Part shown: positions 1 through 64,000 of the stretch, piece after piece | How positions within the stretch are numbered: position 1 is the first letter of the stretch | Layout: each line of letters begins with the position of its first letter | DNA from: Luteimonas kalidii | GTDB lineage: Bacteria > Pseudomonadota > Gammaproteobacteria > Xanthomonadales > Xanthomonadaceae | DNA: 64,000 bases | Direction of reading: 5' to 3' | Assembly: GCF_029887935.1 (NCBI RefSeq) | Contig: NZ_JARXRO010000013.1 | Coordinates: 1 to 64,000 of the forward strand | Notes under the pieces: model-generated | What the model saw: the letters and a program-made list of their open reading frames with translations, nothing else | Databases searched by the model: none | Told to the model about the DNA's origin: nothing | Translations under genes and position numbers: made by a program

Positions 1-42
1 CGTACAGTTCCGGCAACGGGGCCCGGCAGTTCCGTAGCCAGC

Positions 43-103
43 GCCCTAACTATTCGTTCAAGCCGATGCCACTTCGTGGCACGGCTTAACTCAAGTGTTA
101 GAC
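43..103 (+). other. Integron attC recombination site (single copy)
   Basis: The left arm begins GCCCTAAC (43-50) and the right arm ends GTTAGAC (97-103), the complementary R'' and R' boxes of an attC site. Between them the strand folds back: GCCG-A-TGCCAC pairs with GTGGCACGGC around a TTC loop. The unpaired A in the left arm is the kind of extrahelical base that sets attC orientation. The size, about 60 bp, is normal. In this orientation the matching cassette gene would lie to the left, outside the window. No integrase and no second complete attC were found. Confidence 0.8.
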
Positions 104-217
104 GCTCATCGTATGGCTCAGAAGTTCAAGCCCGGTGACATCTTTGGGATCCCACCGACGTCCCCCCGGTTTTGAGTAGCGCGGCGATTTGGAGTCCAAT
201 CCCCCAGAGCAAGGAGA

Positions 218-487
218 TTGGACGTGAAGAAGCGCTTTTCCGAGGAACAGATCATCGGCTTCCTGCGTGAGGCCGAGGCGGGGCTGCCGGTCAAGGAGCT
301 GTGCCGCAAGCACGGCTTCAGCGAGGCCTCCTACTACCTGTGGCGAAGCAAGTTCGGCGGCATGAGCGTGCCCGACGCCAAGCGCCTGAAGGAGCTCGAG
401 ACCGAGAACACCCGGCTGAAGAAGCTGCTGGCCGAGCAGGTGCTCGAGAACGAGGTGATCAAGGACGTCCTGCGAAAAAAGTGGTGA
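218..487 (+). CDS. IS3-family transposase OrfA (helix-turn-helix)
   Basis: The 89-residue protein has the OrfA layout: an N-terminal helix-turn-helix (FSEEQIIGFLREAEAG through LCRKHGFSEASYYLWR, residues about 6-43) that binds the inverted repeats, then a leucine-zipper-like coiled coil (residues about 55-85) used for multimerisation with OrfAB. A purine-rich GCAAGGAG lies just upstream of the start. The 3' end contains the A-AAA-AAG slippery heptamer just before the stop, so ribosomes can slip -1 into orfB and make the fused transposase. OrfA itself looks intact. Confidence 0.9.
   Translation: MDVKKRFSEEQIIGFLREAEAGLPVKELCRKHGFSEASYYLWRSKFGGMSVPDAKRLKELETENTRLKKLLAEQVLENEVIKDVLRKKW
475..481 (+). 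other. Programmed -1 frameshift heptamer A-AAA-AAG
   Basis: In the orfA frame the codons read CGA AAA AAG TGG TGA. The heptamer A AAA AAG is the classic IS3-family -1 slip site, and orfB lies exactly in the -1 frame, so this is where OrfAB would be produced. The orfA stop codon follows six bases later. Confidence 0.75.
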
Positions 488-1336
488 GCGCACCGGCCCG
501 TCGGGAGCAGGTGCGCTACATGGTGAGCAAGGGCTTGAGCGAGCGCCGGGCGCTGGCGGTGGTGCGGATGAGCGCCAGCGCGCTGCGTTATGCACCGCGT
601 CCGGACAGGAAGGTGGAGGTCCGAGCGAGCATCCTGGCCCTGGCGCAGCGGCACAAGCGCTACGGCGTCGGGATGATCCACCTCAAGCTTCGCCAGGAGG
701 GACATCTCGTGAACTACAAGCGTGTCGAGCGGCTGTATCGGCAAGGGCGGCTGCAGGTGCGCCGTCGCAAGCGCAAGAAGGTGCCGGTGGGCGAGCGGCA
801 ACCGTTGCTGCGGCCGACGCGGGCCAATGAGGTCTGGTCCATGGACTGCGTGTTCGACCGGACGGCCGACGGCCGGGTGATCAAGTGCCTGGTGATCGTG
901 GACGATGCACGAACCGGTGGCGATCGAGGTCGAGCGGGCGATCTGTGGAAACGGCGTCAGCCGTGTACTGGATCGGCTTGCGCTCAGCCGGGGTCTTCCG
1001 AAGGTGATCCGGACCGATAACGGCACGGAATTCTGCGGCAAGGCGATGGTCGCCTGGGCCCATGAGCGCGGGATCCAGCTTCGCTTGATCGAGCCGGGCA
1101 AGCCGAACCAGAACGCTTATGTCGAATCGTTCAATGGCCGGCTACGCGACGAATGCCTCAACGAGCACCTGTTCACCAGCCTGCTCCACGCACGCACGGT
1201 GATCGAGACCTGGCGCCGCGAGTACTGCGAAGAACGACCCAAGAAAGCACTTGGTGGCCTGACGCCAGCCGCCTATGCCAAGCAGCTAGCTGAATCCGCT
1301 ACAGTGAACCCGGACTCCAGATCAGACCGCTACTGA
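484..1336 (+). pseudogene. IS3-family transposase OrfB (DDE integrase), frameshifted
   Basis: This encodes the rve/DDE integrase catalytic domain. All three acidic motifs are visible: D in NEVWSMDCVFD, D in RTDNGTEF and E in [12 protein letters not shown]. The frame changes by +1 near 907. The first part ends at VIVDDA and the second resumes at [12 protein letters not shown]; family members normally read DDATHEPVAI, so the DNA looks as if about five bases were lost there. Without slippage the first and second catalytic Asp are separated by a stop in the first frame (about 1020). The GTG at 484 is a nominal start, because the native product is made by frameshifting from orfA. Confidence 0.85.
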
Positions 1337-1353
1337 ATGCGGGGGGACGTCGG

Positions 1354-1542
1354 ATGAACGACAACGCGCACATGGAGTCATGGAACAAGACGATGAAGTC
1401 GGACATGTACCACCGCGGCAAGCTCGACAGTGACCGGTCGCTGCGGAAGGCCGTCACCGATTACGTCCACTTCTACAACCACCAGCGGCTGCACTCGGCG
1501 CTGGGGTATCGCTCACCGATCGAGTTCGAACAGTGCCACTGA
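1354..1542 (+). pseudogene. C-terminal remnant of a second IS3-family transposase
   Basis: Only the last 62 residues of an OrfB are present. They start at the catalytic-Glu motif ([15 protein letters not shown]) and continue with the [22 protein letters not shown] tail that ends most IS3 transposases. The HTH, the first two Asp motifs and the left end are missing. The fragment abuts the right inverted repeat of the other IS at 1353, so insertion of that element with deletion, or recombination between elements, probably removed the rest. The bases up to about 1575 (GGTGTCCACTTTTTCGTAG) look like this element's old right end. Confidence 0.8.
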
Positions 1543-1658
1543 AGAGCGGGTGTCCACTTTTTCGTAGGAACTGCCACCCGCATCGCGGCGCGGGTCAGTT
1601 CAGGCGCTATGCCGCTGTGGGCGCATTATAGGTCCCGTGCCAACTCAGGAGACTGCTC

Positions 1659-2111
1659 TTGCGCACCTTCGCAACGTTCCTCACGCTATCTCTCCTTGTG
1701 CCAAGCCTCGCTATCGCAGATGATCCAGGGACTGGTGAGACGGTAGAAGGAACAGTCAGACGGCTCGACCTCGCCGAAGCGAAAGCAGTGCTTCTTGCGG
1801 ACTTCGACACCGTGGATAAGCTTTGGGCGCAGGACATGACCGTGAACAATCCCTTCGATCAGGTCGTCAGGTCCAGTGGTGGCGGGGTAAGGACGGGCGC
1901 AGTCACCTACTCGTCCTTCGTGCGCAATATCGAGTCGATCCAGGTTCACGGTGACACTGCGATTGCCATGGGCAACGAGGTAGTCATGCCAAGCGGGAAG
2001 TCCGTTGGTGCAGGCACGACGATTCGCCGGCGCTATACGAACATCTGGATGAAGCGCGATGGCCAATGGCTTCTGACTGCACGCCATGCGAACGTCATCT
2101 GCCCGAACTGA
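1659..2111 (+). CDS. Secreted NTF2/SnoaL-like (DUF4440-type) protein
   Basis: The 150-residue product has an N-terminal signal peptide (hydrophobic stretch about 4-20, cleavage likely after AIA) followed by a small alpha+beta cone fold. Hallmarks of DUF4440/SnoaL-like proteins are the helix LDLAEAKAVLLADFDTVDKLWAQDMTV, the strand pairs around VRNIESIQVHGDTAIAMGNEVV, and the closing TNIWMKRDGQWLLTARHANVI. The start is the TTG at 1659, which sits 6 bases after AGGAG (1647-1651). Such folds serve as enzymes or ligand-binding domains, and the sequence does not reveal the substrate. The gene is visibly less GC-rich than its neighbours and lies next to IS and attC sequences, so horizontal acquisition is likely; no attC follows it, so cassette status is unproven. 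Confidence 0.75.
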   Translation: MRTFATFLTLSLLVPSLAIADDPGTGETVEGTVRRLDLAEAKAVLLADFDTVDKLWAQDMTVNNPFDQVVRSSGGGVRTGAVTYSSFVRNIESIQVHGDTAIAMGNEVVMPSGKSVGAGTTIRRRYTNIWMKRDGQWLLTARHANVICPN

Positions 2112-2335
2112 TCAACAGCGCAACGAGGCGTGAGCAGCGGGCACGACAATCATTGAAGCCCGGACCTGGGGCGACCTGGAATGGTGTAAGGTTTCCTTCC
2201 GACATCCCGATCCGGCCCAAACTGGTTGGGCTAGCGAGAGCTTCCGGTATTCATTGCGGATCGTGAGCCCCTGGTTCGAGACACGAGCCGTGCGAGGCTT
2301 CGCGTCGGCCGATCAGTCCACCACAAGGAGGTTTC

Positions 2336-2602
2336 ATGGGCAGCTTCAGCATCTGGCACTGGACGATCCTTCTGTTGCTTGTCACGGTTCCGGCCTTGCT
2401 CATCGGTGGGCTCGTATGGCTCATCGTGCGTGTGTCGCGCCGTAGGCGCGGCACGCCGTCGCAGCTCCCATCGACCGCGACGGGGACAGCATCCGAACGA
2501 ACGGATGACCGCCTGAACCGGCTCCATGCACTGTTCGAGCAAGGGCAGATCACGCGCGAAGAGTACGAACGTCAGCGTGCCTCCATCATTTCGAGCGTCT
2601 AG
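2336..2602 (+). CDS. Small membrane-anchored SHOCT-domain protein
   Basis: The 88-residue protein has one N-terminal transmembrane helix (about 7-33, WTILLLLVTVPALLIGGLVWLIV), a basic RRRR stop-transfer patch, a linker, and a C-terminal SHOCT domain (DDRLNRLHALFEQGQITREEYERQRASII). SHOCT is a short amphipathic oligomerisation module. A strong AAGGAGG (2325-2331) lies five bases from the ATG, which fixes the start. Function is unknown; comparable proteins are often inner-membrane accessory factors. There is no operon partner: the next gene is on the opposite strand. Confidence 0.75.
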   Translation: MGSFSIWHWTILLLLVTVPALLIGGLVWLIVRVSRRRRGTPSQLPSTATGTASERTDDRLNRLHALFEQGQITREEYERQRASIISSV

Positions 2603-2837
2603 GTCCGCAGTCGATCCGGCGGTTGCAGCGATGCGACTGCGTGTCTTCAACCTTGAAATCGTCCAGGACCGAGGGCGATGCATGCGCGTGCGACGAGGAA
2701 GCCCTGCTGTCGCCTGAGGACGCGCTGTCCGCCGAACCTGGATGTGTGGTCGAAGGCCTGATCCGACGCTGCGGCTGCGGCCACCGTGAGGCGTATGCCG
2801 CCCGGTGCCGCTCCGGGGGATGGTGTGCGGATGGGCC

Positions 2838-3965
2838 TCACTCCCGCACCAGCGGCCGCACCACCTCGAGCATCGTCACCAGCATCTTCCCCGGCTCCTC
2901 CCACGGCACCATGTGCGCGGAGCGCTCGAACCAGACGCCGCGCTTGTAGGGCGCGTCGACGCGCTGCAGCCAGTCGGCGGTGGGCTGCGAGGGGGTGGTG
3001 TAGTCGTGGCGGCCCATCAGCATCACCACCGGGATGGGGAAGCGGCGCACATCGCTGAAGTCGACCTTCACGTATTCGTCCAGCAGGCGCCCGAGGGTGA
3101 ACAGGCTGCCGGCGTTGATCGCGGCGCGGTCCTCATCGTCGTAGTCGGGCGACAGCCGCGCGGCACCGTAGTACCAGGGGTTGGTCTCGTCGCGGAACGC
3201 GGCCATGCCGCCGTAGTGCTGCGGCCACTTGCGCGCGGCGACGATGCGTTCGCGGGTGAGCGGCGCGTCGCCCGGGTAGGGCAGCAGCGCTTCCATCTCG
3301 CGGAGTGCCTGGGCATCCCCGCGGCGCTTCGCCTCGGCGAGCCCGAACGCGAGGCTGATGCGCTCGTTCTCGCGCACGTCGATCACCTGGCCGATGCCCA
3401 CGTAGACGCGGAACAGGTCCGGTCGCGCAAGCGCTGCGTGCATCGCGGGAATCGTGCCCCAGCTGTGCGCCATCAGCACCAGTTTTTCCTGGCCGAGCCT
3501 GGCGCGCAGGTGTTCGGCGATGGCGACCAGGTCGTCGACGTAGGTCTGGATGCGCAGGCTGTCGGCGAGTGCGTCGGAATGATCCTCGCGATAAGTCTTT
3601 CCCGCGCCGCGCTGGTCGTAGTGGACCATCGTGAAGTATTCCTCCAGCGGACGCTGCCATTGCCACAGGCTGGGCATGGACGGGCTGGCGGGCCCGCCGT
3701 GCACGAACAGCACGACCGGATTGGCGCGATCCTGGCCGCGGATGCTGATCCAGTGGTCGACGCCGCGGATCGGCGTGCGGTAGGTCTCCTGCACGCCCGC
3801 GGGGCTGGGGATGCGCAGCAGGTCGGCCATCACGGCGCGGGCGCGGACGGCATCGTCGTCCGGCCCTGCCGCGCCGAGCGCCGGTGCCGCCAGTGCGCAG
3901 CCCAGCGTGCATGCCAACAGGCAGACGGCAAGGACGAAGCGGATCTGCAGCTTTTGCGGGTTCAC
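2838..3965 (-). CDS. Secreted alpha/beta hydrolase (proline iminopeptidase-like, S33)
   Basis: An exported serine hydrolase of 375 residues. After a signal peptide (about 1-30) come the oxyanion motif VVLFVHGGPASPS, DQRGAGKTY, and the nucleophile elbow AHSWGT. Candidate acid and base residues are D in LMGRHDYTTP and H in ERSAHMVPWEEP. HGGP with DQRG is typical of proline iminopeptidases and related S33 enzymes; the substrate is not determined. The GTG at 3965 is chosen because it begins the signal peptide and no ATG is suitably placed. It is divergent from rmuC, and the 134-bp gap should hold both promoters. Confidence 0.8.
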   Translation of the reverse strand: MNPQKLQIRFVLAVCLLACTLGCALAAPALGAAGPDDDAVRARAVMADLLRIPSPAGVQETYRTPIRGVDHWISIRGQDRANPVVLFVHGGPASPSMPSLWQWQRPLEEYFTMVHYDQRGAGKTYREDHSDALADSLRIQTYVDDLVAIAEHLRARLGQEKLVLMAHSWGTIPAMHAALARPDLFRVYVGIGQVIDVRENERISLAFGLAEAKRRGDAQALREMEALLPYPGDAPLTRERIVAARKWPQHYGGMAAFRDETNPWYYGAARLSPDYDDEDRAAINAGSLFTLGRLLDEYVKVDFSDVRRFPIPVVMLMGRHDYTTPSQPTADWLQRVDAPYKRGVWFERSAHMVPWEEPGKMLVTMLEVVRPLVRE

Positions 3966-4099
3966 GTGTGTGGCGTTCCGGTGTGTGTTCCCATGCAGGG
4001 ATACGGCCAGCGGGCGGTCGGTTGCAAGGGGCGCCGGCAGCCGGTGTCGCGCCGCCCCCCGGCTCGGGGTTTGAGACGGCCCGCCGCTACACTGGCCGC

Positions 4100-5434
4100 A
4101 TGGATCCCGACACCCTGCAATGGCTGCTCCTGGGGCTGGCACTGGCGAATGTCGCACTGCTGGCGATGCTGGTGCTGCGCCGCCCGGACACACGCCTGGA
4201 GCGCGCACTGCGCGACGAACACCGCGAAGGCCGGCTCGAACTGCGCCAGCAACTCGACAGCCTGTCGGCTGCGCAGGACCATCGCATCGATGCGTTCGGC
4301 CGCCGGCTCGACGACCTGGCCACGCGCACCGACCAGCGCCTGGACGTGCTGCGCGAGGCGCTGGGCGAGGATGCGCGCAAGGCACGCACGGAGACGGCCG
4401 AACTGCACCAGCGCCTGGACGCCGTGCTCGCCCAGCGCCTGGGCGAACTGACCCAGCGCAACGAACAGCGCATCGGCGAGATGCGCACCACGCTCGAACA
4501 GCAGCTGCAGCGGCTGCAGGCCGATAACGCGGCGAAGCTCGAGCAGATGCGGGCCACGGTGGACGAAAAGCTGCAGTCGACCCTCGAGACGCGGCTGGGG
4601 CAATCGTTCCGGCTGGTGTCGGAACGGCTGGAGCAGGTGCAGCGCGGGCTTGGCGAGATGCAGCAGCTCGCCGCCGGGGTGGGCGATCTCAAGCGCGTGC
4701 TGACCAACGTGAAGACCCGCGGCATCTTCGGCGAAGTGCAGCTGGGGGCGCTGCTGGAGCAGGTGCTGACGCTGGAGCAGTACGCCATCAACGTCGCCAC
4801 CGTGCCCGGCAGCAGCGAGCGCGTCGAGTTCGCGGTGCGCCTGCCCGGCAGCGGCGATGCGTCGATCCTGCTGCCGATCGACGCGAAGTTCCCGCGCGAG
4901 GACTACGAGCGGCTGCTCGATGCGCAGGACCGCGCCGACGTCGATGCGGTGAACGCCGCGGCCGTCGGACTGGAGCGCCAGGTCAAGCTGGAAGCGCGCA
5001 GGATCCGCGACAAGTACCTCGCCCCGCCGCATACCACCGATTTCGCGCTGCTGTTCCTGCCCACCGAGGGGCTGTACGCGGAAGTGCTGCGGCGCCCGGG
5101 CCTGTTCGAGGGGCTGCAGCGCGAGTTCCGGGTCACGCTGGTCGGCCCGACCACGCTGCTGGCGCTGCTCAACAGCCTGCAGATGGGCTTCCGCACGCTG
5201 GCGATCGAGAAGCGCTCGAGCGAGGTGTGGCAGGTGCTGGGTACGGTCAAATCCGAGTTCGGCAAGTTCGCGACGGTGCTGGAGAAGGCCACTTCGCAGC
5301 TCGACACGGTGCAGAACAGCATCAAGCAGGCGGGCGTGCGCACGCGCGCGATCGAGCGTCAGCTCAAGGGCGTGGAATCGCTGCCGGGCAGCGAGGCGCC
5401 GGCGTTGCCGTCGGGCAACGGCGAAGAGGAGTGA
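4100..5434 (+). CDS. rmuC: DNA recombination protein RmuC
   Basis: A 444-residue RmuC. A single N-terminal membrane helix (about 7-26) is followed by a long coiled coil rich in Gln, Arg and Leu (about 35-200) and the conserved C-terminal nuclease-like domain. Visible family motifs are TRGIFGEVQLGALLEQVL, LPIDAKFPREDYERL, the FLPTEGLYAEVL block and FRTLAIEKRSSEVWQVL. RmuC limits inversions at short inverted repeats in E. coli. That role fits a chromosome full of palindromic repeats, although the connection is inference. The ATG at 4100 gives the expected membrane-anchored N-terminus. Confidence 0.9.
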   Translation: MDPDTLQWLLLGLALANVALLAMLVLRRPDTRLERALRDEHREGRLELRQQLDSLSAAQDHRIDAFGRRLDDLATRTDQRLDVLREALGEDARKARTETAELHQRLDAVLAQRLGELTQRNEQRIGEMRTTLEQQLQRLQADNAAKLEQMRATVDEKLQSTLETRLGQSFRLVSERLEQVQRGLGEMQQLAAGVGDLKRVLTNVKTRGIFGEVQLGALLEQVLTLEQYAINVATVPGSSERVEFAVRLPGSGDASILLPIDAKFPREDYERLLDAQDRADVDAVNAAAVGLERQVKLEARRIRDKYLAPPHTTDFALLFLPTEGLYAEVLRRPGLFEGLQREFRVTLVGPTTLLALLNSLQMGFRTLAIEKRSSEVWQVLGTVKSEFGKFATVLEKATSQLDTVQNSIKQAGVRTRAIERQLKGVESLPGSEAPALPSGNGEEE

Positions 5435-5468
5435 GGGCGGCGCGTCCGGCGCCCAGCCGCAATGCCCG

Positions 5469-6557
5469 TCAGGGCGTCGGCGACAGCGGCACCATCGGCA
5501 TCACGTCCACCGGCACCGTGGGATTGGCCTCGTCGTCGAGCAGGTACTCGGGCAACTCTTCCTCGTCCTGCTGGCGGCGATCGGCCTGGATCTGGTAGTT
5601 GCGGCGTTGCAGCCAGGCATCGCGCACCAGTGCGTACTCGTCGGACGCGCCTTCGCGCATCGCATCGATCGCGAACAGCTGGGTGCGCAGGTCCACCAGC
5701 TGCAGTCCCTGCAGGAAGAAGCGCGTACCGTCGTCCTCCACCTGGCGGATCGGCGACAGCGGGCCGTCGCCGACCAGGCCGAAGGTGTCGCGCAGCGTGC
5801 GCGGGCCGAACAGCGGCAGCTCGACGTAGCGCGAATTGGTCCAGCCCCAGACGCCTAGGGTCTGCCCGAAATCCTCGCTGCGGTTGGGGATGTTCGCGGC
5901 CGACGCCGGGTCGAACAGCCCACCGACGCCGAGCGTGGCGTTGAGCAGGAACCGGCCCAGCGACTGGCCGGCCTGCTTCGGCCGGCCCTGCAGCAGCGCG
6001 TTGAGCGCGCTCACCGGCTGGCCGAGGTTGTTGAAGAAGTTGCCCACGCCCAGCCGCACCGGACGCGGCACCACCTTGACGTAGGCGCGCGCCAGCGGCA
6101 CGGCGACGGTGCGGTCCACGGCGTTGTTGAAGCGGTGGACCTTGCGGTTCCAGTTCTCCCACGGATCGTACGCGGCGGGCAACTGGGCCGGGGCGGGCAG
6201 GGTGGGATCGGCGACCGGATCGTAGGGACCGGTGCCGTAGATCGCGGCGTAATCGAGTTCGGCCTGGGTCGGCGCGGCGCCGGGGGCCGGTGACTCGGGG
6301 GCTTGCGGTTGCGCCGATGCGTCGGCCGTCGTGGCCGCGGCGTCTGCGGGTGCGCTCGCCGCTGGACCGGGTGCGACGTCGGGCGTCGCGGATTCGCCAT
6401 CGGCAGCAGGATCGCCAGCGACGGTGGCGTCCGGCGCCGGCGCGATGGTCACGGGCGCCGGCGCGGCCTCGCGCACGCCGCCCCCGCCGGCGCAGGCGGC
6501 GAGCAACAGGGGCAGCAGCAACAGGACGATCGGGCGCAGGGGATTGGGCGGCGTCAT
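5469..6557 (-). CDS. mlaA: MlaA (VacJ) outer-membrane lipoprotein
   Basis: This is the outer-membrane component of the Mla system, which pulls mislocalised phospholipids from the outer leaflet. The 362-residue precursor has a lipobox (LLLAAC, Cys about 20) followed by an Ala/Pro-rich linker of about 90 residues, longer than in E. coli MlaA. The MlaA domain then starts at YDPWENWNRKVHRFNNAVDR, with RLGVGNFFNNLGQP, GVGGLFDPAS and a characteristic DTFGLVGDG. An earlier in-frame ATG exists at 6593, but the second ATG places the lipoprotein signal correctly. It is last in the mla operon, 32 bases after mlaB. Confidence 0.93.
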   Translation of the reverse strand: MTPPNPLRPIVLLLLPLLLAACAGGGGVREAAPAPVTIAPAPDATVAGDPAADGESATPDVAPGPAASAPADAAATTADASAQPQAPESPAPGAAPTQAELDYAAIYGTGPYDPVADPTLPAPAQLPAAYDPWENWNRKVHRFNNAVDRTVAVPLARAYVKVVPRPVRLGVGNFFNNLGQPVSALNALLQGRPKQAGQSLGRFLLNATLGVGGLFDPASAANIPNRSEDFGQTLGVWGWTNSRYVELPLFGPRTLRDTFGLVGDGPLSPIRQVEDDGTRFFLQGLQLVDLRTQLFAIDAMREGASDEYALVRDAWLQRRNYQIQADRRQQDEEELPEYLLDDEANPTVPVDVMPMVPLSPTP

Positions 6558-6589
6558 CGTGGCGGTCCGTCGGACGTCGTGCGCAGGCG

Positions 6590-6880
6590 TCATGCCTGTG
6601 CGAAGGACAGGGCGGGGGAGAGGCGATAGGCGCGGCGCAGACCGTCGAGACCGGGTGGATCACCGGCCACGGAGACGCCGCCGTTACGTTGCGCGAGTTC
6701 GACCAGCAGCGCAAGGCCGGCGCTGTCCACCGACGACACCGCCACCAGATCGAAGCGTTGCGCGCCCGGCAATAGCCGCAGCGCTTCCGGCCACAGCGCG
6801 GCCACGGCCGCGCGTTCGAGCGCGCCCGCAAAGGCGAGCGCGTCGCCGGTGCGCGTCACCGTGGCCGGCGTCGGACTCAC
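6590..6880 (-). CDS. mlaB: MlaB STAS-domain protein
   Basis: The 96-residue protein is a single STAS domain: the strand-helix core ALAFAGALERAAVAALWPEAL, then FDLVAVSSVDSAGLALLVELAQRNGG. The SSVDSAG loop matches the position where STAS proteins carry a conserved Ser/Asp. MlaB binds the ATPase MlaF in the cytoplasm and is needed for assembly and activity of the MlaFEDB complex. The start is GTG at 6880, overlapping the mlaC stop by four bases (GTGA), so it is translationally coupled. Confidence 0.88.
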   Translation of the reverse strand: MSPTPATVTRTGDALAFAGALERAAVAALWPEALRLLPGAQRFDLVAVSSVDSAGLALLVELAQRNGGVSVAGDPPGLDGLRRAYRLSPALSFAQA

Positions 6881-7548
6881 TCGGTACCCGCGTCCGCGGA
6901 CAGCTGGCCGGCGCGCAGTTCCTTCGCCACCTGCGCGATCGACTTGCGCTGCAGCTCACTGTCGAACTGCTGGCGGAAGGTCTGCACGAACGACACGCCC
7001 TCGACCATCACGTCGAACACGCGCCAGCCGCTGCCGGCGCGGCGCATCAGGTAGTCGACCGGAATCGGTTCGCCGCCCTGGCGGGTCAGTTCGCTCGACA
7101 CCTTCACTCCGAGCCCGCGCGGCAGCGCCGTCTCGGACTTGATCCGCACCTGCAGGCGGGTGTTGAAGTCGATCAGCGACGAGCCGTAGCGGCGCATCAG
7201 GTTCTCGGCGAGCGCATCGCCGAAGGCCTTCACGTCGGCGTCCGAGGCGCCGCGGCCATGGCGGCCGAGCACCTGGCGCGCGGCGTAGTCGCGGTCGAAC
7301 ATCGTGTCGAACTCGCCGCTGATGAAGCGCTGCAGCGCGGCGCGGTCGCGGGTGAACTCGGTGCGGCGCGATTCGAGCGTCTCCAGCACGCGGCGGGTGT
7401 TCTCCAGCACCAATTCGCTGGGCGAACCCTGCATGGCGGCGGGCGCCGGCGCGGCGGCGGGCTGGGCCTGCGCGAAGGCGAGCGCGGGCGCGCCGGCCGC
7501 CAGGGTGGCGGCGAGCGCGAGGACGAGGAACTTGCGGGGGTTGCTCAT
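6877..7548 (-). CDS. mlaC: MlaC periplasmic phospholipid-binding protein
   Basis: MlaC shuttles phospholipid between the outer-membrane MlaA complex and the inner-membrane MlaFEDB complex. The 223-residue precursor has a clear signal peptide (about 1-27, cleavage near AFAQA), a short Ala/Pro stretch and the Tol-Tol_Ttg2 fold. Recognisable pieces are FDTMFDRDYAARQVLGRHGR, RYGSSLIDF and a closing VSFVQTFRQQFDSELQR. It overlaps mlaD by four bases at its 5' end and mlaB at its 3' end. Confidence 0.92.
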   Translation of the reverse strand: MSNPRKFLVLALAATLAAGAPALAFAQAQPAAAPAPAAMQGSPSELVLENTRRVLETLESRRTEFTRDRAALQRFISGEFDTMFDRDYAARQVLGRHGRGASDADVKAFGDALAENLMRRYGSSLIDFNTRLQVRIKSETALPRGLGVKVSSELTRQGGEPIPVDYLMRRAGSGWRVFDVMVEGVSFVQTFRQQFDSELQRKSIAQVAKELRAGQLSADAGTE

Positions 7549-8126
7549 GGGGTCGTTCCTTGTTCGGGAGCGGGAATGGCGGGAGGCGCGGGTTCGCCCT
7601 GCGGGGCGGTCTCGCCGGAGTCGTCCGGCGTCTGCCCGCCGGGTGCGGTGGCGGCGGGCGCATCATCGCCGCCGCCGCTGAACATGTATTTGCCGACCAT
7701 CTGCATCAGGTCGACCGCCGGCGTGGTGAACACGATCTCCTCGCCCGGCTTGAGCACTTCCATGTCGCCGCCCACCTGCAGGCCGACGTAGCTCTCGCCG
7801 AGCAGGCCGCCGGTGAGGATGCCGGCCGAGGTGTCGATCGGGATCTCGGCGAAGCGGCCGTCGATGGCCAGGGTGACGATGGAATCGAACTTCACCGGAT
7901 CCAGGTCGATGCCGGACACGCGGCCGACGGTGACGCCGCCGATCTTGACCGGTGCGTTCGGGCGCAGCTGGCCGATCTGGGTGAAGCGCGCGGTCAGCGC
8001 GTAGCTGTCGCGGGCCATGCCGAAGCGGCCGTTGGTGGAGGCGATCGCCAGCACCAGCAGCGAGCCCAGCGCCAGCACGAGGAAGGCGCCGACGGCGAAT
8101 TCGAGGCGGGGGCCACGGGTGCTCAT
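7545..8126 (-). CDS. mlaD: MlaD MCE-domain lipid transporter subunit
   Basis: A 193-residue inner-membrane-anchored MCE protein. The N-terminus MSTRGPRLEFAVGAFLVLALGSLLVLAIAST is one membrane helix. The MCE domain follows (YALTARFTQIGQLRPNAPVKIGGVTVGRVSGI), then the C-terminal helix LMQMVGKYMFSGG. A Pro/Ala/Asp-rich tail of about 40 residues is probably disordered. MlaD hexamers form the hydrophobic channel that sits on MlaE. The ATG at 8126 is chosen because an in-frame extension upstream is Arg-rich and unlike the family. Confidence 0.92.
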   Translation of the reverse strand: MSTRGPRLEFAVGAFLVLALGSLLVLAIASTNGRFGMARDSYALTARFTQIGQLRPNAPVKIGGVTVGRVSGIDLDPVKFDSIVTLAIDGRFAEIPIDTSAGILTGGLLGESYVGLQVGGDMEVLKPGEEIVFTTPAVDLMQMVGKYMFSGGGDDAPAATAPGGQTPDDSGETAPQGEPAPPAIPAPEQGTTP

Positions 8127-8393
8127 GCGGAAAACTCCAGGCGGGCGCGAGGAACGGCCCTGAGGTGAGGGGGGCTGCGCCGGGCATCCCGATCGCGGTC
8201 GGCGAGGCCTGGCGGGTTCACGGGACCGGCGAATCCGGCGCTGGGTGCGGGATCGCGCCTGCCGACCGGACCGCACGCGCCGTCGGCGCGGCCATCGGAA
8301 CCCGTACGACGCCGGCGCGCGTCGCGACGGTCGCGGGAGAATCGTGTGGGGGCGTGGGCGGGCATTATCCAGTCACTCGTCTGAAGGCCGGCA
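8127..8393 (-). other. 267-bp gap inside the mla operon
   Basis: There is no convincing gene between mlaE and mlaD, although these genes are normally tightly packed. The stretch contains a GC-rich hairpin (CGCGCC-GTC-GGCGCG, 8275-8290) and no recognisable promoter. It may hold a secondary promoter or an RNA structure that tunes the ratio between permease and MCE subunit. A degraded mlaD 5' extension in the same frame is also possible. Confidence 0.4.
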
Positions 8394-9143
8394 TCACCGG
8401 AACAGGAACGCCGACAGCACGAAGTTGAACATCAGCACCAGCAGCGAGGCGTTCACCACCGCGCGCGTGGTCGCCACCGAGGTGCCCTCGATGGTCGGCT
8501 CGGCGTGGAAGCCCACGTACGAGGCCACCAGCGCGGCGGTGCCGCCGAACACCGCGGCCTTGACGAAGGCGGGCACGAAATCGCTGTGGAAATCGACCGC
8601 GTCCTTCATCGTCTGCCAGAACGTGCCGTTGTCGATGCCCAGCACCTGCACCGCCTGGAACCAGCTGGCGGCGATGGCGAAGCTGGCGAAGAAGCCGACC
8701 AGCAGCGGCACGGTGAGCACCGCTGCCCAGAAACGCGGCGCCACTGCCTTGGCCACCGGGTCGATCGCCATCAGCCCGAGCGCGGTGATCTGGTCGGTGG
8801 CGCGCATCAGGCCCAGCTCGGCGGCGATCGAGCTGCCGGCGCGGCCGACGAACAGCAGCGCGGTCAGCACCGGCGCCAGTTCCCGGTACAGGCCCAGGCC
8901 GATCAGCACGCTGACCTGGTTGCTTGCGCCGTAGGTCTCCAGCGCGCGGAAGCCCAGCAGGGTCAGCGACAGGCCGACGAAGGCGCCGCCGACCGCGATG
9001 ATCGGCAGCGAGCGCGCGCCGACCTTGTAGATCTCGCGCACCAGCTCGGCGAGGAAGTCCGCCGTCGGCTTCGAGGCGCGCAGCACCGAAAGCGAGAACA
9101 GCCCGGCGCGGCCGACGGAGCGCAGGGCACTGGCCAGTCCCAT
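8394..9143 (-). CDS. mlaE: MlaE phospholipid ABC permease
   Basis: A 249-residue permease with the N-terminal elbow helix followed by about five transmembrane helices. The family signature is clear: LPIIAVGGAFVGLSLTLLGF, ELAPVLTALLFVGRAGSSIAAELGLMRATDQITALGLMAIDP, and a closing TTRAVVNASLLVLMFNFVLSAFLF. MlaE forms the dimeric membrane core of the Mla importer or exporter. Its ATG overlaps the mlaF stop by one base (TGATG), so translation is coupled. Confidence 0.93.
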   Translation of the reverse strand: MGLASALRSVGRAGLFSLSVLRASKPTADFLAELVREIYKVGARSLPIIAVGGAFVGLSLTLLGFRALETYGASNQVSVLIGLGLYRELAPVLTALLFVGRAGSSIAAELGLMRATDQITALGLMAIDPVAKAVAPRFWAAVLTVPLLVGFFASFAIAASWFQAVQVLGIDNGTFWQTMKDAVDFHSDFVPAFVKAAVFGGTAALVASYVGFHAEPTIEGTSVATTRAVVNASLLVLMFNFVLSAFLFR

Positions 9144-9940
9144 CACGCGGCCTCCGTGCGTCGTGCGGTGTCGAAGGCGATCGGACCGTCCGGTTCGCCG
9201 CGCAGGAACTGGCGCACCAGCGGATCGTCGCTGGCCTCGAGTTCGGACGGGGAGCCGGCGAACACGATCCGTCCGTTGGCGATCACCACCGCGCGATCGG
9301 CGATCGGCAGGGTCTCGTGCACGTGGTGGGTGACGATGATGCTGGTCAGGCCGAGGCGGTCGTTGAGTTCGGAGATCAGGTTGGTGATCACGCCCGAGGC
9401 GATCGGGTCCAGGCCGGTCAGCGGTTCGTCGTAGAGCATCAGCGGCGGGTCCAGCGCGATCGCCCGGGCCAGCGCGACGCGCCGCGCCATGCCGCCCGAC
9501 AATTCGCGCGGGTACAGCTCGCCCGCCGAGCGCAGGCCCACCGCATGCAGCTTCATCTCCACCAGGCGGTCGATCACCGCGCGCGGCAGCCGGGTGTGTG
9601 CGCGCAGCGGCAGGGCGATGTTCTCGGCGCTGGTCAGGTCGGTGAGCAGGCCGTTGCCCTGCAGCAGCACGCCGATCGACTTGCGCAGCTCGAGCAGGTC
9701 GCGGGTGCGCTGCGGGACGGCTTGGCCGAACACCTCGACCCGGCCGGCGGCCGGCACCAGTTCGCCGGTCAGCGCGGCCAGCAGGGTCGACTTGCCGCTG
9801 CCCGACGGGCCCAGCACGGCGGTCACACTGCCGCGCGGCACGGCCAGGTCGATGCCGTCCAGGATCGTCCGACCGCCGCGGTCCAGGCGGACCCCGGTCA
9901 GGCGCACGGCGGGGGCGTCGTTGTCGGCGGCGTCGGGCAT
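9143..9940 (-). CDS. mlaF: MlaF phospholipid ABC ATPase
   Basis: An ABC ATPase of 265 residues. Walker A is LGPSGSGKSTLL, the Q-loop LLQGNGLL, the signature RELSGGMARRVALARAIA, Walker B LMLYDEPLTGLDP and the switch His TH in IIVTHHVHE. It powers phospholipid transport by the MlaFEDB complex from the cytoplasmic side. A GTG at 9991 would add 17 Pro-rich residues; neither start has a strong ribosome-binding site, and the ATG at 9940 matches the usual family length better. It is first in the operon, and the promoter should lie in 9941-10197. Confidence 0.93.
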   Translation of the reverse strand: MPDAADNDAPAVRLTGVRLDRGGRTILDGIDLAVPRGSVTAVLGPSGSGKSTLLAALTGELVPAAGRVEVFGQAVPQRTRDLLELRKSIGVLLQGNGLLTDLTSAENIALPLRAHTRLPRAVIDRLVEMKLHAVGLRSAGELYPRELSGGMARRVALARAIALDPPLMLYDEPLTGLDPIASGVITNLISELNDRLGLTSIIVTHHVHETLPIADRAVVIANGRIVFAGSPSELEASDDPLVRQFLRGEPDGPIAFDTARRTEAA

Positions 9941-10197
9941 GGGCGGGGGTGGGGAACTTGCAGCGACCGGCGGGGGCCGGCGAAGCGTCACAGGATCGCG
10001 AATGGCGGCTGAACCTCGCCGGAGTCACTGAACCGGAGGGTACAGGAAATCAAGGTCCGGCCATGTGCCATCGGTGGGGTCGGAAGAGCAGGGATCGGGT
10101 CGGCAACGTGCCTGCAGACTCCGGTCCCCGAAGCCCGGCAGACCACTCAACGTGGAAGGCCTTGAAAACGGGGGAAGGACAGCACCGGTACCTCGAT

Positions 10198-11442
10198 TCA
10201 TTGCGCTGCGGCCGCCTCCGGCATCACCCCGGTGTACTGGGCGCGGGGACGGATCAGGCGGTCCAGGTCCTGCTGTTCCTGGGCGTGGGCCAGCCAGCCG
10301 GCCAGGCGACCGGCGGCGAACATCGCCAGCGCCGGTGCCGCCGACAGGCCGTGCACGTAGCAGATCGCGGCGAGCATGCCATCGATGTTGGGCAGCCGGC
10401 CGCTGGTGTCCGCGGCGGCGGCCAGCACCGCCTCGAGCTGGCGCATGCGCGGCTCGCCGTCGCGCCGGTGGCGCAGCATCGACAGCACCTCGGCGCCACG
10501 CGGGTCGCCGTCCGGATACAGCACGTGGTGGAAGCCGGGCAGTTCGTCGCCACGGCGCCAGCGCTCGGCGATGAAGCCGGCAGGCGAGGCCGCAGCCGCC
10601 GCATCGGCGATCAGGGCATAGGCGCGCGCGGTGGCGCCGCCGTGGCGGGGGCCCGAGAGCGCGGCTAGCCCGGCGCAGACGGTGGCATGCAGGTGTGCGC
10701 CCGTGGACGCGACCACGCGCGCGGCGAAGGCGGATACGTTGAGCTCGTGGTCGGCGCACAACACCAGGGCCGCGCGCACCAGGTCCGCGAACGCGGCGTC
10801 GCCGGGGCGCCAGGCGTCGGCCAGCAGCCGGTGCACCGGGCGCGCGTCCGGGGTGCCGGCCACAAGCAAAGCGGCGTTCTGGCGCAGCAGGGTGGCAGCC
10901 ACCCGGCGTCGGCTGGCGGCCGCGGTGCTGAGCGAATCGCGCTGGTCCAGCGCCAGCAGCGGGATCGCCGCCATCGCGCGCGCCAGTGGCGGCAGCGCGG
11001 CGTCGCCGGCGAGTGCGGCCACCGGCGCCGGCCAGCCATCGGCCGGCGGTGGATCGAACGGATCCTGCCCGCCGCAGTCCCACAGCAGCCGCGCCGCGTC
11101 CTCGAGCGTCGCCCCTTCGCGCACCATCGCCACCGCGGCGCGGCCGCGGTAATAGGGGCTGTCCGGCCGGATCAGCGAGATCGCGGTTTCCATCACCGGC
11201 AGGCCGCGGTCCAGGCTCTGCGCGGCCCCGCGGGCGGCGCCGCGGCCGGCTTTCTTGCGCTGGGCCAGGCGCTCGACGTCGCGGCGCAGGTACACCCGGC
11301 TGCGGTGGTCGGGGCCCGGCCGGGACTCGACCAGGCCGCGGCTGACATAGGCGTACAGGGTGGCCGGGCTGATCCCGAGCAGGGCGCACACCTCGCGGGC
11401 GGGCATCAGATCGTCGGCGGCGGCAGGTCGTGTCGGGTTCAC
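10198..11442 (-). CDS. HTH-citrate synthase fusion protein (putative regulator or enzyme)
   Basis: The 414-residue product has two parts. Residues about 13-62 form a MerR/excisionase-type helix-turn-helix (MPAREVCALLGISPATLYAYVSRGLV, then SRVYLRRDVERLAQ). Residues about 80-405 are a citrate synthase fold with the active-site residues in place: H232 in DHELN, H267 in GPRHGGA, H306 in GFHHVLY and D354 in PNID. The gene is divergent from prpB, and the intervening DNA carries TTGAT dyads. It could be a citrate or methylcitrate synthase that also binds DNA, or a regulator that senses oxaloacetate, acyl-CoA or methylcitrate; both ideas are inference. The GTG at 11442 is preferred over an in-frame GTG at 11514, which would swallow the dyads. 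Confidence 0.8.
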   Translation of the reverse strand: MNPTRPAAADDLMPAREVCALLGISPATLYAYVSRGLVESRPGPDHRSRVYLRRDVERLAQRKKAGRGAARGAAQSLDRGLPVMETAISLIRPDSPYYRGRAAVAMVREGATLEDAARLLWDCGGQDPFDPPPADGWPAPVAALAGDAALPPLARAMAAIPLLALDQRDSLSTAAASRRRVAATLLRQNAALLVAGTPDARPVHRLLADAWRPGDAAFADLVRAALVLCADHELNVSAFAARVVASTGAHLHATVCAGLAALSGPRHGGATARAYALIADAAAAASPAGFIAERWRRGDELPGFHHVLYPDGDPRGAEVLSMLRHRRDGEPRMRQLEAVLAAAADTSGRLPNIDGMLAAICYVHGLSAAPALAMFAAGRLAGWLAHAQEQQDLDRLIRPRAQYTGVMPEAAAAQ

Positions 11443-11450
11443 GGCGACAG

Positions 11451-11478
11451 CTTGATTCTTGCGATCAAGATTGATCAA
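11451..11478. promoter_or_regulatory. TTGAT dyad cluster between HTH-citrate synthase gene and prpB
   Basis: CTTGATTCTTGCGATCAAG (11451-11469) is a perfect 6-bp inverted repeat with a 7-base centre. It is followed two bases on by the 8-bp palindrome TTGATCAA (11471-11478). Four TTGAT/ATCAA half-sites thus lie within 28 bp of the divergent intergenic region, between the two start codons. This is the expected place for an operator controlling both the fusion gene and prpB. Which protein binds is inferred: the adjacent HTH-citrate synthase is the obvious candidate. Confidence 0.55.
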
Positions 11479-11540
11479 CCTCGAGAAGGGTGCCACATTG
11501 CCGGCGTCCCGCACATCCCCATCGCTGTCCCAGGCCCGCC

Positions 11541-12431
11541 ATGTCTTCGACCTCCGTTTCCCCCGGCACGCGGTTCCGCGCCGCGCTCGCCGCCGAATCG
11601 CCGTTGCAGGTGATCGGCGCGATCAACGCCAACCACGCCCTGCTCGCGCAGCGCGCCGGCTTCCGCGCGCTGTACCTGTCGGGCGGCGGCGTCGCGGCCG
11701 GCTCGCTGGGCCTGCCCGACCTGGGCATCAACACCCTCGAGGACGTGCTGGTCGACACCCGCCGCATCACCGACGTGTGCGAGCTGCCGCTGCTGGTCGA
11801 CATCGACACCGGCTTCGGCCCCAGCGCGTTCAACATCGCGCGCACGGTGAAGTCGCTGATCAAGGCCGGCGCCGCCGCCTGCCACATCGAGGACCAGGTC
11901 GGCGCCAAGCGCTGCGGTCACCGCCCCGGCAAGGAAATCGTCGCGCAGGACGAGATGGTCGACCGGGTCCGGGCCGCCGTGGACGCCAGGACCGATCCCG
12001 GGTTCTTCCTGATCGCGCGCACCGACGCCATCGCCGTGGACGGCGTGGACGCGGCGATCGAACGCGCCGTCGCCTGCGTGGAGGCCGGCGCCGACGGCAT
12101 CTTCGCCGAGGCCGCCTACGACCTGGAGACCTACCGGCGCTTCGTCGACGCGGTGAAGGTGCCGGTGCTGGCCAACATCACCGAGTTCGGCAGGACCCCG
12201 CTGTTCTCGCGCGACGAGCTGGCCTCGGCCGGCGTGGCGATCCAGCTGTTCCCGCTGTCGGCGTTCCGTGCCGCCAACAAGGCGGCCGAGGCGGTGTACG
12301 CGGCGGTGCGCCGCGACGGCCACCAGCAGGCCGTGCTCGACACCATGCAGACCCGCGAGGAACTGTACGAGCGCATCGGCTACCACGATTTCGAGCGCAG
12401 GCTCGACGCGCTGGCCGCGGCGAAACGCTGA
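11541..12431 (+). CDS. prpB: 2-methylisocitrate lyase PrpB
   Basis: PrpB splits 2-methylisocitrate to pyruvate and succinate, the last step of the methylcitrate cycle. The 296-residue protein is a PEP-mutase/isocitrate-lyase TIM barrel. Motifs are [40 protein letters not shown] with the catalytic Cys, and [10 protein letters not shown]. Length and motifs match authentic PrpB rather than isocitrate lyase. It opens the operon, and prpC follows after 195 bases that include a GC-rich hairpin-forming stretch. Confidence 0.95.
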
Positions 12432-12626
12432 TGCGCGCGCGGCCTGCGCCTGGATGGTCGGCCGGCGGGCCGGACGGGGCTTTCACCCCGCCCGGCTGCC
12501 TCCGGCGCGTCCGGGTGCGGCGCGAGCGCCGCTTCGATCCTTCCAACGCAGTGTCCGTCCGCGGGCGGCCATGACCCGCGCGGCTGCGGTCGCATCCCTC
12601 ATGCACAGGCCTTCCAGGAGACACCG

Positions 12627-13784
12627 ATGAGCCAAGCCACGCCCGCCACGCCGTTCAAGCCGAAGAAGTCGGTGGCCCTGTCCGGCACCGCCGCCGGCAA
12701 CACCGCGCTGTGCACGGTGGGTCGCACCGGCAACGACCTGGCCTACCGCGGCTACGACATCCTCGCGTTCGCGCAGACCGCCGAGTTCGAGGAGGTCGCC
12801 TACCTGCTGGTGCACGGCAAGCTGCCCAATGCGGCCGAGCTGCGCGGCTACAAGGCCAAGCTGAAGTCGCTGCGCGGACTGCCGGCCGCGGTCAAGGCCG
12901 CGCTGGAGGAGCTGCCTGCCTCGGCGCACCCGATGGACGTGATGCGCACCGGCGTGTCGGTGCTGGGCTGCGTGCTGCCGGAATCGGTGGACCACAACCA
13001 TCCCGGCGCGCGCGACATCGCCGACCGGCTGATGGCCTCGCTCGGCTCGATGCTGCTGTACTGGTATCACTGGAGCCACAACGGCCGTGTCATCGACGTC
13101 GAGACCGACGACGACTCGATCGGCGGCCATTTCCTGCACCTGCTGCACGGCCATCCGCCGAAGGACAGCTGGGTGCGGGCGATGCACACCTCGCTGATCC
13201 TGTACGCCGAGCACGAATTCAACGCCTCCACGTTCGCCGGCCGCGTCATCGCCGGCACCGGCAGCGACATGTACAGCGCGATCTGCGGCGCGATCGGCGC
13301 GCTGCGCGGGCCCAAGCACGGCGGTGCCAACGAGGTCGCGTTCGAGATCCAGAAACGCTACGACACGCCGGACGAGGCCGAGGCCGATATCCGCGCGCGG
13401 GTCGAGCGCAAGGAAGTGGTGATCGGCTTCGGCCATCCGGTGTACACCGTGTCGGATCCGCGCAACCAGGTGATCAAGCAGGTGGCGAAGGAGCTGTCGG
13501 ACGAGGCCGGCAGCACGAAGATGTACGACATCGCAGAGCGCCTGGAAACGGTGATGGCGGACGTCAAGAAGATGTTCCCCAACCTCGACTGGTTCAGCGC
13601 GGTGAGCTACCACATGATGGGCGTGCCCACGGCGATGTTCACGCCGCTGTTCGTGATCTCGCGCACCAGCGGCTGGAGCGCGCACGTGATCGAGCAGCGC
13701 ATCGACGGCAAGATCATCCGCCCGAGCGCGACCTACACCGGTCCGGAGGACCTGGAGTACGTGCCGATCGACAGGCGCGACTGA
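12627..13784 (+). CDS. prpC: 2-methylcitrate synthase PrpC
   Basis: PrpC condenses propionyl-CoA with oxaloacetate to 2-methylcitrate. The 385-residue citrate-synthase fold carries all catalytic motifs: [38 protein letters not shown] and [12 protein letters not shown], followed by the CoA/oxaloacetate-binding [24 protein letters not shown] precedes the ATG, a good ribosome-binding site. Downstream, 13802-13825 contains a hairpin (CCTTC-TCCCGC/GCGGGGG-AAGG) before acnD. Confidence 0.95.
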
Positions 13785-13931
13785 GTTCCCTGCTTTCTCT
13801 CCCTTCTCCCGCAAGCGGGGGAAGGAAATGCTCAGGCAAAGGCGTTGGCCGTAGGTCAGCGACCTTCACCCACCACGCGAGAGCAGTCCGCCGTGGCCGC
13901 CTGCAGCCCCACCCACCGTGAACCGCCAGCC

Positions 13932-16547
13932 ATGAACAGCCAGCACCGCAAATCCCTTCCCGGCACCACGCTCGACTGGTTCGACGCGCGCGAAGCGGTC
14001 GAGGCGGTGCGGCCCGGCGCCTGGGCGGCGCTGCCGTACACCTTCCGCGTGCACGCCGAGAACATCGTGCGTCGCGCCGAGCCTGCGCGCATCGACGACT
14101 ATCTCCTGCAGCTGGTCGAACGCCGCCGCGACCTCGACTTTCCCTGGTTCCCCGCGCGCGTGGTCTGCCACGACATCCTCGGCCAGACCGCGCTGGTCGA
14201 CCTGGCCGGCCTGCGCGACGCGATCGCGGACCAGGGCGGCGACCCGGCGCAGGTGAACCCGGTGGTGCCGGTGCAGCTGATCGTCGACCACTCGCTGGCC
14301 GTGGAGTGCGGCGGTTCCGATCCGCAGGCCTTCGCCCGCAATCGCACCATCGAGGACCGCCGCAACGCCGACCGCTTCCACTTCATCGACTGGACCAAGC
14401 AGGCGTTCCGCAACGTCGACGTGATCCCGCCCGGCAACGGGATCATGCACCAGATCAACCTGGAGAAGATGTCGCCGGTGGTCTACGTCCAGGACGGCGT
14501 GGCCTTCCCCGACACCTGCGTCGGCACCGATTCGCACACCCCGCACGTCGACGCGCTGGGCGTGATCGCGGTCGGCGTCGGCGGGCTCGAGGCGGAGAAC
14601 GTGATGCTCGGCCGCGCCTCGTGGATGCGCACGCCGGAGATGGTCGGTGTCGAACTGTCGGGCCGTCCGGGGCCCGGCATCACCGCCACCGACGTGGTGC
14701 TGGCGCTGACCGAGTTCCTGCGCCAGTCGAAGGTGGTCGGCGCCTACCTCGAGTTCCGCGGGCCGGGGGCGGCCGCGCTGACCGTCGGCGACCGCGCCAC
14801 GATCTCGAACATGGCGCCCGAGTACGGCGCCACCGCGGCGATGTTCTTCATCGACGGCAACACGCTCGACTACCTGCGCCTGACCGGACGCACCGACGAG
14901 CAGGTGGCGCTGGTGGAGACCTACGCCAGGGCGGCGGGCCTGTGGGCCGACGACCTGGCCGACGCGCAGTACGGGCGCACGCTGCATTTCGACCTGTCCA
15001 GCGTGGTCCGCAACATGGCCGGGCCGTCGAATCCGCATCGGCGCCTGCCGACCAGCGCACTGGCCGAACGTGGCGTCGCCGACGAAGCCAAGCTGCTCGC
15101 AGGAAAGGCCGAGGAAGCAGGCGGCCGGATGCCCGACGGCGCGGTGATCATCGCCGCGATCACCAGCTGCACCAACACCTCCAACCCGCGCAACGTGATC
15201 GCCGCCGGACTGCTGGCGCGCAACGCGCTGGCAAAGGGCCTGGTGCGCAAGCCGTGGGTCAAGACCTCGCTCGCGCCGGGCTCGAAGGCGGTGGAGCTGT
15301 ACCTGCGCGAGGCCGGACTGCTGGACGACCTGGAAGCGCTGGGCTTCGGCATCGTCGGCTTCGCCTGCACCACCTGCAACGGCATGAGCGGCGCGCTGGA
15401 TCCGGCCATCCAGCAGGAGATCGTCGACCGCGACCTGTACGCGGTCGCGGTGCTCAGCGGCAACCGCAACTTCGACGGCCGCATCCACCCGCATGCCAAG
15501 CAGGCCTTCCTCGCCTCGCCGCCGCTGGTGATCGCCTACGCCATCGCCGGCACGGTCCGCTTCGACATCGAGAAGGACGCGCTGGGCGTGGATGCCGACG
15601 GCCATCCGGTCACGCTCAAGGACCTGTGGCCCAGCGACGAGGAAGTCGACGCCGTGGTCAAGGCCAGCGTGAAGCCCGAGCAGTACCGCGCCGTGTACGG
15701 GCCGATGTTCCAGCTCAAGGTCGAGTCCGGCGAAGCGGTGAGTCCGCTCTACGACTGGCGTCCGCAGTCCACCTACATCCGCCGCCCGCCGTACTGGGAA
15801 GGCGCGCTGGCCGGCGAGCGCACGCTGACCGGCATGCGTCCGCTGGCGGTGCTGGGCGACAACATCACCACCGACCACCTGTCGCCGTCCAACGCGATCC
15901 AGCGTTCGAGCGCGGCGGGCGAGTACCTCGCGTCGATGGGCGTGCCGGAAGAGGACTTCAACTCCTACGCCACCCACCGCGGCGACCACCTCACCGCGCA
16001 GCGCGCGACCTTCGCCAATCCGAAGCTGCTCAACGAGATGGTGCGCGACGCCGGCGGCAGCGTGCGCCAGGGTTCGCTGGCGCGGATCGAACCCGAGGGC
16101 ACGGTGGTGCGCATGTGGGAGGCGATCGAGACCTACCTGCAGCGCAGCCAGCCGCTGGTGATCATCGCCGGCGCCGACTACGGCCAGGGCAGCTCGCGCG
16201 ACTGGGCGGCCAAGGGCGTGCGCCTGGCGGGCGTGGAAGCGATCGTGGCCGAGGGCTTCGAGCGCATCCACCGCACCAACCTGATCGGCATGGGCGTGCT
16301 GCCGCTGGAATTCGCGCCGGGCACCACGCGGCTCACCCTCGGCATCGACGGCACCGAGACGTACGACGTCCGCGGCACGCGCACGCCCGGGGCGACGCTG
16401 ACGCTGGCGATCCACCGCCGCGACGGTTCGACCACCGAGGTCCCGGTGACCTGCCGCCTGGATTCGGACGAGGAGGTCTCGATCTACGAGGCCGGCGGCG
16501 TGCTCCAGCGCTTCGCCCAGGATTTCCTCGCCCAGGCCAACGCCTAG
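13932..16547 (+). CDS. acnD: Fe/S-dependent 2-methylcitrate dehydratase AcnD
   Basis: AcnD dehydrates 2-methylcitrate to 2-methyl-aconitate and is used in place of PrpD where PrpF is also present. The 871-residue aconitase-type enzyme has cluster ligands C413 in SCTNTSNPRN and C479/C482 in ACTTCNG, plus GTDSHTPHVDALGVIAVGVGGLEAE and the C-terminal swivel domain with DYGQGSSRDWAAKG. The ATG at 13932 is preceded by a weak ribosome-binding site. prpF lies 1.4 kb downstream, separated by two unrelated genes. Confidence 0.95.
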   Translation: MNSQHRKSLPGTTLDWFDAREAVEAVRPGAWAALPYTFRVHAENIVRRAEPARIDDYLLQLVERRRDLDFPWFPARVVCHDILGQTALVDLAGLRDAIADQGGDPAQVNPVVPVQLIVDHSLAVECGGSDPQAFARNRTIEDRRNADRFHFIDWTKQAFRNVDVIPPGNGIMHQINLEKMSPVVYVQDGVAFPDTCVGTDSHTPHVDALGVIAVGVGGLEAENVMLGRASWMRTPEMVGVELSGRPGPGITATDVVLALTEFLRQSKVVGAYLEFRGPGAAALTVGDRATISNMAPEYGATAAMFFIDGNTLDYLRLTGRTDEQVALVETYARAAGLWADDLADAQYGRTLHFDLSSVVRNMAGPSNPHRRLPTSALAERGVADEAKLLAGKAEEAGGRMPDGAVIIAAITSCTNTSNPRNVIAAGLLARNALAKGLVRKPWVKTSLAPGSKAVELYLREAGLLDDLEALGFGIVGFACTTCNGMSGALDPAIQQEIVDRDLYAVAVLSGNRNFDGRIHPHAKQAFLASPPLVIAYAIAGTVRFDIEKDALGVDADGHPVTLKDLWPSDEEVDAVVKASVKPEQYRAVYGPMFQLKVESGEAVSPLYDWRPQSTYIRRPPYWEGALAGERTLTGMRPLAVLGDNITTDHLSPSNAIQRSSAAGEYLASMGVPEEDFNSYATHRGDHLTAQRATFANPKLLNEMVRDAGGSVRQGSLARIEPEGTVVRMWEAIETYLQRSQPLVIIAGADYGQGSSRDWAAKGVRLAGVEAIVAEGFERIHRTNLIGMGVLPLEFAPGTTRLTLGIDGTETYDVRGTRTPGATLTLAIHRRDGSTTEVPVTCRLDSDEEVSIYEAGGVLQRFAQDFLAQANA

Positions 16548-16565
16548 CCCGTGGGTCGCCGGTAC

Positions 16566-16802
16566 GTAGCCCGGATAAGCGCAGCGCATCCGGGGCTCCG
16601 CGCATGCGTCCGCCGCCGCCGCATGCCGGATCGCGCCGCCGTCGCCCAGCTCCGTAGCCCGGATAAGCGCGCAGCGCATCCGGGGACCGCGCGCCGCCCG
16701 CAGGACATGCGAAACGCCGCAAGCAGGCGATCCACGCGTCGGAGTGGGCGATGCATCCGGATTGCCAGGAGTTCCCGGATGCGCTGCGCTTATCCGGGCG
16801 AC
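16566..16802. repeat. Three GTAG-type REP palindromes after acnD
   Basis: Copies lie at 16566-16595 (+), 16654-16685 (+) and 16774-16802 (-). Each has GTAG followed by CCCGGATAAGCG, a small loop and CGCATCCGGGG. The third has CGAC in place of CTAC at its head. The 367-bp gap 16548-16914 between acnD and the SRPBCC gene holds only these repeats and no gene, and it may weaken read-through from acnD into the following genes. Confidence 0.85.
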
Positions 16803-16914
16803 GCGGGCGGCATGCCGATACGAGCGGCAGGGCGCCGGGCCGCCGCCGCGTGGATGTCGAACGCGGGCTCGGCGGTTCGTCGTGCAGGCACACCCAACCA
16901 CCCGGAGACCGCGC

Positions 16915-17394
16915 ATGACCGATTCCAACGCCACCCCGGCCACCGCCACCGGCACCGTCCGCCTGCACCGCGTGCTGCGCGCGCCGCCCGAGCGCGTGTA
17001 CCGCGCCTTCATCGACGCCGCGGCCTTGTGCAAGTGGCTGCCGCCGCACGGCTTCACCGGCACCATGCACGCGTTCGACCCGCGCGTGGGCGGCGGCTAC
17101 CACATGTCGTTCACCAACTTCGGCACCGGCGCCAGCCATGCCTTCCGCGCCACCTACCTGGAACTGGTGCCTGGGCAGCGCATTCGCCACACCGATACCT
17201 TCGACGCGCCGGGACCGGCGGGCGAGATGCAGGTCACGGTGGAACTGGAGGAGTCCATCTGCGGCACCTCGCTACGCATCGTGCAGGAAGGCATCCCGCC
17301 AGAGATTCCGGCCGACTTCTGCTACCTCGGCTGGCAGGAATCACTGGAACTGCTGGCGAAGCTTGTGGAGCCGGAGATTCCGGATGGCGCCTAG
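16915..17394 (+). CDS. SRPBCC (AHSA1-type) family protein
   Basis: The 159-residue protein has the START/Bet v 1-like fold of AHSA1/polyketide-cyclase relatives. It opens VRLHRVLRAPPERVYRAFIDAAALCKWLPPHGFT; the middle has GGGYHMSFTNFGTG and TYLELVPGQRIRHTDTF; it closes with a GWQESLELLAKLVE helix. These proteins bind small hydrophobic ligands or act as co-chaperone modules; the ligand is unknown. It is not a standard prp gene. Its stop (TAG) is followed in the same frame by GAT ATG, the start of the next gene. Confidence 0.85.
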   Translation: MTDSNATPATATGTVRLHRVLRAPPERVYRAFIDAAALCKWLPPHGFTGTMHAFDPRVGGGYHMSFTNFGTGASHAFRATYLELVPGQRIRHTDTFDAPGPAGEMQVTVELEESICGTSLRIVQEGIPPEIPADFCYLGWQESLELLAKLVEPEIPDGA

Positions 17395-17397
17395 GAT

Positions 17398-17982
17398 ATG
17401 AAGCGGGGCCGGCTGATGCTGATGGCGCGTCCACCGTCGACAACGGCGGTGGCCATGAGCGCAGTGCCGGTGATGGCCGGATGGCCTGCTATTGCGCGGG
17501 ATGCCCACTGGCCGCATTACAACCTGCATCAGAGCTTGACCCTCGATCACGCGCCTGCGGACGAACATGCGCTATTGCGCGCGCTGTACAGGATCGATGC
17601 CTTCGCCTTCGACATGCTGTTCAATCGCATGACCGGTGATGATGCGGCAGGTGGACATTGGACGCTCCACGCGAAGGGGATGCCGCGCGGGTTCGCCACG
17701 CTGCTGACCGATGTTTGGGGTGCGCTTGCCGCCGAGGGCATCCAGGATTGTTTCGGACATCGACCGCACGTGACACTGTGTTATCGAGCGCCGCGGATGC
17801 CTGGCGGCACATACTGGTTACCAGACCCCATTCCATGGCGTGTCGATGCGATCGAACTCGTCATGGTCGAGACACATCCGTACCGCTACGTCACGATTGC
17901 GCGGCGTCCGCTTGTCGCGCCAGTGCAGAGCGATCTCTTCCCCGGAACCCCATCCGTCCATCCCGAGCACGCCGCGAAATGA
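17398..17982 (+). CDS. 2H phosphoesterase / LigT-like RNA ligase family protein
   Basis: The 194-residue protein has the two His motifs of the 2H superfamily: HQSLTL (about 44-49) and HVTLCY (about 124-129), spaced as in LigT/2'-5' RNA ligases and cyclic phosphodiesterases. The N-terminal strand LMLMARPPSTTAVAM fits the fold. Likely substrates are 2',3'-cyclic or 2'-5' linked nucleotides, which is inference. It starts three bases after the SRPBCC stop, and its TGA overlaps the prpF ATG (ATGA), so it is coupled to prpF. Codon choice is visibly less GC-biased than in prpF. Confidence 0.75.
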   Translation: MKRGRLMLMARPPSTTAVAMSAVPVMAGWPAIARDAHWPHYNLHQSLTLDHAPADEHALLRALYRIDAFAFDMLFNRMTGDDAAGGHWTLHAKGMPRGFATLLTDVWGALAAEGIQDCFGHRPHVTLCYRAPRMPGGTYWLPDPIPWRVDAIELVMVETHPYRYVTIARRPLVAPVQSDLFPGTPSVHPEHAAK

Positions 17983-19169
17983 CCCACCGCCCCCAGCTCC
18001 GCATTCCCGCCACCTACATGCGTGGCGGCACGTCCAAGGGCGTGTTCTTCCGTCTGGAGGACCTGCCCGTGGCTGCGCGCAGCCACGGCGCGGCGCGTGA
18101 CGCGCTGCTGCTGCGGGTGATCGGCTCGCCTGATCCCTACGGCAAGCACACCGACGGCATGGGCGGGGCGACCTCGAGCACCAGCAAGTGCGTGATCGTC
18201 GCGCCGTCCACGCGGCCAGGCCACGACGTCGACTATCTCTACGGCCAGGTCTCGATCGACAGCGCCTTCGTCGACTGGAGCGGCAACTGCGGCAACCTGT
18301 CCTCGGCGGTGGGTCCGTTCGCGATTGCGCACGGCATGCTCGATCCCGCCAGGGTGCCGGCCGACGGCACCGCCACGGTGCGCATCTGGCAGGCCAACAT
18401 CGGCAAGACCATCGTCGCGCATGTGCCCATGGTCCAGGGCCAGGTGCAGGAGACCGGCGATTTCGAGCTCGACGGCGTGACCTTCCCGGCTGCCGAGATC
18501 GTGCTGGAGTTCCTCGATCCGTCCGACGACGGCGAAGACGGCGGTGCGATGTTCCCGACCGGCCGCATGGTCGACACGCTCGAGGTGCCTGGCCTCGGCG
18601 CGCTGCAGGCGACGCTGATCAGCGCCGGCATTCCCACGGTGTTCGTGGATGCGGCCGACATCGGCTTCGATGGCACCGAGCTGCAGCCGGCGATCAACGA
18701 CACCCCGACCGCGCTCGCGAAACTCGAAGCGATCCGCATTGCCGGTGCGCTGCGCATGGGGCTGATCGCGCACGCCGACGAGGCGTTGCGGCGCCAGCAC
18801 ACGCCCAAGGTCGCCTTCGTCGCACCGCCCGCGGCCTATGTGGCTTCGAGCGGCAAGGCGATCGCCGCGGGCGACATCGACCTCAACGTGCGCGCGATGT
18901 CGATGGGCAAGCTGCATCACGCGATGATGGGCACCGCGTCGGTCGCGATCGCCACCGCGGCCGCGGTGCCGGGCACGCTGGTGAACCTGGCCGCCGGCGG
19001 CGGCACGCGCGATGCGGTGCGCTTCGGGCATCCGTCGGGCACCCTGCGGGTGGGCGCGGCGGTGTCGCAGGTCGACGGCCGCTGGACGGTGACGCGCGCG
19101 GTCATGTCGCGATCGGCGCGGGTGCTGATGGAGGGCGCGGTGCGGGTGCCTGCGGAGACGCTGGGCTGA
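17979..19169 (+). CDS. prpF: 2-methylaconitate cis-trans isomerase PrpF
   Basis: PrpF isomerises the AcnD product so that aconitase can hydrate it to 2-methylisocitrate, completing the AcnD route. The 396-residue protein matches the family length. Motifs include PATYMRGGTSKGVFF at the N-terminus, GMGGATSSTSKCVIV, VDWSGNCGNLSSAVGPFAI with the conserved Cys, and RAMSMGKLHHAMMGT. The start overlaps the preceding 2H gene by four bases. Confidence 0.95.
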   Translation: MTHRPQLRIPATYMRGGTSKGVFFRLEDLPVAARSHGAARDALLLRVIGSPDPYGKHTDGMGGATSSTSKCVIVAPSTRPGHDVDYLYGQVSIDSAFVDWSGNCGNLSSAVGPFAIAHGMLDPARVPADGTATVRIWQANIGKTIVAHVPMVQGQVQETGDFELDGVTFPAAEIVLEFLDPSDDGEDGGAMFPTGRMVDTLEVPGLGALQATLISAGIPTVFVDAADIGFDGTELQPAINDTPTALAKLEAIRIAGALRMGLIAHADEALRRQHTPKVAFVAPPAAYVASSGKAIAAGDIDLNVRAMSMGKLHHAMMGTASVAIATAAAVPGTLVNLAAGGGTRDAVRFGHPSGTLRVGAAVSQVDGRWTVTRAVMSRSARVLMEGAVRVPAETLG

Positions 19170-19187
19170 CCGTGCCGGAAGCGTCCC

Positions 19188-19357
19188 CATCTGCCCCATC
19201 GGGGCACCTTCCACCCGTGAAGGGCGCAATGCCCCGCGAAACGGGGGAAGGATATGCGCAACGCCCCGTGGGTGCGATGGATGCGCGGCCGGCCGCCCCA
19301 TCTGTCCGTGCGGGGCACCCCCTACCCATGAAGGGCGCGATGCCCCGTGAGACGGAA
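19188..19357. repeat. Two copies of a second interspersed repeat
   Basis: Positions 19188-19250 and about 19296-19357 are diverged copies of one unit: CATCTGCCC or CATCTGTCC, a GGGGCACC core, then CCCGTGAAGGGCGC and GATGCCCCG or AATGCCCCG. A third copy is at 33249-33307. The unit has internal complementarity (GGGGCA with TGCCCC) and could fold into a hairpin. The 387-bp gap 19170-19556 between prpF and the convergent peptidase gene shows no other feature. Confidence 0.6.
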
Positions 19358-19556
19358 AGACATGTCCCGCGCGCATTCCGTGCGGCTGACGCGTCCAGGC
19401 GACCGTCGACGCGCCTTCCTGTCGAACGCGCGGCAGCTCGATCTTCTCGAGCCGCTGCCCGATCCACGTACGCGTGCTGAAGCGGATGCACGGAGGAACG
19501 GGCGGACGACACACCTGAATCCGGTTCGGTGATGTCTCCCCGAACCGCGCGCGGCA

Positions 19557-21275
19557 CTACTGCGGATCCGGTTTCCCGAACCGCTCGCCGAAGAAATCGC
19601 CGTCGTTCCAGCGCGGGCGCTGCGCGGCGTCGCCGGTGATGCGGCCGATGCGGGCATTGAGCGTCGCCAGGCGCGCTGCATCGCCGTACTGGATCGGCAG
19701 GTCCACCTGGTCGCAGGGCTGGTGGTAGCAGTTGCGCAGGAACCAGGTGGCGGCGACCTGCGGGTCCTGGTCCGGATTGGCGCCCACCACGCCGCCCATC
19801 AGGTACACCGCGGGAATGCCGGCGCGCACGAAGGCGTACTGGTCGCTGCGCACGAACACCGTCTCCTCGGGGAACGGATCGGGTGAGAGTGTCACCCCGA
19901 TCTCCGCCGCGGCGGTGTCCAGCACCGCGCCCAGCGAGGAATGGTCGACGCCGATCGGCACCACGTCGGTGGTCGGCGCGGTCAGCATCGGCATGTCCAT
20001 GTTGATGTTCGCGACCACGTCGCCGTCGACCGAGGGACGGTTGGCGAACCACTCCGCGCCGAGCAGGCCCTGTTCCTCCGCGGTGAGCGCGACGAACGCC
20101 ATCGACCGCTTCGGCCGTGGCCCGGCCTCCAGTTCGCGCGCGGCCTCCAGCAGGATGGCCACGCCCAGCGCGTTGTCGATCGCGCCGTTGCGGATCCGGT
20201 CCTCGCGGCCCTGTGCGTCGGTGACCGGTTCGCCGGTGCCGATGTGGTCCAGGTGGGCGGTGTAGACCACGTGCTCGCCGGCCAGCGCCGGATCGGCGCC
20301 CGGCAGGCGGCCCACCACGTTGCGCGAGGCCAGCGGCTCGATGCGCGTGCGTGCGGCCAGGCGCAGCGTGCCCGGCAGGGGGAAGCCGCGCAGCTGGCCC
20401 GCGCGCGCGGCCTCGAACAGCTGCGCCGCCGAGCGGTCGCCGCCCGCGAACAGTTCGTCGGCCGCGGTGGCGCTGACCACCGCGCTGGCGCGCAGCTGCG
20501 GCCAGGTGTCGATCGCGCCGCCGTCCTCGCCGCGCAGCCGCATCGAGGGCTGCGAGGCGTTCTGCACCGAGCGCGCCCACGGGTTGCGCACCTCGTCGTC
20601 GGCGGTGTTGACGTACACCACGCCGACCGCGCCGCGCTCGACCACGTTGCGCAGCTTCTCGCGGGTGGAGGCGTGGAACGCGCGCTGGGTGGCTTCGAAC
20701 CGCGCCGGCGCGCCGCCGAACATCACCGCGATACGGCCGTCCAGGTCGAGCCCGGCGAAGTCGTCGTGGCCCAGGTCCGGCGCGTGCACCGCCTGGCCGA
20801 CGAACACCGCCGGCGCGTCCAGCGCGGCCTCGGCGGCGTTGAAGTTCGCCAGCGGCAGGAACTGCTTGCGCGGCTCGAGGGCGATGGTCGCGCCATTGCG
20901 GACGATCTCCAGGCGGGCGCCCTCGGGCTGCACCGTCGCCTGCAGCAGCGGCACCGCCTGGAACCAGCTGCCGTCGTCGCCCGCCGGCGCCAGGCCGGTC
21001 TCCCCGAAGCGCTTCGCCACGTACTCCGCCGCGCGATCGAAGCCCGGCGTGCCGGTGCGCCGGCCCTCCATCGCGTCGTCGGCCAGCGCGCGCACGTCGG
21101 CCTCGATGCGCTGGCCGGCGGGCGTCTCGTTGGGCGGCGGCGGGGTGGCGGGCGTTGCCGCGGCTCCCTCGGCGGGGGCGGGTGGCTGCGCCGCGTCGGC
21201 GGGCGCGGGGTCGCGCTGGCAGGCCGCGAGCGGCAGGCACAGCAGCACGAGGGCGGCGGTCAGGCGGGGATTCAT
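19557..21275 (-). CDS. Secreted M28-family zinc aminopeptidase (lipoprotein)
   Basis: A 572-residue exported peptidase. The signal peptide ends at a lipobox (LAAC, Cys about 19), followed by a Pro/Ala linker. A PA (protease-associated) domain precedes the M28 catalytic domain. Zinc-site motifs are TAHLDHIGTG, DNALGVAILLEAAREL with the bridging Asp, and TAEEQGLLGAEW with the catalytic Glu pair; NINMDMPMLT also fits. The family removes N-terminal residues from peptides. Xanthomonadaceae are rich in secreted peptidases. Confidence 0.9.
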   Translation of the reverse strand: MNPRLTAALVLLCLPLAACQRDPAPADAAQPPAPAEGAAATPATPPPPNETPAGQRIEADVRALADDAMEGRRTGTPGFDRAAEYVAKRFGETGLAPAGDDGSWFQAVPLLQATVQPEGARLEIVRNGATIALEPRKQFLPLANFNAAEAALDAPAVFVGQAVHAPDLGHDDFAGLDLDGRIAVMFGGAPARFEATQRAFHASTREKLRNVVERGAVGVVYVNTADDEVRNPWARSVQNASQPSMRLRGEDGGAIDTWPQLRASAVVSATAADELFAGGDRSAAQLFEAARAGQLRGFPLPGTLRLAARTRIEPLASRNVVGRLPGADPALAGEHVVYTAHLDHIGTGEPVTDAQGREDRIRNGAIDNALGVAILLEAARELEAGPRPKRSMAFVALTAEEQGLLGAEWFANRPSVDGDVVANINMDMPMLTAPTTDVVPIGVDHSSLGAVLDTAAAEIGVTLSPDPFPEETVFVRSDQYAFVRAGIPAVYLMGGVVGANPDQDPQVAATWFLRNCYHQPCDQVDLPIQYGDAARLATLNARIGRITGDAAQRPRWNDGDFFGERFGKPDPQ

Positions 21276-21552
21276 CGGCGGCGACTCGTGCGACGGTGCC
21301 CGGACGCTAGCACCGGCGCCGGGCGCGCTTCAATACGCCGCCCGGCGGACACACGCCACGGCCACACGCCGCGCCTATGATGGTCCGGCGTGCATCGCGC
21401 GCCGTCTTGATCCGGGTCAATGCGGCCGTGCCCGGTGTGCGCGACCCTCGCACCGGTGCAGCGTTTCAGCGCGACGGCGCTGCACCCGGATGCGCACACC
21501 GCAGGCGCGACCTGCGGACACCCTGCAATCCCCCGACGCACGAGGTGACGAC

Positions 21553-22263
21553 ATGGGCAATGCCAGCGATCTGCCGATGCAATTGTGGAAAGCCAATCTC
21601 GACCTGCAGCTGCGGCTCGGCCGCCTGCTGCAGGACAGTGGCCGCGAATGGATGGAGCTCGGCACGCGCGCCGCCGGCGAAGGCGCCGCCGAGCTCGACG
21701 CCGAGTTCCGCAAGCTGCTGGGCGGCGGCGACTGGCAGGGGCTGGCCACGCTGCCGGCGGAGGCGTTCTGGCGCCAGGCCGAACAGCGCGTCGGCGACAG
21801 CCAGGCCATCCACCAGCTTGCGCTGCACGCGCAGGAAGGCTTCGTCCGCGGCGTGGTGGAGGCGTTGCAGGACTGGCAGGGCAGGCTCACCGACGCCTGG
21901 TCCGGTGCGGGGATGGCGGCGGGATCGACGCCGGACCTCGCGCAGGCCTGGCAGGGGCTGGTCTCGGACTGGGAGGCGGGCCTGGCGAACCTGGCGCCGT
22001 CGCCGAGGCGCGCGTCCGGCACCCGCGGCGCACAGGCCGGCCCGACCGTGGCGACGCCTGCGGCGAAGCAGTCAGCCGCCGCGAAGCCTGCAGCGAAGAA
22101 ATCGGCGGCGAAGAAATCCGCGGCGAAGAAATCCGCGGCAAAGAAGCCGGCAGCGAAAAAATCCGCCTCCGGACCTTCCGCCACGAGGAAGCCGGCCGCG
22201 AAGAAGACCGCCGCCCGCAAGTCCGCGCCGGCGAAGAAGGGCGCACGCAGGCGTAATGGCTGA
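21553..22263 (+). CDS. Phasin-like protein with histone-H1-like Lys/Ala tail
   Basis: The 236-residue product has a helical N-terminal domain (about 1-150) resembling phasins (MQLWKANLDLQLRLGRLLQDSGREWMELG, AQEGFVRGVVEALQDWQGRL). A C-terminal tail of about 85 residues is dominated by AAKKSAAKKSAAKKPAAKK repeats ending RRRNG. The domain order recalls PhaF-type proteins, which coat polyhydroxyalkanoate granules and bind nucleoid DNA through the tail. No PHA synthase gene is nearby, so granule association is inference. GAGGTGA (21543-21549) fixes the start at the ATG. A 15-bp unit (GCGAAGAAATCCGCG) is tandemly repeated and may vary in copy number. Confidence 0.75.
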   Translation: MGNASDLPMQLWKANLDLQLRLGRLLQDSGREWMELGTRAAGEGAAELDAEFRKLLGGGDWQGLATLPAEAFWRQAEQRVGDSQAIHQLALHAQEGFVRGVVEALQDWQGRLTDAWSGAGMAAGSTPDLAQAWQGLVSDWEAGLANLAPSPRRASGTRGAQAGPTVATPAAKQSAAAKPAAKKSAAKKSAAKKSAAKKPAAKKSASGPSATRKPAAKKTAARKSAPAKKGARRRNG

Positions 22264-22564
22264 CCCCGCGCCGATCGCGGGCCCGGCGCTGGCGGATCCC
22301 GCAAGCAGATTCCTCCTGGGTCCCATTACCCCTGCTCCTCTTCGCTCTCCATTCGAGGTGAGGCAGGTATTCGCGAGAGGTCGACCCATCCATTCAGGCC
22401 GACGCCGCGTCTGCGGCGCGGCTTGATCCAGGGACGGGACGCCCCAGTGCGAGTAGAAACGAAAATGACGCCACGACAGGGGGCATCGGCAGGCGGAACG
22501 ATGGGCAGGCCAAGGGCCGGACCCGGTGGGTGCAGCGCGAGCACGCTCTGTCCGCAGCCCCATT
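22264..22564. other. Intergenic region with an attC-like hairpin (22391-22430)
   Basis: This is a gene-free stretch between two convergent genes. At 22391-22430 lies CATTCAGGCCGACGCCGC, loop, GCGGCGCGGCTTGATCCA. It has the same core fold as the attC at 43-103, including the extra A after GCCG, but lacks the CTAAC and GTTAG boxes. It could be a decayed attC, or a transcription-terminating hairpin between the convergent genes. Confidence 0.4.
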
Positions 22565-23467
22565 TCATCTCGCCATCGCCTGGTCCCTGAGGTCCTCCGG
22601 TTGCGCCGCAAAGGCCTCCGCATGATCGGTCGCCCATTCACGGAACGTGCGGGCAGGCCTTCCGGTGAGTCGTTCTACGGTACGCGTCACCGGTTCGGGC
22701 CGTTCGGCCAGGCCAGCCCAGTACGCGAGTGCGCCGTCCACGAAGTCCGGATCGCCCCACTCAGCCAGCAACTGCTGCCTTGCGACATCTGCCGGAATCT
22801 CTTCCCAGCGGACAGGCCGACCGATCGCTTCACCAATGATCCGCACCTGATCGGCGAACGTCAGCTGTTCCGGCCCGGTCAGGACGTACTTCGCGCCCGT
22901 ATGGCCCGGCTCCGTCAGCACCCGTGCCGCAACGGCTGCGATGTCGGCCTCATGAATGGAGGAGCGGACCGCACCGCCGTAGGGTCGCCGTAGGACGCCG
23001 GTGCCGCGGATCTGGGCCGCCCATTCCAGCGCATTCGCCGCGAAGCCTCCGGCCCGCAGGAACGTCCATTCCAGACCGGACTGGACGATCAGGTGTTCGA
23101 GTTCGCCCCAGACGCCATTCTGTTCGGGGCCGAGATCGTCGCGGACGCCCATCGACGACAGGTACACCACGTGCCGCACGTGCCTGGCGATCGCCTCCAC
23201 CACCCGCGGCGCACCTGCGGAGCCGAAGAACGGCCACAACAGGAAGATGCCGTCCATCCCCTGCAGCGCAGGCTCGAGCGTATCCGGCTCCGCCAGATCT
23301 CCGCGGACAAGCTCGACGCCTTCCGGTAACCCTGCCTTGCCGGGGTCGCGGACGAGCGCCCGCACCGCTACGCCCGCCGTCAGCAACTCGTCGACCAGGT
23401 GCCGGCCGACCTTTCCTGTCGCACCCGTGACCAGGATGCGATCCGCTTTGGTGATGCGTCCTGCCAT
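22565..23467 (-). CDS. NAD(P)-binding NmrA-type oxidoreductase
   Basis: The 300-residue protein starts with the Rossmann motif ILVTGATGKVGRHLVDELLTAG, followed by ALVRDP, where NADP specificity is usually set, and the NmrA-type body with VVYLSSMGVRDD, WTFLRAGGFAANALEWAAQI, SSIHEADIAAVAARVL and LTGPEQLTFADQVRIIGEAIGRPV. The family reduces quinones or acts as a redox sensor; the substrate is not known. The ATG at 23467 has GGAGA upstream. It has lower GC than the neighbours, which suggests recent acquisition. Confidence 0.85.
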   Translation of the reverse strand: MAGRITKADRILVTGATGKVGRHLVDELLTAGVAVRALVRDPGKAGLPEGVELVRGDLAEPDTLEPALQGMDGIFLLWPFFGSAGAPRVVEAIARHVRHVVYLSSMGVRDDLGPEQNGVWGELEHLIVQSGLEWTFLRAGGFAANALEWAAQIRGTGVLRRPYGGAVRSSIHEADIAAVAARVLTEPGHTGAKYVLTGPEQLTFADQVRIIGEAIGRPVRWEEIPADVARQQLLAEWGDPDFVDGALAYWAGLAERPEPVTRTVERLTGRPARTFREWATDHAEAFAAQPEDLRDQAMAR

Positions 23468-23688
23468 GTGGACGTCTCCGGGAGAGGGGGCTGGTTCGAA
23501 ACAGGCGGACCGGATCGCAACCTCGTCCACCGTCTCGAAGAGGCTAGTACCTCAACCAGTCTCGAGGTCAAGCAGGAGCGCGGCCGTACGTCGGGAGCAC
23601 GGGTCACGTCCTGACAGAGGCGTCGTGCCAGCGGCAAGCGCCTTCGTGGCGAAGTGCTCGAAGGACATAAGGCCGCCGGACGCCGCCC

Positions 23689-24843
23689 TCAGCGTTGGGC
23701 CTCGCCAGTCTGGAACTCGGCCGCAATCCGCCGCGCCAGCGCATACGGCTCCGGATCGTTCCGGTTCGTCAGCAGCACCACGGTCAGGCGTTGCTCCGGC
23801 CAGCGCAGGAGTACGTTGCGGAAGCCGATGGTTTCGCCCGAATGCCACAGCAGCCGGTCCGCGCCTTCGCCGTGGACGCGCCAGCCGTAGCCGTAGCCTT
23901 CCACGTCGGCCTCGCCGGTGGTCGTGTGCGCGGTGAAGGCGAGTGCGCGCGAGGCGTCGGAGAGCAGGCGGTCGTCGCGCAGCGCGGCGTCCCATTTCGC
24001 CAGGTCGTCGATCGACGAGTAGATGCCGCCGTCGCCGAGCACCGCGCTGGTGCTGCTCTGGTCGGTGCGGGCCCAGCCGTCGGTGGCCGCGCTGTAGCCG
24101 TAGGCACGGTCGCGCACGGTGGAGATGCCGTTCTCGAACGCGAGCGTGGCGTCCATGCCCAGCGGCTTGAAGATGCGCTCGCGCAGGAACGTGGCGAAAT
24201 CCAGCCCCGAAGCCTCGCCGACGATGAGTGCGAGCAGGGCATAGCCGCTGTTGCTGTAGCGGTAGTCGCTGCCAGGGGCGAAGTAGAGGCGATCCTGCGT
24301 TTCCAGCAGGCGCAGCACGTCGGCGTCGCGCAGCTGGCCCTCGATCGCGTCGGGCAGCACATCCTCGTAGTCGACCACGCCCGAGGTGTGGCTGAGCAGG
24401 TGGTGCAGGGTGATGCCGTCAGCCGCGGCGGGCAGCGACGGCAGCCAGCGGCGCACCGGGTCGTCCAGCGACAGCGCGCCGTCCTGCGCCAGCAGCAGGA
24501 TGGCGGCGGCGGTGAACTGCTTGCTCACCGAGGCCAGGCGGAAGTTCGTGCCCGGGTCGACGGGGATGCCGCGCTCCAGGTTGGCCAGGCCGTAGCCCTT
24601 GCGCACCACCGGCACGCCGTCGCGCACGACCAGCAGCGCGGCGCCGGGGCCGCGTGGCTCGGCGTATGCGGCCATCAGGGTGTCGATGCGGTCCAGGGTC
24701 TGCGATGTCGGCATGCGGGCATCCGGTGTGGTGGAGCAGGCGGCGAGTGCGGGCAGCAGCAGCGCGAGCAGTGCGTGCCGCGCCGTTGCGGGCAGCAAGC
24801 GGAGGATGCGGCGGCTTGCGGGGCGCACGTGCGGCGTGGTCAT
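23689..24843 (-). CDS. Beta-lactamase-fold serine hydrolase (class C/PBP-like lipoprotein)
   Basis: The 384-residue precursor has a lipobox (ALAAC, Cys about 36) and a class-C beta-lactamase/DD-peptidase fold. Motif 1 is SVSKQF (nucleophile Ser, Lys), motif 2 YSNSGYALL and motif 3 HSGETIG. Such proteins are mostly esterases or D-aminopeptidases, and resistance to beta-lactams should not be assumed. The start codon overlaps the stop of the upstream chitinase (ATGA), so the two are co-translated. Confidence 0.88.
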   Translation of the reverse strand: MTTPHVRPASRRILRLLPATARHALLALLLPALAACSTTPDARMPTSQTLDRIDTLMAAYAEPRGPGAALLVVRDGVPVVRKGYGLANLERGIPVDPGTNFRLASVSKQFTAAAILLLAQDGALSLDDPVRRWLPSLPAAADGITLHHLLSHTSGVVDYEDVLPDAIEGQLRDADVLRLLETQDRLYFAPGSDYRYSNSGYALLALIVGEASGLDFATFLRERIFKPLGMDATLAFENGISTVRDRAYGYSAATDGWARTDQSSTSAVLGDGGIYSSIDDLAKWDAALRDDRLLSDASRALAFTAHTTTGEADVEGYGYGWRVHGEGADRLLWHSGETIGFRNVLLRWPEQRLTVVLLTNRNDPEPYALARRIAAEFQTGEAQR

Positions 24844-26003
24844 TCGTCTGTGCCGTGCAGCCCTGCGTGCGCCGCATAGAGCAGGGTGCCGCGGGCGTCA
24901 TCGCCGCCGAGCTCCCAGAACATCATCCCGCCCAGGCCGCGCATGCGCGCGTAGGCGGCCTTGGCACGGATCGCGTCCGGATCCTCGTAGCTGACGAAGC
25001 TGCGCGTGCCCGGGTTCCACAGCCACGCGGCCTGCGCCTGCGGATCGAAGTGGCGTTGGAATGCAGGCGTGTCGAGGTAACCCTGCTGCAGCTCGGCCCA
25101 GGTCACGAACGCGACCTCGCCGGCGAACGGCTGGTGCAGGCCGGCGCTGTCCGCGGTGCTGGTGCGGAAAGCCTTGCCGTAGAAGGCCGCGCCGGGCACC
25201 AGCTTGTGCGGCGGCACGCCGGCGGCGAGGAACTCGTCGACCGCGCGCGTGGTGTCGCGATCGCTGGCGCCGTTTGCGCCCGCGGAGCGGTACAGGCCGG
25301 CGTGGTGGCCGGTGCGCGCGCTGCCGGCGCCGAAGAAGTCGTAGGTCATCAGGTGGATGGCGTCGACCAGCGGCACGATCCGCGGCAGGTCGAGCCCGCG
25401 CGCGGCCTCGCCGTCGGCGGCGGCGATGGTGAGCTGGTAGCGGCGGCCGGTCTGCGCCGACAGCGCGTCGAGCGCCTCGCGCAGCGCCTGCAGCATCAGG
25501 GGGAAGTTGTCGCGGTCGGCCGGCGAGTGGCTGATGCCGGGACCGGGCAGGGCCGGGTATTCCCAGTCGATGTCGAGGCCGTCGAGGCCGTGCGTGCGCA
25601 CCAGCGCGACCGCGGTGTCGGCGAAGGTGCGGCGTGCGTCTTCGGTGGCGGCGGCTTCGGAGAAGTGGTCCGCGCCCCAGCCGCCGATGGCGAGCAGCAC
25701 GTCGGCGCGTGGTTCGCCGTCGCGGCGGTCGGCCAGTTTGGTCAGACGCTCGGCCATGCCTTCGCGCGGCAGGCGAACACGGTGGTGGGCGTCGACCACG
25801 GCGAAGGAGTACACGACGGTATCGAGCTTGCCGGCATCGACGGACGGCAGTGGGACGTCGCGGTCGAACAGGTAGGCGATCAGGCGCGGCGCGGGGGGTG
25901 TGTTCGCGGTGATCGATTCGCCCGATTCCGACGCGAGCGCCGCGCTCGAGGTCGCGACGAACCACACGATCGCCGCCATGCCCAGCCACCAGGATCGCCG
26001 CAT
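24840..26003 (-). CDS. Secreted GH18 chitinase
   Basis: The 387-residue GH18 hydrolase has a signal peptide (about 1-25). The catalytic signature DGLDIDWEYP (DxxDxDxE) is intact and is preceded by VLLAIGGWG; LMTYDFFG and a Trp-rich MMFWELGGD closing strand complete the TIM barrel. It should cleave beta-1,4-N-acetylglucosamine polymers. There is no carbohydrate-binding module. GGAGAG lies just upstream of the ATG at 26003. Paired with a serine hydrolase on the same transcript, it may act on chitin from fungi or arthropods or on cell-wall material. Confidence 0.9.
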   Translation of the reverse strand: MRRSWWLGMAAIVWFVATSSAALASESGESITANTPPAPRLIAYLFDRDVPLPSVDAGKLDTVVYSFAVVDAHHRVRLPREGMAERLTKLADRRDGEPRADVLLAIGGWGADHFSEAAATEDARRTFADTAVALVRTHGLDGLDIDWEYPALPGPGISHSPADRDNFPLMLQALREALDALSAQTGRRYQLTIAAADGEAARGLDLPRIVPLVDAIHLMTYDFFGAGSARTGHHAGLYRSAGANGASDRDTTRAVDEFLAAGVPPHKLVPGAAFYGKAFRTSTADSAGLHQPFAGEVAFVTWAELQQGYLDTPAFQRHFDPQAQAAWLWNPGTRSFVSYEDPDAIRAKAAYARMRGLGGMMFWELGGDDARGTLLYAAHAGLHGTDE

Positions 26004-26714
26004 GCCGCACTCTCCGCGTCGGGGAGGCGACACCGTACACGATCCACACGGCGTCGCGCCGCGACCGGTGCGATGCCGTCGTGCGATCGGCATCTTGAAC
26101 GTCGAGGCGAGCGCATGGGTCGCGAGCGCATTCCACCGCCCGCCTCGGCGTCCGCGTTGCGCTCGCGGCGTGGCCAGCCGCCTCCGTACCGCGTAGTGTC
26201 GAACCAGGCTTCGGTCCGCGCGAGCGGGACGAGCAGGGGGGGCGCCGAGTGGGCGCGCACGGTTGTTCCGTGACCGCGCAACGACGAGGCGACACACGCT
26301 CGGGGATCACTTCAGTGACGTAGGGCCCCGGATGCGGCCGTTGACCTTATCCGGGCTACGCGGTCGCAGGCCACCGCGTGATTAGCGGACAGATCGCCGC
26401 GGAGCGCCGTCGCAGCAGGAACATCAAGAAAGGCATCGCGGCAACCGCATCCTGGAGCCGTGTCCTGGCGGGCGGGGATCGCGGCTAGCAACACATGGAT
26501 GTGTTGCGCGCGAGTCAGGGCAGGATGCCCTGACCGAGCGGAGAGCGATTCCCGGGCGTCAGGGCACGGCGCCGATCCGAAGGCCCTAGTACCCGAAGCC
26601 CCGAAGCCCCGGCATTGAACTCATCCGTAGGGCCTCCCACCCAACGATCGAGAAGAAACGAACGGGGGGGCGAGCGGAGGTCATCGCGTCGAACGCCCGA
26701 CCATCTGCCATCGC
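26004..26714. other. 711-bp gene-free region with REP and paired hairpins
   Basis: The promoter side of the chitinase is at 26004-26300. A GTAG-type REP sits at 26326-26359 (-). At about 26489-26534 two perfect hairpins follow each other: CAACACAT-GG-ATGTGTTG, then GTCAGGGCA-GGA-TGCCCTGAC. A further GTCAGGGCA copy occurs about 30 bases on. No convincing coding sequence was seen. The hairpins could be a small repeat element, a non-coding RNA or a terminator pair. Confidence 0.5.
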
Positions 26715-27506
26715 CTATCTGTCCCGAGGCGGAAACCGCAGCACCACGCCGCGCTCTTCCTCGCGTGCGTCTTCCTGCGCATCTCGCTGCCACAGCACGG
26801 GTACGTCCTTCGGCGAACCCGGTTCGAACGTGTCACGCTCGGCCTGTGCGGCGCGCTCGGCTTCTTCCTCTTCGATTTCCCAGCTGTAGCGCCGGCGCGG
26901 CGGTACCGGATCGGCGCGGCGCAGCAGGAACGCCGCGACGATGCCGCCGAGCGCACCGCCCAGGTGCGACTGCCACGACACGCCCGGCTCCTGCGGCAGC
27001 ACGGTCAGCAGCATGCCGCCGTAGAACAGGAACGCGATCATGCCGGCCGCGATCGAGGGCCGGTCGCGGCGCAGCAGGCCGAGCATGAAGACCAGGAACA
27101 TCAGCCCGTGGGTGAGGCCGCTGGCGCCGAGATGGAACGAGCCCGCATCGCCCAGCACCCACGCACCCAGGCCCGAGCCCAGCCACATCAGCGGCAGCGC
27201 ACGCACGGTCGCACGCGGATAGACGGCCAGCGCGAGGGTGCCGAGCAGCAGCAGCGCGGTCGCGTTCGCGACCAGGTGTTCGGGCGAACCGTGCAGCAGC
27301 GGTGCGGTGAGCAGGCCGAGCAGCCCGTCCAGCGTGCGCGGTGCGACCGCGAACGCGCGGTAGTCACCCAGCCCCTGTAAACCGAACACGATCACCAGCG
27401 CCAGCACGAACGCCACGCTGCCCTTGGCCGCCGAGGCCAGCCGACGCTTGTCGGCCACGCGCTGGGCCTCGGGGTCGTGCGCGTCGTCGGGCGTGGGCAG
27501 GTACAT
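26715..27506 (-). CDS. Rhomboid-family intramembrane serine protease
   Basis: The 263-residue membrane protein has about six transmembrane helices and a cytoplasmic acidic/Arg-rich tail. The catalytic dyad is present: S129 in HLGASGLTHG and H181 in WQSHLGGALGG. The HxxxN motif (HLVAN, residues 77-81) that stabilises the oxyanion is also in place. It cleaves membrane proteins near the bilayer surface; substrates are unknown. The N-terminal cytosolic arm (about 1-28) carries no extra domain. Confidence 0.9.
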   Translation of the reverse strand: MYLPTPDDAHDPEAQRVADKRRLASAAKGSVAFVLALVIVFGLQGLGDYRAFAVAPRTLDGLLGLLTAPLLHGSPEHLVANATALLLLGTLALAVYPRATVRALPLMWLGSGLGAWVLGDAGSFHLGASGLTHGLMFLVFMLGLLRRDRPSIAAGMIAFLFYGGMLLTVLPQEPGVSWQSHLGGALGGIVAAFLLRRADPVPPRRRYSWEIEEEEAERAAQAERDTFEPGSPKDVPVLWQRDAQEDAREEERGVVLRFPPRDR

Positions 27507-27593
27507 CGTCGGGAGGTGGCGGCAAATTGCGGCGATGCAAGGGTGCCGATGCGGCGGGCGCCGCCGCGACGGCGCCCGGCCGGCCGCCCCGCC

Positions 27594-28553
27594 TCAGTGA
27601 CCGGCCGCGGCGCGCGGCGGGCGCGCCAGGCTCAGGGCGATGGTGGTCGCCAGGATCGCTGCCACCACCGCCAACGACCACAGCACCGGGATCTTGTACA
27701 GATCGACCAGCAGCATCTTCGTACCGATGAAGACCAGCACGATGGCCAGGCCGTAGGGCAGCAGGTGGAAGCGCTCGGCCATGCCGGCGACCAGGAAGAA
27801 CATCGCGCGCAGCCCCAGCACCGCGAACACGTTCGAGGTCAGCACGATGAACGGGTCGGTGGTGATGGCGAAGATCGCCGGGATCGAATCCACCGCGAAG
27901 ATCACGTCGGTGATGCCGATCATCACCAGCACGATGAACAGCGGGGTGAACTTGCGCCGGCGGCCGCTGCCCAGCCATAGCGCGCTGCCGTAGTAGCGGC
28001 GGATGAAGGGCACGTGCGCGGTCAGCCAGCGCAGGACCGGGTTGTGCTCGAGGTCCGGCTCCTTGCCGGCCGCGAACCACATCTTGATGCCGGTCAGCAG
28101 CAGGAACACGCCGAACACGTACAGCATCCAGTGGAAGTTCGCGATCAGCGCGGCGCCGGCGAAGATCAGGATCGCGCGCAGCACGATCGCCAGCAGGATG
28201 CCGATCACCAGCACCCGCTGGCGCTGCTCCTCGGGCACCGCGAAGTAGGTCATCAGCATCAGGAACACGAAGATGTTGTCGACCGCCAGCGCCTTCTCGA
28301 CCAGGTAGCCGGTCAGGAACTCCAGCCCGATGCGGCGGGCCTCGTCCGGCCCCGCGTCCTGGCCCACGTACCACCACAGCGCGGCGTTGAACGCGAGCGC
28401 CAGGGCCACCCAGCCCAGGCTCCACCACGCCGCCTCCTTGAAGGTGACCTTGTGCGCGCCGCCGTGGCGCATCAGCACTAGGTCGACCATGAGCGCGAGC
28501 AGCACCAGGCCGGAGAAGCCGGCCCACAGCCAGACGTTGCCGATCGTGTCCAT
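27594..28553 (-). CDS. TerC-family membrane protein (Alx-like, probable Mn2+ exporter)
   Basis: A TerC/Alx-type integral membrane protein of 319 residues with about nine helices. Conserved acidic membrane motifs are LVEKALAVDNIFVF and MIGITDVIFAVDSIPAIFAITTDPFIV, and ANFHWMLYVFGVFLLLTGIKM is also typical. Alx and related TerC proteins export Mn2+ or load metals on secreted proteins. The gene follows a yybP-ykoY riboswitch, so Mn2+-responsive expression is the best functional evidence here. The ATG at 28553 is preceded by GAGGAG-like bases. Confidence 0.9.
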   Translation of the reverse strand: MDTIGNVWLWAGFSGLVLLALMVDLVLMRHGGAHKVTFKEAAWWSLGWVALALAFNAALWWYVGQDAGPDEARRIGLEFLTGYLVEKALAVDNIFVFLMLMTYFAVPEEQRQRVLVIGILLAIVLRAILIFAGAALIANFHWMLYVFGVFLLLTGIKMWFAAGKEPDLEHNPVLRWLTAHVPFIRRYYGSALWLGSGRRRKFTPLFIVLVMIGITDVIFAVDSIPAIFAITTDPFIVLTSNVFAVLGLRAMFFLVAGMAERFHLLPYGLAIVLVFIGTKMLLVDLYKIPVLWSLAVVAAILATTIALSLARPPRAAAGH

Positions 28554-28631
28554 CGAGGAGTTCCGTGCAGGAGAAGTGGAGGACGGCCGCAGGCGCGGGC
28601 GGCGCGGAGTCCATGCACGGGATTCCGGGGG

Positions 28632-28746
28632 CACACCTTCGCCGATGCGGCGAAGGTCTTGCTCACAGCCCGGCCGGGCTGCCGCGGGACCGGAGCATCG
28701 CTGCTCGAAATGACGGCCGTCGCGCTGGGAGCTACTCCCCTTCGGC
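28632..28746 (-). promoter_or_regulatory. yybP-ykoY (Mn2+) riboswitch upstream of terC-type gene
   Basis: Read on the minus strand, the leader starts with CGAAGGGGAGTAGC, the hallmark conserved 5' loop of the yybP-ykoY class. It continues with a GCCGTCA segment, a multi-stem junction and the 3' part GCAAGACCTTCGCCG, which pairs as ACCTTCGCCG...CGGCGAAGGT. The conserved order and spacing match the class, and a TerC-type gene lies 78 bases downstream, its typical target. The riboswitch class senses Mn2+ and normally switches expression on. Boundaries are approximate. Confidence 0.85.
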
Positions 28747-28801
28747 GCGCATTCTGGCGGCGCGCGCCCGGCCGGGTCAAGCGGGCGGATAAACTGTCGC
28801 C

Positions 28802-29971
28802 ATGACCGAGCCCCTGCCCACCATCCGCCTGCGCAACGCCTGGCGTTCGAACCACCCCTGGATCTTCCAGAAACTGGTGGACAAGCCCGTGCCGCGGCCC
28901 AAGCCGGGCAGCATCGTGGACATCGTGGGCCAGGACGGGGTCTGGATCGGGCGCGGGTTCTACAACGGCCATTCGCGCATCGCGCTGCGGATCCTGGAGA
29001 CCGATCCGGACGTGGCGGTGGACGAGGCCTGGTTCGCCGCGAAGATCGCCGCGGCCGTGCAGCTGCGGCGCGAGGTGCTGGACCTGGATGCGGTGTCCAG
29101 CGCCTGGCGCGTGGTGCACAGCGAAGGCGACGGGCTGTCCGGGCTGGTGGTCGACCGCTACGACGACCTGCTGGTGGTCGAGTTCTTCAGCGCCGGCATG
29201 TTCCGCCACCGCGAATGGATCTACGCCGCGCTGCGCGCGCAGTTCCCCGGCTGCCGCTTCCACAGCGCCGCCGACGAACACGTACAGAAGCAGGAGTCGT
29301 TCGACTTCCACGGCACCTCGGGTACGGAAGCGGCGACCATCACCGAGCACGGCATCCGCTTCAGCGCCGACCCGGCCGGCGCGCACAAGACCGGCTTCTT
29401 CGCCGACCAGCGCGACAACCGCGAATGGCTGTCGCACCGCTGCAGGGACAAGCGCGTGCTCGACCTGTGCTGCAACACCGGCGGTTTCGGCGTGTACGCC
29501 GCCGTGCGCGGTGCCAGCGAAGTGGTGGGCATCGACATCGACGAGGCGGTGCTGGAGATCGCGCGCGGCAACGCCAGGCTCAACCACGTGCGTCCGCGTT
29601 TCGTGCAGGCCGACATCTTCCCGTGGCTGCGCGACGCCGCCGCCAACGGCGAGCAGTTCGACGTGGTGGTGCTGGATCCGGCGAAGATGACCCGCGACCG
29701 CGAGCAGGTGATCAACGCGCTGAAGAAATACCTCGACATGAACAAGCTGGCGCTGGGGGTGGTCAAGCCCGGCGGCCTGCTGGCCACGTTCTCGTGCACC
29801 GGCCTGGTGAGCGAGGAACAGTTCCTCGACATGCTGCGCCGCGCGGCGTTCTACGCCGGGCGCACGGTGCAGGTGCTCAAGGTGTCCGGCGCCGGCCCCG
29901 ACCATCCGTTCCTGGCCCACGTGCAGGAGTCGCGCTACCTCAAGGCGGTGTTCTGCCGCGTGCTGGATTGA
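28802..29971 (+). CDS. rlmI: RlmI-like 23S rRNA (cytosine-C5) methyltransferase
   Basis: A class-I SAM methyltransferase of 389 residues. An N-terminal PUA-like RNA-binding domain (RNAWRSNHPWIFQKLVDKP, GSIVDIVGQDGVWIGRGFYN) is followed by a Rossmann catalytic domain: VLDLCCNTGGFGVYAAVRGASEVVGIDIDE, FDVVVLDPAKMTRDRE and GGLLATFSCTGLVSEEQF with a catalytic-type Cys. RlmI methylates C1962 of 23S rRNA; assignment of the exact base here is by family. Its stop overlaps a possible TTG start of the next gene. Confidence 0.88.
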   Translation: MTEPLPTIRLRNAWRSNHPWIFQKLVDKPVPRPKPGSIVDIVGQDGVWIGRGFYNGHSRIALRILETDPDVAVDEAWFAAKIAAAVQLRREVLDLDAVSSAWRVVHSEGDGLSGLVVDRYDDLLVVEFFSAGMFRHREWIYAALRAQFPGCRFHSAADEHVQKQESFDFHGTSGTEAATITEHGIRFSADPAGAHKTGFFADQRDNREWLSHRCRDKRVLDLCCNTGGFGVYAAVRGASEVVGIDIDEAVLEIARGNARLNHVRPRFVQADIFPWLRDAAANGEQFDVVVLDPAKMTRDREQVINALKKYLDMNKLALGVVKPGGLLATFSCTGLVSEEQFLDMLRRAAFYAGRTVQVLKVSGAGPDHPFLAHVQESRYLKAVFCRVLD

Positions 29972-29979
29972 ACCGGCGG

Positions 29980-32103
29980 GTGGCGCCGCGCACGCCGCGC
30001 GGCGTGCGGCGCGCGCTGTGGGCGGTGGCCGCGCTCACCGCGCTGGCGCTGGCGGGAACGTTCTTCTGGGAGCCGCTGCGCGACTGGCTGCGCCCGCCGT
30101 TGCCGCCACCGGCGCCGACCGCGTTCGACTGGACCGCGCGCATGACCCCGCTCGCCGGGACCGGCCTGCGCGGCGCGCGCGATGGACACGCGCTGTCGGC
30201 GCGCTTCGACGAGCCCTGGGGCGTGGTGCGCGGGCCCGACGGCAGCGTGTTCGTCGCCGATGGCGGGGAGGCGAACCGGATCCGGCGGATCGCGCCCGAT
30301 GGCACGGTGACCACGTTCGCCGGATCGGTGGAAGGGTTCCGCGACGGCGTCGGTGCGGCGGCGCGGTTCCACACGCCGTCCTCGCTGGCGGTCGACCGCT
30401 TCGGCGCGCTGGTCGTCGCCGACACCGGCAACCACGCCATCCGCCGCATCGCGCGCAACGGCGCGGTCGCCACGCTGGCCGGCACCGGCGTGGCGGGACT
30501 GCGCGAGGGCGACGCGGCACTGGCGCAGTTCCGCGGGCCGATGGGCGTGGCGGTGGACGCGATCGGCCGCGTCTACGTGGCCGATACCTGGAACGACCGC
30601 ATCCGCGTGATCGAGACCGATGGCCGCGTGCGCACGCTGGCCGGCGGCGCGCGCGGCTTCGTCGACGGCGCCGGCGCGCAGGCGCGCTTCGACACGCCCA
30701 CCGCGCTGGCGGTGGCCGGCGACGGCACGGTGTGGGTGGCCGATACCGGAAACCGCGCGCTGCGCCGGATCGATCCCGACGGCACGGTGCGCACCTGGCG
30801 ACCGGCGGGGTGGGATGCGGTCGATGTCGACCGTCCGCTGTCGCTGGCGGTCGCCCATGACGGCGTGCTGTATGTCGGCACGCTCTCGCCGGGCCGCGTG
30901 CTGCAGGTGAGCCCGGATGGGCGCGCCCGCGTGCTGACCGGCGCGTCGACCGGGCAATGGGCCGCGCGCGCCGCGGGCCTGTGGCTGGAGCGCGATGGCA
31001 GCATGCTGCTGGCCGATGCCGCCGGCCATCGCCTGCATCGGATCGTGCGCCGGAGCGCCGGCGACGATGTCCTTCGTGACGGCCCGGTGGGCCCGCGCCC
31101 GGACCGCCCGCTGCCCGATACCGCCCGTCGCTGGCCGTTCGCGCCGCAGGACGGCTGGCACGAGGTGGTCGGCACCCTGGGCGAGGTGCGCGGCAACTTC
31201 AGCGGCGAAAGCCGCAGCCACCTGCACAATGGCCTGGACGTGCGGGCCGATGTGGGGACGCCGGTGCTGGCGCTGATCGACGCCAAGGTCACCAGTCCGC
31301 TGGCCGCCTTCAGTTTCGGCGGCCAGGCCGAGGGCATCACCGTCGACGAGCTGACCAGCCTGCACATGCGCGTGGGCCGCACCGCGCAGGGACGCAACCT
31401 CGATCCGTCGCGGTTCGCGTTCGAGCACGACGAGGACGGCCGGCCGTCGCTGGTGCGGATCCTGCGCGGCACGCGTTTCGCGGCCGGCGATGCGCTCGGC
31501 TCGGTCAATGCGCAGGCGCACACGCACCTGATCGTCGGGCCGTACGGGCACCAGCACAACGCGATCCGGCTCGGCTTCCACGGCTATCGCGACACCGTGC
31601 CGCCACGCATCGATGGCGTGTCGCTGCTGGACGATGCGGGCCTGCCGCTGACCGCGCGCGAGGACGGCCGCGTGCTGGTGCCGCGCGCAGGCGGCGGCGT
31701 GCAGGTGGTGGTCGATGCCTGGGACCAGGTCGACGGCAACCTGCCGCGGCGCCGGCTCGGCCTGCACCGCATCGGTTACCAGGTGCTGCGCGCCGACGGC
31801 ACGCCCGTGCCCGGATTCGAGGCACCATCGATGAACCTGGATTTCTCGCGCATGCCGGCGCATCCCGACGCGGTGCTGACCGCGTACGCCGCCGACAGCG
31901 GCATCACCGTGCACGGCGCGGCGCGCACGCGCTTCCTCTACGTGCCCAGCAACATCGTGCGCGGCGACACGGTCGCCGAGGCGCGCTGGGACCCGGCGGC
32001 GCTGCCCCCGGGCGACTACGTCGTGCGCGCGGTGGGCGTGGACGCGGCCGGCAATCGCGCGATCGGTGCGAGCGACCTGCCGGTGCGGCTGCTGGCGCAC
32101 TGA
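29980..32103 (+). CDS. Membrane-anchored NHL beta-propeller fused to M23 peptidase domain
   Basis: The product is about 707 residues with a new-looking domain order. One N-terminal membrane helix (about 11-27) is followed by five or six NHL repeats (for example EPWGVVRGPDGSVFVADGG, GPMGVAVDAIGRVYVADT) to about residue 370. A LytM/M23 fold then begins at HLHNGLDVRADVGTPVLAL: H416 and D420 plus AHTHL with H514/H516 preserve the zinc ligands. A beta-rich C-terminal domain of about 170 residues ends the protein. The expected site is the periplasm, with a propeller that could bind a partner and a peptidase-like head. The start is GTG at 29980; TTG at 29968 is possible. Confidence 0.7.
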   Translation: MAPRTPRGVRRALWAVAALTALALAGTFFWEPLRDWLRPPLPPPAPTAFDWTARMTPLAGTGLRGARDGHALSARFDEPWGVVRGPDGSVFVADGGEANRIRRIAPDGTVTTFAGSVEGFRDGVGAAARFHTPSSLAVDRFGALVVADTGNHAIRRIARNGAVATLAGTGVAGLREGDAALAQFRGPMGVAVDAIGRVYVADTWNDRIRVIETDGRVRTLAGGARGFVDGAGAQARFDTPTALAVAGDGTVWVADTGNRALRRIDPDGTVRTWRPAGWDAVDVDRPLSLAVAHDGVLYVGTLSPGRVLQVSPDGRARVLTGASTGQWAARAAGLWLERDGSMLLADAAGHRLHRIVRRSAGDDVLRDGPVGPRPDRPLPDTARRWPFAPQDGWHEVVGTLGEVRGNFSGESRSHLHNGLDVRADVGTPVLALIDAKVTSPLAAFSFGGQAEGITVDELTSLHMRVGRTAQGRNLDPSRFAFEHDEDGRPSLVRILRGTRFAAGDALGSVNAQAHTHLIVGPYGHQHNAIRLGFHGYRDTVPPRIDGVSLLDDAGLPLTAREDGRVLVPRAGGGVQVVVDAWDQVDGNLPRRRLGLHRIGYQVLRADGTPVPGFEAPSMNLDFSRMPAHPDAVLTAYAADSGITVHGAARTRFLYVPSNIVRGDTVAEARWDPAALPPGDYVVRAVGVDAAGNRAIGASDLPVRLLAH

Positions 32104-32432
32104 CCACGGCGGTGCACGCGTTGCGCCCTGAACGCAGGGTCGCCTCACATCGACATGGGGATCCGCTTCCCGACGGAGTGTCGCCATCGCCCGCATCGGC
32201 AGAGTGGGGTGGAGGTCGTCGGTGGGGTGCTCCGACGCGAGCCCGCGGGCGTACGCGCGCAACGTGCCGTTCCGTGCGTGGAACTGCCCAATGGGACCGG
32301 CTCCGCATCGCCGGTATGTACAGGTTTCGTACAAGCCGGAGGTTGACGGATGTGTAACGGCGGCGTGCCTAGCGTCGCTTCCGCACCATCGCCATTCGAT
32401 GACGCCCACCTCAACCTCTACGGAGCAGCCCC
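32104..32432. other. Gap with a TGTAC dyad before the outer-membrane gene
   Basis: These 329 bp contain no gene. At 32317-32333 there is a perfect inverted repeat TGTAC-N7-GTACA, about 100 bases before the next ATG, a good position for an operator. No REP copy lies here. The ribosome-binding site GGAG (32422-32425) belongs to the next gene. Confidence 0.4.
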
Positions 32433-33215
32433 ATGCGCACCTGGCTCGCCATTCCCTTCACCGCCCTGTTCGCCACCACGGCGCACGCCGCCGGTCCCGA
32501 GGCAGGCCGCTGGTCCATGTCGGTGTTCGGCGGCGTGGACGTGCCGCTCAGCGGCGACGTGCACGACGGCGCCACCGCCGCAGTGCCCGACCTCGGTCCG
32601 CTGAACCCCGCCCTGGCCGGCGTCGATGCCGAACTGCGCATCGAGTCGCGCAGCCATGACCGCATCTACGACCTGGCTACCACCTACGGCCTCGAATTCA
32701 CCTACGCGTTCGACGAACGCCGCGAGATCTTCGGCCAGGTGCGCCAGACCAGCGCCGACGAAGGCACGGTCATGGTCGGCGGCGCGTTCGTGCCGGCGCT
32801 GGACACCACGCTGCCGGTGTACGGCACCTTCGGCGATTACGAAGCCCTGTCGGCCGAAGTCGGCTACCGCTACTACTTCGGCACCGCAGGCACCGCGCGG
32901 CCATTCGTTGGCGCACGCCTGGGCGCCACCCGCACCGACGAGATCCGTGCGACCTTCGAAATCCCGGATGCGGGCATCACCATCGCGAATGCGCCGTTCT
33001 ACGAGTCGGGCTGGTCGGCGACCGGTGGGCTCGACGTGGGCGTGATCATGCCGGTGTCCGAGACCTTCAGCGTCACCCTCGCCAGCGGCGTGCGCTACAC
33101 GGGCGACCTGAAGGACGACGACAGCGCGATCGGCGGCCTGGGCCTGGCGAGCATCAACGACACCGGCAGCCGGGTGTCGCTGCCGGTGACGCTGTCGGGG
33201 CGCTGGGATTTCTGA
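32433..33215 (+). CDS. Outer-membrane beta-barrel protein
   Basis: The 260-residue precursor has a signal peptide (about 1-19, cleavage after AHA) and an alternating aromatic/polar barrel pattern (for example WSMSVFGGVDVPLSG, YGLEFTYAFDE, EVGYRYYFGTAG, GGLDVGVIMPVSE). It closes with SLPVTLSGRWDF, the terminal Phe expected for BAM insertion. It resembles OmpA/OmpW-like 8- to 10-stranded barrels. GGAG (32422-32425) precedes the ATG by seven bases. The function is unassigned. Confidence 0.75.
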   Translation: MRTWLAIPFTALFATTAHAAGPEAGRWSMSVFGGVDVPLSGDVHDGATAAVPDLGPLNPALAGVDAELRIESRSHDRIYDLATTYGLEFTYAFDERREIFGQVRQTSADEGTVMVGGAFVPALDTTLPVYGTFGDYEALSAEVGYRYYFGTAGTARPFVGARLGATRTDEIRATFEIPDAGITIANAPFYESGWSATGGLDVGVIMPVSETFSVTLASGVRYTGDLKDDDSAIGGLGLASINDTGSRVSLPVTLSGRWDF

Positions 33216-33248
33216 GGCGCCTGTGCGATGGGCGCGCTCCTGGCGCGC

Positions 33249-33372
33249 CCATCCGCCTCTGGCACCTTGCACCCGTCAAGGGGCCCGATGTTCCGCAGCG
33301 GGGGAAGCAACAACTTGCCGTCCGCGTCATCCGTTCTCCGTAGCCCGGATAAGGCCGAAGGCCGCATCCGGG
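33249..33372. repeat. Repeat copies between barrel gene and DUF5694-like gene
   Basis: 33249-33307 is the third copy of the GGCACC-type unit seen near 19.2 kb. 33340-33372 (+) is a GTAG-type REP with the longer loop form (GGCCGAAGGCC). The full gap 33216-33541 has no gene, and the next ATG is at 33542. Confidence 0.75.
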
Positions 33373-33541
33373 ACCGTGGCAACTCGCGGGGCCGCGCCAG
33401 CCAGCGGGTCCTTGCGCGAACCATCCCGCCTCGATGGTCACCGTGACCATCCGGACATGAATTCCTCCCGGCATTCGCGTGTCATGGCGTAGCCGCGCCG
33501 ACGCATCTCCGCGGCGCCATCGCCATTGCCCGGAGGCCGTG

Positions 33542-34726
33542 ATGCATCGCCCCTTGTTGCCCGCCCTGCTGCTCGCGCTGTCGCCCGCGTTCGCCGCACT
33601 GGCGCAGATGCCCGCCACGGCCGCCGCGCCCACGCCCGCCCCGTCCGCGACATCCAGAACACCCATCGCGTCCCCGACGCCCGCCCGATTCGCCCTGTCG
33701 GCTACATCAGCGACACCTGCCGCGGCCGCCGCGTCCACCGTGCGCCTGTCCGGAGACCCCACCCGCGTGCTGGTGCTCGGCACCGTGCACCTGGGGCAGG
33801 AAGGCGGCGGCGACGTGACGCCCGAGGCGATCGAACCGGTGCTGCTGCGGCTGGCCGCGTACGCGCCGGAGATCATCACCATCGAGTCGATGCCGGGCGA
33901 AACCTGCGACCTGATGGCGCGGCATCCCGAGGTCTACGATCCCGAAGGCGGCGCGCAGTACTGCCCGGACACCGCCGCTGCGCGCTCGGCCACCGGCCTG
34001 GACGTGCCGGCGGCGATCGCGTCGATGGAGCGACAGCTGGCGGATTGGCCCGACGCGCCGACACCCGCGCAGCGGCGTCGCCTGGCCGCAACCTTTCTTG
34101 CCGCCGGCGATCCGAACTCCGCGCTGGTGCAGTGGCTGCACCTGGGCGAGCAGGAACGCCGCCCAGGCGACGGGCTCGACGAGGTGCTGGTCGCGGCGCT
34201 GCGCAAGCGCGCCGATTCGGACAACGAGAACACCGTGATCGCGGTTGCGCTGGCCGTGCGCCTGGGCCTGCAGCGCGTGCATCCGGTCGACGACCACACC
34301 GGCGACAACCTGCGCATCGACGACATGGACGGGTTCGCGACCGCCATCCGCAGCGCGTGGGACAGTGCGCCTCCCGAGTGCGGGGCGCTGCGTGCACGCG
34401 ACAAGGCCTTGCGCGAGGCGCCGGACCTGCTGCCGCTGTACCGGCACACCAACAGCGCGGACTACCAGCGCATGCCGATGGCCTGCGACTTCGCGCTGGC
34501 GCTGGCGGAACCCTCGCCGCAGCGGTTCGGCCGCCAGTACGTCGGCGGCTGGGACCTGCGCAACCTGCGCATGGTGGCCAACATCGGCACCACCTTCCGC
34601 GAACGTCCGGGCGCGCGCGTGCTGTCGATCGTGGGCGCCTCGCACAAGGCCTGGTTCGACCGTTTGCTCGGCCAGCTGCAGGGCGTGGACATGGTGGACG
34701 CGGCGGAGATCCTCGGAGAGGAGTGA
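33542..34726 (+). CDS. Secreted DUF5694-like (TraB/EreA-like) protein
   Basis: A 394-residue exported protein with a signal peptide (about 1-21) and a Ala/Pro/Thr-rich linker to about residue 65. The folded part begins RVLVLGTVHLGQEGGG, then IITIESMPGETCDLM, and ends RVLSIVGASHKAWFDRLL. The conserved GTVHL...GASH pairing is typical of the TraB/EreA-like hydrolase-related group, in which DUF5694 sits. Many members are secreted in Xanthomonadaceae. The biochemical role is unknown. Confidence 0.65.
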   Translation: MHRPLLPALLLALSPAFAALAQMPATAAAPTPAPSATSRTPIASPTPARFALSATSATPAAAAASTVRLSGDPTRVLVLGTVHLGQEGGGDVTPEAIEPVLLRLAAYAPEIITIESMPGETCDLMARHPEVYDPEGGAQYCPDTAAARSATGLDVPAAIASMERQLADWPDAPTPAQRRRLAATFLAAGDPNSALVQWLHLGEQERRPGDGLDEVLVAALRKRADSDNENTVIAVALAVRLGLQRVHPVDDHTGDNLRIDDMDGFATAIRSAWDSAPPECGALRARDKALREAPDLLPLYRHTNSADYQRMPMACDFALALAEPSPQRFGRQYVGGWDLRNLRMVANIGTTFRERPGARVLSIVGASHKAWFDRLLGQLQGVDMVDAAEILGEE

Positions 34727-34933
34727 GCAACGGCCGCGAGCTGCCTCCGGATCGTGAAGGCTGCGGTCATCGATCCCGCCGAAAGGCGCGGAGGCGACGC
34801 TGCGACAGTCGCGTCACCCGGATCAGGCCGCCGTGCGCCGCAGGGCACGGATGGCGTCGGGAGCCCCAGGTCGCCGGATGTCGGCTGCGACTCCTCCGGC
34901 GACTTCGATCGTCGGATGTCCGGAGGTGAGCAT

Positions 34934-35033
34934 CCCCGGATGCGCTTCGCTTATCCGGGCTACGCGTGAGGGCTCGTGCGGCACGCGCCATGCGCAGAAC
35001 GTAGCCCGGATAAGGCCGAAGGCCGCATCCGGG
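34934..35033. repeat. Inverted pair of GTAG-type REPs downstream of putP
   Basis: Copies at 34934-34963 (-) and 35001-35033 (+) face each other across 37 bases, so the region can fold as two hairpins or one long one. The right copy has the longer loop GGCCGAAGGCC. The gap 34727-35052 holds no gene, and the pair lies at the 3' ends of two convergent genes, where it may stabilise or terminate both transcripts. Confidence 0.8.
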
Positions 35034-35052
35034 TTCCCCGAAACACCTTCGA

Positions 35053-36540
35053 TCAATAACCGCTTTCGGACAACGTCGCCCGCACCTGCTCATGCCGCGC
35101 CTGCAGCTGCGGCGACGGCGCGCGGCCGAGCAGGCTCACCGCCACGATCGCCACCGACGCGGCGATGAAGCCCGGCACGATCTCGTACAGCGCGCTGCCC
35201 GTCTGCTTCCACGCGATCACCGTCACCGCACCGGCCAGCATGCCGGCCAGCGCGCCGTTGCGGGTCATCCGCTTCCAGAACAGCGACAGCACCACCACCG
35301 GCCCGAACGCGGCGCCGAAGCCGGCCCAGGCATAGGACACCAGCCCCAGCACGCGCGACTCCGGATCGCGCGCGATCCACATCGCCAGCAGCGCCACCGC
35401 CAGCACCATCGCGCGGCCGACCCAGACCAGCTCGCCGTGCCCGGCACGCGGGCGCAGGAAGCCGCGGTAGAAGTCCTCGGTGAGCGCGCTCGAACACACC
35501 AGCAGCTGCGCCGCCAGCGTGCTCATGACCGCGGCCAGGATCGCCGACAGCAGCACGCCGGCGATCCACGGGTTGAACAGCAGCTCCGACAGCGCGACGA
35601 ACACGCGTTCGGGATTCGCGTCCACCGGACCGGCGACCTCCGGATGCGCGGCGAACCAGGCGATGCCGAAGAAGCCGGTGGCCATCGAGCCGGCCAGGCA
35701 CAGCACCATCCAGGTCATGGCGATGCGGCGCGCGCGCGGGATCGTGGCCAGGCTGTCGGCCGCCATGAAGCGCGCCAGCAGGTGCGGCTGGCCCACGTAG
35801 CCCAGGCCCCAGGCCAGCAGCGAGACGATGCCGATCACGCCGCCGGCGCCGATCCACTGCAGTCGCGCCGGATCGACCTGTTCCACCAGCGCCAGCGCCT
35901 CGCCCGGACCGCCTGCGCCCAGGATCGCGAACACCGGCACCAGCAGCAGGGCGAAGATCATCAGCGTCGCCTGCACGGTGTCGGTCCAGCTCACCGCGAG
36001 AAATCCGCCGATGAAGGTGTAGGCGATCGTCACCGCCGCGCCCCACAGCATCGCCTCGCCGTAGGGCAGGCCGAACATGCTCTCGAACAGGCGCGCGCCG
36101 GCGACGATCCCGGAGGCGCAGTAGATCGCGAAGAACACCAGGATCACCAGCGCCGACAGGATGCGCAGCAGCCGGCTGTGGTCCTCGAAGCGGTGGGTGA
36201 AGTAGTCGGGCAGGGTGAGCGCGTTGTGCGCGCGCTCGGTGTACACGCGCAGCGGGCCGGCGACGAAGCGCCAGTTGGCCCAGGCGCCGATCACCAGCCC
36301 GATCGCGATCCACGATTCCGACGCACCGCCCAGGTACAGCGCACCGGGCAGGCCCATCATCAGCCAGCCGCTCATGTCCGAGGCGCCGGCGGCCAGCGCG
36401 GTGACGTAGCTGCCCAGCGAACGGCCGCCGAGGATGTAGTCGTCGAAGGTGCGCGTGCGTCGCCAGGCGATGAAGCCGATGCCGACCATCAGCAACAGGT
36501 AGGCGGAAAACGTGAGGAACAGCGGAGAATCGAGGCGCAT
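35053..36540 (-). CDS. putP: Sodium/proline symporter PutP-like
   Basis: The 495-residue solute:sodium symporter has about 13 membrane helices. Family motifs: FDDYILGGRSLGSYVTALAAGASDMSGWLMMGLPGALYLGG, LPDYFTHRFED, LLAWGLGYVGQPHLLARFMAAD and ILAAVMSTLAAQLLVCSSALTEDFYR. The pattern around residues 40-75 and the GQPHLLARFMA block match PutP and not pantothenate or glucose symporters. It imports proline with Na+. Proline catabolic genes are not nearby. The ATG at 36540 gives the normal length. Confidence 0.9.
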   Translation of the reverse strand: MRLDSPLFLTFSAYLLLMVGIGFIAWRRTRTFDDYILGGRSLGSYVTALAAGASDMSGWLMMGLPGALYLGGASESWIAIGLVIGAWANWRFVAGPLRVYTERAHNALTLPDYFTHRFEDHSRLLRILSALVILVFFAIYCASGIVAGARLFESMFGLPYGEAMLWGAAVTIAYTFIGGFLAVSWTDTVQATLMIFALLLVPVFAILGAGGPGEALALVEQVDPARLQWIGAGGVIGIVSLLAWGLGYVGQPHLLARFMAADSLATIPRARRIAMTWMVLCLAGSMATGFFGIAWFAAHPEVAGPVDANPERVFVALSELLFNPWIAGVLLSAILAAVMSTLAAQLLVCSSALTEDFYRGFLRPRAGHGELVWVGRAMVLAVALLAMWIARDPESRVLGLVSYAWAGFGAAFGPVVVLSLFWKRMTRNGALAGMLAGAVTVIAWKQTGSALYEIVPGFIAASVAIVAVSLLGRAPSPQLQARHEQVRATLSESGY

Positions 36541-36662
36541 GCGGCGGGTCCGGGCGATGGCAGGCGGCGAGTGTGACCCAAACCGCCGCGGCGATGCCAA
36601 TGCCGGACATCGACCCGGCGACCACGTCCGCCCGCGCTCTCCGGCTCAGCCGCTTCGGGCGC

Positions 36663-37082
36663 TCACACGCAGGCGATCCACTGCCTCAGCAGCGATTGCA
36701 GCGATGGCGTCCGGCGCGATGCGTCGGCGGCATCGGCGAACGTCACCTGCGCGCGGTCCGGCCCCAGCCAGCGAAGCAGGCCGTCGCGATCGTCGATCGC
36801 CAGTCCGTCCGCCGGCAGGGCCCGCGCCTTCGCGCCCAGGTGCAGGATCAGCACGATGCCCTGCTTCGCGCGCAGGTGGAAGGTGGCGAAGTACTCGTGG
36901 GTGCGGAAGCTCGGCGCGTTCCACTTCACGCCTTCGGCGATCGACGGATCCACGGCCAGGATCGCTGCGCGCAGGGCCTCGATCGCAGGTTTGTGCGGAT
37001 GGACGAGCGTGGCCATCAGCGCATCGACCGCGGCGCGCGTATCGGCAGGCGTGGCATGGCGGACGGCGCGTGAAGCGGGCAT
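36663..37082 (-). CDS. DUF1801 domain protein
   Basis: The 139-residue protein has the DUF1801 (YdhG-like) fold: HKPAIEALRAAILAVDPSIAEGVKWNAPSFRTHEYFATFHLRAK, with the conserved WNAP-SF core, and an acidic/aromatic C-terminus. The family occurs widely in small proteins with no known biochemical function. The first ATG fits the usual length. It probably shares a transcription unit with the YCII gene 67 bases upstream on the same strand. Confidence 0.8.
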   Translation of the reverse strand: MPASRAVRHATPADTRAAVDALMATLVHPHKPAIEALRAAILAVDPSIAEGVKWNAPSFRTHEYFATFHLRAKQGIVLILHLGAKARALPADGLAIDDRDGLLRWLGPDRAQVTFADAADASRRTPSLQSLLRQWIACV

Positions 37083-37149
37083 GCGGGACTCGGGTTCGAA
37101 GTGGTGCGCGCCCGGTGCGGACGGCGTGTCGCGACCGGCGTGGCGCGGA

Positions 37150-37539
37150 TCAGTCGGGGGTTTCGTTGCTGCGCGTCCGGGCGGTCGCGCGCTCCAGCTC
37201 CAGCGGGCGGACTTCGTAGAACAGCCCGCAGGCCAGCGTCGGGCTGGTGGCCAGCAGCGCGGCGGCGTCCTCCAGCGAGGGCGCGACCGCGAACCAGTAG
37301 CCGCCCACCAGTTCCTTGGTCTCGCCGAACGGGCCGTCGACGGTGACGCCTTTCGCGGAGACGGTCGCCCCGGCGCGGGCGAGGCGCTCGCCGGTCTTCA
37401 TCCGGCCGGCGGCGATGTGGTCTTCGATCCAGGTGTAGAAGGCGTCGATCGCGGCCTGGATCTCGTCCGGCGACGCTTCGCGGCGCCACTGGCCGCGCGA
37501 GAGCACGAGGAAGTCCTGGGATCCGTCGGTATCGGTCAC
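37150..37539 (-). CDS. YCII-related/DGPF-domain protein
   Basis: The 129-residue protein contains the DGPF motif in VTVDGPFGETKELVGGYWFAVAPSLEDAAALLATSP, characteristic of YCII-related proteins. Homologous domains are often associated with ECF sigma factors (SigJ/SigK types); none is next to this gene. The GTG at 37539 is chosen for a GGAG upstream and because it gives the normal domain length. Its role is unknown. Confidence 0.8.
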   Translation of the reverse strand: MTDTDGSQDFLVLSRGQWRREASPDEIQAAIDAFYTWIEDHIAAGRMKTGERLARAGATVSAKGVTVDGPFGETKELVGGYWFAVAPSLEDAAALLATSPTLACGLFYEVRPLELERATARTRSNETPD

Positions 37540-37749
37540 GGTGCGGGCTCCATGCGGGAAGACGCGCACGCTACCGCGAAGCGGAGGGTGGTGGAAGCAT
37601 CGCGCGCATCGTGCGGGCAGGCTGCGCGGATTCCCGGTGACGGTACGTCGGTGCGCGTGGGCGGAAAATTCCGGTTGCGCGCGCATCGTTGCGTGCGCAT
37701 CCCGACGCTTCATCGCCAAAGTCGACGCGACGGGCAGGTGCCGGATCGC

Positions 37750-37852
37750 GTAGCCCGGATAAGGCCGCAGGCCGCATCCGGGACGCTTTAGACGTGACCT
37801 GCGACGAGGGGGTCGAGATGCATCCCGGGTGCGCTTCGCTTACCCGGGCTAC
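37750..37852. repeat. Two GTAG-type REPs, one overlapping the udgX stop
   Basis: 37750-37782 (+) and 37824-37852 (-) form an inverted pair in the gap 37540-37848. The second reads CTAC on the plus strand; on the minus strand its GTAG head supplies the TAG stop codon of udgX. This means the repeat inserted at or near the 3' end of the gene. No gene was found in the gap. Confidence 0.8.
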
Positions 37853-39414
37853 GAGGGGGGAGGGGATGTGCGACGGGGGTTGCCGCGGGCGGCGAGTTGC
37901 GCGAGGTCGGCGACGAAGCCGGCGTAGGCGGCGTCGCGCGCGGCATCGTCGCGCTGGCGCAGGATCCAGGCCGGGTGCACGGTCGCGAGCAGGCGCGTGC
38001 CGCCGGACAGCGTGTGCCAGCGGCCGCGTTCGTCCATCAGCCGGAAGCCGCGGCCCATCAGCGCGAGCGCAGCGGTGGCGCCGAGGCTCACCACGACCTC
38101 GGGCTGCAGCAGTGCGAGCTCGCGCGCGAGCCAGGGCCGGCACGCCTGGACGTGGCCCGCCTCGGGATTGCGGTGCAGGCGCCGCTTGCCGCGCCGTTCG
38201 AAGCGGAAATGCTTCACCGCATTGGTCAGGTAGAGCTGCGTACGGTCGATCCCAAGCTCGCCCAGCGCGCGGTCGAGCAGTTGTCCCGCCGGGCCGGTGA
38301 ACGGCCGGCCGGTCAGGTCCTCGGTGTCGCCGGGCTGTTCGCCGACCAGCACGACGCGCGCGGTGGCGGGCCCTTCGCCGAACACCGTCTGCGTCGCCGG
38401 CGCCCACAGCGGACAGGCACGGCAGTCACGCGCGAGCTCGCGCAGCGCATCCAGCGACGTCGCGTCGGTGGCGAGCTGACCGGACGCCGGGCCGGTGGCA
38501 GGCGTCGCGCGCGCAGCGCCGTCGCCATGGCCGATGCCGGGCGTCCCATCGCTTCCTTCCGGGCCGTGAAACTGTCCGCGCATCGCGACTCCGGCCCCGG
38601 GCCGGCTTCTGATCGTGCGTCGCGGCGGCTGAGGTGCGCGCTCGGCCATCTCGCGCACGCGCACGCCGGCCTCGCGCACCAGGCCGGGCAGCAGCTGCGC
38701 CTCGGGCAGGTGCTTCCAGTACTTCACCGGCATCTCCTGGCGCATCATCCGCGGGTTGAGCCGTGCCGGGTTGAAGATGTGCGCGTAGTAGGTGCGCCAC
38801 AACTCCTCTCGTGCGTCGTCGGCCGGCGCGTCGGCGCGCATGCCGCCGTCTCCGAACGCCAGCGCCTCGCCGTCCCAGTGCGCGCTGCGGTAGGGCGTGA
38901 GGATCGCCCAGCGCATGCCCGCGAAGCGGCGCGCGAAGAACGGCGCCACCCGGTCGACAATGCGGTGCTCCGGTTCGAACCAGGCGATGAAGGCGTTGTC
39001 GTCGCCGGGCACGGCGCGGAAGCGTACGAACGCCTTCATCTTGTGCGCATCGCGACGCACCGCCTGCACCCAGGCCTGCGCGCGGCGCACGTCGGCATCG
39101 GCCGGGTTGGACAGCAGCGCCGGCTCGCCATGCGTCGCGCGCCACAGCAGGCGGTAGAGCAGCCCCAGGCGCTGCGGCTCGCGATGGCACAGCAGCGCGG
39201 GGGCGAGTTCGAGCAGCGATTTCGGCGCGCGCGGCGCGTCGTCGCGCGGCGTGGCGCCTTCGATGTCGGGTGCCGCGAGCAGCGGCGCGGGCGCGTCGCC
39301 CTCGAGCCAGTCCAGCGCGTCGGGCGGCACCTGCGCACGCAATGCCGCGCGCGCCACGTCGCGCCACGCCGCCATGTCCCACGGCGGGTCGACCCGCGCC
39401 GACCAGCGTTCCAC
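37849..39414 (-). CDS. udgX: UdgX-family uracil-DNA glycosylase with N-terminal DUF4130
   Basis: The 521-residue protein has two parts. Residues about 1-255 are a DUF4130 domain (TIGR03915-like), usually fused to or beside radical-SAM repair proteins. Residues about 320-505 are a uracil-DNA glycosylase of the UdgX type: GEQPGDTEDLTGRPFTGPAGQLLDRAL, the R-loop KRRLH (410-414, canonical KRRIH) whose His attacks and covalently binds the uracil site, and the HPAWILR strand. Cys at 331, 334 and 425 fit a 4Fe-4S cluster. The start is a GTG immediately following the partner's TGA. Confidence 0.88.
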   Translation of the reverse strand: MERWSARVDPPWDMAAWRDVARAALRAQVPPDALDWLEGDAPAPLLAAPDIEGATPRDDAPRAPKSLLELAPALLCHREPQRLGLLYRLLWRATHGEPALLSNPADADVRRAQAWVQAVRRDAHKMKAFVRFRAVPGDDNAFIAWFEPEHRIVDRVAPFFARRFAGMRWAILTPYRSAHWDGEALAFGDGGMRADAPADDAREELWRTYYAHIFNPARLNPRMMRQEMPVKYWKHLPEAQLLPGLVREAGVRVREMAERAPQPPRRTIRSRPGAGVAMRGQFHGPEGSDGTPGIGHGDGAARATPATGPASGQLATDATSLDALRELARDCRACPLWAPATQTVFGEGPATARVVLVGEQPGDTEDLTGRPFTGPAGQLLDRALGELGIDRTQLYLTNAVKHFRFERRGKRRLHRNPEAGHVQACRPWLARELALLQPEVVVSLGATAALALMGRGFRLMDERGRWHTLSGGTRLLATVHPAWILRQRDDAARDAAYAGFVADLAQLAARGNPRRTSPPPS

Positions 39415-40698
39415 TCAGGCCGCCGCGGGCGCGTCGAACAGGCCGCCCTGGCGCGGCGGCGGCGCCAGGCGCGCGCGCAGCGCCTGCGGATCGTCCAGCG
39501 CGCGCCGCGGATGGTGGTCGGCCAGCTGCACGAACGGCAGCAGCTTGGCCAGCGGTGCGCGCAGCCGCGCCAGGTCGGCGACCCGCAGCCGGCCGTGGCG
39601 GCGCGCGGCCAGCACCCGCTGCACGTTGCGCAGGCCGAGTCCGGGCACGCGCAGCAGCAGTTCCTTCGCCGCGGTGTTGAGGTCAACCGGGAAGCGCTCG
39701 GGATGGCGCAGTGCCCAGCCGAGCTTGGGATCGACATCGAGGTCGAGCATGCCGTCGCCGCGGCCGCCGGCGATCTCGTCGATGCGGTAGTCGTAGAAGC
39801 GCAGCAGCCAGTCGGCCTGGTACAGGCGGTGCTCGCGCTGCAGCGGCGGCGCCTGTGGCGGCAGCGCGCGGCTGGCGTCGGGGATCGGGCTGAAGGCGGA
39901 GTAGTACACGCGTCGTAGCCGGTAGTTGCCGTACAGGTTGTCGGCCATCGACAGGATCGCGCGATCGTCCGCGCCGTCGGCACCGACGATCATCTGCGTG
40001 CTCTGCCCGGCGGGTGCGAAGCGCGGGGCGCGCCGCTTCGGCGTGGTGCCCGGCGTGGCCGCAGCCTTCGGCTTCGGCGCGCGCGCCTGCTTCGACTCCT
40101 CGATCCGCCAGCGCAGCTCGCCCATCGCGCCGCGGATCGCCGGCAGCCGCTTCTCCGGCGCGAACTGCGCCAGCCCCGCCTCGGTGGGCAGTTCGACATT
40201 GATCGACAGCCGGTCGGCATGGCGGCCGGCGTCGGCCAGCAGCTCGGGCGAGGCTTCCGGAATGGTCTTGAGGTGGATGTATCCGGCGAAGCGGTGCTCC
40301 TCGCGCAGCCGGCGCGCCACCTCCACCAGCTGCTCCATGGTGTAGTCGCCGTTGCGGATGATGCCGCTGGAGAGGAACAGGCCCTCGATGTAGTTGCGGC
40401 GGTAGAAGTCGAGGGTGAGGTTGACCACCTCGTCCACCGTGAAGCGCGCGCGCTGCACGTTGCTGGACACGCGGTTCACGCAGTACGCGCAGTCGTAGAC
40501 GCAGAAGTTGGTCAGCAGGATCTTGAGCAGCGACACGCAGCGCCCGTCGGGCGTGTAGCTGTGGCAGATGCCCATCCCCTCGGTGCTGCCGATGCCGCCG
40601 CTGCCCAGCGAATGGCGCTTGCCCGCGCCGCTGGAGGCGCAGGACGCATCGTACTTGGCGGCATCGGCGAGGATGGCCAGCTTGCGGGCAGTCTCCAT
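39415..40698 (-). CDS. Radical-SAM DNA repair-associated protein (UdgX partner)
   Basis: The 427-residue protein has the radical-SAM CxxxCxxC at C66, C70 and C73 (NFCVYDCAYC). The family (TIGR03916) is fixed by YIEGLFLSSGIIRNGDYTMEQL and YIHLKTIPEAS. A Lys/Pro/Ala linker near 230-265 and a C-terminal helix-hairpin-helix (FPVDLNTAAKELLLRVPGLGLRNVQRV) suggest DNA binding. It is operon-linked with UdgX, and the pair is thought to handle damaged DNA; the reaction is not known. The ATG at 40698 is used, and divergent promoters are expected in 40699-40909. Confidence 0.88.
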   Translation of the reverse strand: METARKLAILADAAKYDASCASSGAGKRHSLGSGGIGSTEGMGICHSYTPDGRCVSLLKILLTNFCVYDCAYCVNRVSSNVQRARFTVDEVVNLTLDFYRRNYIEGLFLSSGIIRNGDYTMEQLVEVARRLREEHRFAGYIHLKTIPEASPELLADAGRHADRLSINVELPTEAGLAQFAPEKRLPAIRGAMGELRWRIEESKQARAPKPKAAATPGTTPKRRAPRFAPAGQSTQMIVGADGADDRAILSMADNLYGNYRLRRVYYSAFSPIPDASRALPPQAPPLQREHRLYQADWLLRFYDYRIDEIAGGRGDGMLDLDVDPKLGWALRHPERFPVDLNTAAKELLLRVPGLGLRNVQRVLAARRHGRLRVADLARLRAPLAKLLPFVQLADHHPRRALDDPQALRARLAPPPRQGGLFDAPAAA

Positions 40699-40909
40699 CG
40701 GGGCAGGGTGGTGGGCGCCAGTCTCAATCCGTGAGACGCGGCCGCGATGATCATGAATGCCGCCGCAGGCACGTTCAGCCCCGCGCGTTCGCCCGGCCTG
40801 CACGCGCCGCCGTGCAGTCTCCAGAGCCCCAGCCGCCGCCCGTCACGATGTCCGCGTCCCCGTTCGCATCCCGACACACGACCCCGCCGCCGGCGCCCGC
40901 GGGCTGACG

Positions 40910-41908
40910 ATGGCGCCCGCGCGCGACCTGGTCGAACTGCGGCCCGAGGGCCTGTACTGCCCCGCCGGCGATTTCCACATCGACCCGTGGCGGCCGGTGC
41001 CGCGCGCGGTGATCACCCACGGCCACGGCGACCACGCGCGCAGCGGCATGGGCGAGTACCACTGTGTACGCGAGAGCCTGCCGATCCTGGAGTGGCGGCT
41101 CGGCGCGCAGCGCTACCACGTGCGTGAGTACGGCGAAGCCTTCGATCTCGGCGGGGCGCGGGTGTCGCTGCATCCGGCCGGCCACGTGCTGGGTTCGGCG
41201 CAGGTGCGGATCGAGGCCGAGGGCCGCGTCTGGGTGGCCTCGGGCGACTACAAGCGCCAGCCGGATCCGACCTGCGCGCCGTTCGAAGTGGTGCCCTGCG
41301 ACACCTTCATCACCGAGGCCACCTTCGGCCTGCCCGTGTACCGCTGGCCGGACACCGGCGAGGTCGCGCGCGAGATCGCCGACTGGCAGCGCGACTGCGC
41401 CACCGAGGGCGTGGCCGCGGTGCTGTTCTGCTACGCGCTGGGCAAGGCGCAGCGGGTGCTGGCCGAACTCGCGCCGCACGTCGACACGCCGGTGCTGCTG
41501 CACGGTGCGATCGCCAACGGGGTGGACGTGTACCGCGGCGCCGGCATCGCGCTGCCGCCGACCGAGCCCGTTTCCGACATCGCCAAGGGCGCGGACTTCG
41601 CCGGGCGCCTGGTACTGGCGCCGCCGTCCGCCGCGGGCAGCGCATGGATGCGCCGCTTCCGCCGCGCCCAGACCGGCTTTGCATCGGGCTGGATGCGGAT
41701 CCGCGGCAACCGTCGCCGCCGCAACTACGACCGCGGCTTCGTGGTCTCCGACCATGCCGACTGGCCGGACCTGATGCGCACCGTGCGCGAGACCGGCGCC
41801 AGCCGCATCATCGCCACCCACGGCAACACCGATGCCATCGTGCGCGCGCTGTGCGAGGACGGCCTCGACGCCGGCGCGTTCCGCACCGGTTACGGCGACG
41901 AGGACTGA
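40910..41908 (+). CDS. Ligase-associated DNA exonuclease (MBL-fold)
   Basis: The 332-residue metallo-beta-lactamase/beta-CASP-type protein has THGHGDHA and the later metal ligands PAGHVLGSAQV, SGDYKR and VSDHADWPDL. The family (TIGR04122) is the exonuclease of the four-gene ligase-associated set, typically with a DNA ligase, a helicase and a PdeM phosphoesterase, all present here in order. The ATG at 40910 follows a GACG stretch, and the gene is separated by only seven bases from the ligase. Confidence 0.9.
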   Translation: MAPARDLVELRPEGLYCPAGDFHIDPWRPVPRAVITHGHGDHARSGMGEYHCVRESLPILEWRLGAQRYHVREYGEAFDLGGARVSLHPAGHVLGSAQVRIEAEGRVWVASGDYKRQPDPTCAPFEVVPCDTFITEATFGLPVYRWPDTGEVAREIADWQRDCATEGVAAVLFCYALGKAQRVLAELAPHVDTPVLLHGAIANGVDVYRGAGIALPPTEPVSDIAKGADFAGRLVLAPPSAAGSAWMRRFRRAQTGFASGWMRIRGNRRRRNYDRGFVVSDHADWPDLMRTVRETGASRIIATHGNTDAIVRALCEDGLDAGAFRTGYGDED

Positions 41909-41915
41909 GCGCCGC

Positions 41916-43709
41916 ATGCGCCGCTTCGCCACCCTCTACCGCGAGCTCGACCGCAGCACCGCCACGCTCGACAAGCGCGCGGCGCTGGCGCGCTACTTCC
42001 GCGACGCACCGCCGCGCGACGCCGCCTGGGCGCTGCACCTGCTGGCCGGCGGCAAGGTGGCCGGCGCGAAGAAGCGCATCGCCAACACGCGCGAGCTGCG
42101 CGCGTGGATCGCGGCCGAGGCCGGCCTGCCCGACTGGCTGGTCGACGACAGCTACGACCAGGTCGGCGATCTCGCCGAGACGCTGGCCCTGCTGCTGGAC
42201 GATCCTGCGCAGGCAGGCGCCGACGTGCCCCTGTCGGAGTGGATCGAGCGCCGCCTGCTGCCGGTCGCCAACCGCGACGAGGACGTGCGCCGCGCGGTGG
42301 TGGTGGAGGCCTGGCGCACGCTGTGCTTCGACGAGCGGCTACTGTTCAACAAGCTGCTGACCGGCGCGCTGCGGGTGGGCGTGTCGCAGCGGCTGGTGCA
42401 GCAGGCGCTGGCGGAGATGAGCGGGGTCGACATCGCCCGCATCGCCCAGCGCATGCTCGGCGAATGGTCGCCGACGCCGGCCTTCCTCGAGCGCCTGCTG
42501 TCGCACGAGGCGCTGGAAAGCGATTGCCAGCAGCCGTATCCGTTCTTCCTCGCGACGCCGATCGAGGCCGCGCTGCGGCCGGAGGCGCCGGCCGTAAACG
42601 GGGACGTCGCGACCGTACCCGCGGCGGATGCGACGTCCGAACATGCCGGAGTCGGTGCCGTGGCGACGGAAGACGGCGACGCCGCCGCCATCGATGCCGA
42701 TGCGGATGCCGCAGGCACGGTCGAATCCGTCACCGCGCTGGCCAACGACCCCGGCGCGATCGAACGCGCGCTCGGTCCGGTCGACGACTGGCTGCTGGAG
42801 TGGAAGTGGGACGGCATCCGCCTGCAGCTGATCCGCCGCGGCGGCGAGGTGGCGCTGTGGTCGCGTGGCGAGGAACGCCTGGACGGCCGATTCCCGGAGA
42901 TCGAGGATGCCGCGCGCGCGCTGCCGCGCGACTGCGTGCTCGACGGCGAACTGCTGGCCTGGCGCGCCGGCGAGGACGCGCCGCTGCCGTTCACCGCGCT
43001 GCAGACGCGCATCCAGCGCCGCAAGCCCGGGCCGAAGACGCTGGCCGACACCCCTGTGCGCGTCCAGGCCTACGACCTGCTGGAACTCGAAGGCGTCGAC
43101 TGGCGCGAGCGTCCGCAGCGCGAGCGCCGCGAGGCGCTGGCCGCGCTGCTCGACGCGCACGACGATCCGCGCCTCGTGCTCTCGCCACTGGTCGATGTGG
43201 CGGACTGGAGCCATGCCGCGGCGCTGCGTGCGCAGGCGCGCGAGCGCGGCGTGGAAGGGCTGATGCTCAAGCGCGCCAGCGCGCCCTACCAGGGCGGCCG
43301 CAGGCGCGGCGACTGGTGGAAGTGGAAGATCGATCCGCTCACCGTCGACGCGGTGCTGATCTACGCCCAGTCCGGCCACGGCCGCCGCAGCACGCTCTAC
43401 ACCGATTACACCTTCGGCCTCTGGGACGGCGACGCGCTGGTGCCGGTGGCCAAGGCCTACAGCGGGCTGGACGATGCGCAGCTCCTCAAGCTCGACCGCT
43501 GGATCCGCGCCCACACCCTGGAGCGCTTCGGCCCGGTGCGATCGGTGCCGGGCGTGCATGTGTTCGAACTCGGCTTCGAGGCGGTGAACCGCTCGACCCG
43601 GCACAAGTCCGGCATCGCGGTGCGCTTCCCGCGCATCCTGCGCTGGCGCCACGACAAGCCTGCGGCCGAGGCCGACCGGCTGGACACGCTCAAGGCGCTG
43701 GCGCGATGA
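41916..43709 (+). CDS. ATP-dependent DNA ligase (LigB/TIGR04120-type)
   Basis: The 597-residue ligase has an N-terminal domain (about 1-215), then an extra Ala/Glu/Asp-rich linker (about 219-285), then the catalytic core. Lys297 in LLEWKWDGIR is the adenylation site. Motifs RGEERLDGRFPEIE, LDGELLAWR and EGLMLKRASAPYQGGRRRGDWWKWK complete it. It seals DNA with ATP in repair. The linker just before the catalytic Lys is longer than in most relatives and is low-complexity. The start at 41916 is the first ATG after the exonuclease stop. Confidence 0.92.
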   Translation: MRRFATLYRELDRSTATLDKRAALARYFRDAPPRDAAWALHLLAGGKVAGAKKRIANTRELRAWIAAEAGLPDWLVDDSYDQVGDLAETLALLLDDPAQAGADVPLSEWIERRLLPVANRDEDVRRAVVVEAWRTLCFDERLLFNKLLTGALRVGVSQRLVQQALAEMSGVDIARIAQRMLGEWSPTPAFLERLLSHEALESDCQQPYPFFLATPIEAALRPEAPAVNGDVATVPAADATSEHAGVGAVATEDGDAAAIDADADAAGTVESVTALANDPGAIERALGPVDDWLLEWKWDGIRLQLIRRGGEVALWSRGEERLDGRFPEIEDAARALPRDCVLDGELLAWRAGEDAPLPFTALQTRIQRRKPGPKTLADTPVRVQAYDLLELEGVDWRERPQRERREALAALLDAHDDPRLVLSPLVDVADWSHAAALRAQARERGVEGLMLKRASAPYQGGRRRGDWWKWKIDPLTVDAVLIYAQSGHGRRSTLYTDYTFGLWDGDALVPVAKAYSGLDDAQLLKLDRWIRAHTLERFGPVRSVPGVHVFELGFEAVNRSTRHKSGIAVRFPRILRWRHDKPAAEADRLDTLKALAR

Positions 43710-46700
43710 CGCCGCCCGCGGCGCGCACGCGCTTCGACGCGCCGCTGGCCGACTGGTTCGCGGCCCGGGGCTGGACGCCGGCGCCGTTCCAGCGCGAGGC
43801 CTGGCGCCGCTGGCGCCGCGGCGAATCCGGACTGCTGGTCACGCCCACCGGCAGCGGCAAGACCCTGGCCGCGCTCGGCGGCCCGCTGCTGGATGCGCTG
43901 GCGGAGGTGGCGCAGGCCAGCGTGGCATCGGCCAAGGCGAAGGCGAAAGCGAAAGCGAAAGCACCGGCGAGGTCGCGCGGCGTGAGCGCTGCGGCGACAC
44001 GCGCCGTGCGCACATCGGACAACGCGCCTGCGGCGCACGAGGGCGGCGCGCCGGCCACTACCACGTCGACAACCGCTGCGTCTGACCGGGCGGGACCACG
44101 CATCACATCGGACCCCGGGGCACCCGAGGCCGTCATCGCGGCGCCCGGCACGGTGGACGCGCGCGACCGCGACGCGCCCGTTCCGCCCGCATCGCGCTCC
44201 ACGCGCCGCGCCGGCGTGTCCACCGCCGGCCGCACCCGCCTCCTGTGGATCACCCCGCTGCGCGCGCTGGCCAGCGACACCGTGCGCGCGCTGCGCGAGC
44301 CGATCGCCGCGCTGGGCCTGGACTGGACCGTGGCGATGCGCACCGGCGACGCGTCCTCGCGCGACCGGCGCCTGGCGCGCCAGGGCCGCGCCGACGCGCT
44401 GGTGATCACGCCCGAATCACTGGCGCTGCTGCTGAGCTACCCCGACACCGCCGCGCAGCTCGCCGGCCTGCGCGGGATCGTGGTCGACGAATGGCACGAG
44501 CTGCTCGGCAACAAGCGTGGCGTGCTGCTGCAGCTGTGCCTGGCGCGGCTGCGTGCGTGGGCGCCGCAGGCGCGCACCTGGGGGCTGTCGGCGACGCTCG
44601 GCAACCTCGAACAGGCACGCGACGTGCTGCTGCCGCACGCGCCCGGCGCCGCGATCCTGCAGGCGGCGAAACCGCGCAGCCTGACGCTGGAGACCCTGCT
44701 GCCCGAGGCCGGCGAACGCTTTCCTTGGGCCGGGCACCTCGGCCTGTCGCAGGTGCAGCGCGTGGCCGCACAACTGCAGGCGGCCGGCACCACGCTGCTG
44801 TTCGCCAACACGCGCTCGCAGGCCGAACTCTGGCACCGCGCGCTGGCCGCGACCTGGCTCGACGCGCCCGACACGCTGGCCCTGCACCACGGCTCGCTCG
44901 ACCCGAAGCTGCGCGCAGCGGTCGAGCAGGGCCTGCGCGAAGGCCGCGTGCGCTGCGTGGTCGCGACTTCGAGCCTGGACCTGGGCGTGGACTTTCCCGC
45001 GGTCGACCAGGTGCTGCAACTCGGCAGCCCCAAGGGCATGGCGCGGCTGCTGCAGCGCGCCGGCCGCGCGCGGCATCGCCCGGGCGAAGCCGGGCACGTG
45101 GTCTGCGTGCCGACGCATGCGCTGGAGCTGGCGGAGTACGCCGCCGCGCGCGCGGCGCTGGCGGATGGCCAGATCGAGGCGCGCGTGCCGCTGCGGCTGT
45201 CGCTGGACGTGCTCGCCCAGCACTGCGTCACGCTCGCGCTCGGCGGCGGGTTCGCGCCCGATGCGCTGCTGCGCGAAGTGCGCGGCACCCACGCCTTCGC
45301 CGGCCTCACCGATGCGCAGTGGACCGCGGTGCTCGCCTTCATCGTGCGCGGCGGGCAGGCGCTGCAGCACTATCCCGAATACACCCGCGTGGTGCTCGAC
45401 GACGACGGCACCTACCGCGTGCACGATCGCCGCATCGCCCAGCGCCACCGGCTGTCGATCGGCACCATCACCAGCGACGGCGCGCTGCAGGTGAAGCTGC
45501 TGCGCGGCGGCACGCTGGGCAGCGTCGAGGAAGGCTTCCTGTCGCGGCTGCGTCCGCGCGACCGCTTCCAGTTCGCCGGCCGCACGCTCGAACTCGTGCG
45601 GCTGCAGGACATGACCGCGTACGTGCGCATCGCGAAGCGGGCCGACGGCATCGTGCCGCGCTGGCAGGGCGGGCGCATGCCGATGTCGGGCGAACTCGGC
45701 GCGCGGGTGGCGCAGGTACTGGCCGGCCCGCGCGACAGCCCGGAGCTGCGTGCGCTGGCACCGCTGCTCGACCTGCAGGCGCGGCTGTCCGCGCTGCCGT
45801 CGCCCGGCCGGCTGCTGGCCGAGTTCGTGAAGACCCGCGAAGGCTGGCACCTGTTCCTGTATCCGTTCGCCGGGCGCGGCGTGCACGAGGGCCTGGCGGC
45901 GCTGCTGGCGCTGCGCTGGGGCCGGCGCGCGCCCAACACCTTCGCCTTCGCGGTCAACGACTACGGCCTGGCGCTGACGGCGCAGGCGCAGCCGGAGCTC
46001 GATGCCGACCTGATGCACGACCTGCTCTCGCCCGTAGGCCTCGTCGAGGACCTGCAGGCCGGCGCCAACCTGGCCGAACTCGCGCGCCGCCAGTTCCGCG
46101 AGATCGCGCGCGTGGCCGGGCTGCTGCCGCCGTCGCTGCCGGGCCGCGCCCTGCGCAGCCTGCGCCAGCTGCAGGCCTCCAGCGGGCTGCTGTTCGACGT
46201 GCTGCAGCGGCACGATCCCGGCCACCTGCTGCTGGAACAGGCCGAGCGCGAGGTGTTCGAGGCCCAGCTCGAGGTACGCGCGCTGCAGGCGGTGCTCGAA
46301 CGCTGCCACGCCCAGCCGCTCGACCTGCACCTGCCGCAGACGCTCACCCCGCTGTCGTTCCCGCTGTGGGCCGACGCCATGCGCGGCACCCACAGCAGCG
46401 AGGACTGGCGCACGCGCGTGCAGCGCGCCGCCGAACGCCTGGAACACCGCCACCGCCCCCGCCACCCGCGTAGCCCGCAACCGCGTAGCCCGGATAAGCG
46501 AAGCGCATCCGGGACCCCACGCAACGTTCCGACATCCACGCCCACCGCGTCCACGACCCGGCCTGCTGCAAGCGCATCCACGCGCCAGACCCCCGCGCCC
46601 CGCAAGCGCACCTCCACCGTGGCGGGGCAGTCCCGCAAGGCACCCGCTGCATCGAACCGACGCGGAAACGCCGCGGACTCGCCTGCACGTTCGTCCGCTG

Positions 46701-46753
46701 CCGTGCCCGCCGATGCACGCCCACCGGCACCCCGCCCGCCGCGCGATGACTGA
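43706..46753 (+). CDS. Ligase-associated DEXH-box DNA helicase (Lhr-like)
   Basis: The 1015-residue SF2 helicase starts with the Q-motif region, then Walker A (VTPTGSGKT). A low-complexity insert (residues about 68-176, Ala/Lys, then Ser/Thr/Pro) separates it from motif Ia (LLWITPLRAL). Later come VVDEWHELLG (DEXH), WGLSATLG, ATSSLDLGVDFP and QRAGRARHR. The C-terminal Lhr-type body follows, then a basic disordered tail of about 100 residues that includes residues coded by a REP (SPDKRSASG). ATGA overlaps the ligase stop, and eight bases overlap pdeM. Confidence 0.9.
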   Translation: MTPPAARTRFDAPLADWFAARGWTPAPFQREAWRRWRRGESGLLVTPTGSGKTLAALGGPLLDALAEVAQASVASAKAKAKAKAKAPARSRGVSAAATRAVRTSDNAPAAHEGGAPATTTSTTAASDRAGPRITSDPGAPEAVIAAPGTVDARDRDAPVPPASRSTRRAGVSTAGRTRLLWITPLRALASDTVRALREPIAALGLDWTVAMRTGDASSRDRRLARQGRADALVITPESLALLLSYPDTAAQLAGLRGIVVDEWHELLGNKRGVLLQLCLARLRAWAPQARTWGLSATLGNLEQARDVLLPHAPGAAILQAAKPRSLTLETLLPEAGERFPWAGHLGLSQVQRVAAQLQAAGTTLLFANTRSQAELWHRALAATWLDAPDTLALHHGSLDPKLRAAVEQGLREGRVRCVVATSSLDLGVDFPAVDQVLQLGSPKGMARLLQRAGRARHRPGEAGHVVCVPTHALELAEYAAARAALADGQIEARVPLRLSLDVLAQHCVTLALGGGFAPDALLREVRGTHAFAGLTDAQWTAVLAFIVRGGQALQHYPEYTRVVLDDDGTYRVHDRRIAQRHRLSIGTITSDGALQVKLLRGGTLGSVEEGFLSRLRPRDRFQFAGRTLELVRLQDMTAYVRIAKRADGIVPRWQGGRMPMSGELGARVAQVLAGPRDSPELRALAPLLDLQARLSALPSPGRLLAEFVKTREGWHLFLYPFAGRGVHEGLAALLALRWGRRAPNTFAFAVNDYGLALTAQAQPELDADLMHDLLSPVGLVEDLQAGANLAELARRQFREIARVAGLLPPSLPGRALRSLRQLQASSGLLFDVLQRHDPGHLLLEQAEREVFEAQLEVRALQAVLERCHAQPLDLHLPQTLTPLSFPLWADAMRGTHSSEDWRTRVQRAAERLEHRHRPRHPRSPQPRSPDKRSASGTPRNVPTSTPTASTTRPAASASTRQTPAPRKRTSTVAGQSRKAPAASNRRGNAADSPARSSAAVPADARPPAPRPPRDD
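46470..46513 (+). repeat. GTAG-type REP inside the helicase reading frame
   Basis: 46485-46513 is a complete REP in the + orientation (GTAG head at 46485, CCGGG end at 46513), preceded by a partial head GTAGCCCG at 46470-46477. The reading frame passes through both without a stop, coding for RSPQPRSPDKRSASG in the disordered C-terminal tail. This is recruitment of repeat DNA into protein sequence. Confidence 0.85.
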
Positions 46754-47384
46754 CACCCTCGACCTCGTCCTCGCCGGCGAACCCGTCCGCCTGCTCGCCG
46801 ACCGCGCGCTGTACTGGCCCGCGCGCCGCCGCCTGTGCATCGCCGACCTGCACCTGGGCAAGGGCGACACCTTCCGCGCCGCCGGGATCGCGGTGCCGAC
46901 GGGCGGCACCACGCACGATCTCGAGCGTCTGGCGACGCTGCTCGCGAACACCGGCGCCGCCGAACTCTGGATCCTCGGCGACTTCCTGCACGCGCGCCGC
47001 CACCGTGCGGTGGACGCGGCCTGGCGCGCGTTCCGCGAAGCGCATGCCGCGGTGGCGATGGCGGTGGTGCCGGGCAACCACGACCGTGCGTTCGATCCCG
47101 AGGCTGCGGGTGTGGCGCGGGTGCGCGAGGGTCACGTGGATCCCCCGTTCGAGTTCCGCCACGCGCCACCGGCTGAGAGCGACGCCGGCCACCACGTCCT
47201 CTGCGGCCACGTGCACCCGGTGCTGCGCCTGCCGCCGTTGGGACGCCATCCGCTGTTCTGGCTGCGCCCCGGGATCACCGTGCTGCCTGCGTTCTCGGCC
47301 TTCACCGGCGGCCATCCCGTGCCCCGCGCGGACAGCGCCGGCAGCGTGCTGTGCGACGGGCGTCAGCTGGTGCGGCTGGGATAG
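46746..47384 (+). CDS. pdeM: Ligase-associated DNA damage response phosphoesterase PdeM
   Basis: The 212-residue calcineurin-like phosphoesterase has the metal-ligand motifs in order: IADLHLGKG, LWILGDFLHAR, VVPGNHDRAF and LCGHVHPVLRL. The TIGR04123 family is always found with the ligase, helicase and exonuclease. It probably removes blocking ends or cyclic phosphodiesters. The ATG lies in the helicase tail, overlapping eight bases with its stop (GATGACTGA). Confidence 0.9.
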   Translation: MTDTLDLVLAGEPVRLLADRALYWPARRRLCIADLHLGKGDTFRAAGIAVPTGGTTHDLERLATLLANTGAAELWILGDFLHARRHRAVDAAWRAFREAHAAVAMAVVPGNHDRAFDPEAAGVARVREGHVDPPFEFRHAPPAESDAGHHVLCGHVHPVLRLPPLGRHPLFWLRPGITVLPAFSAFTGGHPVPRADSAGSVLCDGRQLVRLG

Positions 47385-47432
47385 CCACACGCCGGTGCCG
47401 CATCGCGACGCCATACGCGCCGACCGTCGCTC

Positions 47433-47645
47433 GTAGCCCGGGTAAGCACAGCGCACCCGGGGTGCTGCGCATCTTGGACAGACCTCGCATCACTTGGGAG
47501 CCTGCGAGGCAAAGTGTGGCAGGCGCACCTGGGCTGCGATCTCATGCAGGTCGATCGACATGCGCCCCGGATGCGCTGCGCTTACCCGGGCTACGCGCGC
47601 TTGTTCGACGCGTCCGACGCCCGGGTAAGCGAAGCGCACCCGGGG
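47433..47645. repeat. Three GTAG-type REPs after pdeM
   Basis: Copies: 47433-47462 (+), 47565-47594 (-) and 47617-47645 (+, head degenerate to GACG). All have the GC-richer stem form CCCGGGTAAGC with matching GCGCACCCGGG. The gap 47385-47932 contains no gene otherwise; the ribosome-binding site AGGAG of the next gene is at about 47922. Confidence 0.8.
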
Positions 47646-47932
47646 CCGGGTTGACGCCATCGCCCGCCGCGCCGTGGAAGAACGTCGCCGGCCTGGTCGG
47701 CTGCATCGCCCGCGCCCCGGACAGGCCGGCCGCAGAGCCGGCCGATCCGAGCACAACAGGACGCGCTCGCCCATCCGGATTGGTGCTTCCTGCGGGATAA
47801 AGAATCCAGGATCGCGGCCTTTGATGCGCGAATGGAACGCCCATCTCCTGAACACGCCGACGCGGACGGGCACTGCCCGATGGCCGCGCGGCGACGGGCC
47901 TGGCGCCCGTTCCCCCACTTCAGGAGATTTCC

Positions 47933-48460
47933 ATGCGTTCCAAGCTGCTCACCACCACCCTTGCCGTCGTGCTGCTGGCCGGCGCCTCCGTCGCCCAAGC
48001 CCAGGATTCCGGCTTCTACGCCGGCGTCGGCGCCGGCCAGGCCCTGGTCGACGAGCGCGCCTACGACGACGAGGACACCGCGTTCTCGGCCTTCGGCGGC
48101 TACCAGTTCCACCGCAACTTCGCGCTCGAGGCCGGCTACAGCGATTTCGGCAGCCTCGAACCCGATGCGGCCGGCACCGACCTGGAGCTGACCTCGGCCT
48201 CGCTGACCGCCGTCGGCATCCTGCCCTTCACCGAGCGCTTCTCCGGCTACGCCAAGGCGGGCTTCCAGCGCTGGGAGCTGGACCGCGCGATTCCGGGCCT
48301 CACCGGCACCGCGAAGGACGACGGTACCGACCCGGTCTACGGCCTCGGCCTGCAGTACCGTTTCAGCGACCTGATCGCGCTGCGCGGCGAGTACACGCGC
48401 AGCGAGGTCGAGGATCTCGACGTCGACGCTGCCCAGGTGCAGGTGCGTTTCGACTTCTGA
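47933..48460 (+). CDS. Small outer-membrane beta-barrel protein (OmpA-like 8-strand)
   Basis: The 175-residue precursor has a signal peptide (about 1-23, AQA cleavage) and a short barrel: DSGFYAGVGAGQALVD, FSAFGGYQFHRNFALEAGYSDFGS, FSGYAKAGFQRWEL, YGLGLQYRFSDLIALRGEYTRSEV and the terminal VQVRFDF. This matches the OmpA-like/OMP_b-brl porin-type family. A strong CAGGAG (7 bases before the ATG) supports the start. No partner suggests a specific role. Confidence 0.8.
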   Translation: MRSKLLTTTLAVVLLAGASVAQAQDSGFYAGVGAGQALVDERAYDDEDTAFSAFGGYQFHRNFALEAGYSDFGSLEPDAAGTDLELTSASLTAVGILPFTERFSGYAKAGFQRWELDRAIPGLTGTAKDDGTDPVYGLGLQYRFSDLIALRGEYTRSEVEDLDVDAAQVQVRFDF

Positions 48461-48534
48461 CCCCCTCGCGGATGCCGGCGCCCTGCCGGCATCCGCCGCT
48501 TGAGGTTCGATGCGGGAACATCCCGGCGGTAGAG

Positions 48535-48564
48535 CCCCGGATGCGCTTCGCTTATCCGGGCTAC
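48535..48564 (-). repeat. GTAG-type REP after the barrel gene
   Basis: A single minus-orientation copy in the 226-bp gap 48461-48686, 75 bases after the stop of the barrel gene. The stem is CCCGGATGCG/CGCTTATCCGGG. It is a plausible transcript-end stabiliser; nothing else was seen in the gap. Confidence 0.8.
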
Positions 48565-48686
48565 GCGGTGCTTTGCCACGTTGCCGCCGCCGTCGCTCGA
48601 CGCCGTGGCCACCACGCCAACGCGTTTCCTCACGCGTCCGGGACCACGGTTGGGCCACGGTGCGGTCCTGCGACCGGAGGACCGCC

Positions 48687-49058
48687 GTGACCGCCTTCTA
48701 CCTGTGGTTCAACGCCGTGGCCTACCTGGGGCTTGCCGCCTGGTGCGCGCTGCGCTGGCGCTCGACCTCGGCCGCGATCGGCTACGTGCAGCTCGACGGC
48801 GGCGGCCGCTCGGAATACCTGAGCATCTACGGCGGCCTGCAGCTGGCGCTGGCGATCGTGTTCGCGCTGTTCGCATTGCGTCCCGAGCAGCAGCGCACCG
48901 GGCTGCTGGTGGCGCTGGTGCTGTACGCCTCGATCGTGCCGTTCCGCTGGATCGGCATCGCCGCATTCGGACCGGTGGGGCGGCCGACGCTGGTGCTGGG
49001 CGTGGTGGAACTGGCGATGCTGGCCTGGGCGCTGGCGCTGTGGTTCGGCGATCGCTGA
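48687..49058 (+). CDS. Small four-helix membrane protein (DUF4345-like)
   Basis: The 123-residue protein has four predicted membrane helices (FYLWFNAVAYLGLAAWCALRW, LQLALAIVFALFALRP, GLLVALVLYASIVPFRWIG and TLVLGVVELAMLAWALALWF). The GTG start at 48687 follows CGGAGG by six bases. The arrangement resembles DUF4345 proteins. There is no motif for a specific function, and it is not obviously in an operon. Confidence 0.7.
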   Translation: MTAFYLWFNAVAYLGLAAWCALRWRSTSAAIGYVQLDGGGRSEYLSIYGGLQLALAIVFALFALRPEQQRTGLLVALVLYASIVPFRWIGIAAFGPVGRPTLVLGVVELAMLAWALALWFGDR

Positions 49059-49077
49059 GGCATCGGCGCGCACCGGT

Positions 49078-49317
49078 TCAATGATCGTCGTCGTCTCGGT
49101 CTTCGCCCCTGCCGCCGTCCCGACTGCGCGCATCCGCGGGCGTCTCCCGCTTCGCCTGCGCCGCCGCCCACATGTTGTCGACCAGGTTGGGATAGCGGCG
49201 TCCGGCGGCTTTGGCACGTTCGCGCGCCTGTTCCTTCTGCGCTGGCGTCAGTTGCACGCGCGCGGCTGGTTTCACCGGATTGCGCTTCTTCCAGGGTGGC
49301 GTACGGGGCGAGGCCAT
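49078..49317 (-). CDS. Small charged protein of unknown function
   Basis: The 79-residue product is cytosolic: a basic N-terminus (MASPRTPPWKKRNPVKPAARVQLTPAQ), a helix with RAKAAGRRYPNLVDNMWAAAQAKRE, and an acidic/basic tail ending DRDDDDH. The RYPNLVDN core looks conserved and not random. The ATG at 49317 is favoured, since a longer in-frame start runs into the tRNA gene. No known domain was recognised. Confidence 0.6.
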   Translation of the reverse strand: MASPRTPPWKKRNPVKPAARVQLTPAQKEQARERAKAAGRRYPNLVDNMWAAAQAKRETPADARSRDGGRGEDRDDDDH

Positions 49318-49376
49318 GGACGCAGATTGCCCGGCGCACGCGCGACGGGCGCGTGAACCAAGCGAAGACGAGGACA

Positions 49377-49453
49377 TGGCGCGCCTGGAGGGATTCGAAC
49401 CCCCGACCAATGGCTTCGGAAGCCACTACTCTATCCGGCTGAGCTACAGGCGC
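49377..49453 (-). tRNA. tRNA-Arg (anticodon CCG)
   Basis: On the minus strand a 77-nt cloverleaf: acceptor GCGCCTG pairs with CAGGCGC, D-stem GCTC, anticodon stem GTGGC/GCCAT around the loop TTCCGAA (anticodon CCG, reading CGG), T-arm GGGGG-TTCGAAT-CCCTC, discriminator G and encoded CCA. All stems close with at most G-U pairs. Confidence 0.93.
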
Positions 49454-49681
49454 GTTGTCTGGAGCGCCGGGACCGCGGCTGGCGTCCCGGTGTGGCGTGA
49501 TGCACGCCGCCGGCCGCCATCGCTGGAGTTGGCCGGCCGGCGATTATGTCACCCCTCGGGGCCGGGCGGCCAGCCGATCCGGCGCCCGTCCCGGCGCGCG
49601 GCGTGTCGCCGCCCGGGGCCGCTGCGCCGCGCGAGCCGCAACGGGTCGTGTCGCGCCCGCGTGCGCTGCTAACCTGCGCCG

Positions 49682-50584
49682 ATGTCGTACGAACGCCACT
49701 CGCCGCCGACGGCCTCGCGGCCGGACTGGCGCGCACGCCTGCCGCTCTACTGGGCCCTGATCCGCGGCGACCGCCCGATCGGCTGGCTGCTGCTGCTGTG
49801 GCCGACGTGGTGGGGGCTGTGGCTGGCCGCCGGCGGAGTGCCGCCCCCGTGGATCCTGTTCGTGTTCACCGCGGGCGTGTGGCTGACGCGCTCAGCCGGC
49901 TGCGTGGTCAACGACTACGCCGACCGCTGGCTGGACGGCAGCGTCGAGCGCACGAAGGACCGGCCGCTGGCCACCGGCGCGGTGTCCGGGCGCGAGGCGC
50001 TGGCGGTGTTCGCGGTGCTGATGCTGGCCGCGTTCGCGCTGGTGCTGACGCTAAACCGGCTCACGGTGTGGATGAGCGTGGTCGGCCTGTTCCTGGCCGC
50101 CAGCTATCCCTACCTCAAGCGCTATACCTACCTGCCGCAGGTGTACCTGGGAATGGCCTTCGGCTGGGCGATCCCGATGGCCTTCGCTGCGGTGCAGGGC
50201 ACGGTGCCGCCGGTGGCCTGGGTGCTGTACGTGGCCAACATCTTCTGGGCCACCGCCTATGACACCTGGTACGCGATGGTCGACCGCGACGACGACATCC
50301 GCATGGGCGCGAAGTCGACCGCGATCCTGTTCGGCGAACTCGACCTGGTGGCGCAGGGCGTGCTGTACGCGCTCGCGTTCGCGGCGCTGGCGCTGGTGGG
50401 GCGCGAGGCGGGGCTGGGCGTTGCGTACTGGACCGGCCTCGGGCTGGCGGCGCTGCTGGTGGGCTGGGAATTCGCGATCGCGCGCTACCGCGACCGCGCT
50501 GCCTGCTTCCGCGCCTTCCTCCACAACCACTGGGTGGGGGCGGCGATCTTCGCCGGCATCGCGGTGGATTTCGCGTTGCGGTGA
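49682..50584 (+). CDS. ubiA: 4-hydroxybenzoate octaprenyltransferase UbiA
   Basis: UbiA attaches the polyprenyl tail to 4-hydroxybenzoate in ubiquinone synthesis. The 300-residue protein has about nine membrane helices and two Asp-rich motifs: [25 protein letters not shown] (NDxxD) and [27 protein letters not shown] (DxxxD). Both are complete. The start at 49682 is the first ATG and fits the length. It is monocistronic as far as visible, and REP arrays follow it. Confidence 0.95.
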
Positions 50585-50710
50585 AGGAATTCGAGAGCCG
50601 GGTCGGCGAAGAGCGGGCCGGCGTCGAACTGTCCCGTCGGGCAGGGGGCGGTCTGCGCGTGTCGAGTGGACACGTCGGCCCTGACCGCGGGTCCCGATCG
50701 CACGGGCGGT

Positions 50711-51099
50711 CCCGGGTGCGCTGTGCTTACCCGGGCTACTGGGAGACGCCTCTGACGGGTATGACCGCGTAGCCCGGATAAGCGAAGCGCATCCGGGGAT
50801 GCAGCCCCGCGACCATTGCCCACGGACACCGGCCCCGGGCGTTCGCCCCGCGCGGACACCGTCGTCGCGCCGCCGGTCCCGGGTGCGCTGCGCTTACCCG
50901 GGCTACTGGGAGACGCCTCTGACAGGTATGGCCGCGTAGCCCGGATGAGCGACGCGCATCCGGGATGACGACCCGCGACCGCTGCCTAACGATGCAGCCC
51001 CGTGACCACTGCCTACGGACACCGGCCTTGGGCGTTGGCCCCGTTCGCAGACCCTCGTCGCACCAATGGCCCCGGGTGCGCTGCGCTTACCCGGGCTAC
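50711..51099. repeat. REP array: five GTAG palindromes in 167-bp tandem units
   Basis: Copies at 50711-50739 (-), 50769-50798 (+), 50878-50906 (-), 50936-50964 (+) and 51070-51099 (-). The pair (-/+) with its spacer GGGAGACGCCTCTGAC repeats with a period of 167 bp (50711 to 50878; 50769 to 50936), and a partial third unit (GACACCGGCC) follows. It fills the gap 50585-51152 between ubiA and the convergent comF. No gene is seen. Confidence 0.85.
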
Positions 51100-51152
51100 G
51101 GTGTGCTGCCTCCCCGGCGTCCGCGCGGACACCCGGTCGACCTTCGCCCCGC

Positions 51153-51890
51153 TCACGGGACCCGCGCGCAGACCCACGCCTCGACCCGCGTCACGCCCGC
51201 GCGGCGCAGCGTGACGGCGGCCGCGTGCAGGGTGGCGCCGGTGGTCATCACGTCGTCGACCAGGACCACGTGCGCCGGCAGACGCGTGCCGTCGCGCACC
51301 GTGAACGCCTCGCGCAGGTTGCGCCGGCGCGACGCCGCGTCGAGCTCCGACTGTGGGGCCGTCGCCCGCGTGCGCACCAGCGCGCCGTCCAGCAGCGGCA
51401 GGCGCAGGGTGCGTGCCAGCGGCCGCGCCAGCTCCAGCGCCTGGTCGTAGCCCCGGCGGCGCAGGCGTCCCGGGTGCAGCGGCACCGGCAGCAGCGCGTC
51501 CGGCCGCGGCAGGGCGACGAAACAACTCGCCATGGCGTCGGCGAGCAGCCGGCCGGCGGCCAGGTCGCGGTGGAATTTGAACCGTGGCAGCAGCCGGTCG
51601 AGCGGGGTGCGGTAGGCGAACGCGGCGTGGGTCGCGTCCAGCGGTGGCGGTCGGCGCTGGCACGCGCCGCACGACGGGGCCGGCGACGACGCGCCGGGCA
51701 GCGGCACCGCGCAGCGGGGGCAGGCCGGCACATTCCAGGGCAGGGCGGCGGTGCACGCAGGACACAGGTCGGTGCCCGGCGGGGCGGCCTCGCCGCAGGC
51801 CAGGCACCGCGGCGGGCACAGCCGCGCGCCCAGTCCGTGCCACCAGCCGTCAACCGCCGCGCGCTCGATTCGGTTGACAGGCCCGGGCAT
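51153..51890 (-). CDS. comF: ComF family phosphoribosyltransferase-like protein
   Basis: The 245-residue protein has an N-terminal zinc-type Cys pattern ([21 protein letters not shown] and SCGACQRR) and a PRTase fold with [13 protein letters not shown], the PRPP-binding motif. ComF is involved in DNA uptake in competent bacteria; comF-bioB neighbours are common in gammaproteobacteria. The N-terminal [10 protein letters not shown] helps the match. The ATG at 51890 lies 50 bases from the bioB ATG, and the divergent promoters must overlap it. Confidence 0.92.
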
Positions 51891-51902
51891 GCTTTCCAGA
51901 CT
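51874..51902 (+). promoter_or_regulatory. Possible bioB promoter
   Basis: TTGACA (51874-51879) is a perfect -35 hexamer in the bioB direction. Seventeen bases later is CAGACT, a weak -10. It overlaps the first codons of comF. The spacing is right but the -10 is poor, so this is a low-confidence call. Confidence 0.3.
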
Positions 51903-51939
51903 GAACGGCCAGCCCGCGTCCGTCTGTCAGGGAATCCCG

Positions 51940-53049
51940 ATGCCTGCCGTCAGTCCGCTCCGCCCCGCGGCCGAGCCGCCCGCCGATGCCCTTCGCCACG
52001 ACTGGCGCCAGGACGAGATCGAAGCCCTGCTCGGCCTGCCGTTCCCGGAACTGCTGTACCGCGCCGCCAGCGCCCACCGCCGCCACTTCGACCCGGCCGA
52101 GGTCCAGGTCAGCACCCTGCTGTCGATCAAGACCGGCGGCTGCCCGGAGGACTGCGGCTACTGCCCGCAGGCGCAGCGCTACCACACCGGGGTCGAGGCG
52201 ACCAAGCTGATGTCGACCGAAGCCGTGGTCGAGCAGGCGCGGCGCGCTCGCGATGCCGGCGCCTCGCGTTTCTGCATGGGCGCCGCGTGGCGTTCGCCCA
52301 AGGACCGCGACATCCCCAAGGTCGCGGCCATGATCCGCGAGGTCAAGGCGCTGGGGCTGGAGACCTGCGCCACGCTGGGCATGCTCAGCGGCGAGCAGGC
52401 CCACGCGCTGCGCGAGGCCGGGCTGGACTACTACAACCACAACCTCGACACCGACCCCGGCTACTACGGCGACATCATCCATACCCGCGGCTTCCAGGAC
52501 CGGCTCGACACCCTCGGGCACGTGCGCGACGCCGGCATGAAGACCTGCTGCGGCGGCATCGTCGGCATGGGCGAGACCCGCGCCCAGCGCGCCGGCTTCC
52601 TGCGCGCGCTGGCCAACCTGCCCGCGCACCCGGACTCGGTGCCGATCAACCGCCTGGTGCAGGTGGAAGGCACGCCGCTGCACGGCAGCGCCGAACTGGA
52701 CCCGTTCGAATTCGTGCGCACCATTGCCGTGGCGCGGATCGTGATGCCGCGGTCGATGGTGCGGCTGTCGGCGGGGCGCGAGTCGATGTCCGACGAGCTG
52801 CAGGCGCTGTGCTTCAGCGCCGGCGCCAATTCGATCTTCCACGGCGAGACGCTGCTCACCACCCCCAACCCCGGGGTCGACCGTGACCAGGCGCTGTTCG
52901 AGCGCCTGGGCCTGCGCGCGATGCACGTGGCGGTGGATGCCGACGGGCACGACCACGGTGGTACCGTACATGCCGACATCTCGACGGGGCCCGGCGCAGA
53001 CGCGGCCGGCTCCCGCCCGGATGCCTGCGCGGCAGGGGGCCGCGGCTGA
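51940..53049 (+). CDS. bioB: Biotin synthase BioB
   Basis: BioB inserts sulfur into dethiobiotin. The 369-residue radical-SAM enzyme carries C68xxxC72xxC75 ([10 protein letters not shown]) for the 4Fe-4S cluster. [22 protein letters not shown] and [26 protein letters not shown] are conserved, as are residues that hold the 2Fe-2S cluster. The C-terminus (about 345-369) is a low-complexity tail. The ATG at 51940 has a CAGGGAA upstream. Confidence 0.96.
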
Positions 53050-53061
53050 GGGGAGCAAGCC

Positions 53062-54285
53062 ATGCCAGTGGACCGTCCCGACCTGCATGCCCGCGTGGCC
53101 GCGCAGCGCGAACAGCGTGCCGCGGCATCCGGCCGCCGCATCCGGCGCGAGGTATTGCGCCGGGACGGCGTGCGCTGCGAGGTGGCCGGCGCCGATGGCG
53201 CCCCCCGCACCCTGCTGAACTTCTGCAGCAACGACTACCTCGGCCTGTCCCAGCACTTCGCGGTGGTCAACGCGCTGCAGGACGCCGCCGCGCGCGACGG
53301 CGCCGGCGGTACCGGCTCGCACCTGGTCTGCGGTCATCACGCCCTGCACGGCGCGCTCGAACGCGAGATCGCCGACTGGCTGGAAGTGCCGCGCGCGCTG
53401 CTGTTCGACAGCGGCTACGCGGCCAACCTCGCGGTGCTGCAGTCGCTGCTGGGCGACGACGACCTGTGCGTGCAGGACCGGCTCAACCACGCCAGCCTGA
53501 TCGATGCCGCGCGCCTGGCCGGCTGCCGCCTGCGCCGCTATCCGCACGGCGACGTCGAAGGCGCGCTGCGCCAGCTGCGCAGCATGGCGGAGTGCGCGGC
53601 GATGGTCGCCACCGATGGCGTGTTCAGCATGGATGGCGACCTCGCCCCGCTGCGCGAACTGGCGATCGCCGCGCGCGTGCAGAAGGCGCTGCTGTACGTG
53701 GACGACGCGCATGGCGTGGGCGTGCTGGGTCCCGACGGGCGCGGTTCGGTCGCCGCTGCCGGGCTCGATGCGATGGCGGTGCCGCTGCGCCTGGTGACGC
53801 TCGGCAAGGCGCTGGGCAGCCACGGCGCCGTGGTCACGGGCGAGGCCGACCTGGTCGACCATCTGGCCGAGACCGCACGGTCCTATCTGTACACCACCGC
53901 GCTGCCGCCGGCGCAGGCCGCCGCGGCGCTGGCGGCGGTGAAGCTGGCCCGGCGCGACCACTGGCGGCGCGAACGGCTGCAGGAGCTGGTGCAGCGCTTC
54001 CGCGTGCGCGCCGAGGACCACGGGCTGTCGCTGATGCCGTCGGACACGCCGATCCAGCCGGTGCTGTGCGGCAGCAACGCCAATGCACTGGCGATGGCCG
54101 AATCGCTCGAACGCGACGGCTACTGGGTGGCCGCGATCCGCCCACCGACCGTGCCCGAGGGCCAGGCGCGCCTGCGCGTCACCTTCACCGCCGCGCACGA
54201 ACCGGTGCAGGCCGACGCCCTGGCCGATGCGCTGGCGGTCGCGCGCGACCGCGCCGCGCACATCGCGCCCAGCCACGCCGCATGA
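53062..54285 (+). CDS. bioF: 8-amino-7-oxononanoate synthase BioF
   Basis: BioF joins pimeloyl-ACP (or CoA) and alanine. The 407-residue PLP enzyme shows [46 protein letters not shown] (DDAHG) and the PLP Lys in [15 protein letters not shown]. It begins 12 bases after bioB, and its stop overlaps the next gene by four bases. Confidence 0.96.
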
Positions 54286-55283
54286 CGCCGGCGCGTTCCC
54301 ATCGCCGCGTCGCGCTGGCGGCGGTCGGCCTGGCGCTGCTGTCGGCGCTGTTCTTCACCATGACCTACGTGCTCAACCGTGCCAGCGCGTCGGGCGGCGG
54401 GCACTGGGCGTGGCTGGCGTCGCTGCGCTACCTGATCACGCTGCCGCTGATGCTGCCGCTGATGCGGTTCCAGGGCGGGATGCGCCCGGTACTGCGTTCG
54501 ATCGGCGCGCATCCCTGGGCGTGGCTGCGCTGCGCGGGGATCGGTTTCGTGCTGTTCTACGTGCTGCTCTCGTTCGCCGCGTCGAGCGGGCCGTCGTGGC
54601 TGGTCGCCGGCTCGTTCCAGTTCACCGTGATCGCCGGGATGCTGTGCGCGCCGCTGCTGTATCGCGACGCGCGGCGCCGGATCCCGCCGGCCGGGATCGC
54701 GGTCGCGGCGCTGATCATCGCCGGCGTGCTGCTGATGCAGTTCGGCCACGCCAGCGGTGCGCTCGATCGCGCGGCGTGGATCGCGCTGGGCTGCGTGCTG
54801 GTCTCGGCGGTCGCCTATCCGCTCGGCAACCGCCTGCTGCTGCTGCACCTGGAGCGCAGCGGCGAGCCGCTCAATGCCACCCAGCGCGTGTTCGGCCTCA
54901 CCCTCGCCAGCCAGCCGATGTGGCTGCTGGTGGCCGCGTACGCGGCCTGGACCGCGGGCCCGCCGGCGCTGGCCCAGGTGTGGCTCGCCGCCGGGGTGGC
55001 GCTGTCGGCGGGCGTGGTCGCGACGATCCTGTTCTTCCAGGCCACCGGCATGGTCCGCGACCAGCCGCTGGCGCTGGGTGCGGTGGAAGCGATGCAGGGC
55101 GGCGAAGTGGTGTTCGCGGTCCTGCTGGGCGTGCTGCTGCTGGGCGAGGCCTGGCCGACAGGCAGCACCCTGGCCGGCGCGGCGATCGTGATCGCCGGCA
55201 TCGCCGCGTTCGCCTGGGTGGTGGCGCGCCCGGCCGCCGGCAGTGGCGACGTGGCCGCGCTGCGCACGGACAAGGGCGCATGA
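54282..55283 (+). CDS. DMT-family transporter (multidrug-resistance-efflux type) in the bio operon
   Basis: The 333-residue integral membrane protein has about ten helices in the two EamA-like halves (for example [105 protein letters not shown] and [14 protein letters not shown]). It fits the 'multidrug resistance efflux transporter' DMT subgroup. It is translationally coupled to bioF upstream (ATGA) and bioH downstream (ATGA), so its job is probably linked to biotin metabolism. The substrate is not predictable from sequence. Confidence 0.8.
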
Positions 55284-56074
55284 GCGACGAGCTGCACATC
55301 ACGACCCGCGGCGCGGGTCCGGACCTGGTGCTGCTGCACGGCTGGGCCATGCACTCGGGCGTGTTCGAGGCGCTCGCGCAGCAGCTGGAAGCGCGCTGGA
55401 CCCTGCACCTGGTCGACCTCCCCGGGCACGGGCACGGCCGCGACAGCGCGCTGCCGCTGGCGCTGGAGCCGGTGGTCGAGGCGCTGGTGGCGCGCGTGCC
55501 GCATGCGCTGTGGGCGGGCTGGTCGCTGGGCGGGCTGTTCGCGCTGCACGCGGCGGCGACCCGGCCGCACGCGGTCGCCGGCCTGGCGATGCTGTGCGCC
55601 AGTCCGCGCTTCGTGCGCGGCGAGGACTGGCGGCTGGGGATGTCGCCGGAGATCTTCCGCGGCTTCGCGCTGGGCCTGCGCAGCGACTGGCGCGCCACGC
55701 TCGACCGCTTCATCGCCCTGGAGGCGTTCGGTTCGGACGATGCGCGCCACGAGATGCGGGTGCTGCGCGAGGAAGTCTTCGCCCGCGGGCAGCCGGCGGC
55801 GCACGTGCTGGCCGACGGCCTCGAACTGCTCGAGACCACGGACCTGCGCCCCGTGCTGCCGACGCTGGCGATGCCGACGCTGTGGCTGGCCGGGCGCCGC
55901 GACCGCCTGGTCGACCCGCGCGCGATGCGCGAGGCGGCCGCGCAGGTGCCGCGCGCGGAGGTGGTGGTGGTCGAACACGCCGGGCACGCGCCGTTCCTGA
56001 CCCACGCCGGTGCGGTCGCGGCCGCGCTCGACGGCTTCGCCGCGACTGCGTTCGCACCGCAGGCGCCGCGATGA
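55280..56074 (+). CDS. bioH: Pimeloyl-ACP methyl ester carboxylesterase BioH
   Basis: BioH removes the methyl group from pimeloyl-ACP methyl ester, releasing pimeloyl-ACP for BioF. The 264-residue alpha/beta hydrolase has LLHGWAMHSGVFEAL, PGHGHGRD, the nucleophile elbow GWSLGG, D in LAGRRDRLVDP and H in EHAGHAPFLTH. All three catalytic positions are present. It overlaps the transporter stop and the bioC start by four bases each. Confidence 0.93.
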   Translation: MSDELHITTRGAGPDLVLLHGWAMHSGVFEALAQQLEARWTLHLVDLPGHGHGRDSALPLALEPVVEALVARVPHALWAGWSLGGLFALHAAATRPHAVAGLAMLCASPRFVRGEDWRLGMSPEIFRGFALGLRSDWRATLDRFIALEAFGSDDARHEMRVLREEVFARGQPAAHVLADGLELLETTDLRPVLPTLAMPTLWLAGRRDRLVDPRAMREAAAQVPRAEVVVVEHAGHAPFLTHAGAVAAALDGFAATAFAPQAPR

Positions 56075-57024
56075 GCCGCACGCCACAAGCCATGTTCGAT
56101 GCGCGCCAGGTGCGGCGGTCGTTCTCGCGCGCGTCCGCCGGCTATGCCTCGGCCGCCGCGCTGCAGCGCGAGGTCGAGACGCGGCTGCTCGAATCGCTGG
56201 ACCTGATCGCGCTCACGCCGGGCCGCGCGCCGGACTGGTCGCCGGCGGTGGTGCTCGACGTCGGCAGCGGACCCGGCCACGCCGCGCAGGCGATGCGCCG
56301 GCGCTGGCCGAAGACGCGGGTGGTGGCGCTCGACCTCTCGCACGCGATGCTGCAACAGCTGCCTGCGCGCGGCGGGCTGCGCGATGTGCTCGCGCGACGG
56401 CCGCCCGTCGACCGTGTCTGCGCCGATTTGCGCGCGCTGCCGCTGGCCGATGCCAGCGTCGACGTGGTGTTCTCCAACCTGTGCCTGCAGTGGATCGACG
56501 ACCTGCCGGCCGCGTTCGCCGGCTTCCGCCGCGTGCTCAGGCCGGGCGGCCTGCTGCTGTGCTCGACCTTCGGCCCGGACACGCTGTGGGAGCTGCGTGA
56601 AGCCTTCGCCCGCGCCGACGACACGGTGCCGCACGTGAGCCCGTTCGCCTCGATCGCGCAGTTCGGCGATGCGCTCATGCATGCGGGCTTCCGCGATCCG
56701 GTGCTCGACCGCGACCTGCTGATGCGCGGCCATCCCGACCTGCCGGCGCTGATGCGCGAACTGCGTGCGATCGGCGCCACCAATGCGCTGCACGCGCGTC
56801 GGCACACGCTCACCGGCCGCGCGCGCTTCGCCGCGGCGGCCGCGGCCTACGAACCGCTGCGCGGCGCCGGCTTGGCCGATGCGCAGGCCGGTTTGCTGCC
56901 GGCGAGCTGGGAAGTGATTTCCGCGCTGGCCTGGGCGCCCGCACCCGGCGCGCCGATCCGCGACGCCGGAGGCGAACTCGCCAGCTTCCCCGCAGACCGC
57001 ATCCGCGTGCGCAGGCGCGACTGA
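56071..57024 (+). CDS. bioC: Malonyl-ACP O-methyltransferase BioC
   Basis: BioC methylates malonyl-ACP to begin pimeloyl synthesis; bioH demethylates the product. The 317-residue SAM methyltransferase has ARQVRRSFSRASAGYASAAALQREVETRLLE near its N-terminus, typical of BioC, then VVLDVGSGPGHAAQAMRRRWP, VVALDLSHAMLQQL, DVVFSNLCLQWIDDLPAAF and LRPGGLLLCSTFGPDTLWELREAF. The genes bioA and bioD are elsewhere. It is the last gene of the operon. Confidence 0.94.
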   Translation: MSRTPQAMFDARQVRRSFSRASAGYASAAALQREVETRLLESLDLIALTPGRAPDWSPAVVLDVGSGPGHAAQAMRRRWPKTRVVALDLSHAMLQQLPARGGLRDVLARRPPVDRVCADLRALPLADASVDVVFSNLCLQWIDDLPAAFAGFRRVLRPGGLLLCSTFGPDTLWELREAFARADDTVPHVSPFASIAQFGDALMHAGFRDPVLDRDLLMRGHPDLPALMRELRAIGATNALHARRHTLTGRARFAAAAAAYEPLRGAGLADAQAGLLPASWEVISALAWAPAPGAPIRDAGGELASFPADRIRVRRRD

Positions 57025-57070
57025 ACCCGGCCACGGTCCTGCCGCCGCGCGCGATGCCGGCCACCCATCC

Positions 57071-57373
57071 GTAGCCCGGGCAAGCGCAGCGCACCCGGGG
57101 CAAAACCGCGCTGCGTCGCCGGTCACGCCCCGCGAACCCGGATGCGGCCTCCGGCCTTATCCGGGCTACGGCTGGCGCCCGGCGCCGCGATGACGTCTAC
57201 CCCTCCGTAGCCCGGGCAAGCGCAGCGCACCCGGGGCAACTCCGCGCTGCATCGCCGGTCGCGCCCCGCGAACCCGGATGCGGCCTCCGGCCTGATCCGG
57301 GCTACGGCTGGCGCCCGGCGCCGCGATGACGTTTACCCCATCCGTAGCCCGGGTAAGCGCAGCGCACCCGGGG
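57071..57373. repeat. REP array: five GTAG palindromes in about 136-bp tandem units
   Basis: Copies at 57071-57100 (+), 57137-57169 (-), 57207-57236 (+), 57273-57305 (-) and 57344-57373 (+). The pattern alternates; units starting 57071, 57207 and 57344 repeat every 136-137 bp, including the spacer with GGCGCCCGGCGCCGCGATGA. It lies after bioC; the gap 57025-57528 shows no gene. Confidence 0.85.
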
Positions 57374-57528
57374 CGAACCGCACGTTGCATCGCACTCGCG
57401 TCCCGGGCATCCGGATGTGGCCGCTGTCGCGGTGGCGGCCAATGGGACGCCGCGGCCGTGCGGCACGGCGTGATTCAGACCGTCCCGCATAGACTCACGG
57501 CGCTCCCGTCGCCGTGAAGACACCCCTG

Positions 57529-58125
57529 ATGAAACCCCTGATCGCCGCGCTGTGCCTGTCGCTGGTGCCCGCGCTCGGCGCGCAGGCGCAGTCCTCGCGC
57601 GTGGACCTGTCGGGCATCGATCCGATGCAGGTCATCGCCGGTGCCAACGACGTGCTGCTGCGCGCGCCCGATGCCGACATCGACCGCCTGTTCAAGGCGG
57701 TGCATTACGCGTCGCGCAACGAGCGCGAGGCGCGTGGCCTGTGCGCGCTGTTCGAACCCGACGCCGACCGCAGCCTGGTCGGCCTGCAGCGGGTGGCCAA
57801 TTCGCTCGGGCCCGACAGCCGCCTGCGGTTCGTGGACGCGGTGACCGCGGTCGCCGTCAATGGCCTGCAGAACGCGCCGCAGGCGTACGAGCCGGCCGTC
57901 GGCGAACAGGCGCTCAAGGCCGCCACCGTCACCGGGATGATGCTGCACGACGGCTTCATGCTCGGCCTGACCAGCACCGGCCGCGACGCCGCCAGCCGCG
58001 ACGCGCGCTGCACGGCCTTCCGCCAGCTGGTCGACGTGCTCGAGGGGTTCGAACTGGACCGGCGCGCAGCGGCGACGCGCTACCTGCTCAGCGAAGGCCT
58101 GGCCCGCTACGGCAGCGAACTCTGA
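57529..58125 (+). CDS. Secreted protein of unknown function
   Basis: The 198-residue precursor has a signal peptide (about 1-21, AQA cleavage) and a helical body (IDRLFKAVHYASRNEREARGLCALFEPDADRSLVGLQRVAN, VDAVTAVAVNGLQNAP, ATRYLLSEGLARYG) with two or three Cys. No known domain was recognised. An in-frame GTG at 57514 would add five residues; the ATG gives the cleaner signal peptide. It appears monocistronic. Confidence 0.65.
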   Translation: MKPLIAALCLSLVPALGAQAQSSRVDLSGIDPMQVIAGANDVLLRAPDADIDRLFKAVHYASRNEREARGLCALFEPDADRSLVGLQRVANSLGPDSRLRFVDAVTAVAVNGLQNAPQAYEPAVGEQALKAATVTGMMLHDGFMLGLTSTGRDAASRDARCTAFRQLVDVLEGFELDRRAAATRYLLSEGLARYGSEL

Positions 58126-58212
58126 GGCTGGTCCGACGGTGCCCGCCGATCGGGGCGGGTCCCGGACTCGCGGGCGCGAGCCAGATCGAATACCCGTGTC
58201 GCGGCCTCGACG

Positions 58213-59382
58213 TCAGCGAGGCGTGCGGGTCGGAGGTGGGGCCACGCGGGCGTCTCCGGTCGCATCCGCACAGGCCGGAGTGTCGTCTCGCCCATCGTTC
58301 CTGTCGCACGCGATCGCGCGCGTACCGGCCGCGGCCGGTACGCCCAGGCGCAGCAGGGGCGCCAGCGCCGGCCGCGTGGGCGCCTGCGCTGCAGGTGCCG
58401 CCGCAGACGCGGCAAGGGAGGTCCGCCGCGGCGCAGGCGCCGACGATGGAGGTCGCGCGGCACCTGGCGGCGCCAGCGGCTGCGCCCCGTTGCGGCGGAT
58501 GCGCGGCGGCGCGGGCTGGTAGACCCGCACCCAGTCCACGTACATGCGCTGCGGGAACATGCTGGAGGTGTCCGGACTGCCGGGCCAGCTGCCGCCGACG
58601 GCGACGTTGAGCAGCAGGAAGAACGGCTGGTCGAACACCCATGGCCCGCGCGCCTCGACCTGGGCGCGGGTGAGGCTGTAGAACGGCTGGCCGTCGACGA
58701 ACCAGCGGATGCCGGCCGCGTCCCATTCCACCGCGTACACGTGGTAGCGCGCATCGGCGCGCTCGCCCAGGTCGTGGGTGCCGCTGAAGGGCGTGTTGCC
58801 CGAATACCCGGGGCCGTGCAGCGCGCCATGGGTGAGCGTGGGCTCGAAACCGACGTGTTCCATGATGTCGATCTCGCCGCTCTGCGGCCAGCCGACCTGG
58901 TCGAGGTTGGCGCCCAGCATCCAGAACGCGGGCCAGATGCCCTGGGTCTGCGGCAGGCGGATGCGGGCCTCGATGCGGCCGTGCCGGAACTCGCGCTTGC
59001 CGCGCGAGATCATGCGCGTGGAGCTGTACTGGCATGCGCCGTACCAGCAGCTGGCCCCGGCGGGCGCGCCGCGGCGCGCCTCGATCACCAGCACCCGGCT
59101 GCCGGCCAGCGCGTCGTACTGGATGAAGGCGTTGCTGCCGTCGGTGTAGTACTGCAGTTCCTGGTTGCCCCACCCGTGCCCGCCGGTCTCGAACGTCCAG
59201 TCGTCGGCATTGGCGGTGTCGAACTCGTCCGACCAGGCCAGGGTGTCGAAGGCGGTCGCGGCGGGTGCGGATGCGCGCGGTCCGCCCGCCTCACGCGCGG
59301 GTAGGGGCGCGGCGCAGGCGGTGGAGGACAGGCAGGCCAGCAGCAGCGCGGTGCGCAACATGGCGGACGGGCGACAGGGCAT
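58213..59382 (-). CDS. Secreted GH16 beta-glucanase
   Basis: The 389-residue GH16 hydrolase has a signal peptide (about 1-25), the GH16 jelly roll with LAWSDEFDTANADDWTFETGGHGWGNQELQYYTD, the active site GEIDIMEHVG (ExDxxE), IWPAFWMLG, and FDQPFFLLLNVAVGGSWPGSP. It should cut beta-1,3 or beta-1,3/1,4-glucans. After residue about 292 an extra tail of roughly 95 residues, Ala/Pro/Arg-rich, follows; such tails are unusual for the family. An internal ATG at 59361 is also possible as start. Confidence 0.9.
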   Translation of the reverse strand: MPCRPSAMLRTALLLACLSSTACAAPLPAREAGGPRASAPAATAFDTLAWSDEFDTANADDWTFETGGHGWGNQELQYYTDGSNAFIQYDALAGSRVLVIEARRGAPAGASCWYGACQYSSTRMISRGKREFRHGRIEARIRLPQTQGIWPAFWMLGANLDQVGWPQSGEIDIMEHVGFEPTLTHGALHGPGYSGNTPFSGTHDLGERADARYHVYAVEWDAAGIRWFVDGQPFYSLTRAQVEARGPWVFDQPFFLLLNVAVGGSWPGSPDTSSMFPQRMYVDWVRVYQPAPPRIRRNGAQPLAPPGAARPPSSAPAPRRTSLAASAAAPAAQAPTRPALAPLLRLGVPAAAGTRAIACDRNDGRDDTPACADATGDARVAPPPTRTPR

Positions 59383-59412
59383 GCGGCGTGCTCCGGACGG
59401 CTTGGGCAGGCG

Positions 59413-59838
59413 TCAGCGCACCTGCGCCAGCCAGTCCTGCAGGTTGTAGTGGTTGCTCACGCGCGCGATGCGGCCGTCGCGGATGTCGAAGAACGCACCG
59501 CCCGGCAGCGAGTAGCGCTGGCCGCGGGCCGGCGGCAGGCCCTCGTCGTCGGCCAGGTACTCGCCGTGGACCACGTACTCGGCGGCGGCGCGCTCGCCGT
59601 CGGCGGTCGCCATCACCACGATTCCGTGCAGCTGTTCGCGGTAGCAGCGGTCCATGCGCGCCATGAAGGCGGCGAACGCCTCGCGTCCGGTTTCGCGTGG
59701 GCCCTGGTTGGGATCGTGCACCACCTGTTCGTCCAGCAGCGCCAGCATCGCCTCGCGATCATGGCGGTTGAATGCGGCGTAGTAGGCCAGCACCAGTTCG
59801 GTGGCGCGGTCGTGGAGGCGGTTGCCGTCGATGCGCAT
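59413..59838 (-). CDS. SnoaL/NTF2-like ketosteroid isomerase-type protein
   Basis: The 141-residue cytosolic protein matches the SnoaL-like group: LVLAYYAAFNRHDREAMLALLDEQVVHDPNQGPRETGREAFAAFMARM at the N-terminus, strands with VVMATADGERAAAEYVVHGEYL and the C-terminal GAFFDIRDGRIARVSNHYNLQDWLAQV. There is no signal peptide. Members catalyse isomerisations or bind small ligands; the specific reaction is not known. It stands between the glucanase and YdcF-like genes. Confidence 0.8.
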   Translation of the reverse strand: MRIDGNRLHDRATELVLAYYAAFNRHDREAMLALLDEQVVHDPNQGPRETGREAFAAFMARMDRCYREQLHGIVVMATADGERAAAEYVVHGEYLADDEGLPPARGQRYSLPGGAFFDIRDGRIARVSNHYNLQDWLAQVR

Positions 59839-59994
59839 CGCGTGGATCCCGGGCGCGCGGCGATCCGCGCGTCCGGGATGATAGCGCGGCGCAGTACTAG
59901 GCCCCTCGTGGTTCGCGCCACGGTTGCGCCGCAGCAGGGCGTGCCCTGCCGAGGGATCACGAGCGGACGGCCGCAGACGCGGCGCGCCGCACGC

Positions 59995-60606
59995 CTACTG
60001 CGGCGCGACCACCAGGTCGCGATGGAAGAAGTACACCTCGCGCGCAAGGAATTCCCAGCGGGTGCGGAACGAGCGGAAGCGCGTGCTCGGCGTCGGCGAG
60101 CCGACCGCGTCGATGCCCAGGCCGCGACACAGCCGCAGCGCACGCGCCATGTGCAGCGGATCGCTGACGATGATCGCGCGCTCGAGCCCATGCTCGAGCA
60201 TCAGCCGCCGCGCCTCGAACAGGTTCTGGTAGGTGGTCTGCGAGGAAGACTCGATCAGGATCGCGTCCTCCGGGATGCCGGCGCGGATCGCGTAGCGCCG
60301 CGCCACCTGCGATTCGGCGAACCGCGCGCCGCCGCCGCCGTAGCCGCCGGTGAACACCAGGACGGGTGCGAACCCGTCGCGGTACAGGTCCAGCCCGTGC
60401 TCGATGCGGGCGCGGAACACGGGCGAGGGGACCGCGTCGTAGGCCGCGGCCCCGAGCACGATGATCGCGTCCGCGGCCCGCGCGTCGTCGCGTTCGCCGG
60501 TCCAGTGGATCCACGCCGCCACGCCGCACAGCCACGCCGCGGCGAGCAGCAGCAGCCGCGACAGCCAGCGCAGCGCGCGCCTGCGCGGACGGGCGGGCCG
60601 CCTCAT
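59995..60606 (-). CDS. YdcF/DUF218 family membrane-anchored protein
   Basis: The 203-residue protein has an N-terminal basic segment and a membrane helix (about 14-30), then the DUF218 Rossmann-like domain: ADAIIVLGAAAYDAVPSPVFRARIEHGLDLYRDGF, VLVFTGGYGGGGARFAESQVA, LIESSSQTTYQNLFEARRLML and IIVSDPLHMARALRL. YdcF-type proteins may bind SAM, and SanA/ElyC relatives affect the envelope. Its ATG overlaps the upstream dehydratase stop by four bases. Confidence 0.85.
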   Translation of the reverse strand: MRRPARPRRRALRWLSRLLLLAAAWLCGVAAWIHWTGERDDARAADAIIVLGAAAYDAVPSPVFRARIEHGLDLYRDGFAPVLVFTGGYGGGGARFAESQVARRYAIRAGIPEDAILIESSSQTTYQNLFEARRLMLEHGLERAIIVSDPLHMARALRLCRGLGIDAVGSPTPSTRFRSFRTRWEFLAREVYFFHRDLVVAPQ

Positions 60607-61568
60607 CGCGCCGCCCACGGCAGGGTGTCGGGATCGACGTTGCCGCCCGACAGCACGATGCCCACGCGGCGACCGGCGAACCGCGCCGGTTGCGCCAGCA
60701 CCGCCGCGAGCGCGATCGCCGCGGAGGGCTCCACCAGCAGCTTCAGCCGGGTGAGCAGCAGTCGCATCGCCGCGATGGTGTCGGCGTCGTCCACCGCCAC
60801 CACCTCGGCGCCGTAGCCGTGCAGGATGCGGAAGTTCGGTTCGCCCAGGGTGCCGCGCAGGCCGTCGCAGACCGTGTCGGGCACGAAGTCGACGTCGCGC
60901 ACGCCGCCGCGCAGCGAACGCAGGGTGTCGGCGGCGCCGGCGGGTTCGGCCAGCACCAGCGGCAGCCCCGGCGCGCAGCCGGACAGCGCGAGCGCGGCCC
61001 CCGAGGCCAGGCCACCGCCCCCGACCGGCACCACCAGCAGGTCGAGCCCGGGCGCCTCGGCCAGCAGTTCCAGCGTCGCGGTCCCCTGGCCGGCGATCAC
61101 GCGGGCGTCGGCATAGGGGTGCACCAGGGTGGCGCCGGTGGCCTGTCGGACCCGTTCGCACATCGCCTCGCGTGCGGCGATCGTCGGCTCGCAGCGATGC
61201 AGCACCGCGCCCTGCGCCGCGATCAGCGCCAGCTTCGGGGCCGCCGCGCCCTGCGGCGCGACCACATGGCAGGCGATGCCGCGCCGGCGCGCGGCCAGCG
61301 CCAGCGCGGCGCCGTGGTTGCCGGACGAATGCGTGACCACGCCGCGCGCGGCCTCGGCGTCGGACAGCGAGAACACCGCGTTGCACGCGCCGCGGAACTT
61401 GAAAGCGCCGCCGTGCTGCAGGGGTTCGGCCTTGAACAGCAGCGAGGCCCCGGCCGCGGCGTCGAGCGCATCTGCGCGCAGCACCGGCGTCGCACGTGCG
61501 TGCGGCGCGATCCGTGCCGCGGCGTCCAGTACGTCGTCGAACTGCGGGAGCGGCGTGCTGGCGGGCAT
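60603..61568 (-). CDS. PLP-dependent threonine/serine dehydratase (or racemase)
   Basis: The 321-residue fold-type II PLP enzyme has KAEPLQHGGAFKFRGACNAV with the PLP Lys, THSSGNHGAALALAARRRGI and VPVGGGGLASGAALAL, the phosphate-binding glycine loop. C-terminal LSGGNVDPDTLPW completes it. Such proteins dehydrate threonine or serine, or racemise serine; the choice is not settled by motif. No ACT regulatory domain is present, which fits a catabolic enzyme. It is coupled to the DUF218 gene (ATGA). Confidence 0.85.
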   Translation of the reverse strand: MPASTPLPQFDDVLDAAARIAPHARATPVLRADALDAAAGASLLFKAEPLQHGGAFKFRGACNAVFSLSDAEAARGVVTHSSGNHGAALALAARRRGIACHVVAPQGAAAPKLALIAAQGAVLHRCEPTIAAREAMCERVRQATGATLVHPYADARVIAGQGTATLELLAEAPGLDLLVVPVGGGGLASGAALALSGCAPGLPLVLAEPAGAADTLRSLRGGVRDVDFVPDTVCDGLRGTLGEPNFRILHGYGAEVVAVDDADTIAAMRLLLTRLKLLVEPSAAIALAAVLAQPARFAGRRVGIVLSGGNVDPDTLPWAAR

Positions 61569-61691
61569 GGCCGACAGCCTAGCCGATCGTCGCGCCCCGT
61601 GTTCAGGAAGCACAACGCGCGCCCGGAAGGGTTAAGCACGGATTCAATGCGCCGCGCCGATGCTGGATCCTCGCATCACGGGGGATCCACC

Positions 61692-62378
61692 ATGGTCCGC
61701 AGGTTTCTCATCGCCCTGGTGGCCGCGGCCGCCTTGGCCGGGTGCGCCAGCTACGACTACTCGCGCGGCTACGGCGGCGGCGACTACTACCACGGCGGCG
61801 CTTCCGACTATTACTACGGTCGTCCCTACGGCTCGCTGAGCCGCAGCGGCGGGAGCTGGTATGGCGGCGTCGGCTACGGCTATCCCTATGGCGGCGGTTA
61901 CGGCGGCAGCTACTACCGCCATTCGCCGTACTACTCGCCGTATTACGGCGGCTATGGCTATGGCTATGGCGGCGGCTGGCCCTACTACTACCCGCGCCCG
62001 CCGCGTCCGCGTCCTCCCCACCGCCCCGACACGCCCGAACCCCCGGACGCCGCCGAGCGCGTGACCGGCGGCAAACAGCCGCCGCGCCGGCGCAGCGTGC
62101 CGCAGTCGCAGCCCCAGCAGGCGCAGATGACGCCGCGTCCGATCCGGCGCGAGATGGGGCAGCCGCTGTCGCGGCCGTCCATGCGTCCGGCGCCGCAGGC
62201 GCAGGGCCAGCCGGTCCGCCGTGCGCCGTCGCGGCCGATGGCGCCATCGCCGGCCCCGCGCATGGAGCCGCGCGCCGCGCCGCGCCCGACCATGTCGGCG
62301 CCGCGCCAGGAACCGCGTAGCGCGCCGCGGATGGAACGCCGGGCGATCTCGCGACCCGACCGGCGGCAGGAAGAATAG
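61692..62378 (+). CDS. Gly/Tyr-rich lipoprotein
   Basis: The 228-residue precursor has a lipobox (LAGC, Cys 18). Residues about 20-105 are extremely rich in Gly and Tyr (YGGGDYYHGGASDYYYGRPYG, YGYPYGGGYGGSYY). A Pro/Arg/Gln-rich C-terminal part (about 110-228) follows. It is anchored by lipid, probably to the outer membrane. No domain was recognised and the sequence looks disordered. The ATG at 61692 follows GGGGATCCACC. Confidence 0.7.
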   Translation: MVRRFLIALVAAAALAGCASYDYSRGYGGGDYYHGGASDYYYGRPYGSLSRSGGSWYGGVGYGYPYGGGYGGSYYRHSPYYSPYYGGYGYGYGGGWPYYYPRPPRPRPPHRPDTPEPPDAAERVTGGKQPPRRRSVPQSQPQQAQMTPRPIRREMGQPLSRPSMRPAPQAQGQPVRRAPSRPMAPSPAPRMEPRAAPRPTMSAPRQEPRSAPRMERRAISRPDRRQEE

Positions 62379-62855
62379 GTCCGGGACCACTTGCGCGACG
62401 CCCCGGGGACGTTCAAGCTAGCCGGGCTGACCGGATGCGTCGGATTCCGACGTAACCGGTCCTGAAAGAGACGAAAAGCGTTCCGCTTGTCGACACCCGG
62501 CGGGGGATACCGGATCCCCCCTGTTCCGCTCCCGCCGGGCGTCGGCGCCTCCTGACCCGAGGCGCCCGGCGCCGCCCCCCGTGGTTCGCGGTGCCCATGC
62601 AAAAGAATGGGGCCGGATGTCCCCCGACATCCGGCCCCTTTGCTTCCCCGGGTTGTGCATGGCCAGCCCTGTTCCAATCTCCGGCCGCGCCCCCCTTGGC
62701 GCTTGCCATCCCGGGTGCAGGGAGAAGGTTCGCAGGAAGCGTGCCAACTGCCCGCCGCTGCGTTGGATGCGGCTTGCGCGCCGGGACGGGTCCGCGAACA
62801 ATCCGCGGCGCGTCCGACCTTCCCCGCGCACCTTCCGCGCGCCGACCCGATCCGC
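62379..62855. other. Gap before mnmG with several hairpins
   Basis: 477 bp without a gene. Hairpins: GGGGGAT-ACCGG-ATCCCCC (62502-62520), GGCGCCT...AGGCGCC (about 62544-62566), and the long terminator-like stem at 62609-62638. No REP copy lies here. The promoter of mnmG is probably between 62640 and 62855. Confidence 0.5.
62609..62638 (+). terminator. Perfect 12-bp stem terminator-like hairpin
   Basis: GGGGCCGGATGT, a six-base loop CCCCCG, then ACATCCGGCCCC: a perfect 12-bp stem. It is followed by TTTG on the plus strand and preceded by AAAAGAAT, so it could act in either direction. It lies 231 bases after the lipoprotein stop and ahead of mnmG; it may end the lipoprotein transcript. Confidence 0.6.
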
Positions 62856-64000
62856 ATGAGCCACGACTTCCACCGCTACGACGTCATCGTGATCGGCGGC
62901 GGCCATGCCGGCACCGAGGCCGCGCTGGCGTCCGCGCGCGCCGGCGCGCGCACCCTGCTGCTGACCCACAGCATCGACACCGTGGGCGCGATGAGCTGCA
63001 ACCCGGCCATCGGCGGCATCGGCAAGGGCCACCTGGTGCGCGAGATCGACGCGCTGGGCGGACTCATGGCCAGGGCCGCCGATGCCGCGGGCATCCAGTG
63101 GCGGCGGTTGAACGCGTCCAAGGGCCCGGCCGTGCGGGCGACGCGCGCGCAGGCCGACCGCGCCCTGTACCGCGCCTTCGTCCGCCATGCGGTCGAACAC
63201 CAGCCGGGGCTCACCGTGTTCCAGGCCGCGGTCGACGATCTGGTGATCGAGGGCGACGCCGTGCGCGGCGCGATCACCCAGACCGGCCTGCGCTTCGACG
63301 CACCGGCGGTGGTGCTGACCGCCGGCACCTTCCTCGCCGGCAAGGTGCATATCGGCGAGACGCAGTACGCCGCCGGGCGCATGGGCGATCCGCCCGCGAC
63401 CACGCTGGCGGCGAAGCTGCGCGAGCGTCCGTTCGTGGTGGACCGCCTGAAGACCGGCACCCCGCCGCGCATCGACGGCCGCACGCTGGACTATGCGGTG
63501 ATGGCCGAGCAGCCGGGCGACGATCCGCGCCCGGTGTTCTCGTTCACCGGCTCGCGCGACGACCACCCGCCGCAGGTGTCGTGCTGGATCACCCACACTA
63601 CCGCGCGCACGCACGACATCATCCGCGGCGCGCTGCATCGTTCGCCGATGTATTCCGGCCAGATCGAGGGCATCGGCCCGCGCTACTGCCCGAGCATCGA
63701 GGACAAGGTGGTGCGCTTCGCCGACAAGGCCAGCCACCAGGTGTTCGTCGAGCCCGAGGGGCTGGGCGTGGTCGAGATCTATCCCAACGGCATCTCCACC
63801 TCGCTGCCGTTCGACGTGCAGCTCGGCCTGGTGCGTTCGATCGCCGGCTTCGAACGCGCGCACATCACCCGGCCGGGCTACGCGATCGAATACGATTTCT
63901 TCGATCCGCGCGGGCTGAAGAGTTCGCTCGAGACCAAGGCGGTGGCCGGCCTGTTCTTCGCCGGCCAGATCAACGGCACCACCGGCTACGAGGAAGCCGC
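62856..64000 (+). CDS. mnmG: tRNA uridine-5-carboxymethylaminomethyl modification protein MnmG (partial)
   Basis: MnmG (GidA) with MnmE modifies U34 of several tRNAs. The first 381 residues are present, and the gene runs off the right edge (full length about 630). The FAD motif [23 protein letters not shown] is at residues 8-30; then [54 protein letters not shown] with the Cys found in the family and [18 protein letters not shown]. The ATG at 62856 is the first good start. Confidence 0.96.

Follow-up and report, generated by a model that had tools for sequence, protein, structure and literature searches.

A helix-turn-helix–citrate synthase fusion facing the methylcitrate operon of Luteimonas kalidii: a probable transcription regulator with a conserved operator

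A gene for a citrate synthase-like protein with an N-terminal DNA-binding domain faces the methylcitrate operon of Luteimonas kalidii, which raises the question of whether its product acts there as an enzyme, as a regulator or as both. We analyzed a stretch of 64,000 nucleotides (the window), in which this helix-turn-helix–citrate synthase (HTH-CS) gene is divergent from prpB-prpC-acnD-prpF. The genes and domains are as follows:

10198..11442, minus strand: HTH-CS gene, GTG start, 414 aa
11254..11403, minus strand: MerR/HTH_17-type DNA-binding domain, aa 14-63 (Pfam HTH_17 and MerR_1 above cut-offs)
10243..11208, minus strand: citrate synthase domain, aa 79-400 (Pfam PF00285, prpC alignment, AlphaFold2 model)
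11541..12431, plus strand: prpB, methylisocitrate lyase, likely target, ATG at 11541 (TIGR02317, 416.2 bits, cut-off 354.4)
12627..13784, plus strand: prpC, 2-methylcitrate synthase, likely target (NF009006, 714.9 bits, cut-off 550)
13932..16547, plus strand: acnD, Fe/S 2-methylisocitrate dehydratase, likely target, start placed by eye (TIGR02333, 1696.6 bits, cut-off 1419.85)
17946..19169, plus strand: prpF, 2-methylaconitate isomerase, start provisional (TIGR02334, 722.1 bits, cut-off 440.55)

As judged from sequence comparisons, HTH-CS is likely to be an autoregulated, ligand-controlled transcription regulator, probably a repressor, in which the citrate synthase fold would serve as the sensor of a methylcitrate-pathway metabolite. 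Searches of open-licence papers turned up no description of an HTH-citrate synthase regulator or of a regulator family based on citrate synthase. The words propionate, PrpQ and citrate synthase do not occur in the main texts of PMC5343134 and PMC3840689, nor do propionate, PrpQ and citrate in that of PMC5045206.

The product of 10198-11442 matched the Pfam models HTH_17 (30.2 bits, cut-off 27) and, at its N terminus, MerR_1 (24.0 bits, cut-off 21.6); the older Pfam MerR model gave 23.4 bits, under its cut-off of 28.2. The Citrate_synt model (PF00285) was matched over its full length (profile positions 3-357 of 357) with 188 bits, against a cut-off of 27. In an alignment with the product of the window's own prpC, residues H232, H267, H306, R315, D354, R379 and R398 were present, which we take to be the active-site His/His/Asp and the carboxylate-binding arginines of citrate synthases. 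The Pfam matches and this alignment confirm the claim of an earlier note on this DNA that a MerR-like domain is joined to a complete citrate synthase fold with its catalytic residues. An AlphaFold2 model gave a citrate synthase domain similar to methylcitrate synthase, and helices at residues 53-65 and 69-78 followed by low confidence at 76-85. The HTH core motif, TLYAYVSRG, lies in one of the most conserved blocks among the relatives of HTH-CS.

The protein thus shares its fold and active-site residues with PrpC/CitA-type (methyl)citrate synthases (PF00285), but differs from plain citrate synthases in the added HTH, in its separate position in the tree (see below) and in its scores. It fell under the cut-off of every listed NCBIfam citrate synthase model (best 137.4 against 332 bits) and is not a PrpC by these scores (NF009006, 109 against 550 bits; TIGR01800, 131.8 against 421.3 bits). 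With the MerR family it shares the N-terminal HTH, whereas the citrate synthase domain replaces the small effector domain. MerR-type regulators carry a coiled-coil dimerization helix after the HTH, and their operators sit inside a promoter spacer of 19-20 bp. A long coiled-coil helix was not visible in the AlphaFold2 model of HTH-CS, although the relevant stretch is of low confidence, and the spacer predicted here is 17 bp long, with an operator that covers the -35 and the DNA before it. The elements between the two genes are:

11452..11478, plus strand: operator TTGAT-N7-ATCAA-GA-TTGAT(CAA), three half-sites and one overlapping (conserved sites beside HTH-CS genes)
11471..11476, plus strand: predicted -35 of prpB, TTGATC, the third operator half-site (TTGATC in 30/30 family loci)
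11491..11499, plus strand: predicted extended -10 of prpB, TGC-CACATT, 17 bp after the -35

The half-sites are TTGAT at 11452-11456, ATCAA at 11464-11468, TTGAT at 11471-11475 and ATCAA at 11474-11478. Since the last two overlap, the run is 27 bp long and comprises three separate half-sites plus a fourth that overlaps the third. The earlier note had counted four TTGAT half-sites in 28 bp; the element is real, but it does not consist of four equal dyads. It is separated from the HTH-CS start codon by 9 bp and from that of prpB by 62 bp. The 3.96 Mb genome has a single exact copy of ATCAAGATTGATC (reversed control, 0), and the looser pattern TTGAT-N0-12-ATCAA was found in seven places, compared to one for the control. 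From sites in the Lysobacterales we derived a consensus with 19 fixed positions and scored each site by its matches among them: all 80 loci from named records scored 17-19. The conserved element comprises three half-sites, ATTGATT-N5-AATCAA-[G/T]-ATTGA[C/T], and the third of them coincides with the -35 predicted for the divergent gene.

To what extent the element follows the gene was assessed in 198 genomes of the family, with HTH-CS scored as present at E<=1e-40. The gene was identified in 44 of them, and in all 44 the exact ATCAAGATTGATC lies 13-48 bp before the HTH-CS match in one orientation and nowhere else, the sole exception being one genome (G087) whose intergenic region at this place holds two copies. 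Among the 154 genomes without the gene, ATCAAGATTGATC was found in 6 (9 places); these nine sites score 13-15 of 19, so that beyond the searched 13-mer no more than 3 of the other 7 fixed positions agree. The roughly 3 kb fetched around each contained no HTH-CS open reading frame. The prpB gene is divergent from HTH-CS not only in the window but also in 30/30 fetched family loci and 80/80 named-record loci (sets that partly share genomes), which bears out the claim that HTH-CS faces the methylcitrate operon. What counts against a regulator is that HTH-CS is present in only 44 of the 198 genomes; since prpB was found in 198/198, the pathway does not always include HTH-CS.

The FNR box is TTGAT-N4-ATCAA, and the half-sites could therefore belong to another regulator, for example an FNR/CRP-type protein. 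The letters of the half-site agree and two N4-spaced palindromes are found elsewhere in the genome. On the other side, the spacer here is 7 (in some relatives 6 or another length), a third half-site follows, and the occurrence of the element goes with that of the HTH-CS gene: no operator was seen above prpB in 20 genomes lacking HTH-CS (best score 11/19; opposite strand, 12). For these reasons an FNR box was rejected as the main reading, and we consider binding by such a protein extremely improbable.

The operator was also recovered from relatives outside the order. With the Lysobacterales-derived consensus, 61 of 69 such loci scored at least 14/19, whatever the neighboring gene, as compared to 0/69 for gene bodies, 0/69 for reversed sequences and 28/6900 for Markov shuffles, although related loci are not independent of each other. 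Two loci from Deinococcota scored 16. Eight loci scored below 14; no operator was seen at L129, L213, L186 and L229, and the scores at L226, L227 and L228 were no better than the best of their own shuffles. Judging from the counts in the window's genome and the scores of the named-record loci, the TTGAT/ATCAA run at 11452-11478 is not there by chance.

The neighbors of these genes vary. A plain citrate synthase is the divergent neighbor in 39 of 71 divergent open reading frames, and other divergent neighbors with the operator encode a CoA-transferase, an MFS protein, a 2-hydroxyacid dehydrogenase, a methyltransferase, TctC and a gudP-type transporter. Pfam was run on 20 of the 31 non-citrate synthase frames outside the window (L187 matched no family), and the neighbor search covered divergent frames only. 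A device limited to prp was rejected as a reading of HTH-CS, as relatives with the same operator face many different genes. The putative control device that the earlier note linked to prp is thus not peculiar to prp.

In a phylogenetic tree, 80 HTH-CS proteins are placed on one side of a branch with 100/100 support, apart from ten plain citrate synthases. The HTH residues Y30 and R35 are kept in 80/80 members, as are R315 (80/80) and R398 (79/80), while the catalytic set H232/H267/H306/D-or-E354 is intact in 64/80 and broken in 16/80; the HTH core is thus conserved above the catalytic residues. This is not what would be expected of an ordinary second (methyl)citrate synthase with a decorative HTH and a chance palindrome nearby. 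The annotation of relatives as citrate synthase or citrate/2-methylcitrate synthase speaks for such an enzyme, but since gene and operator also go together from genome to genome, the two Deinococcota records included, we hold it to be very improbable.

A trigger enzyme, that is, a working (methyl)citrate synthase that also regulates the operon, with turnover setting the occupancy of the operator, would fit the intact catalytic set in 64/80 members and in 51/51 aligned Lysobacterales-type copies, and the active-site residues are invariant in 17 and 51 aligned copies. Yet prpC in the same operon already encodes a methylcitrate synthase above cut-off, and several branches have lost catalytic residues, most of them with the operator retained. 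Moreover, a study of Caulobacter crescentus reports that the citrate synthase-like CitC (CCNA_03758), a putative HTH-CS counterpart, failed to complement E. coli gltA (PMC7083601). We regard a trigger enzyme as unlikely.

We also compared the distribution of HTH-CS to that of the sigma54/Fis-type regulator PrpR (TIGR02329, E<=1e-100), a different protein family with a different sensor. PrpR was identified in 22 of the 198 genomes, none of which contain HTH-CS (naive probability 0.003, with phylogeny ignored), and no match was obtained at this threshold in the genome of the window (G000). Of the 7 family genomes for which both positions are listed, 5 have PrpR divergent from prpB, as is HTH-CS, at a distance of 202-250 bp; in the other two (G022 and G067, of one genus) it lies about 3.5 kb away. 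The HTH-CS operator was seen above prpB in none of the 20 loci read from genomes without the gene. HTH-CS thus occupies the slot that is taken by PrpR in most of those sister genomes where the slot is readable. According to a 2022 paper, which cites a comparative survey of propionate regulation in proteobacteria (Suvorova 2012, J Bacteriol), all analyzed Xanthomonadales use PrpR (PMC9765439), and in X. citri PrpR is reported to bind a palindrome in the prpB promoter (PMC12153269). If HTH-CS is a regulator, it would account for propionate control in xanthomonads without PrpR. The enzyme-derived regulator of the methylcitrate operon proposed in the earlier note is well supported by the co-occurrence of operator and gene, the absence of PrpR and the loss of catalytic residues with the HTH kept. 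That HTH-CS regulates the divergent operon through the operator at 11452-11478 seems very likely on these comparisons.

The geometry of the predicted promoter bears on the sign of this control. The operator spans about -54 to -31 relative to the predicted prpB start site, with its center at about -42. The sequence TGNNA[CG]ATT is found at the predicted -10 in 30/30 family loci, and the columns of the third half-site and -35 are conserved also among loci outside the order. Relatives display a -10-like peak at 17 bp, with poor elements (mean 2.43 of 6). For the HTH-CS gene itself, no clear promoter candidate was found by eye. Since the operator lies over the -35 and 9 bp from the start codon of the regulator gene, HTH-CS most likely represses both promoters, and we favor a repressor over an activator with some reserve.

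In Salmonella, PrpR reportedly acts as an activator with 2-methylcitrate. By analogy, HTH-CS could be a class II activator that, with its ligand present, helps RNA polymerase onto an inherently weak prpB promoter, for which both the position of the operator and the poor -10 elements speak. However, with a -35 of TTGAC/TTGAT and a 17 bp spacer an activator seems unneeded, and a site 9 bp from the HTH-CS start codon is a typical place for autorepression. An activator therefore appears possible but less probable than not being one.

Citrate synthase enzymes are dimers or hexamers. As a repressor, an HTH-CS oligomer would put its HTH domains on the operator at 11452-11478, which takes in the predicted -35 of the prpB promoter together with its upstream flank, and would keep both promoters off, so that autorepression is combined with repression of prp. 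A methylcitrate-pathway metabolite filling the citrate synthase pocket would then bring about release. We consider it fairly likely that the ligand sits in this pocket; 2-methylcitrate and propionyl-CoA with oxaloacetate would be the likeliest candidates, and 2-methylcitrate in particular is put forward tentatively.

MocR/GabR-type regulators, ROK proteins (Mlc/NagC), BirA, PutA and NadR combine a DNA-binding domain with an enzyme or an enzyme-derived fold that senses a pathway metabolite, namely an aminotransferase, a sugar kinase, a biotin ligase, a proline dehydrogenase and NAD-pathway enzymes, respectively. HTH-CS resembles the MocR/ROK kind in the fusion of an HTH to an enzyme fold, the divergent position relative to its supposed target and the conserved operator-like element, but differs from all five in that the sensor fold would be citrate synthase. 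More speculatively, and with little confidence, a MerR-type HTH may have been joined to citrate synthase on a single occasion, giving rise to an unrecognized regulator family in alpha-, beta- and gammaproteobacteria and Deinococcota, with one operator and changing targets. Catalytic members would be flux sensors, operator occupancy reporting whether condensation of acyl-CoA and oxoacid can proceed, and members without the catalytic residues would have turned into sensors of acids alone, serving other pathways. If HTH-CS proteins are indeed regulators, many genes that now carry a citrate synthase annotation would encode regulators, with annotation and metabolic models misled; a fold of central metabolism would join the short list of enzymes turned sensors, and the protein with its predicted operator could be used directly as a biosensor module for citrate-like or acyl-CoA metabolites. 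Those members of the family that have lost catalytic residues would provide a natural series on the evolution from enzyme to sensor.

A citrate synthase protein that controls cellular behavior apart from catalysis has been described in Caulobacter, namely CitA, but this is a GltA-type enzyme with 65% identity to E. coli GltA, and helix-turn-helix or HTH does not occur in the main text of the study (PMC7083601). CitC and the active CitB of the same study may be a pair of HTH-CS and citrate synthase, as judged from their neighboring locus numbers. Annotated relatives of HTH-CS are named citrate synthase, citrate synthase family protein or citrate/2-methylcitrate synthase.

The gene that joins a MerR-type helix-turn-helix (HTH) domain to a citrate synthase (HTH-CS) was placed as follows.

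10198-11442, minus strand: HTH-CS gene, GTG start, 414 aa

The N-terminal HTH domain exceeded the Pfam cut-offs for both HTH_17 (30.2 bits) and MerR_1 (24.0 bits), and the citrate synthase domain was complete (188 bits, profile positions 3-357 of 357). HTH-CS fell below the cut-off of every listed NCBIfam model for citrate synthase, methylcitrate synthase and citryl-CoA lyase (best 137.4 vs. 332). The divergent genes prpB, prpC, acnD and prpF each exceeded the cut-off of their own equivalog model. Residues H232, H267, H306, R315, D354, R379 and R398 of HTH-CS align with their counterparts in prpC of the window, and we take their roles from citrate synthase biochemistry. In an AlphaFold2 model built from a 51-sequence alignment (pLDDT 79.9, pTM 0.77), the predicted fold is nearest in the PDB to methylcitrate synthase 3hwk_A (TM 0.64 and 0.71, rmsd 5.1). 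A PDB search at E ≤ 1e-30 gave 44 distinct sequences, all of which matched the HTH-CS profile only from position 50 onwards, and thus revealed no structure of the fusion at this threshold. An Mla lipid-transport-like set, with ATPase, permease, MlaD-, MlaC- and MlaA/VacJ-like ORFs identified by eye (5469-9991, minus strand), adjoins HTH-CS.

Within the family Xanthomonadaceae, HTH-CS was identified in 44 of 198 genomes and 10 of 54 genera (E ≤ 1e-40), and prpB was divergent from it in all 30 fetched loci. The TTGAT dyads that the earlier note had pointed out between HTH-CS and prpB recur in relatives. The element at 11452-11478, hereafter the operator, was found as TTGAT-N7-ATCAA-GATTGATC or a near variant in the 30 loci, with 17-19 of 19 fixed positions matched. 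The same score and a divergent prpB were recovered in 80/80 loci from named records, a close and non-random sample (the best 80 of 537 relatives) whose genomes overlap with the 30 loci. By record title, these 80 are Luteimonas, Pseudoxanthomonas, Stenotrophomonas, Xanthomonas, Lysobacter or unclassified Lysobacteraceae/Lysobacterales, except for two metagenome bins whose titles say no more than Proteobacteria and Gammaproteobacteria. The exact 13-mer ATCAAGATTGATC was present in 50 of the 198 genomes: all 44 with HTH-CS, where it sits 13-48 bp upstream of the match in a single orientation, and 6 of 154 without. The nine sites in these six genomes scored 13-15 of 19, with no HTH-CS within the approximately 3 kb fetched, and the reversed 13-mer gave no match in the 198 genomes. 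One genome (G087) carries two copies of the operator core, 26 and 244 bp upstream of the HTH-CS match (C1:2516824-2517054).

HTH-CS is no constant companion of the methylcitrate pathway, since prpB was detected in all 198 family genomes at E ≤ 0.001 (above the cut-off in 192). The sigma54 regulator PrpR (TIGR02329, E ≤ 1e-100) was present in 22 of the 198 genomes, none of which is among the 44 that carry HTH-CS (hypergeometric 0.003, a figure that ignores phylogeny); both kinds of genome occur in genus g29. Among the 7 of 22 PrpR genomes with both positions listed, PrpR was divergent from prpB in G017, G053, G094, G140 and G195 (202-250 bp between matches) and lay about 3.5 kb from it in G022 and G067, of one genus. 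In 20 prpB loci from genomes without HTH-CS, PrpR was the divergent ORF in three (L165, L167, L170; 530-553 aa), and the other 17 either had no ORF there or had different ones, on one strand or the other, that by eye were prpE-like or unrelated. Upstream of prpB in these 20 loci, operator scores reached at most 11 of 19 when read in the direction of the operator and at most 12 when read on the other strand. From these gene patterns, it looks as if HTH-CS replaces PrpR in part of the family. A passage of PMC9765439 refers to Suvorova 2012 for the statement that all Xanthomonadales analysed use PrpR. Excerpts of PMC12153269 report that PrpR of X. citri represses prp via a palindrome in the prpB promoter, and that a prp reporter is still induced by propionate without PrpR. 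In X. oryzae, prpR deletion lowers prpBC, according to a passage in a review that cites unpublished data (PMC8657755).

Beyond the family, 4 of 369 genomes in a class-level sample matched the family profile (E ≤ 1e-50), three from the family itself and one from a sister family. In the sister-family genome G561, HTH-CS faces acnD-prpF; in the 16 kb read, prpB was not matched and prpC matched only HTH-CS itself. In a phylum sample, 104 of 299 genomes matched at E ≤ 1e-30, 33 of them from within the first 8 profile positions and thus with the HTH. A broader profile (E ≤ 1e-60) matched 25 of 230 genomes of Alphaproteobacteria (the class of G685), one of the 25 lacking the HTH part, and 15 of 240 in the order of G741. 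The class is assigned from G1220, whose match has the same coordinates as that in a Niveispirillum record; the order we take for Burkholderiales, as the tree places proteins of Caballeronia and Comamonas among its members. In records, HTH-CS is annotated as citrate synthase, citrate synthase family protein or citrate/2-methylcitrate synthase.

Conserved residues were surveyed in 80 HTH-CS proteins (72 distinct sequences from the searches, the window's included, and 8 added family members). H232, H267, H306 and D/E354 were all kept in 64 and broken in 16; singly, H232 was kept in 77, H267 in 68, H306 in 74 and D354 in 69 (E in 9). In the HTH, Y30 and R35 were kept in all 80, V33 and S34 in 79. 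R315 was kept in 80, R398 in 79 and R379 in 78; these presumably hold the carboxylates of the acid. As Y30, R35 and R315 are kept where H267, H306 and D354 vary, the DNA-binding core and the carboxylate-holding residues outlast the catalytic ones, so that catalysis would be optional. A branch with support 100/100 separates the 80 HTH-CS proteins from 10 plain citrate synthases in a tree that took in the HTH columns and had only these ten rows outside HTH-CS. A single group (100/100) unites ten proteins that lack H267, of which nine belong to the order of G741 and one is from Caballeronia.

With a consensus from Lysobacterales sites, the operator scored at least 14 of 19 in 61 of 69 upstream regions outside this order, as compared to 0/69 gene bodies, 0/69 reversed sequences and 28/6900 Markov shuffles; at a threshold of 13, the numbers were 65/69, 1/69, 1/69 and 139/6900. 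The 69 loci include close relatives of one another. Seven of the ten proteins without H267 have operators scoring 16-19 with spacers of 5 or 6, L188 scored 17 and L184 14 (both spacer 10) and L186 9, under best-of-six-spacers scoring that also lifts chance scores (shuffle maxima 11-13). No operator was seen upstream of HTH-CS in L129, L213, L186 and L229, and L226, L227 and L228 (14, 11, 15) did not exceed their shuffle maxima (14, 14, 15). Two Deinococcus plasmids of the Deinococcota (L224, L225) reached a score of 16 at spacer 6, as compared to shuffle maxima of 13 and 15; their HTH-CS faces a gene annotated as pyruvate carboxyltransferase, by its name another acyl-CoA/oxoacid enzyme family.

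A script seeking divergent ORFs only called one in 71 loci, of which 39 were plain citrate synthase-like. In the plain partners at L120-L146, Glu replaces the catalytic Asp of HTH-CS and prpC. Pfam was searched with 20 of the 31 remaining divergent ORFs that lie outside the window; the ORF of L187 had no Pfam family.

Pfam assignments of divergent ORFs facing HTH-CS
CoA-transferase III: L122, L147, L148, L174, L211, L188
MFS, annotated gudP: L149
2-hydroxyacid dehydrogenase: L132
Aconitase: L038
Methyltransferases: L208, L177, L178
TPP enzyme: L150
TctC: L181
NMT1: L179
Less telling: cation efflux (L129), DUF2332 (L200), S9 peptidase (L176), TonB plug (L185)

On Caballeronia and Acidovorax plasmids (L150, L227), HTH-CS lies near aromatic-ring dioxygenase genes and perhaps regulates aromatic catabolism; the Caballeronia protein lacks the catalytic His267.

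The dereplicated alignment (51 rows) resolves the element as ATTGATT-N5-AATCAA-[G/T]-ATTGA[C/T]. A -10-like hexamer peaks 17 bp from the final TTGAC/T block (mean match 2.43 of 6, vs. 1.04-1.98 at the remaining spacings of 12-22). In 30/30 family loci the predicted -35 is TTGATC and the predicted -10 TGNNA[CG]ATT. The operator extends over the predicted -35 of the divergent promoter and ends 9 bp before the HTH-CS start codon. A protein occupying this site would shut off both promoters. As this would be the simplest device, we consider it somewhat more probable than not from the promoter layout that HTH-CS acts as a repressor. Activation of the divergent promoter would also suit, the operator center lying near -42 of the predicted start. 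The conserved carboxylate pocket suggests an organic acid as the ligand of HTH-CS; natural candidates in the prp operon would be 2-methylcitrate, or oxaloacetate plus propionyl-CoA.

Enzyme folds turned HTH-coupled sensors are already known in MocR, ROK and BirA, and HTH-CS, as a candidate sensor, may be of this kind. Searches of an open-licence library revealed no paper that describes a regulator of the HTH-citrate synthase type. Passages of PMC7083601 state that CitB of C. crescentus complemented E. coli gltA and that CitC (CCNA_03758, adjoining citB by number) did not, which agrees with a regulator if CitC is an HTH-CS.

Elsewhere in the genome, TTGAT-N4-ATCAA palindromes at G000:C6:26567 and G000:C17:135647 resemble FNR boxes, and a tandem pair of TTGATATCAA palindromes, 11 bp apart, lies at G000:C15:516006-516026. 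Between acnD and prpF, REP-like repeats (16565-16803) comprise an inverted pair of 30 nt that is 97% complementary, together with the direct repeats CGTAGCCCGGATAAGCGC and GCGCAGCGCATCCGGGG, which are 17 and 18 nt long. The same gap holds two ORFs (16744-17982), by eye SRPBCC/AHSA1-like and 2'-5' RNA ligase-like.
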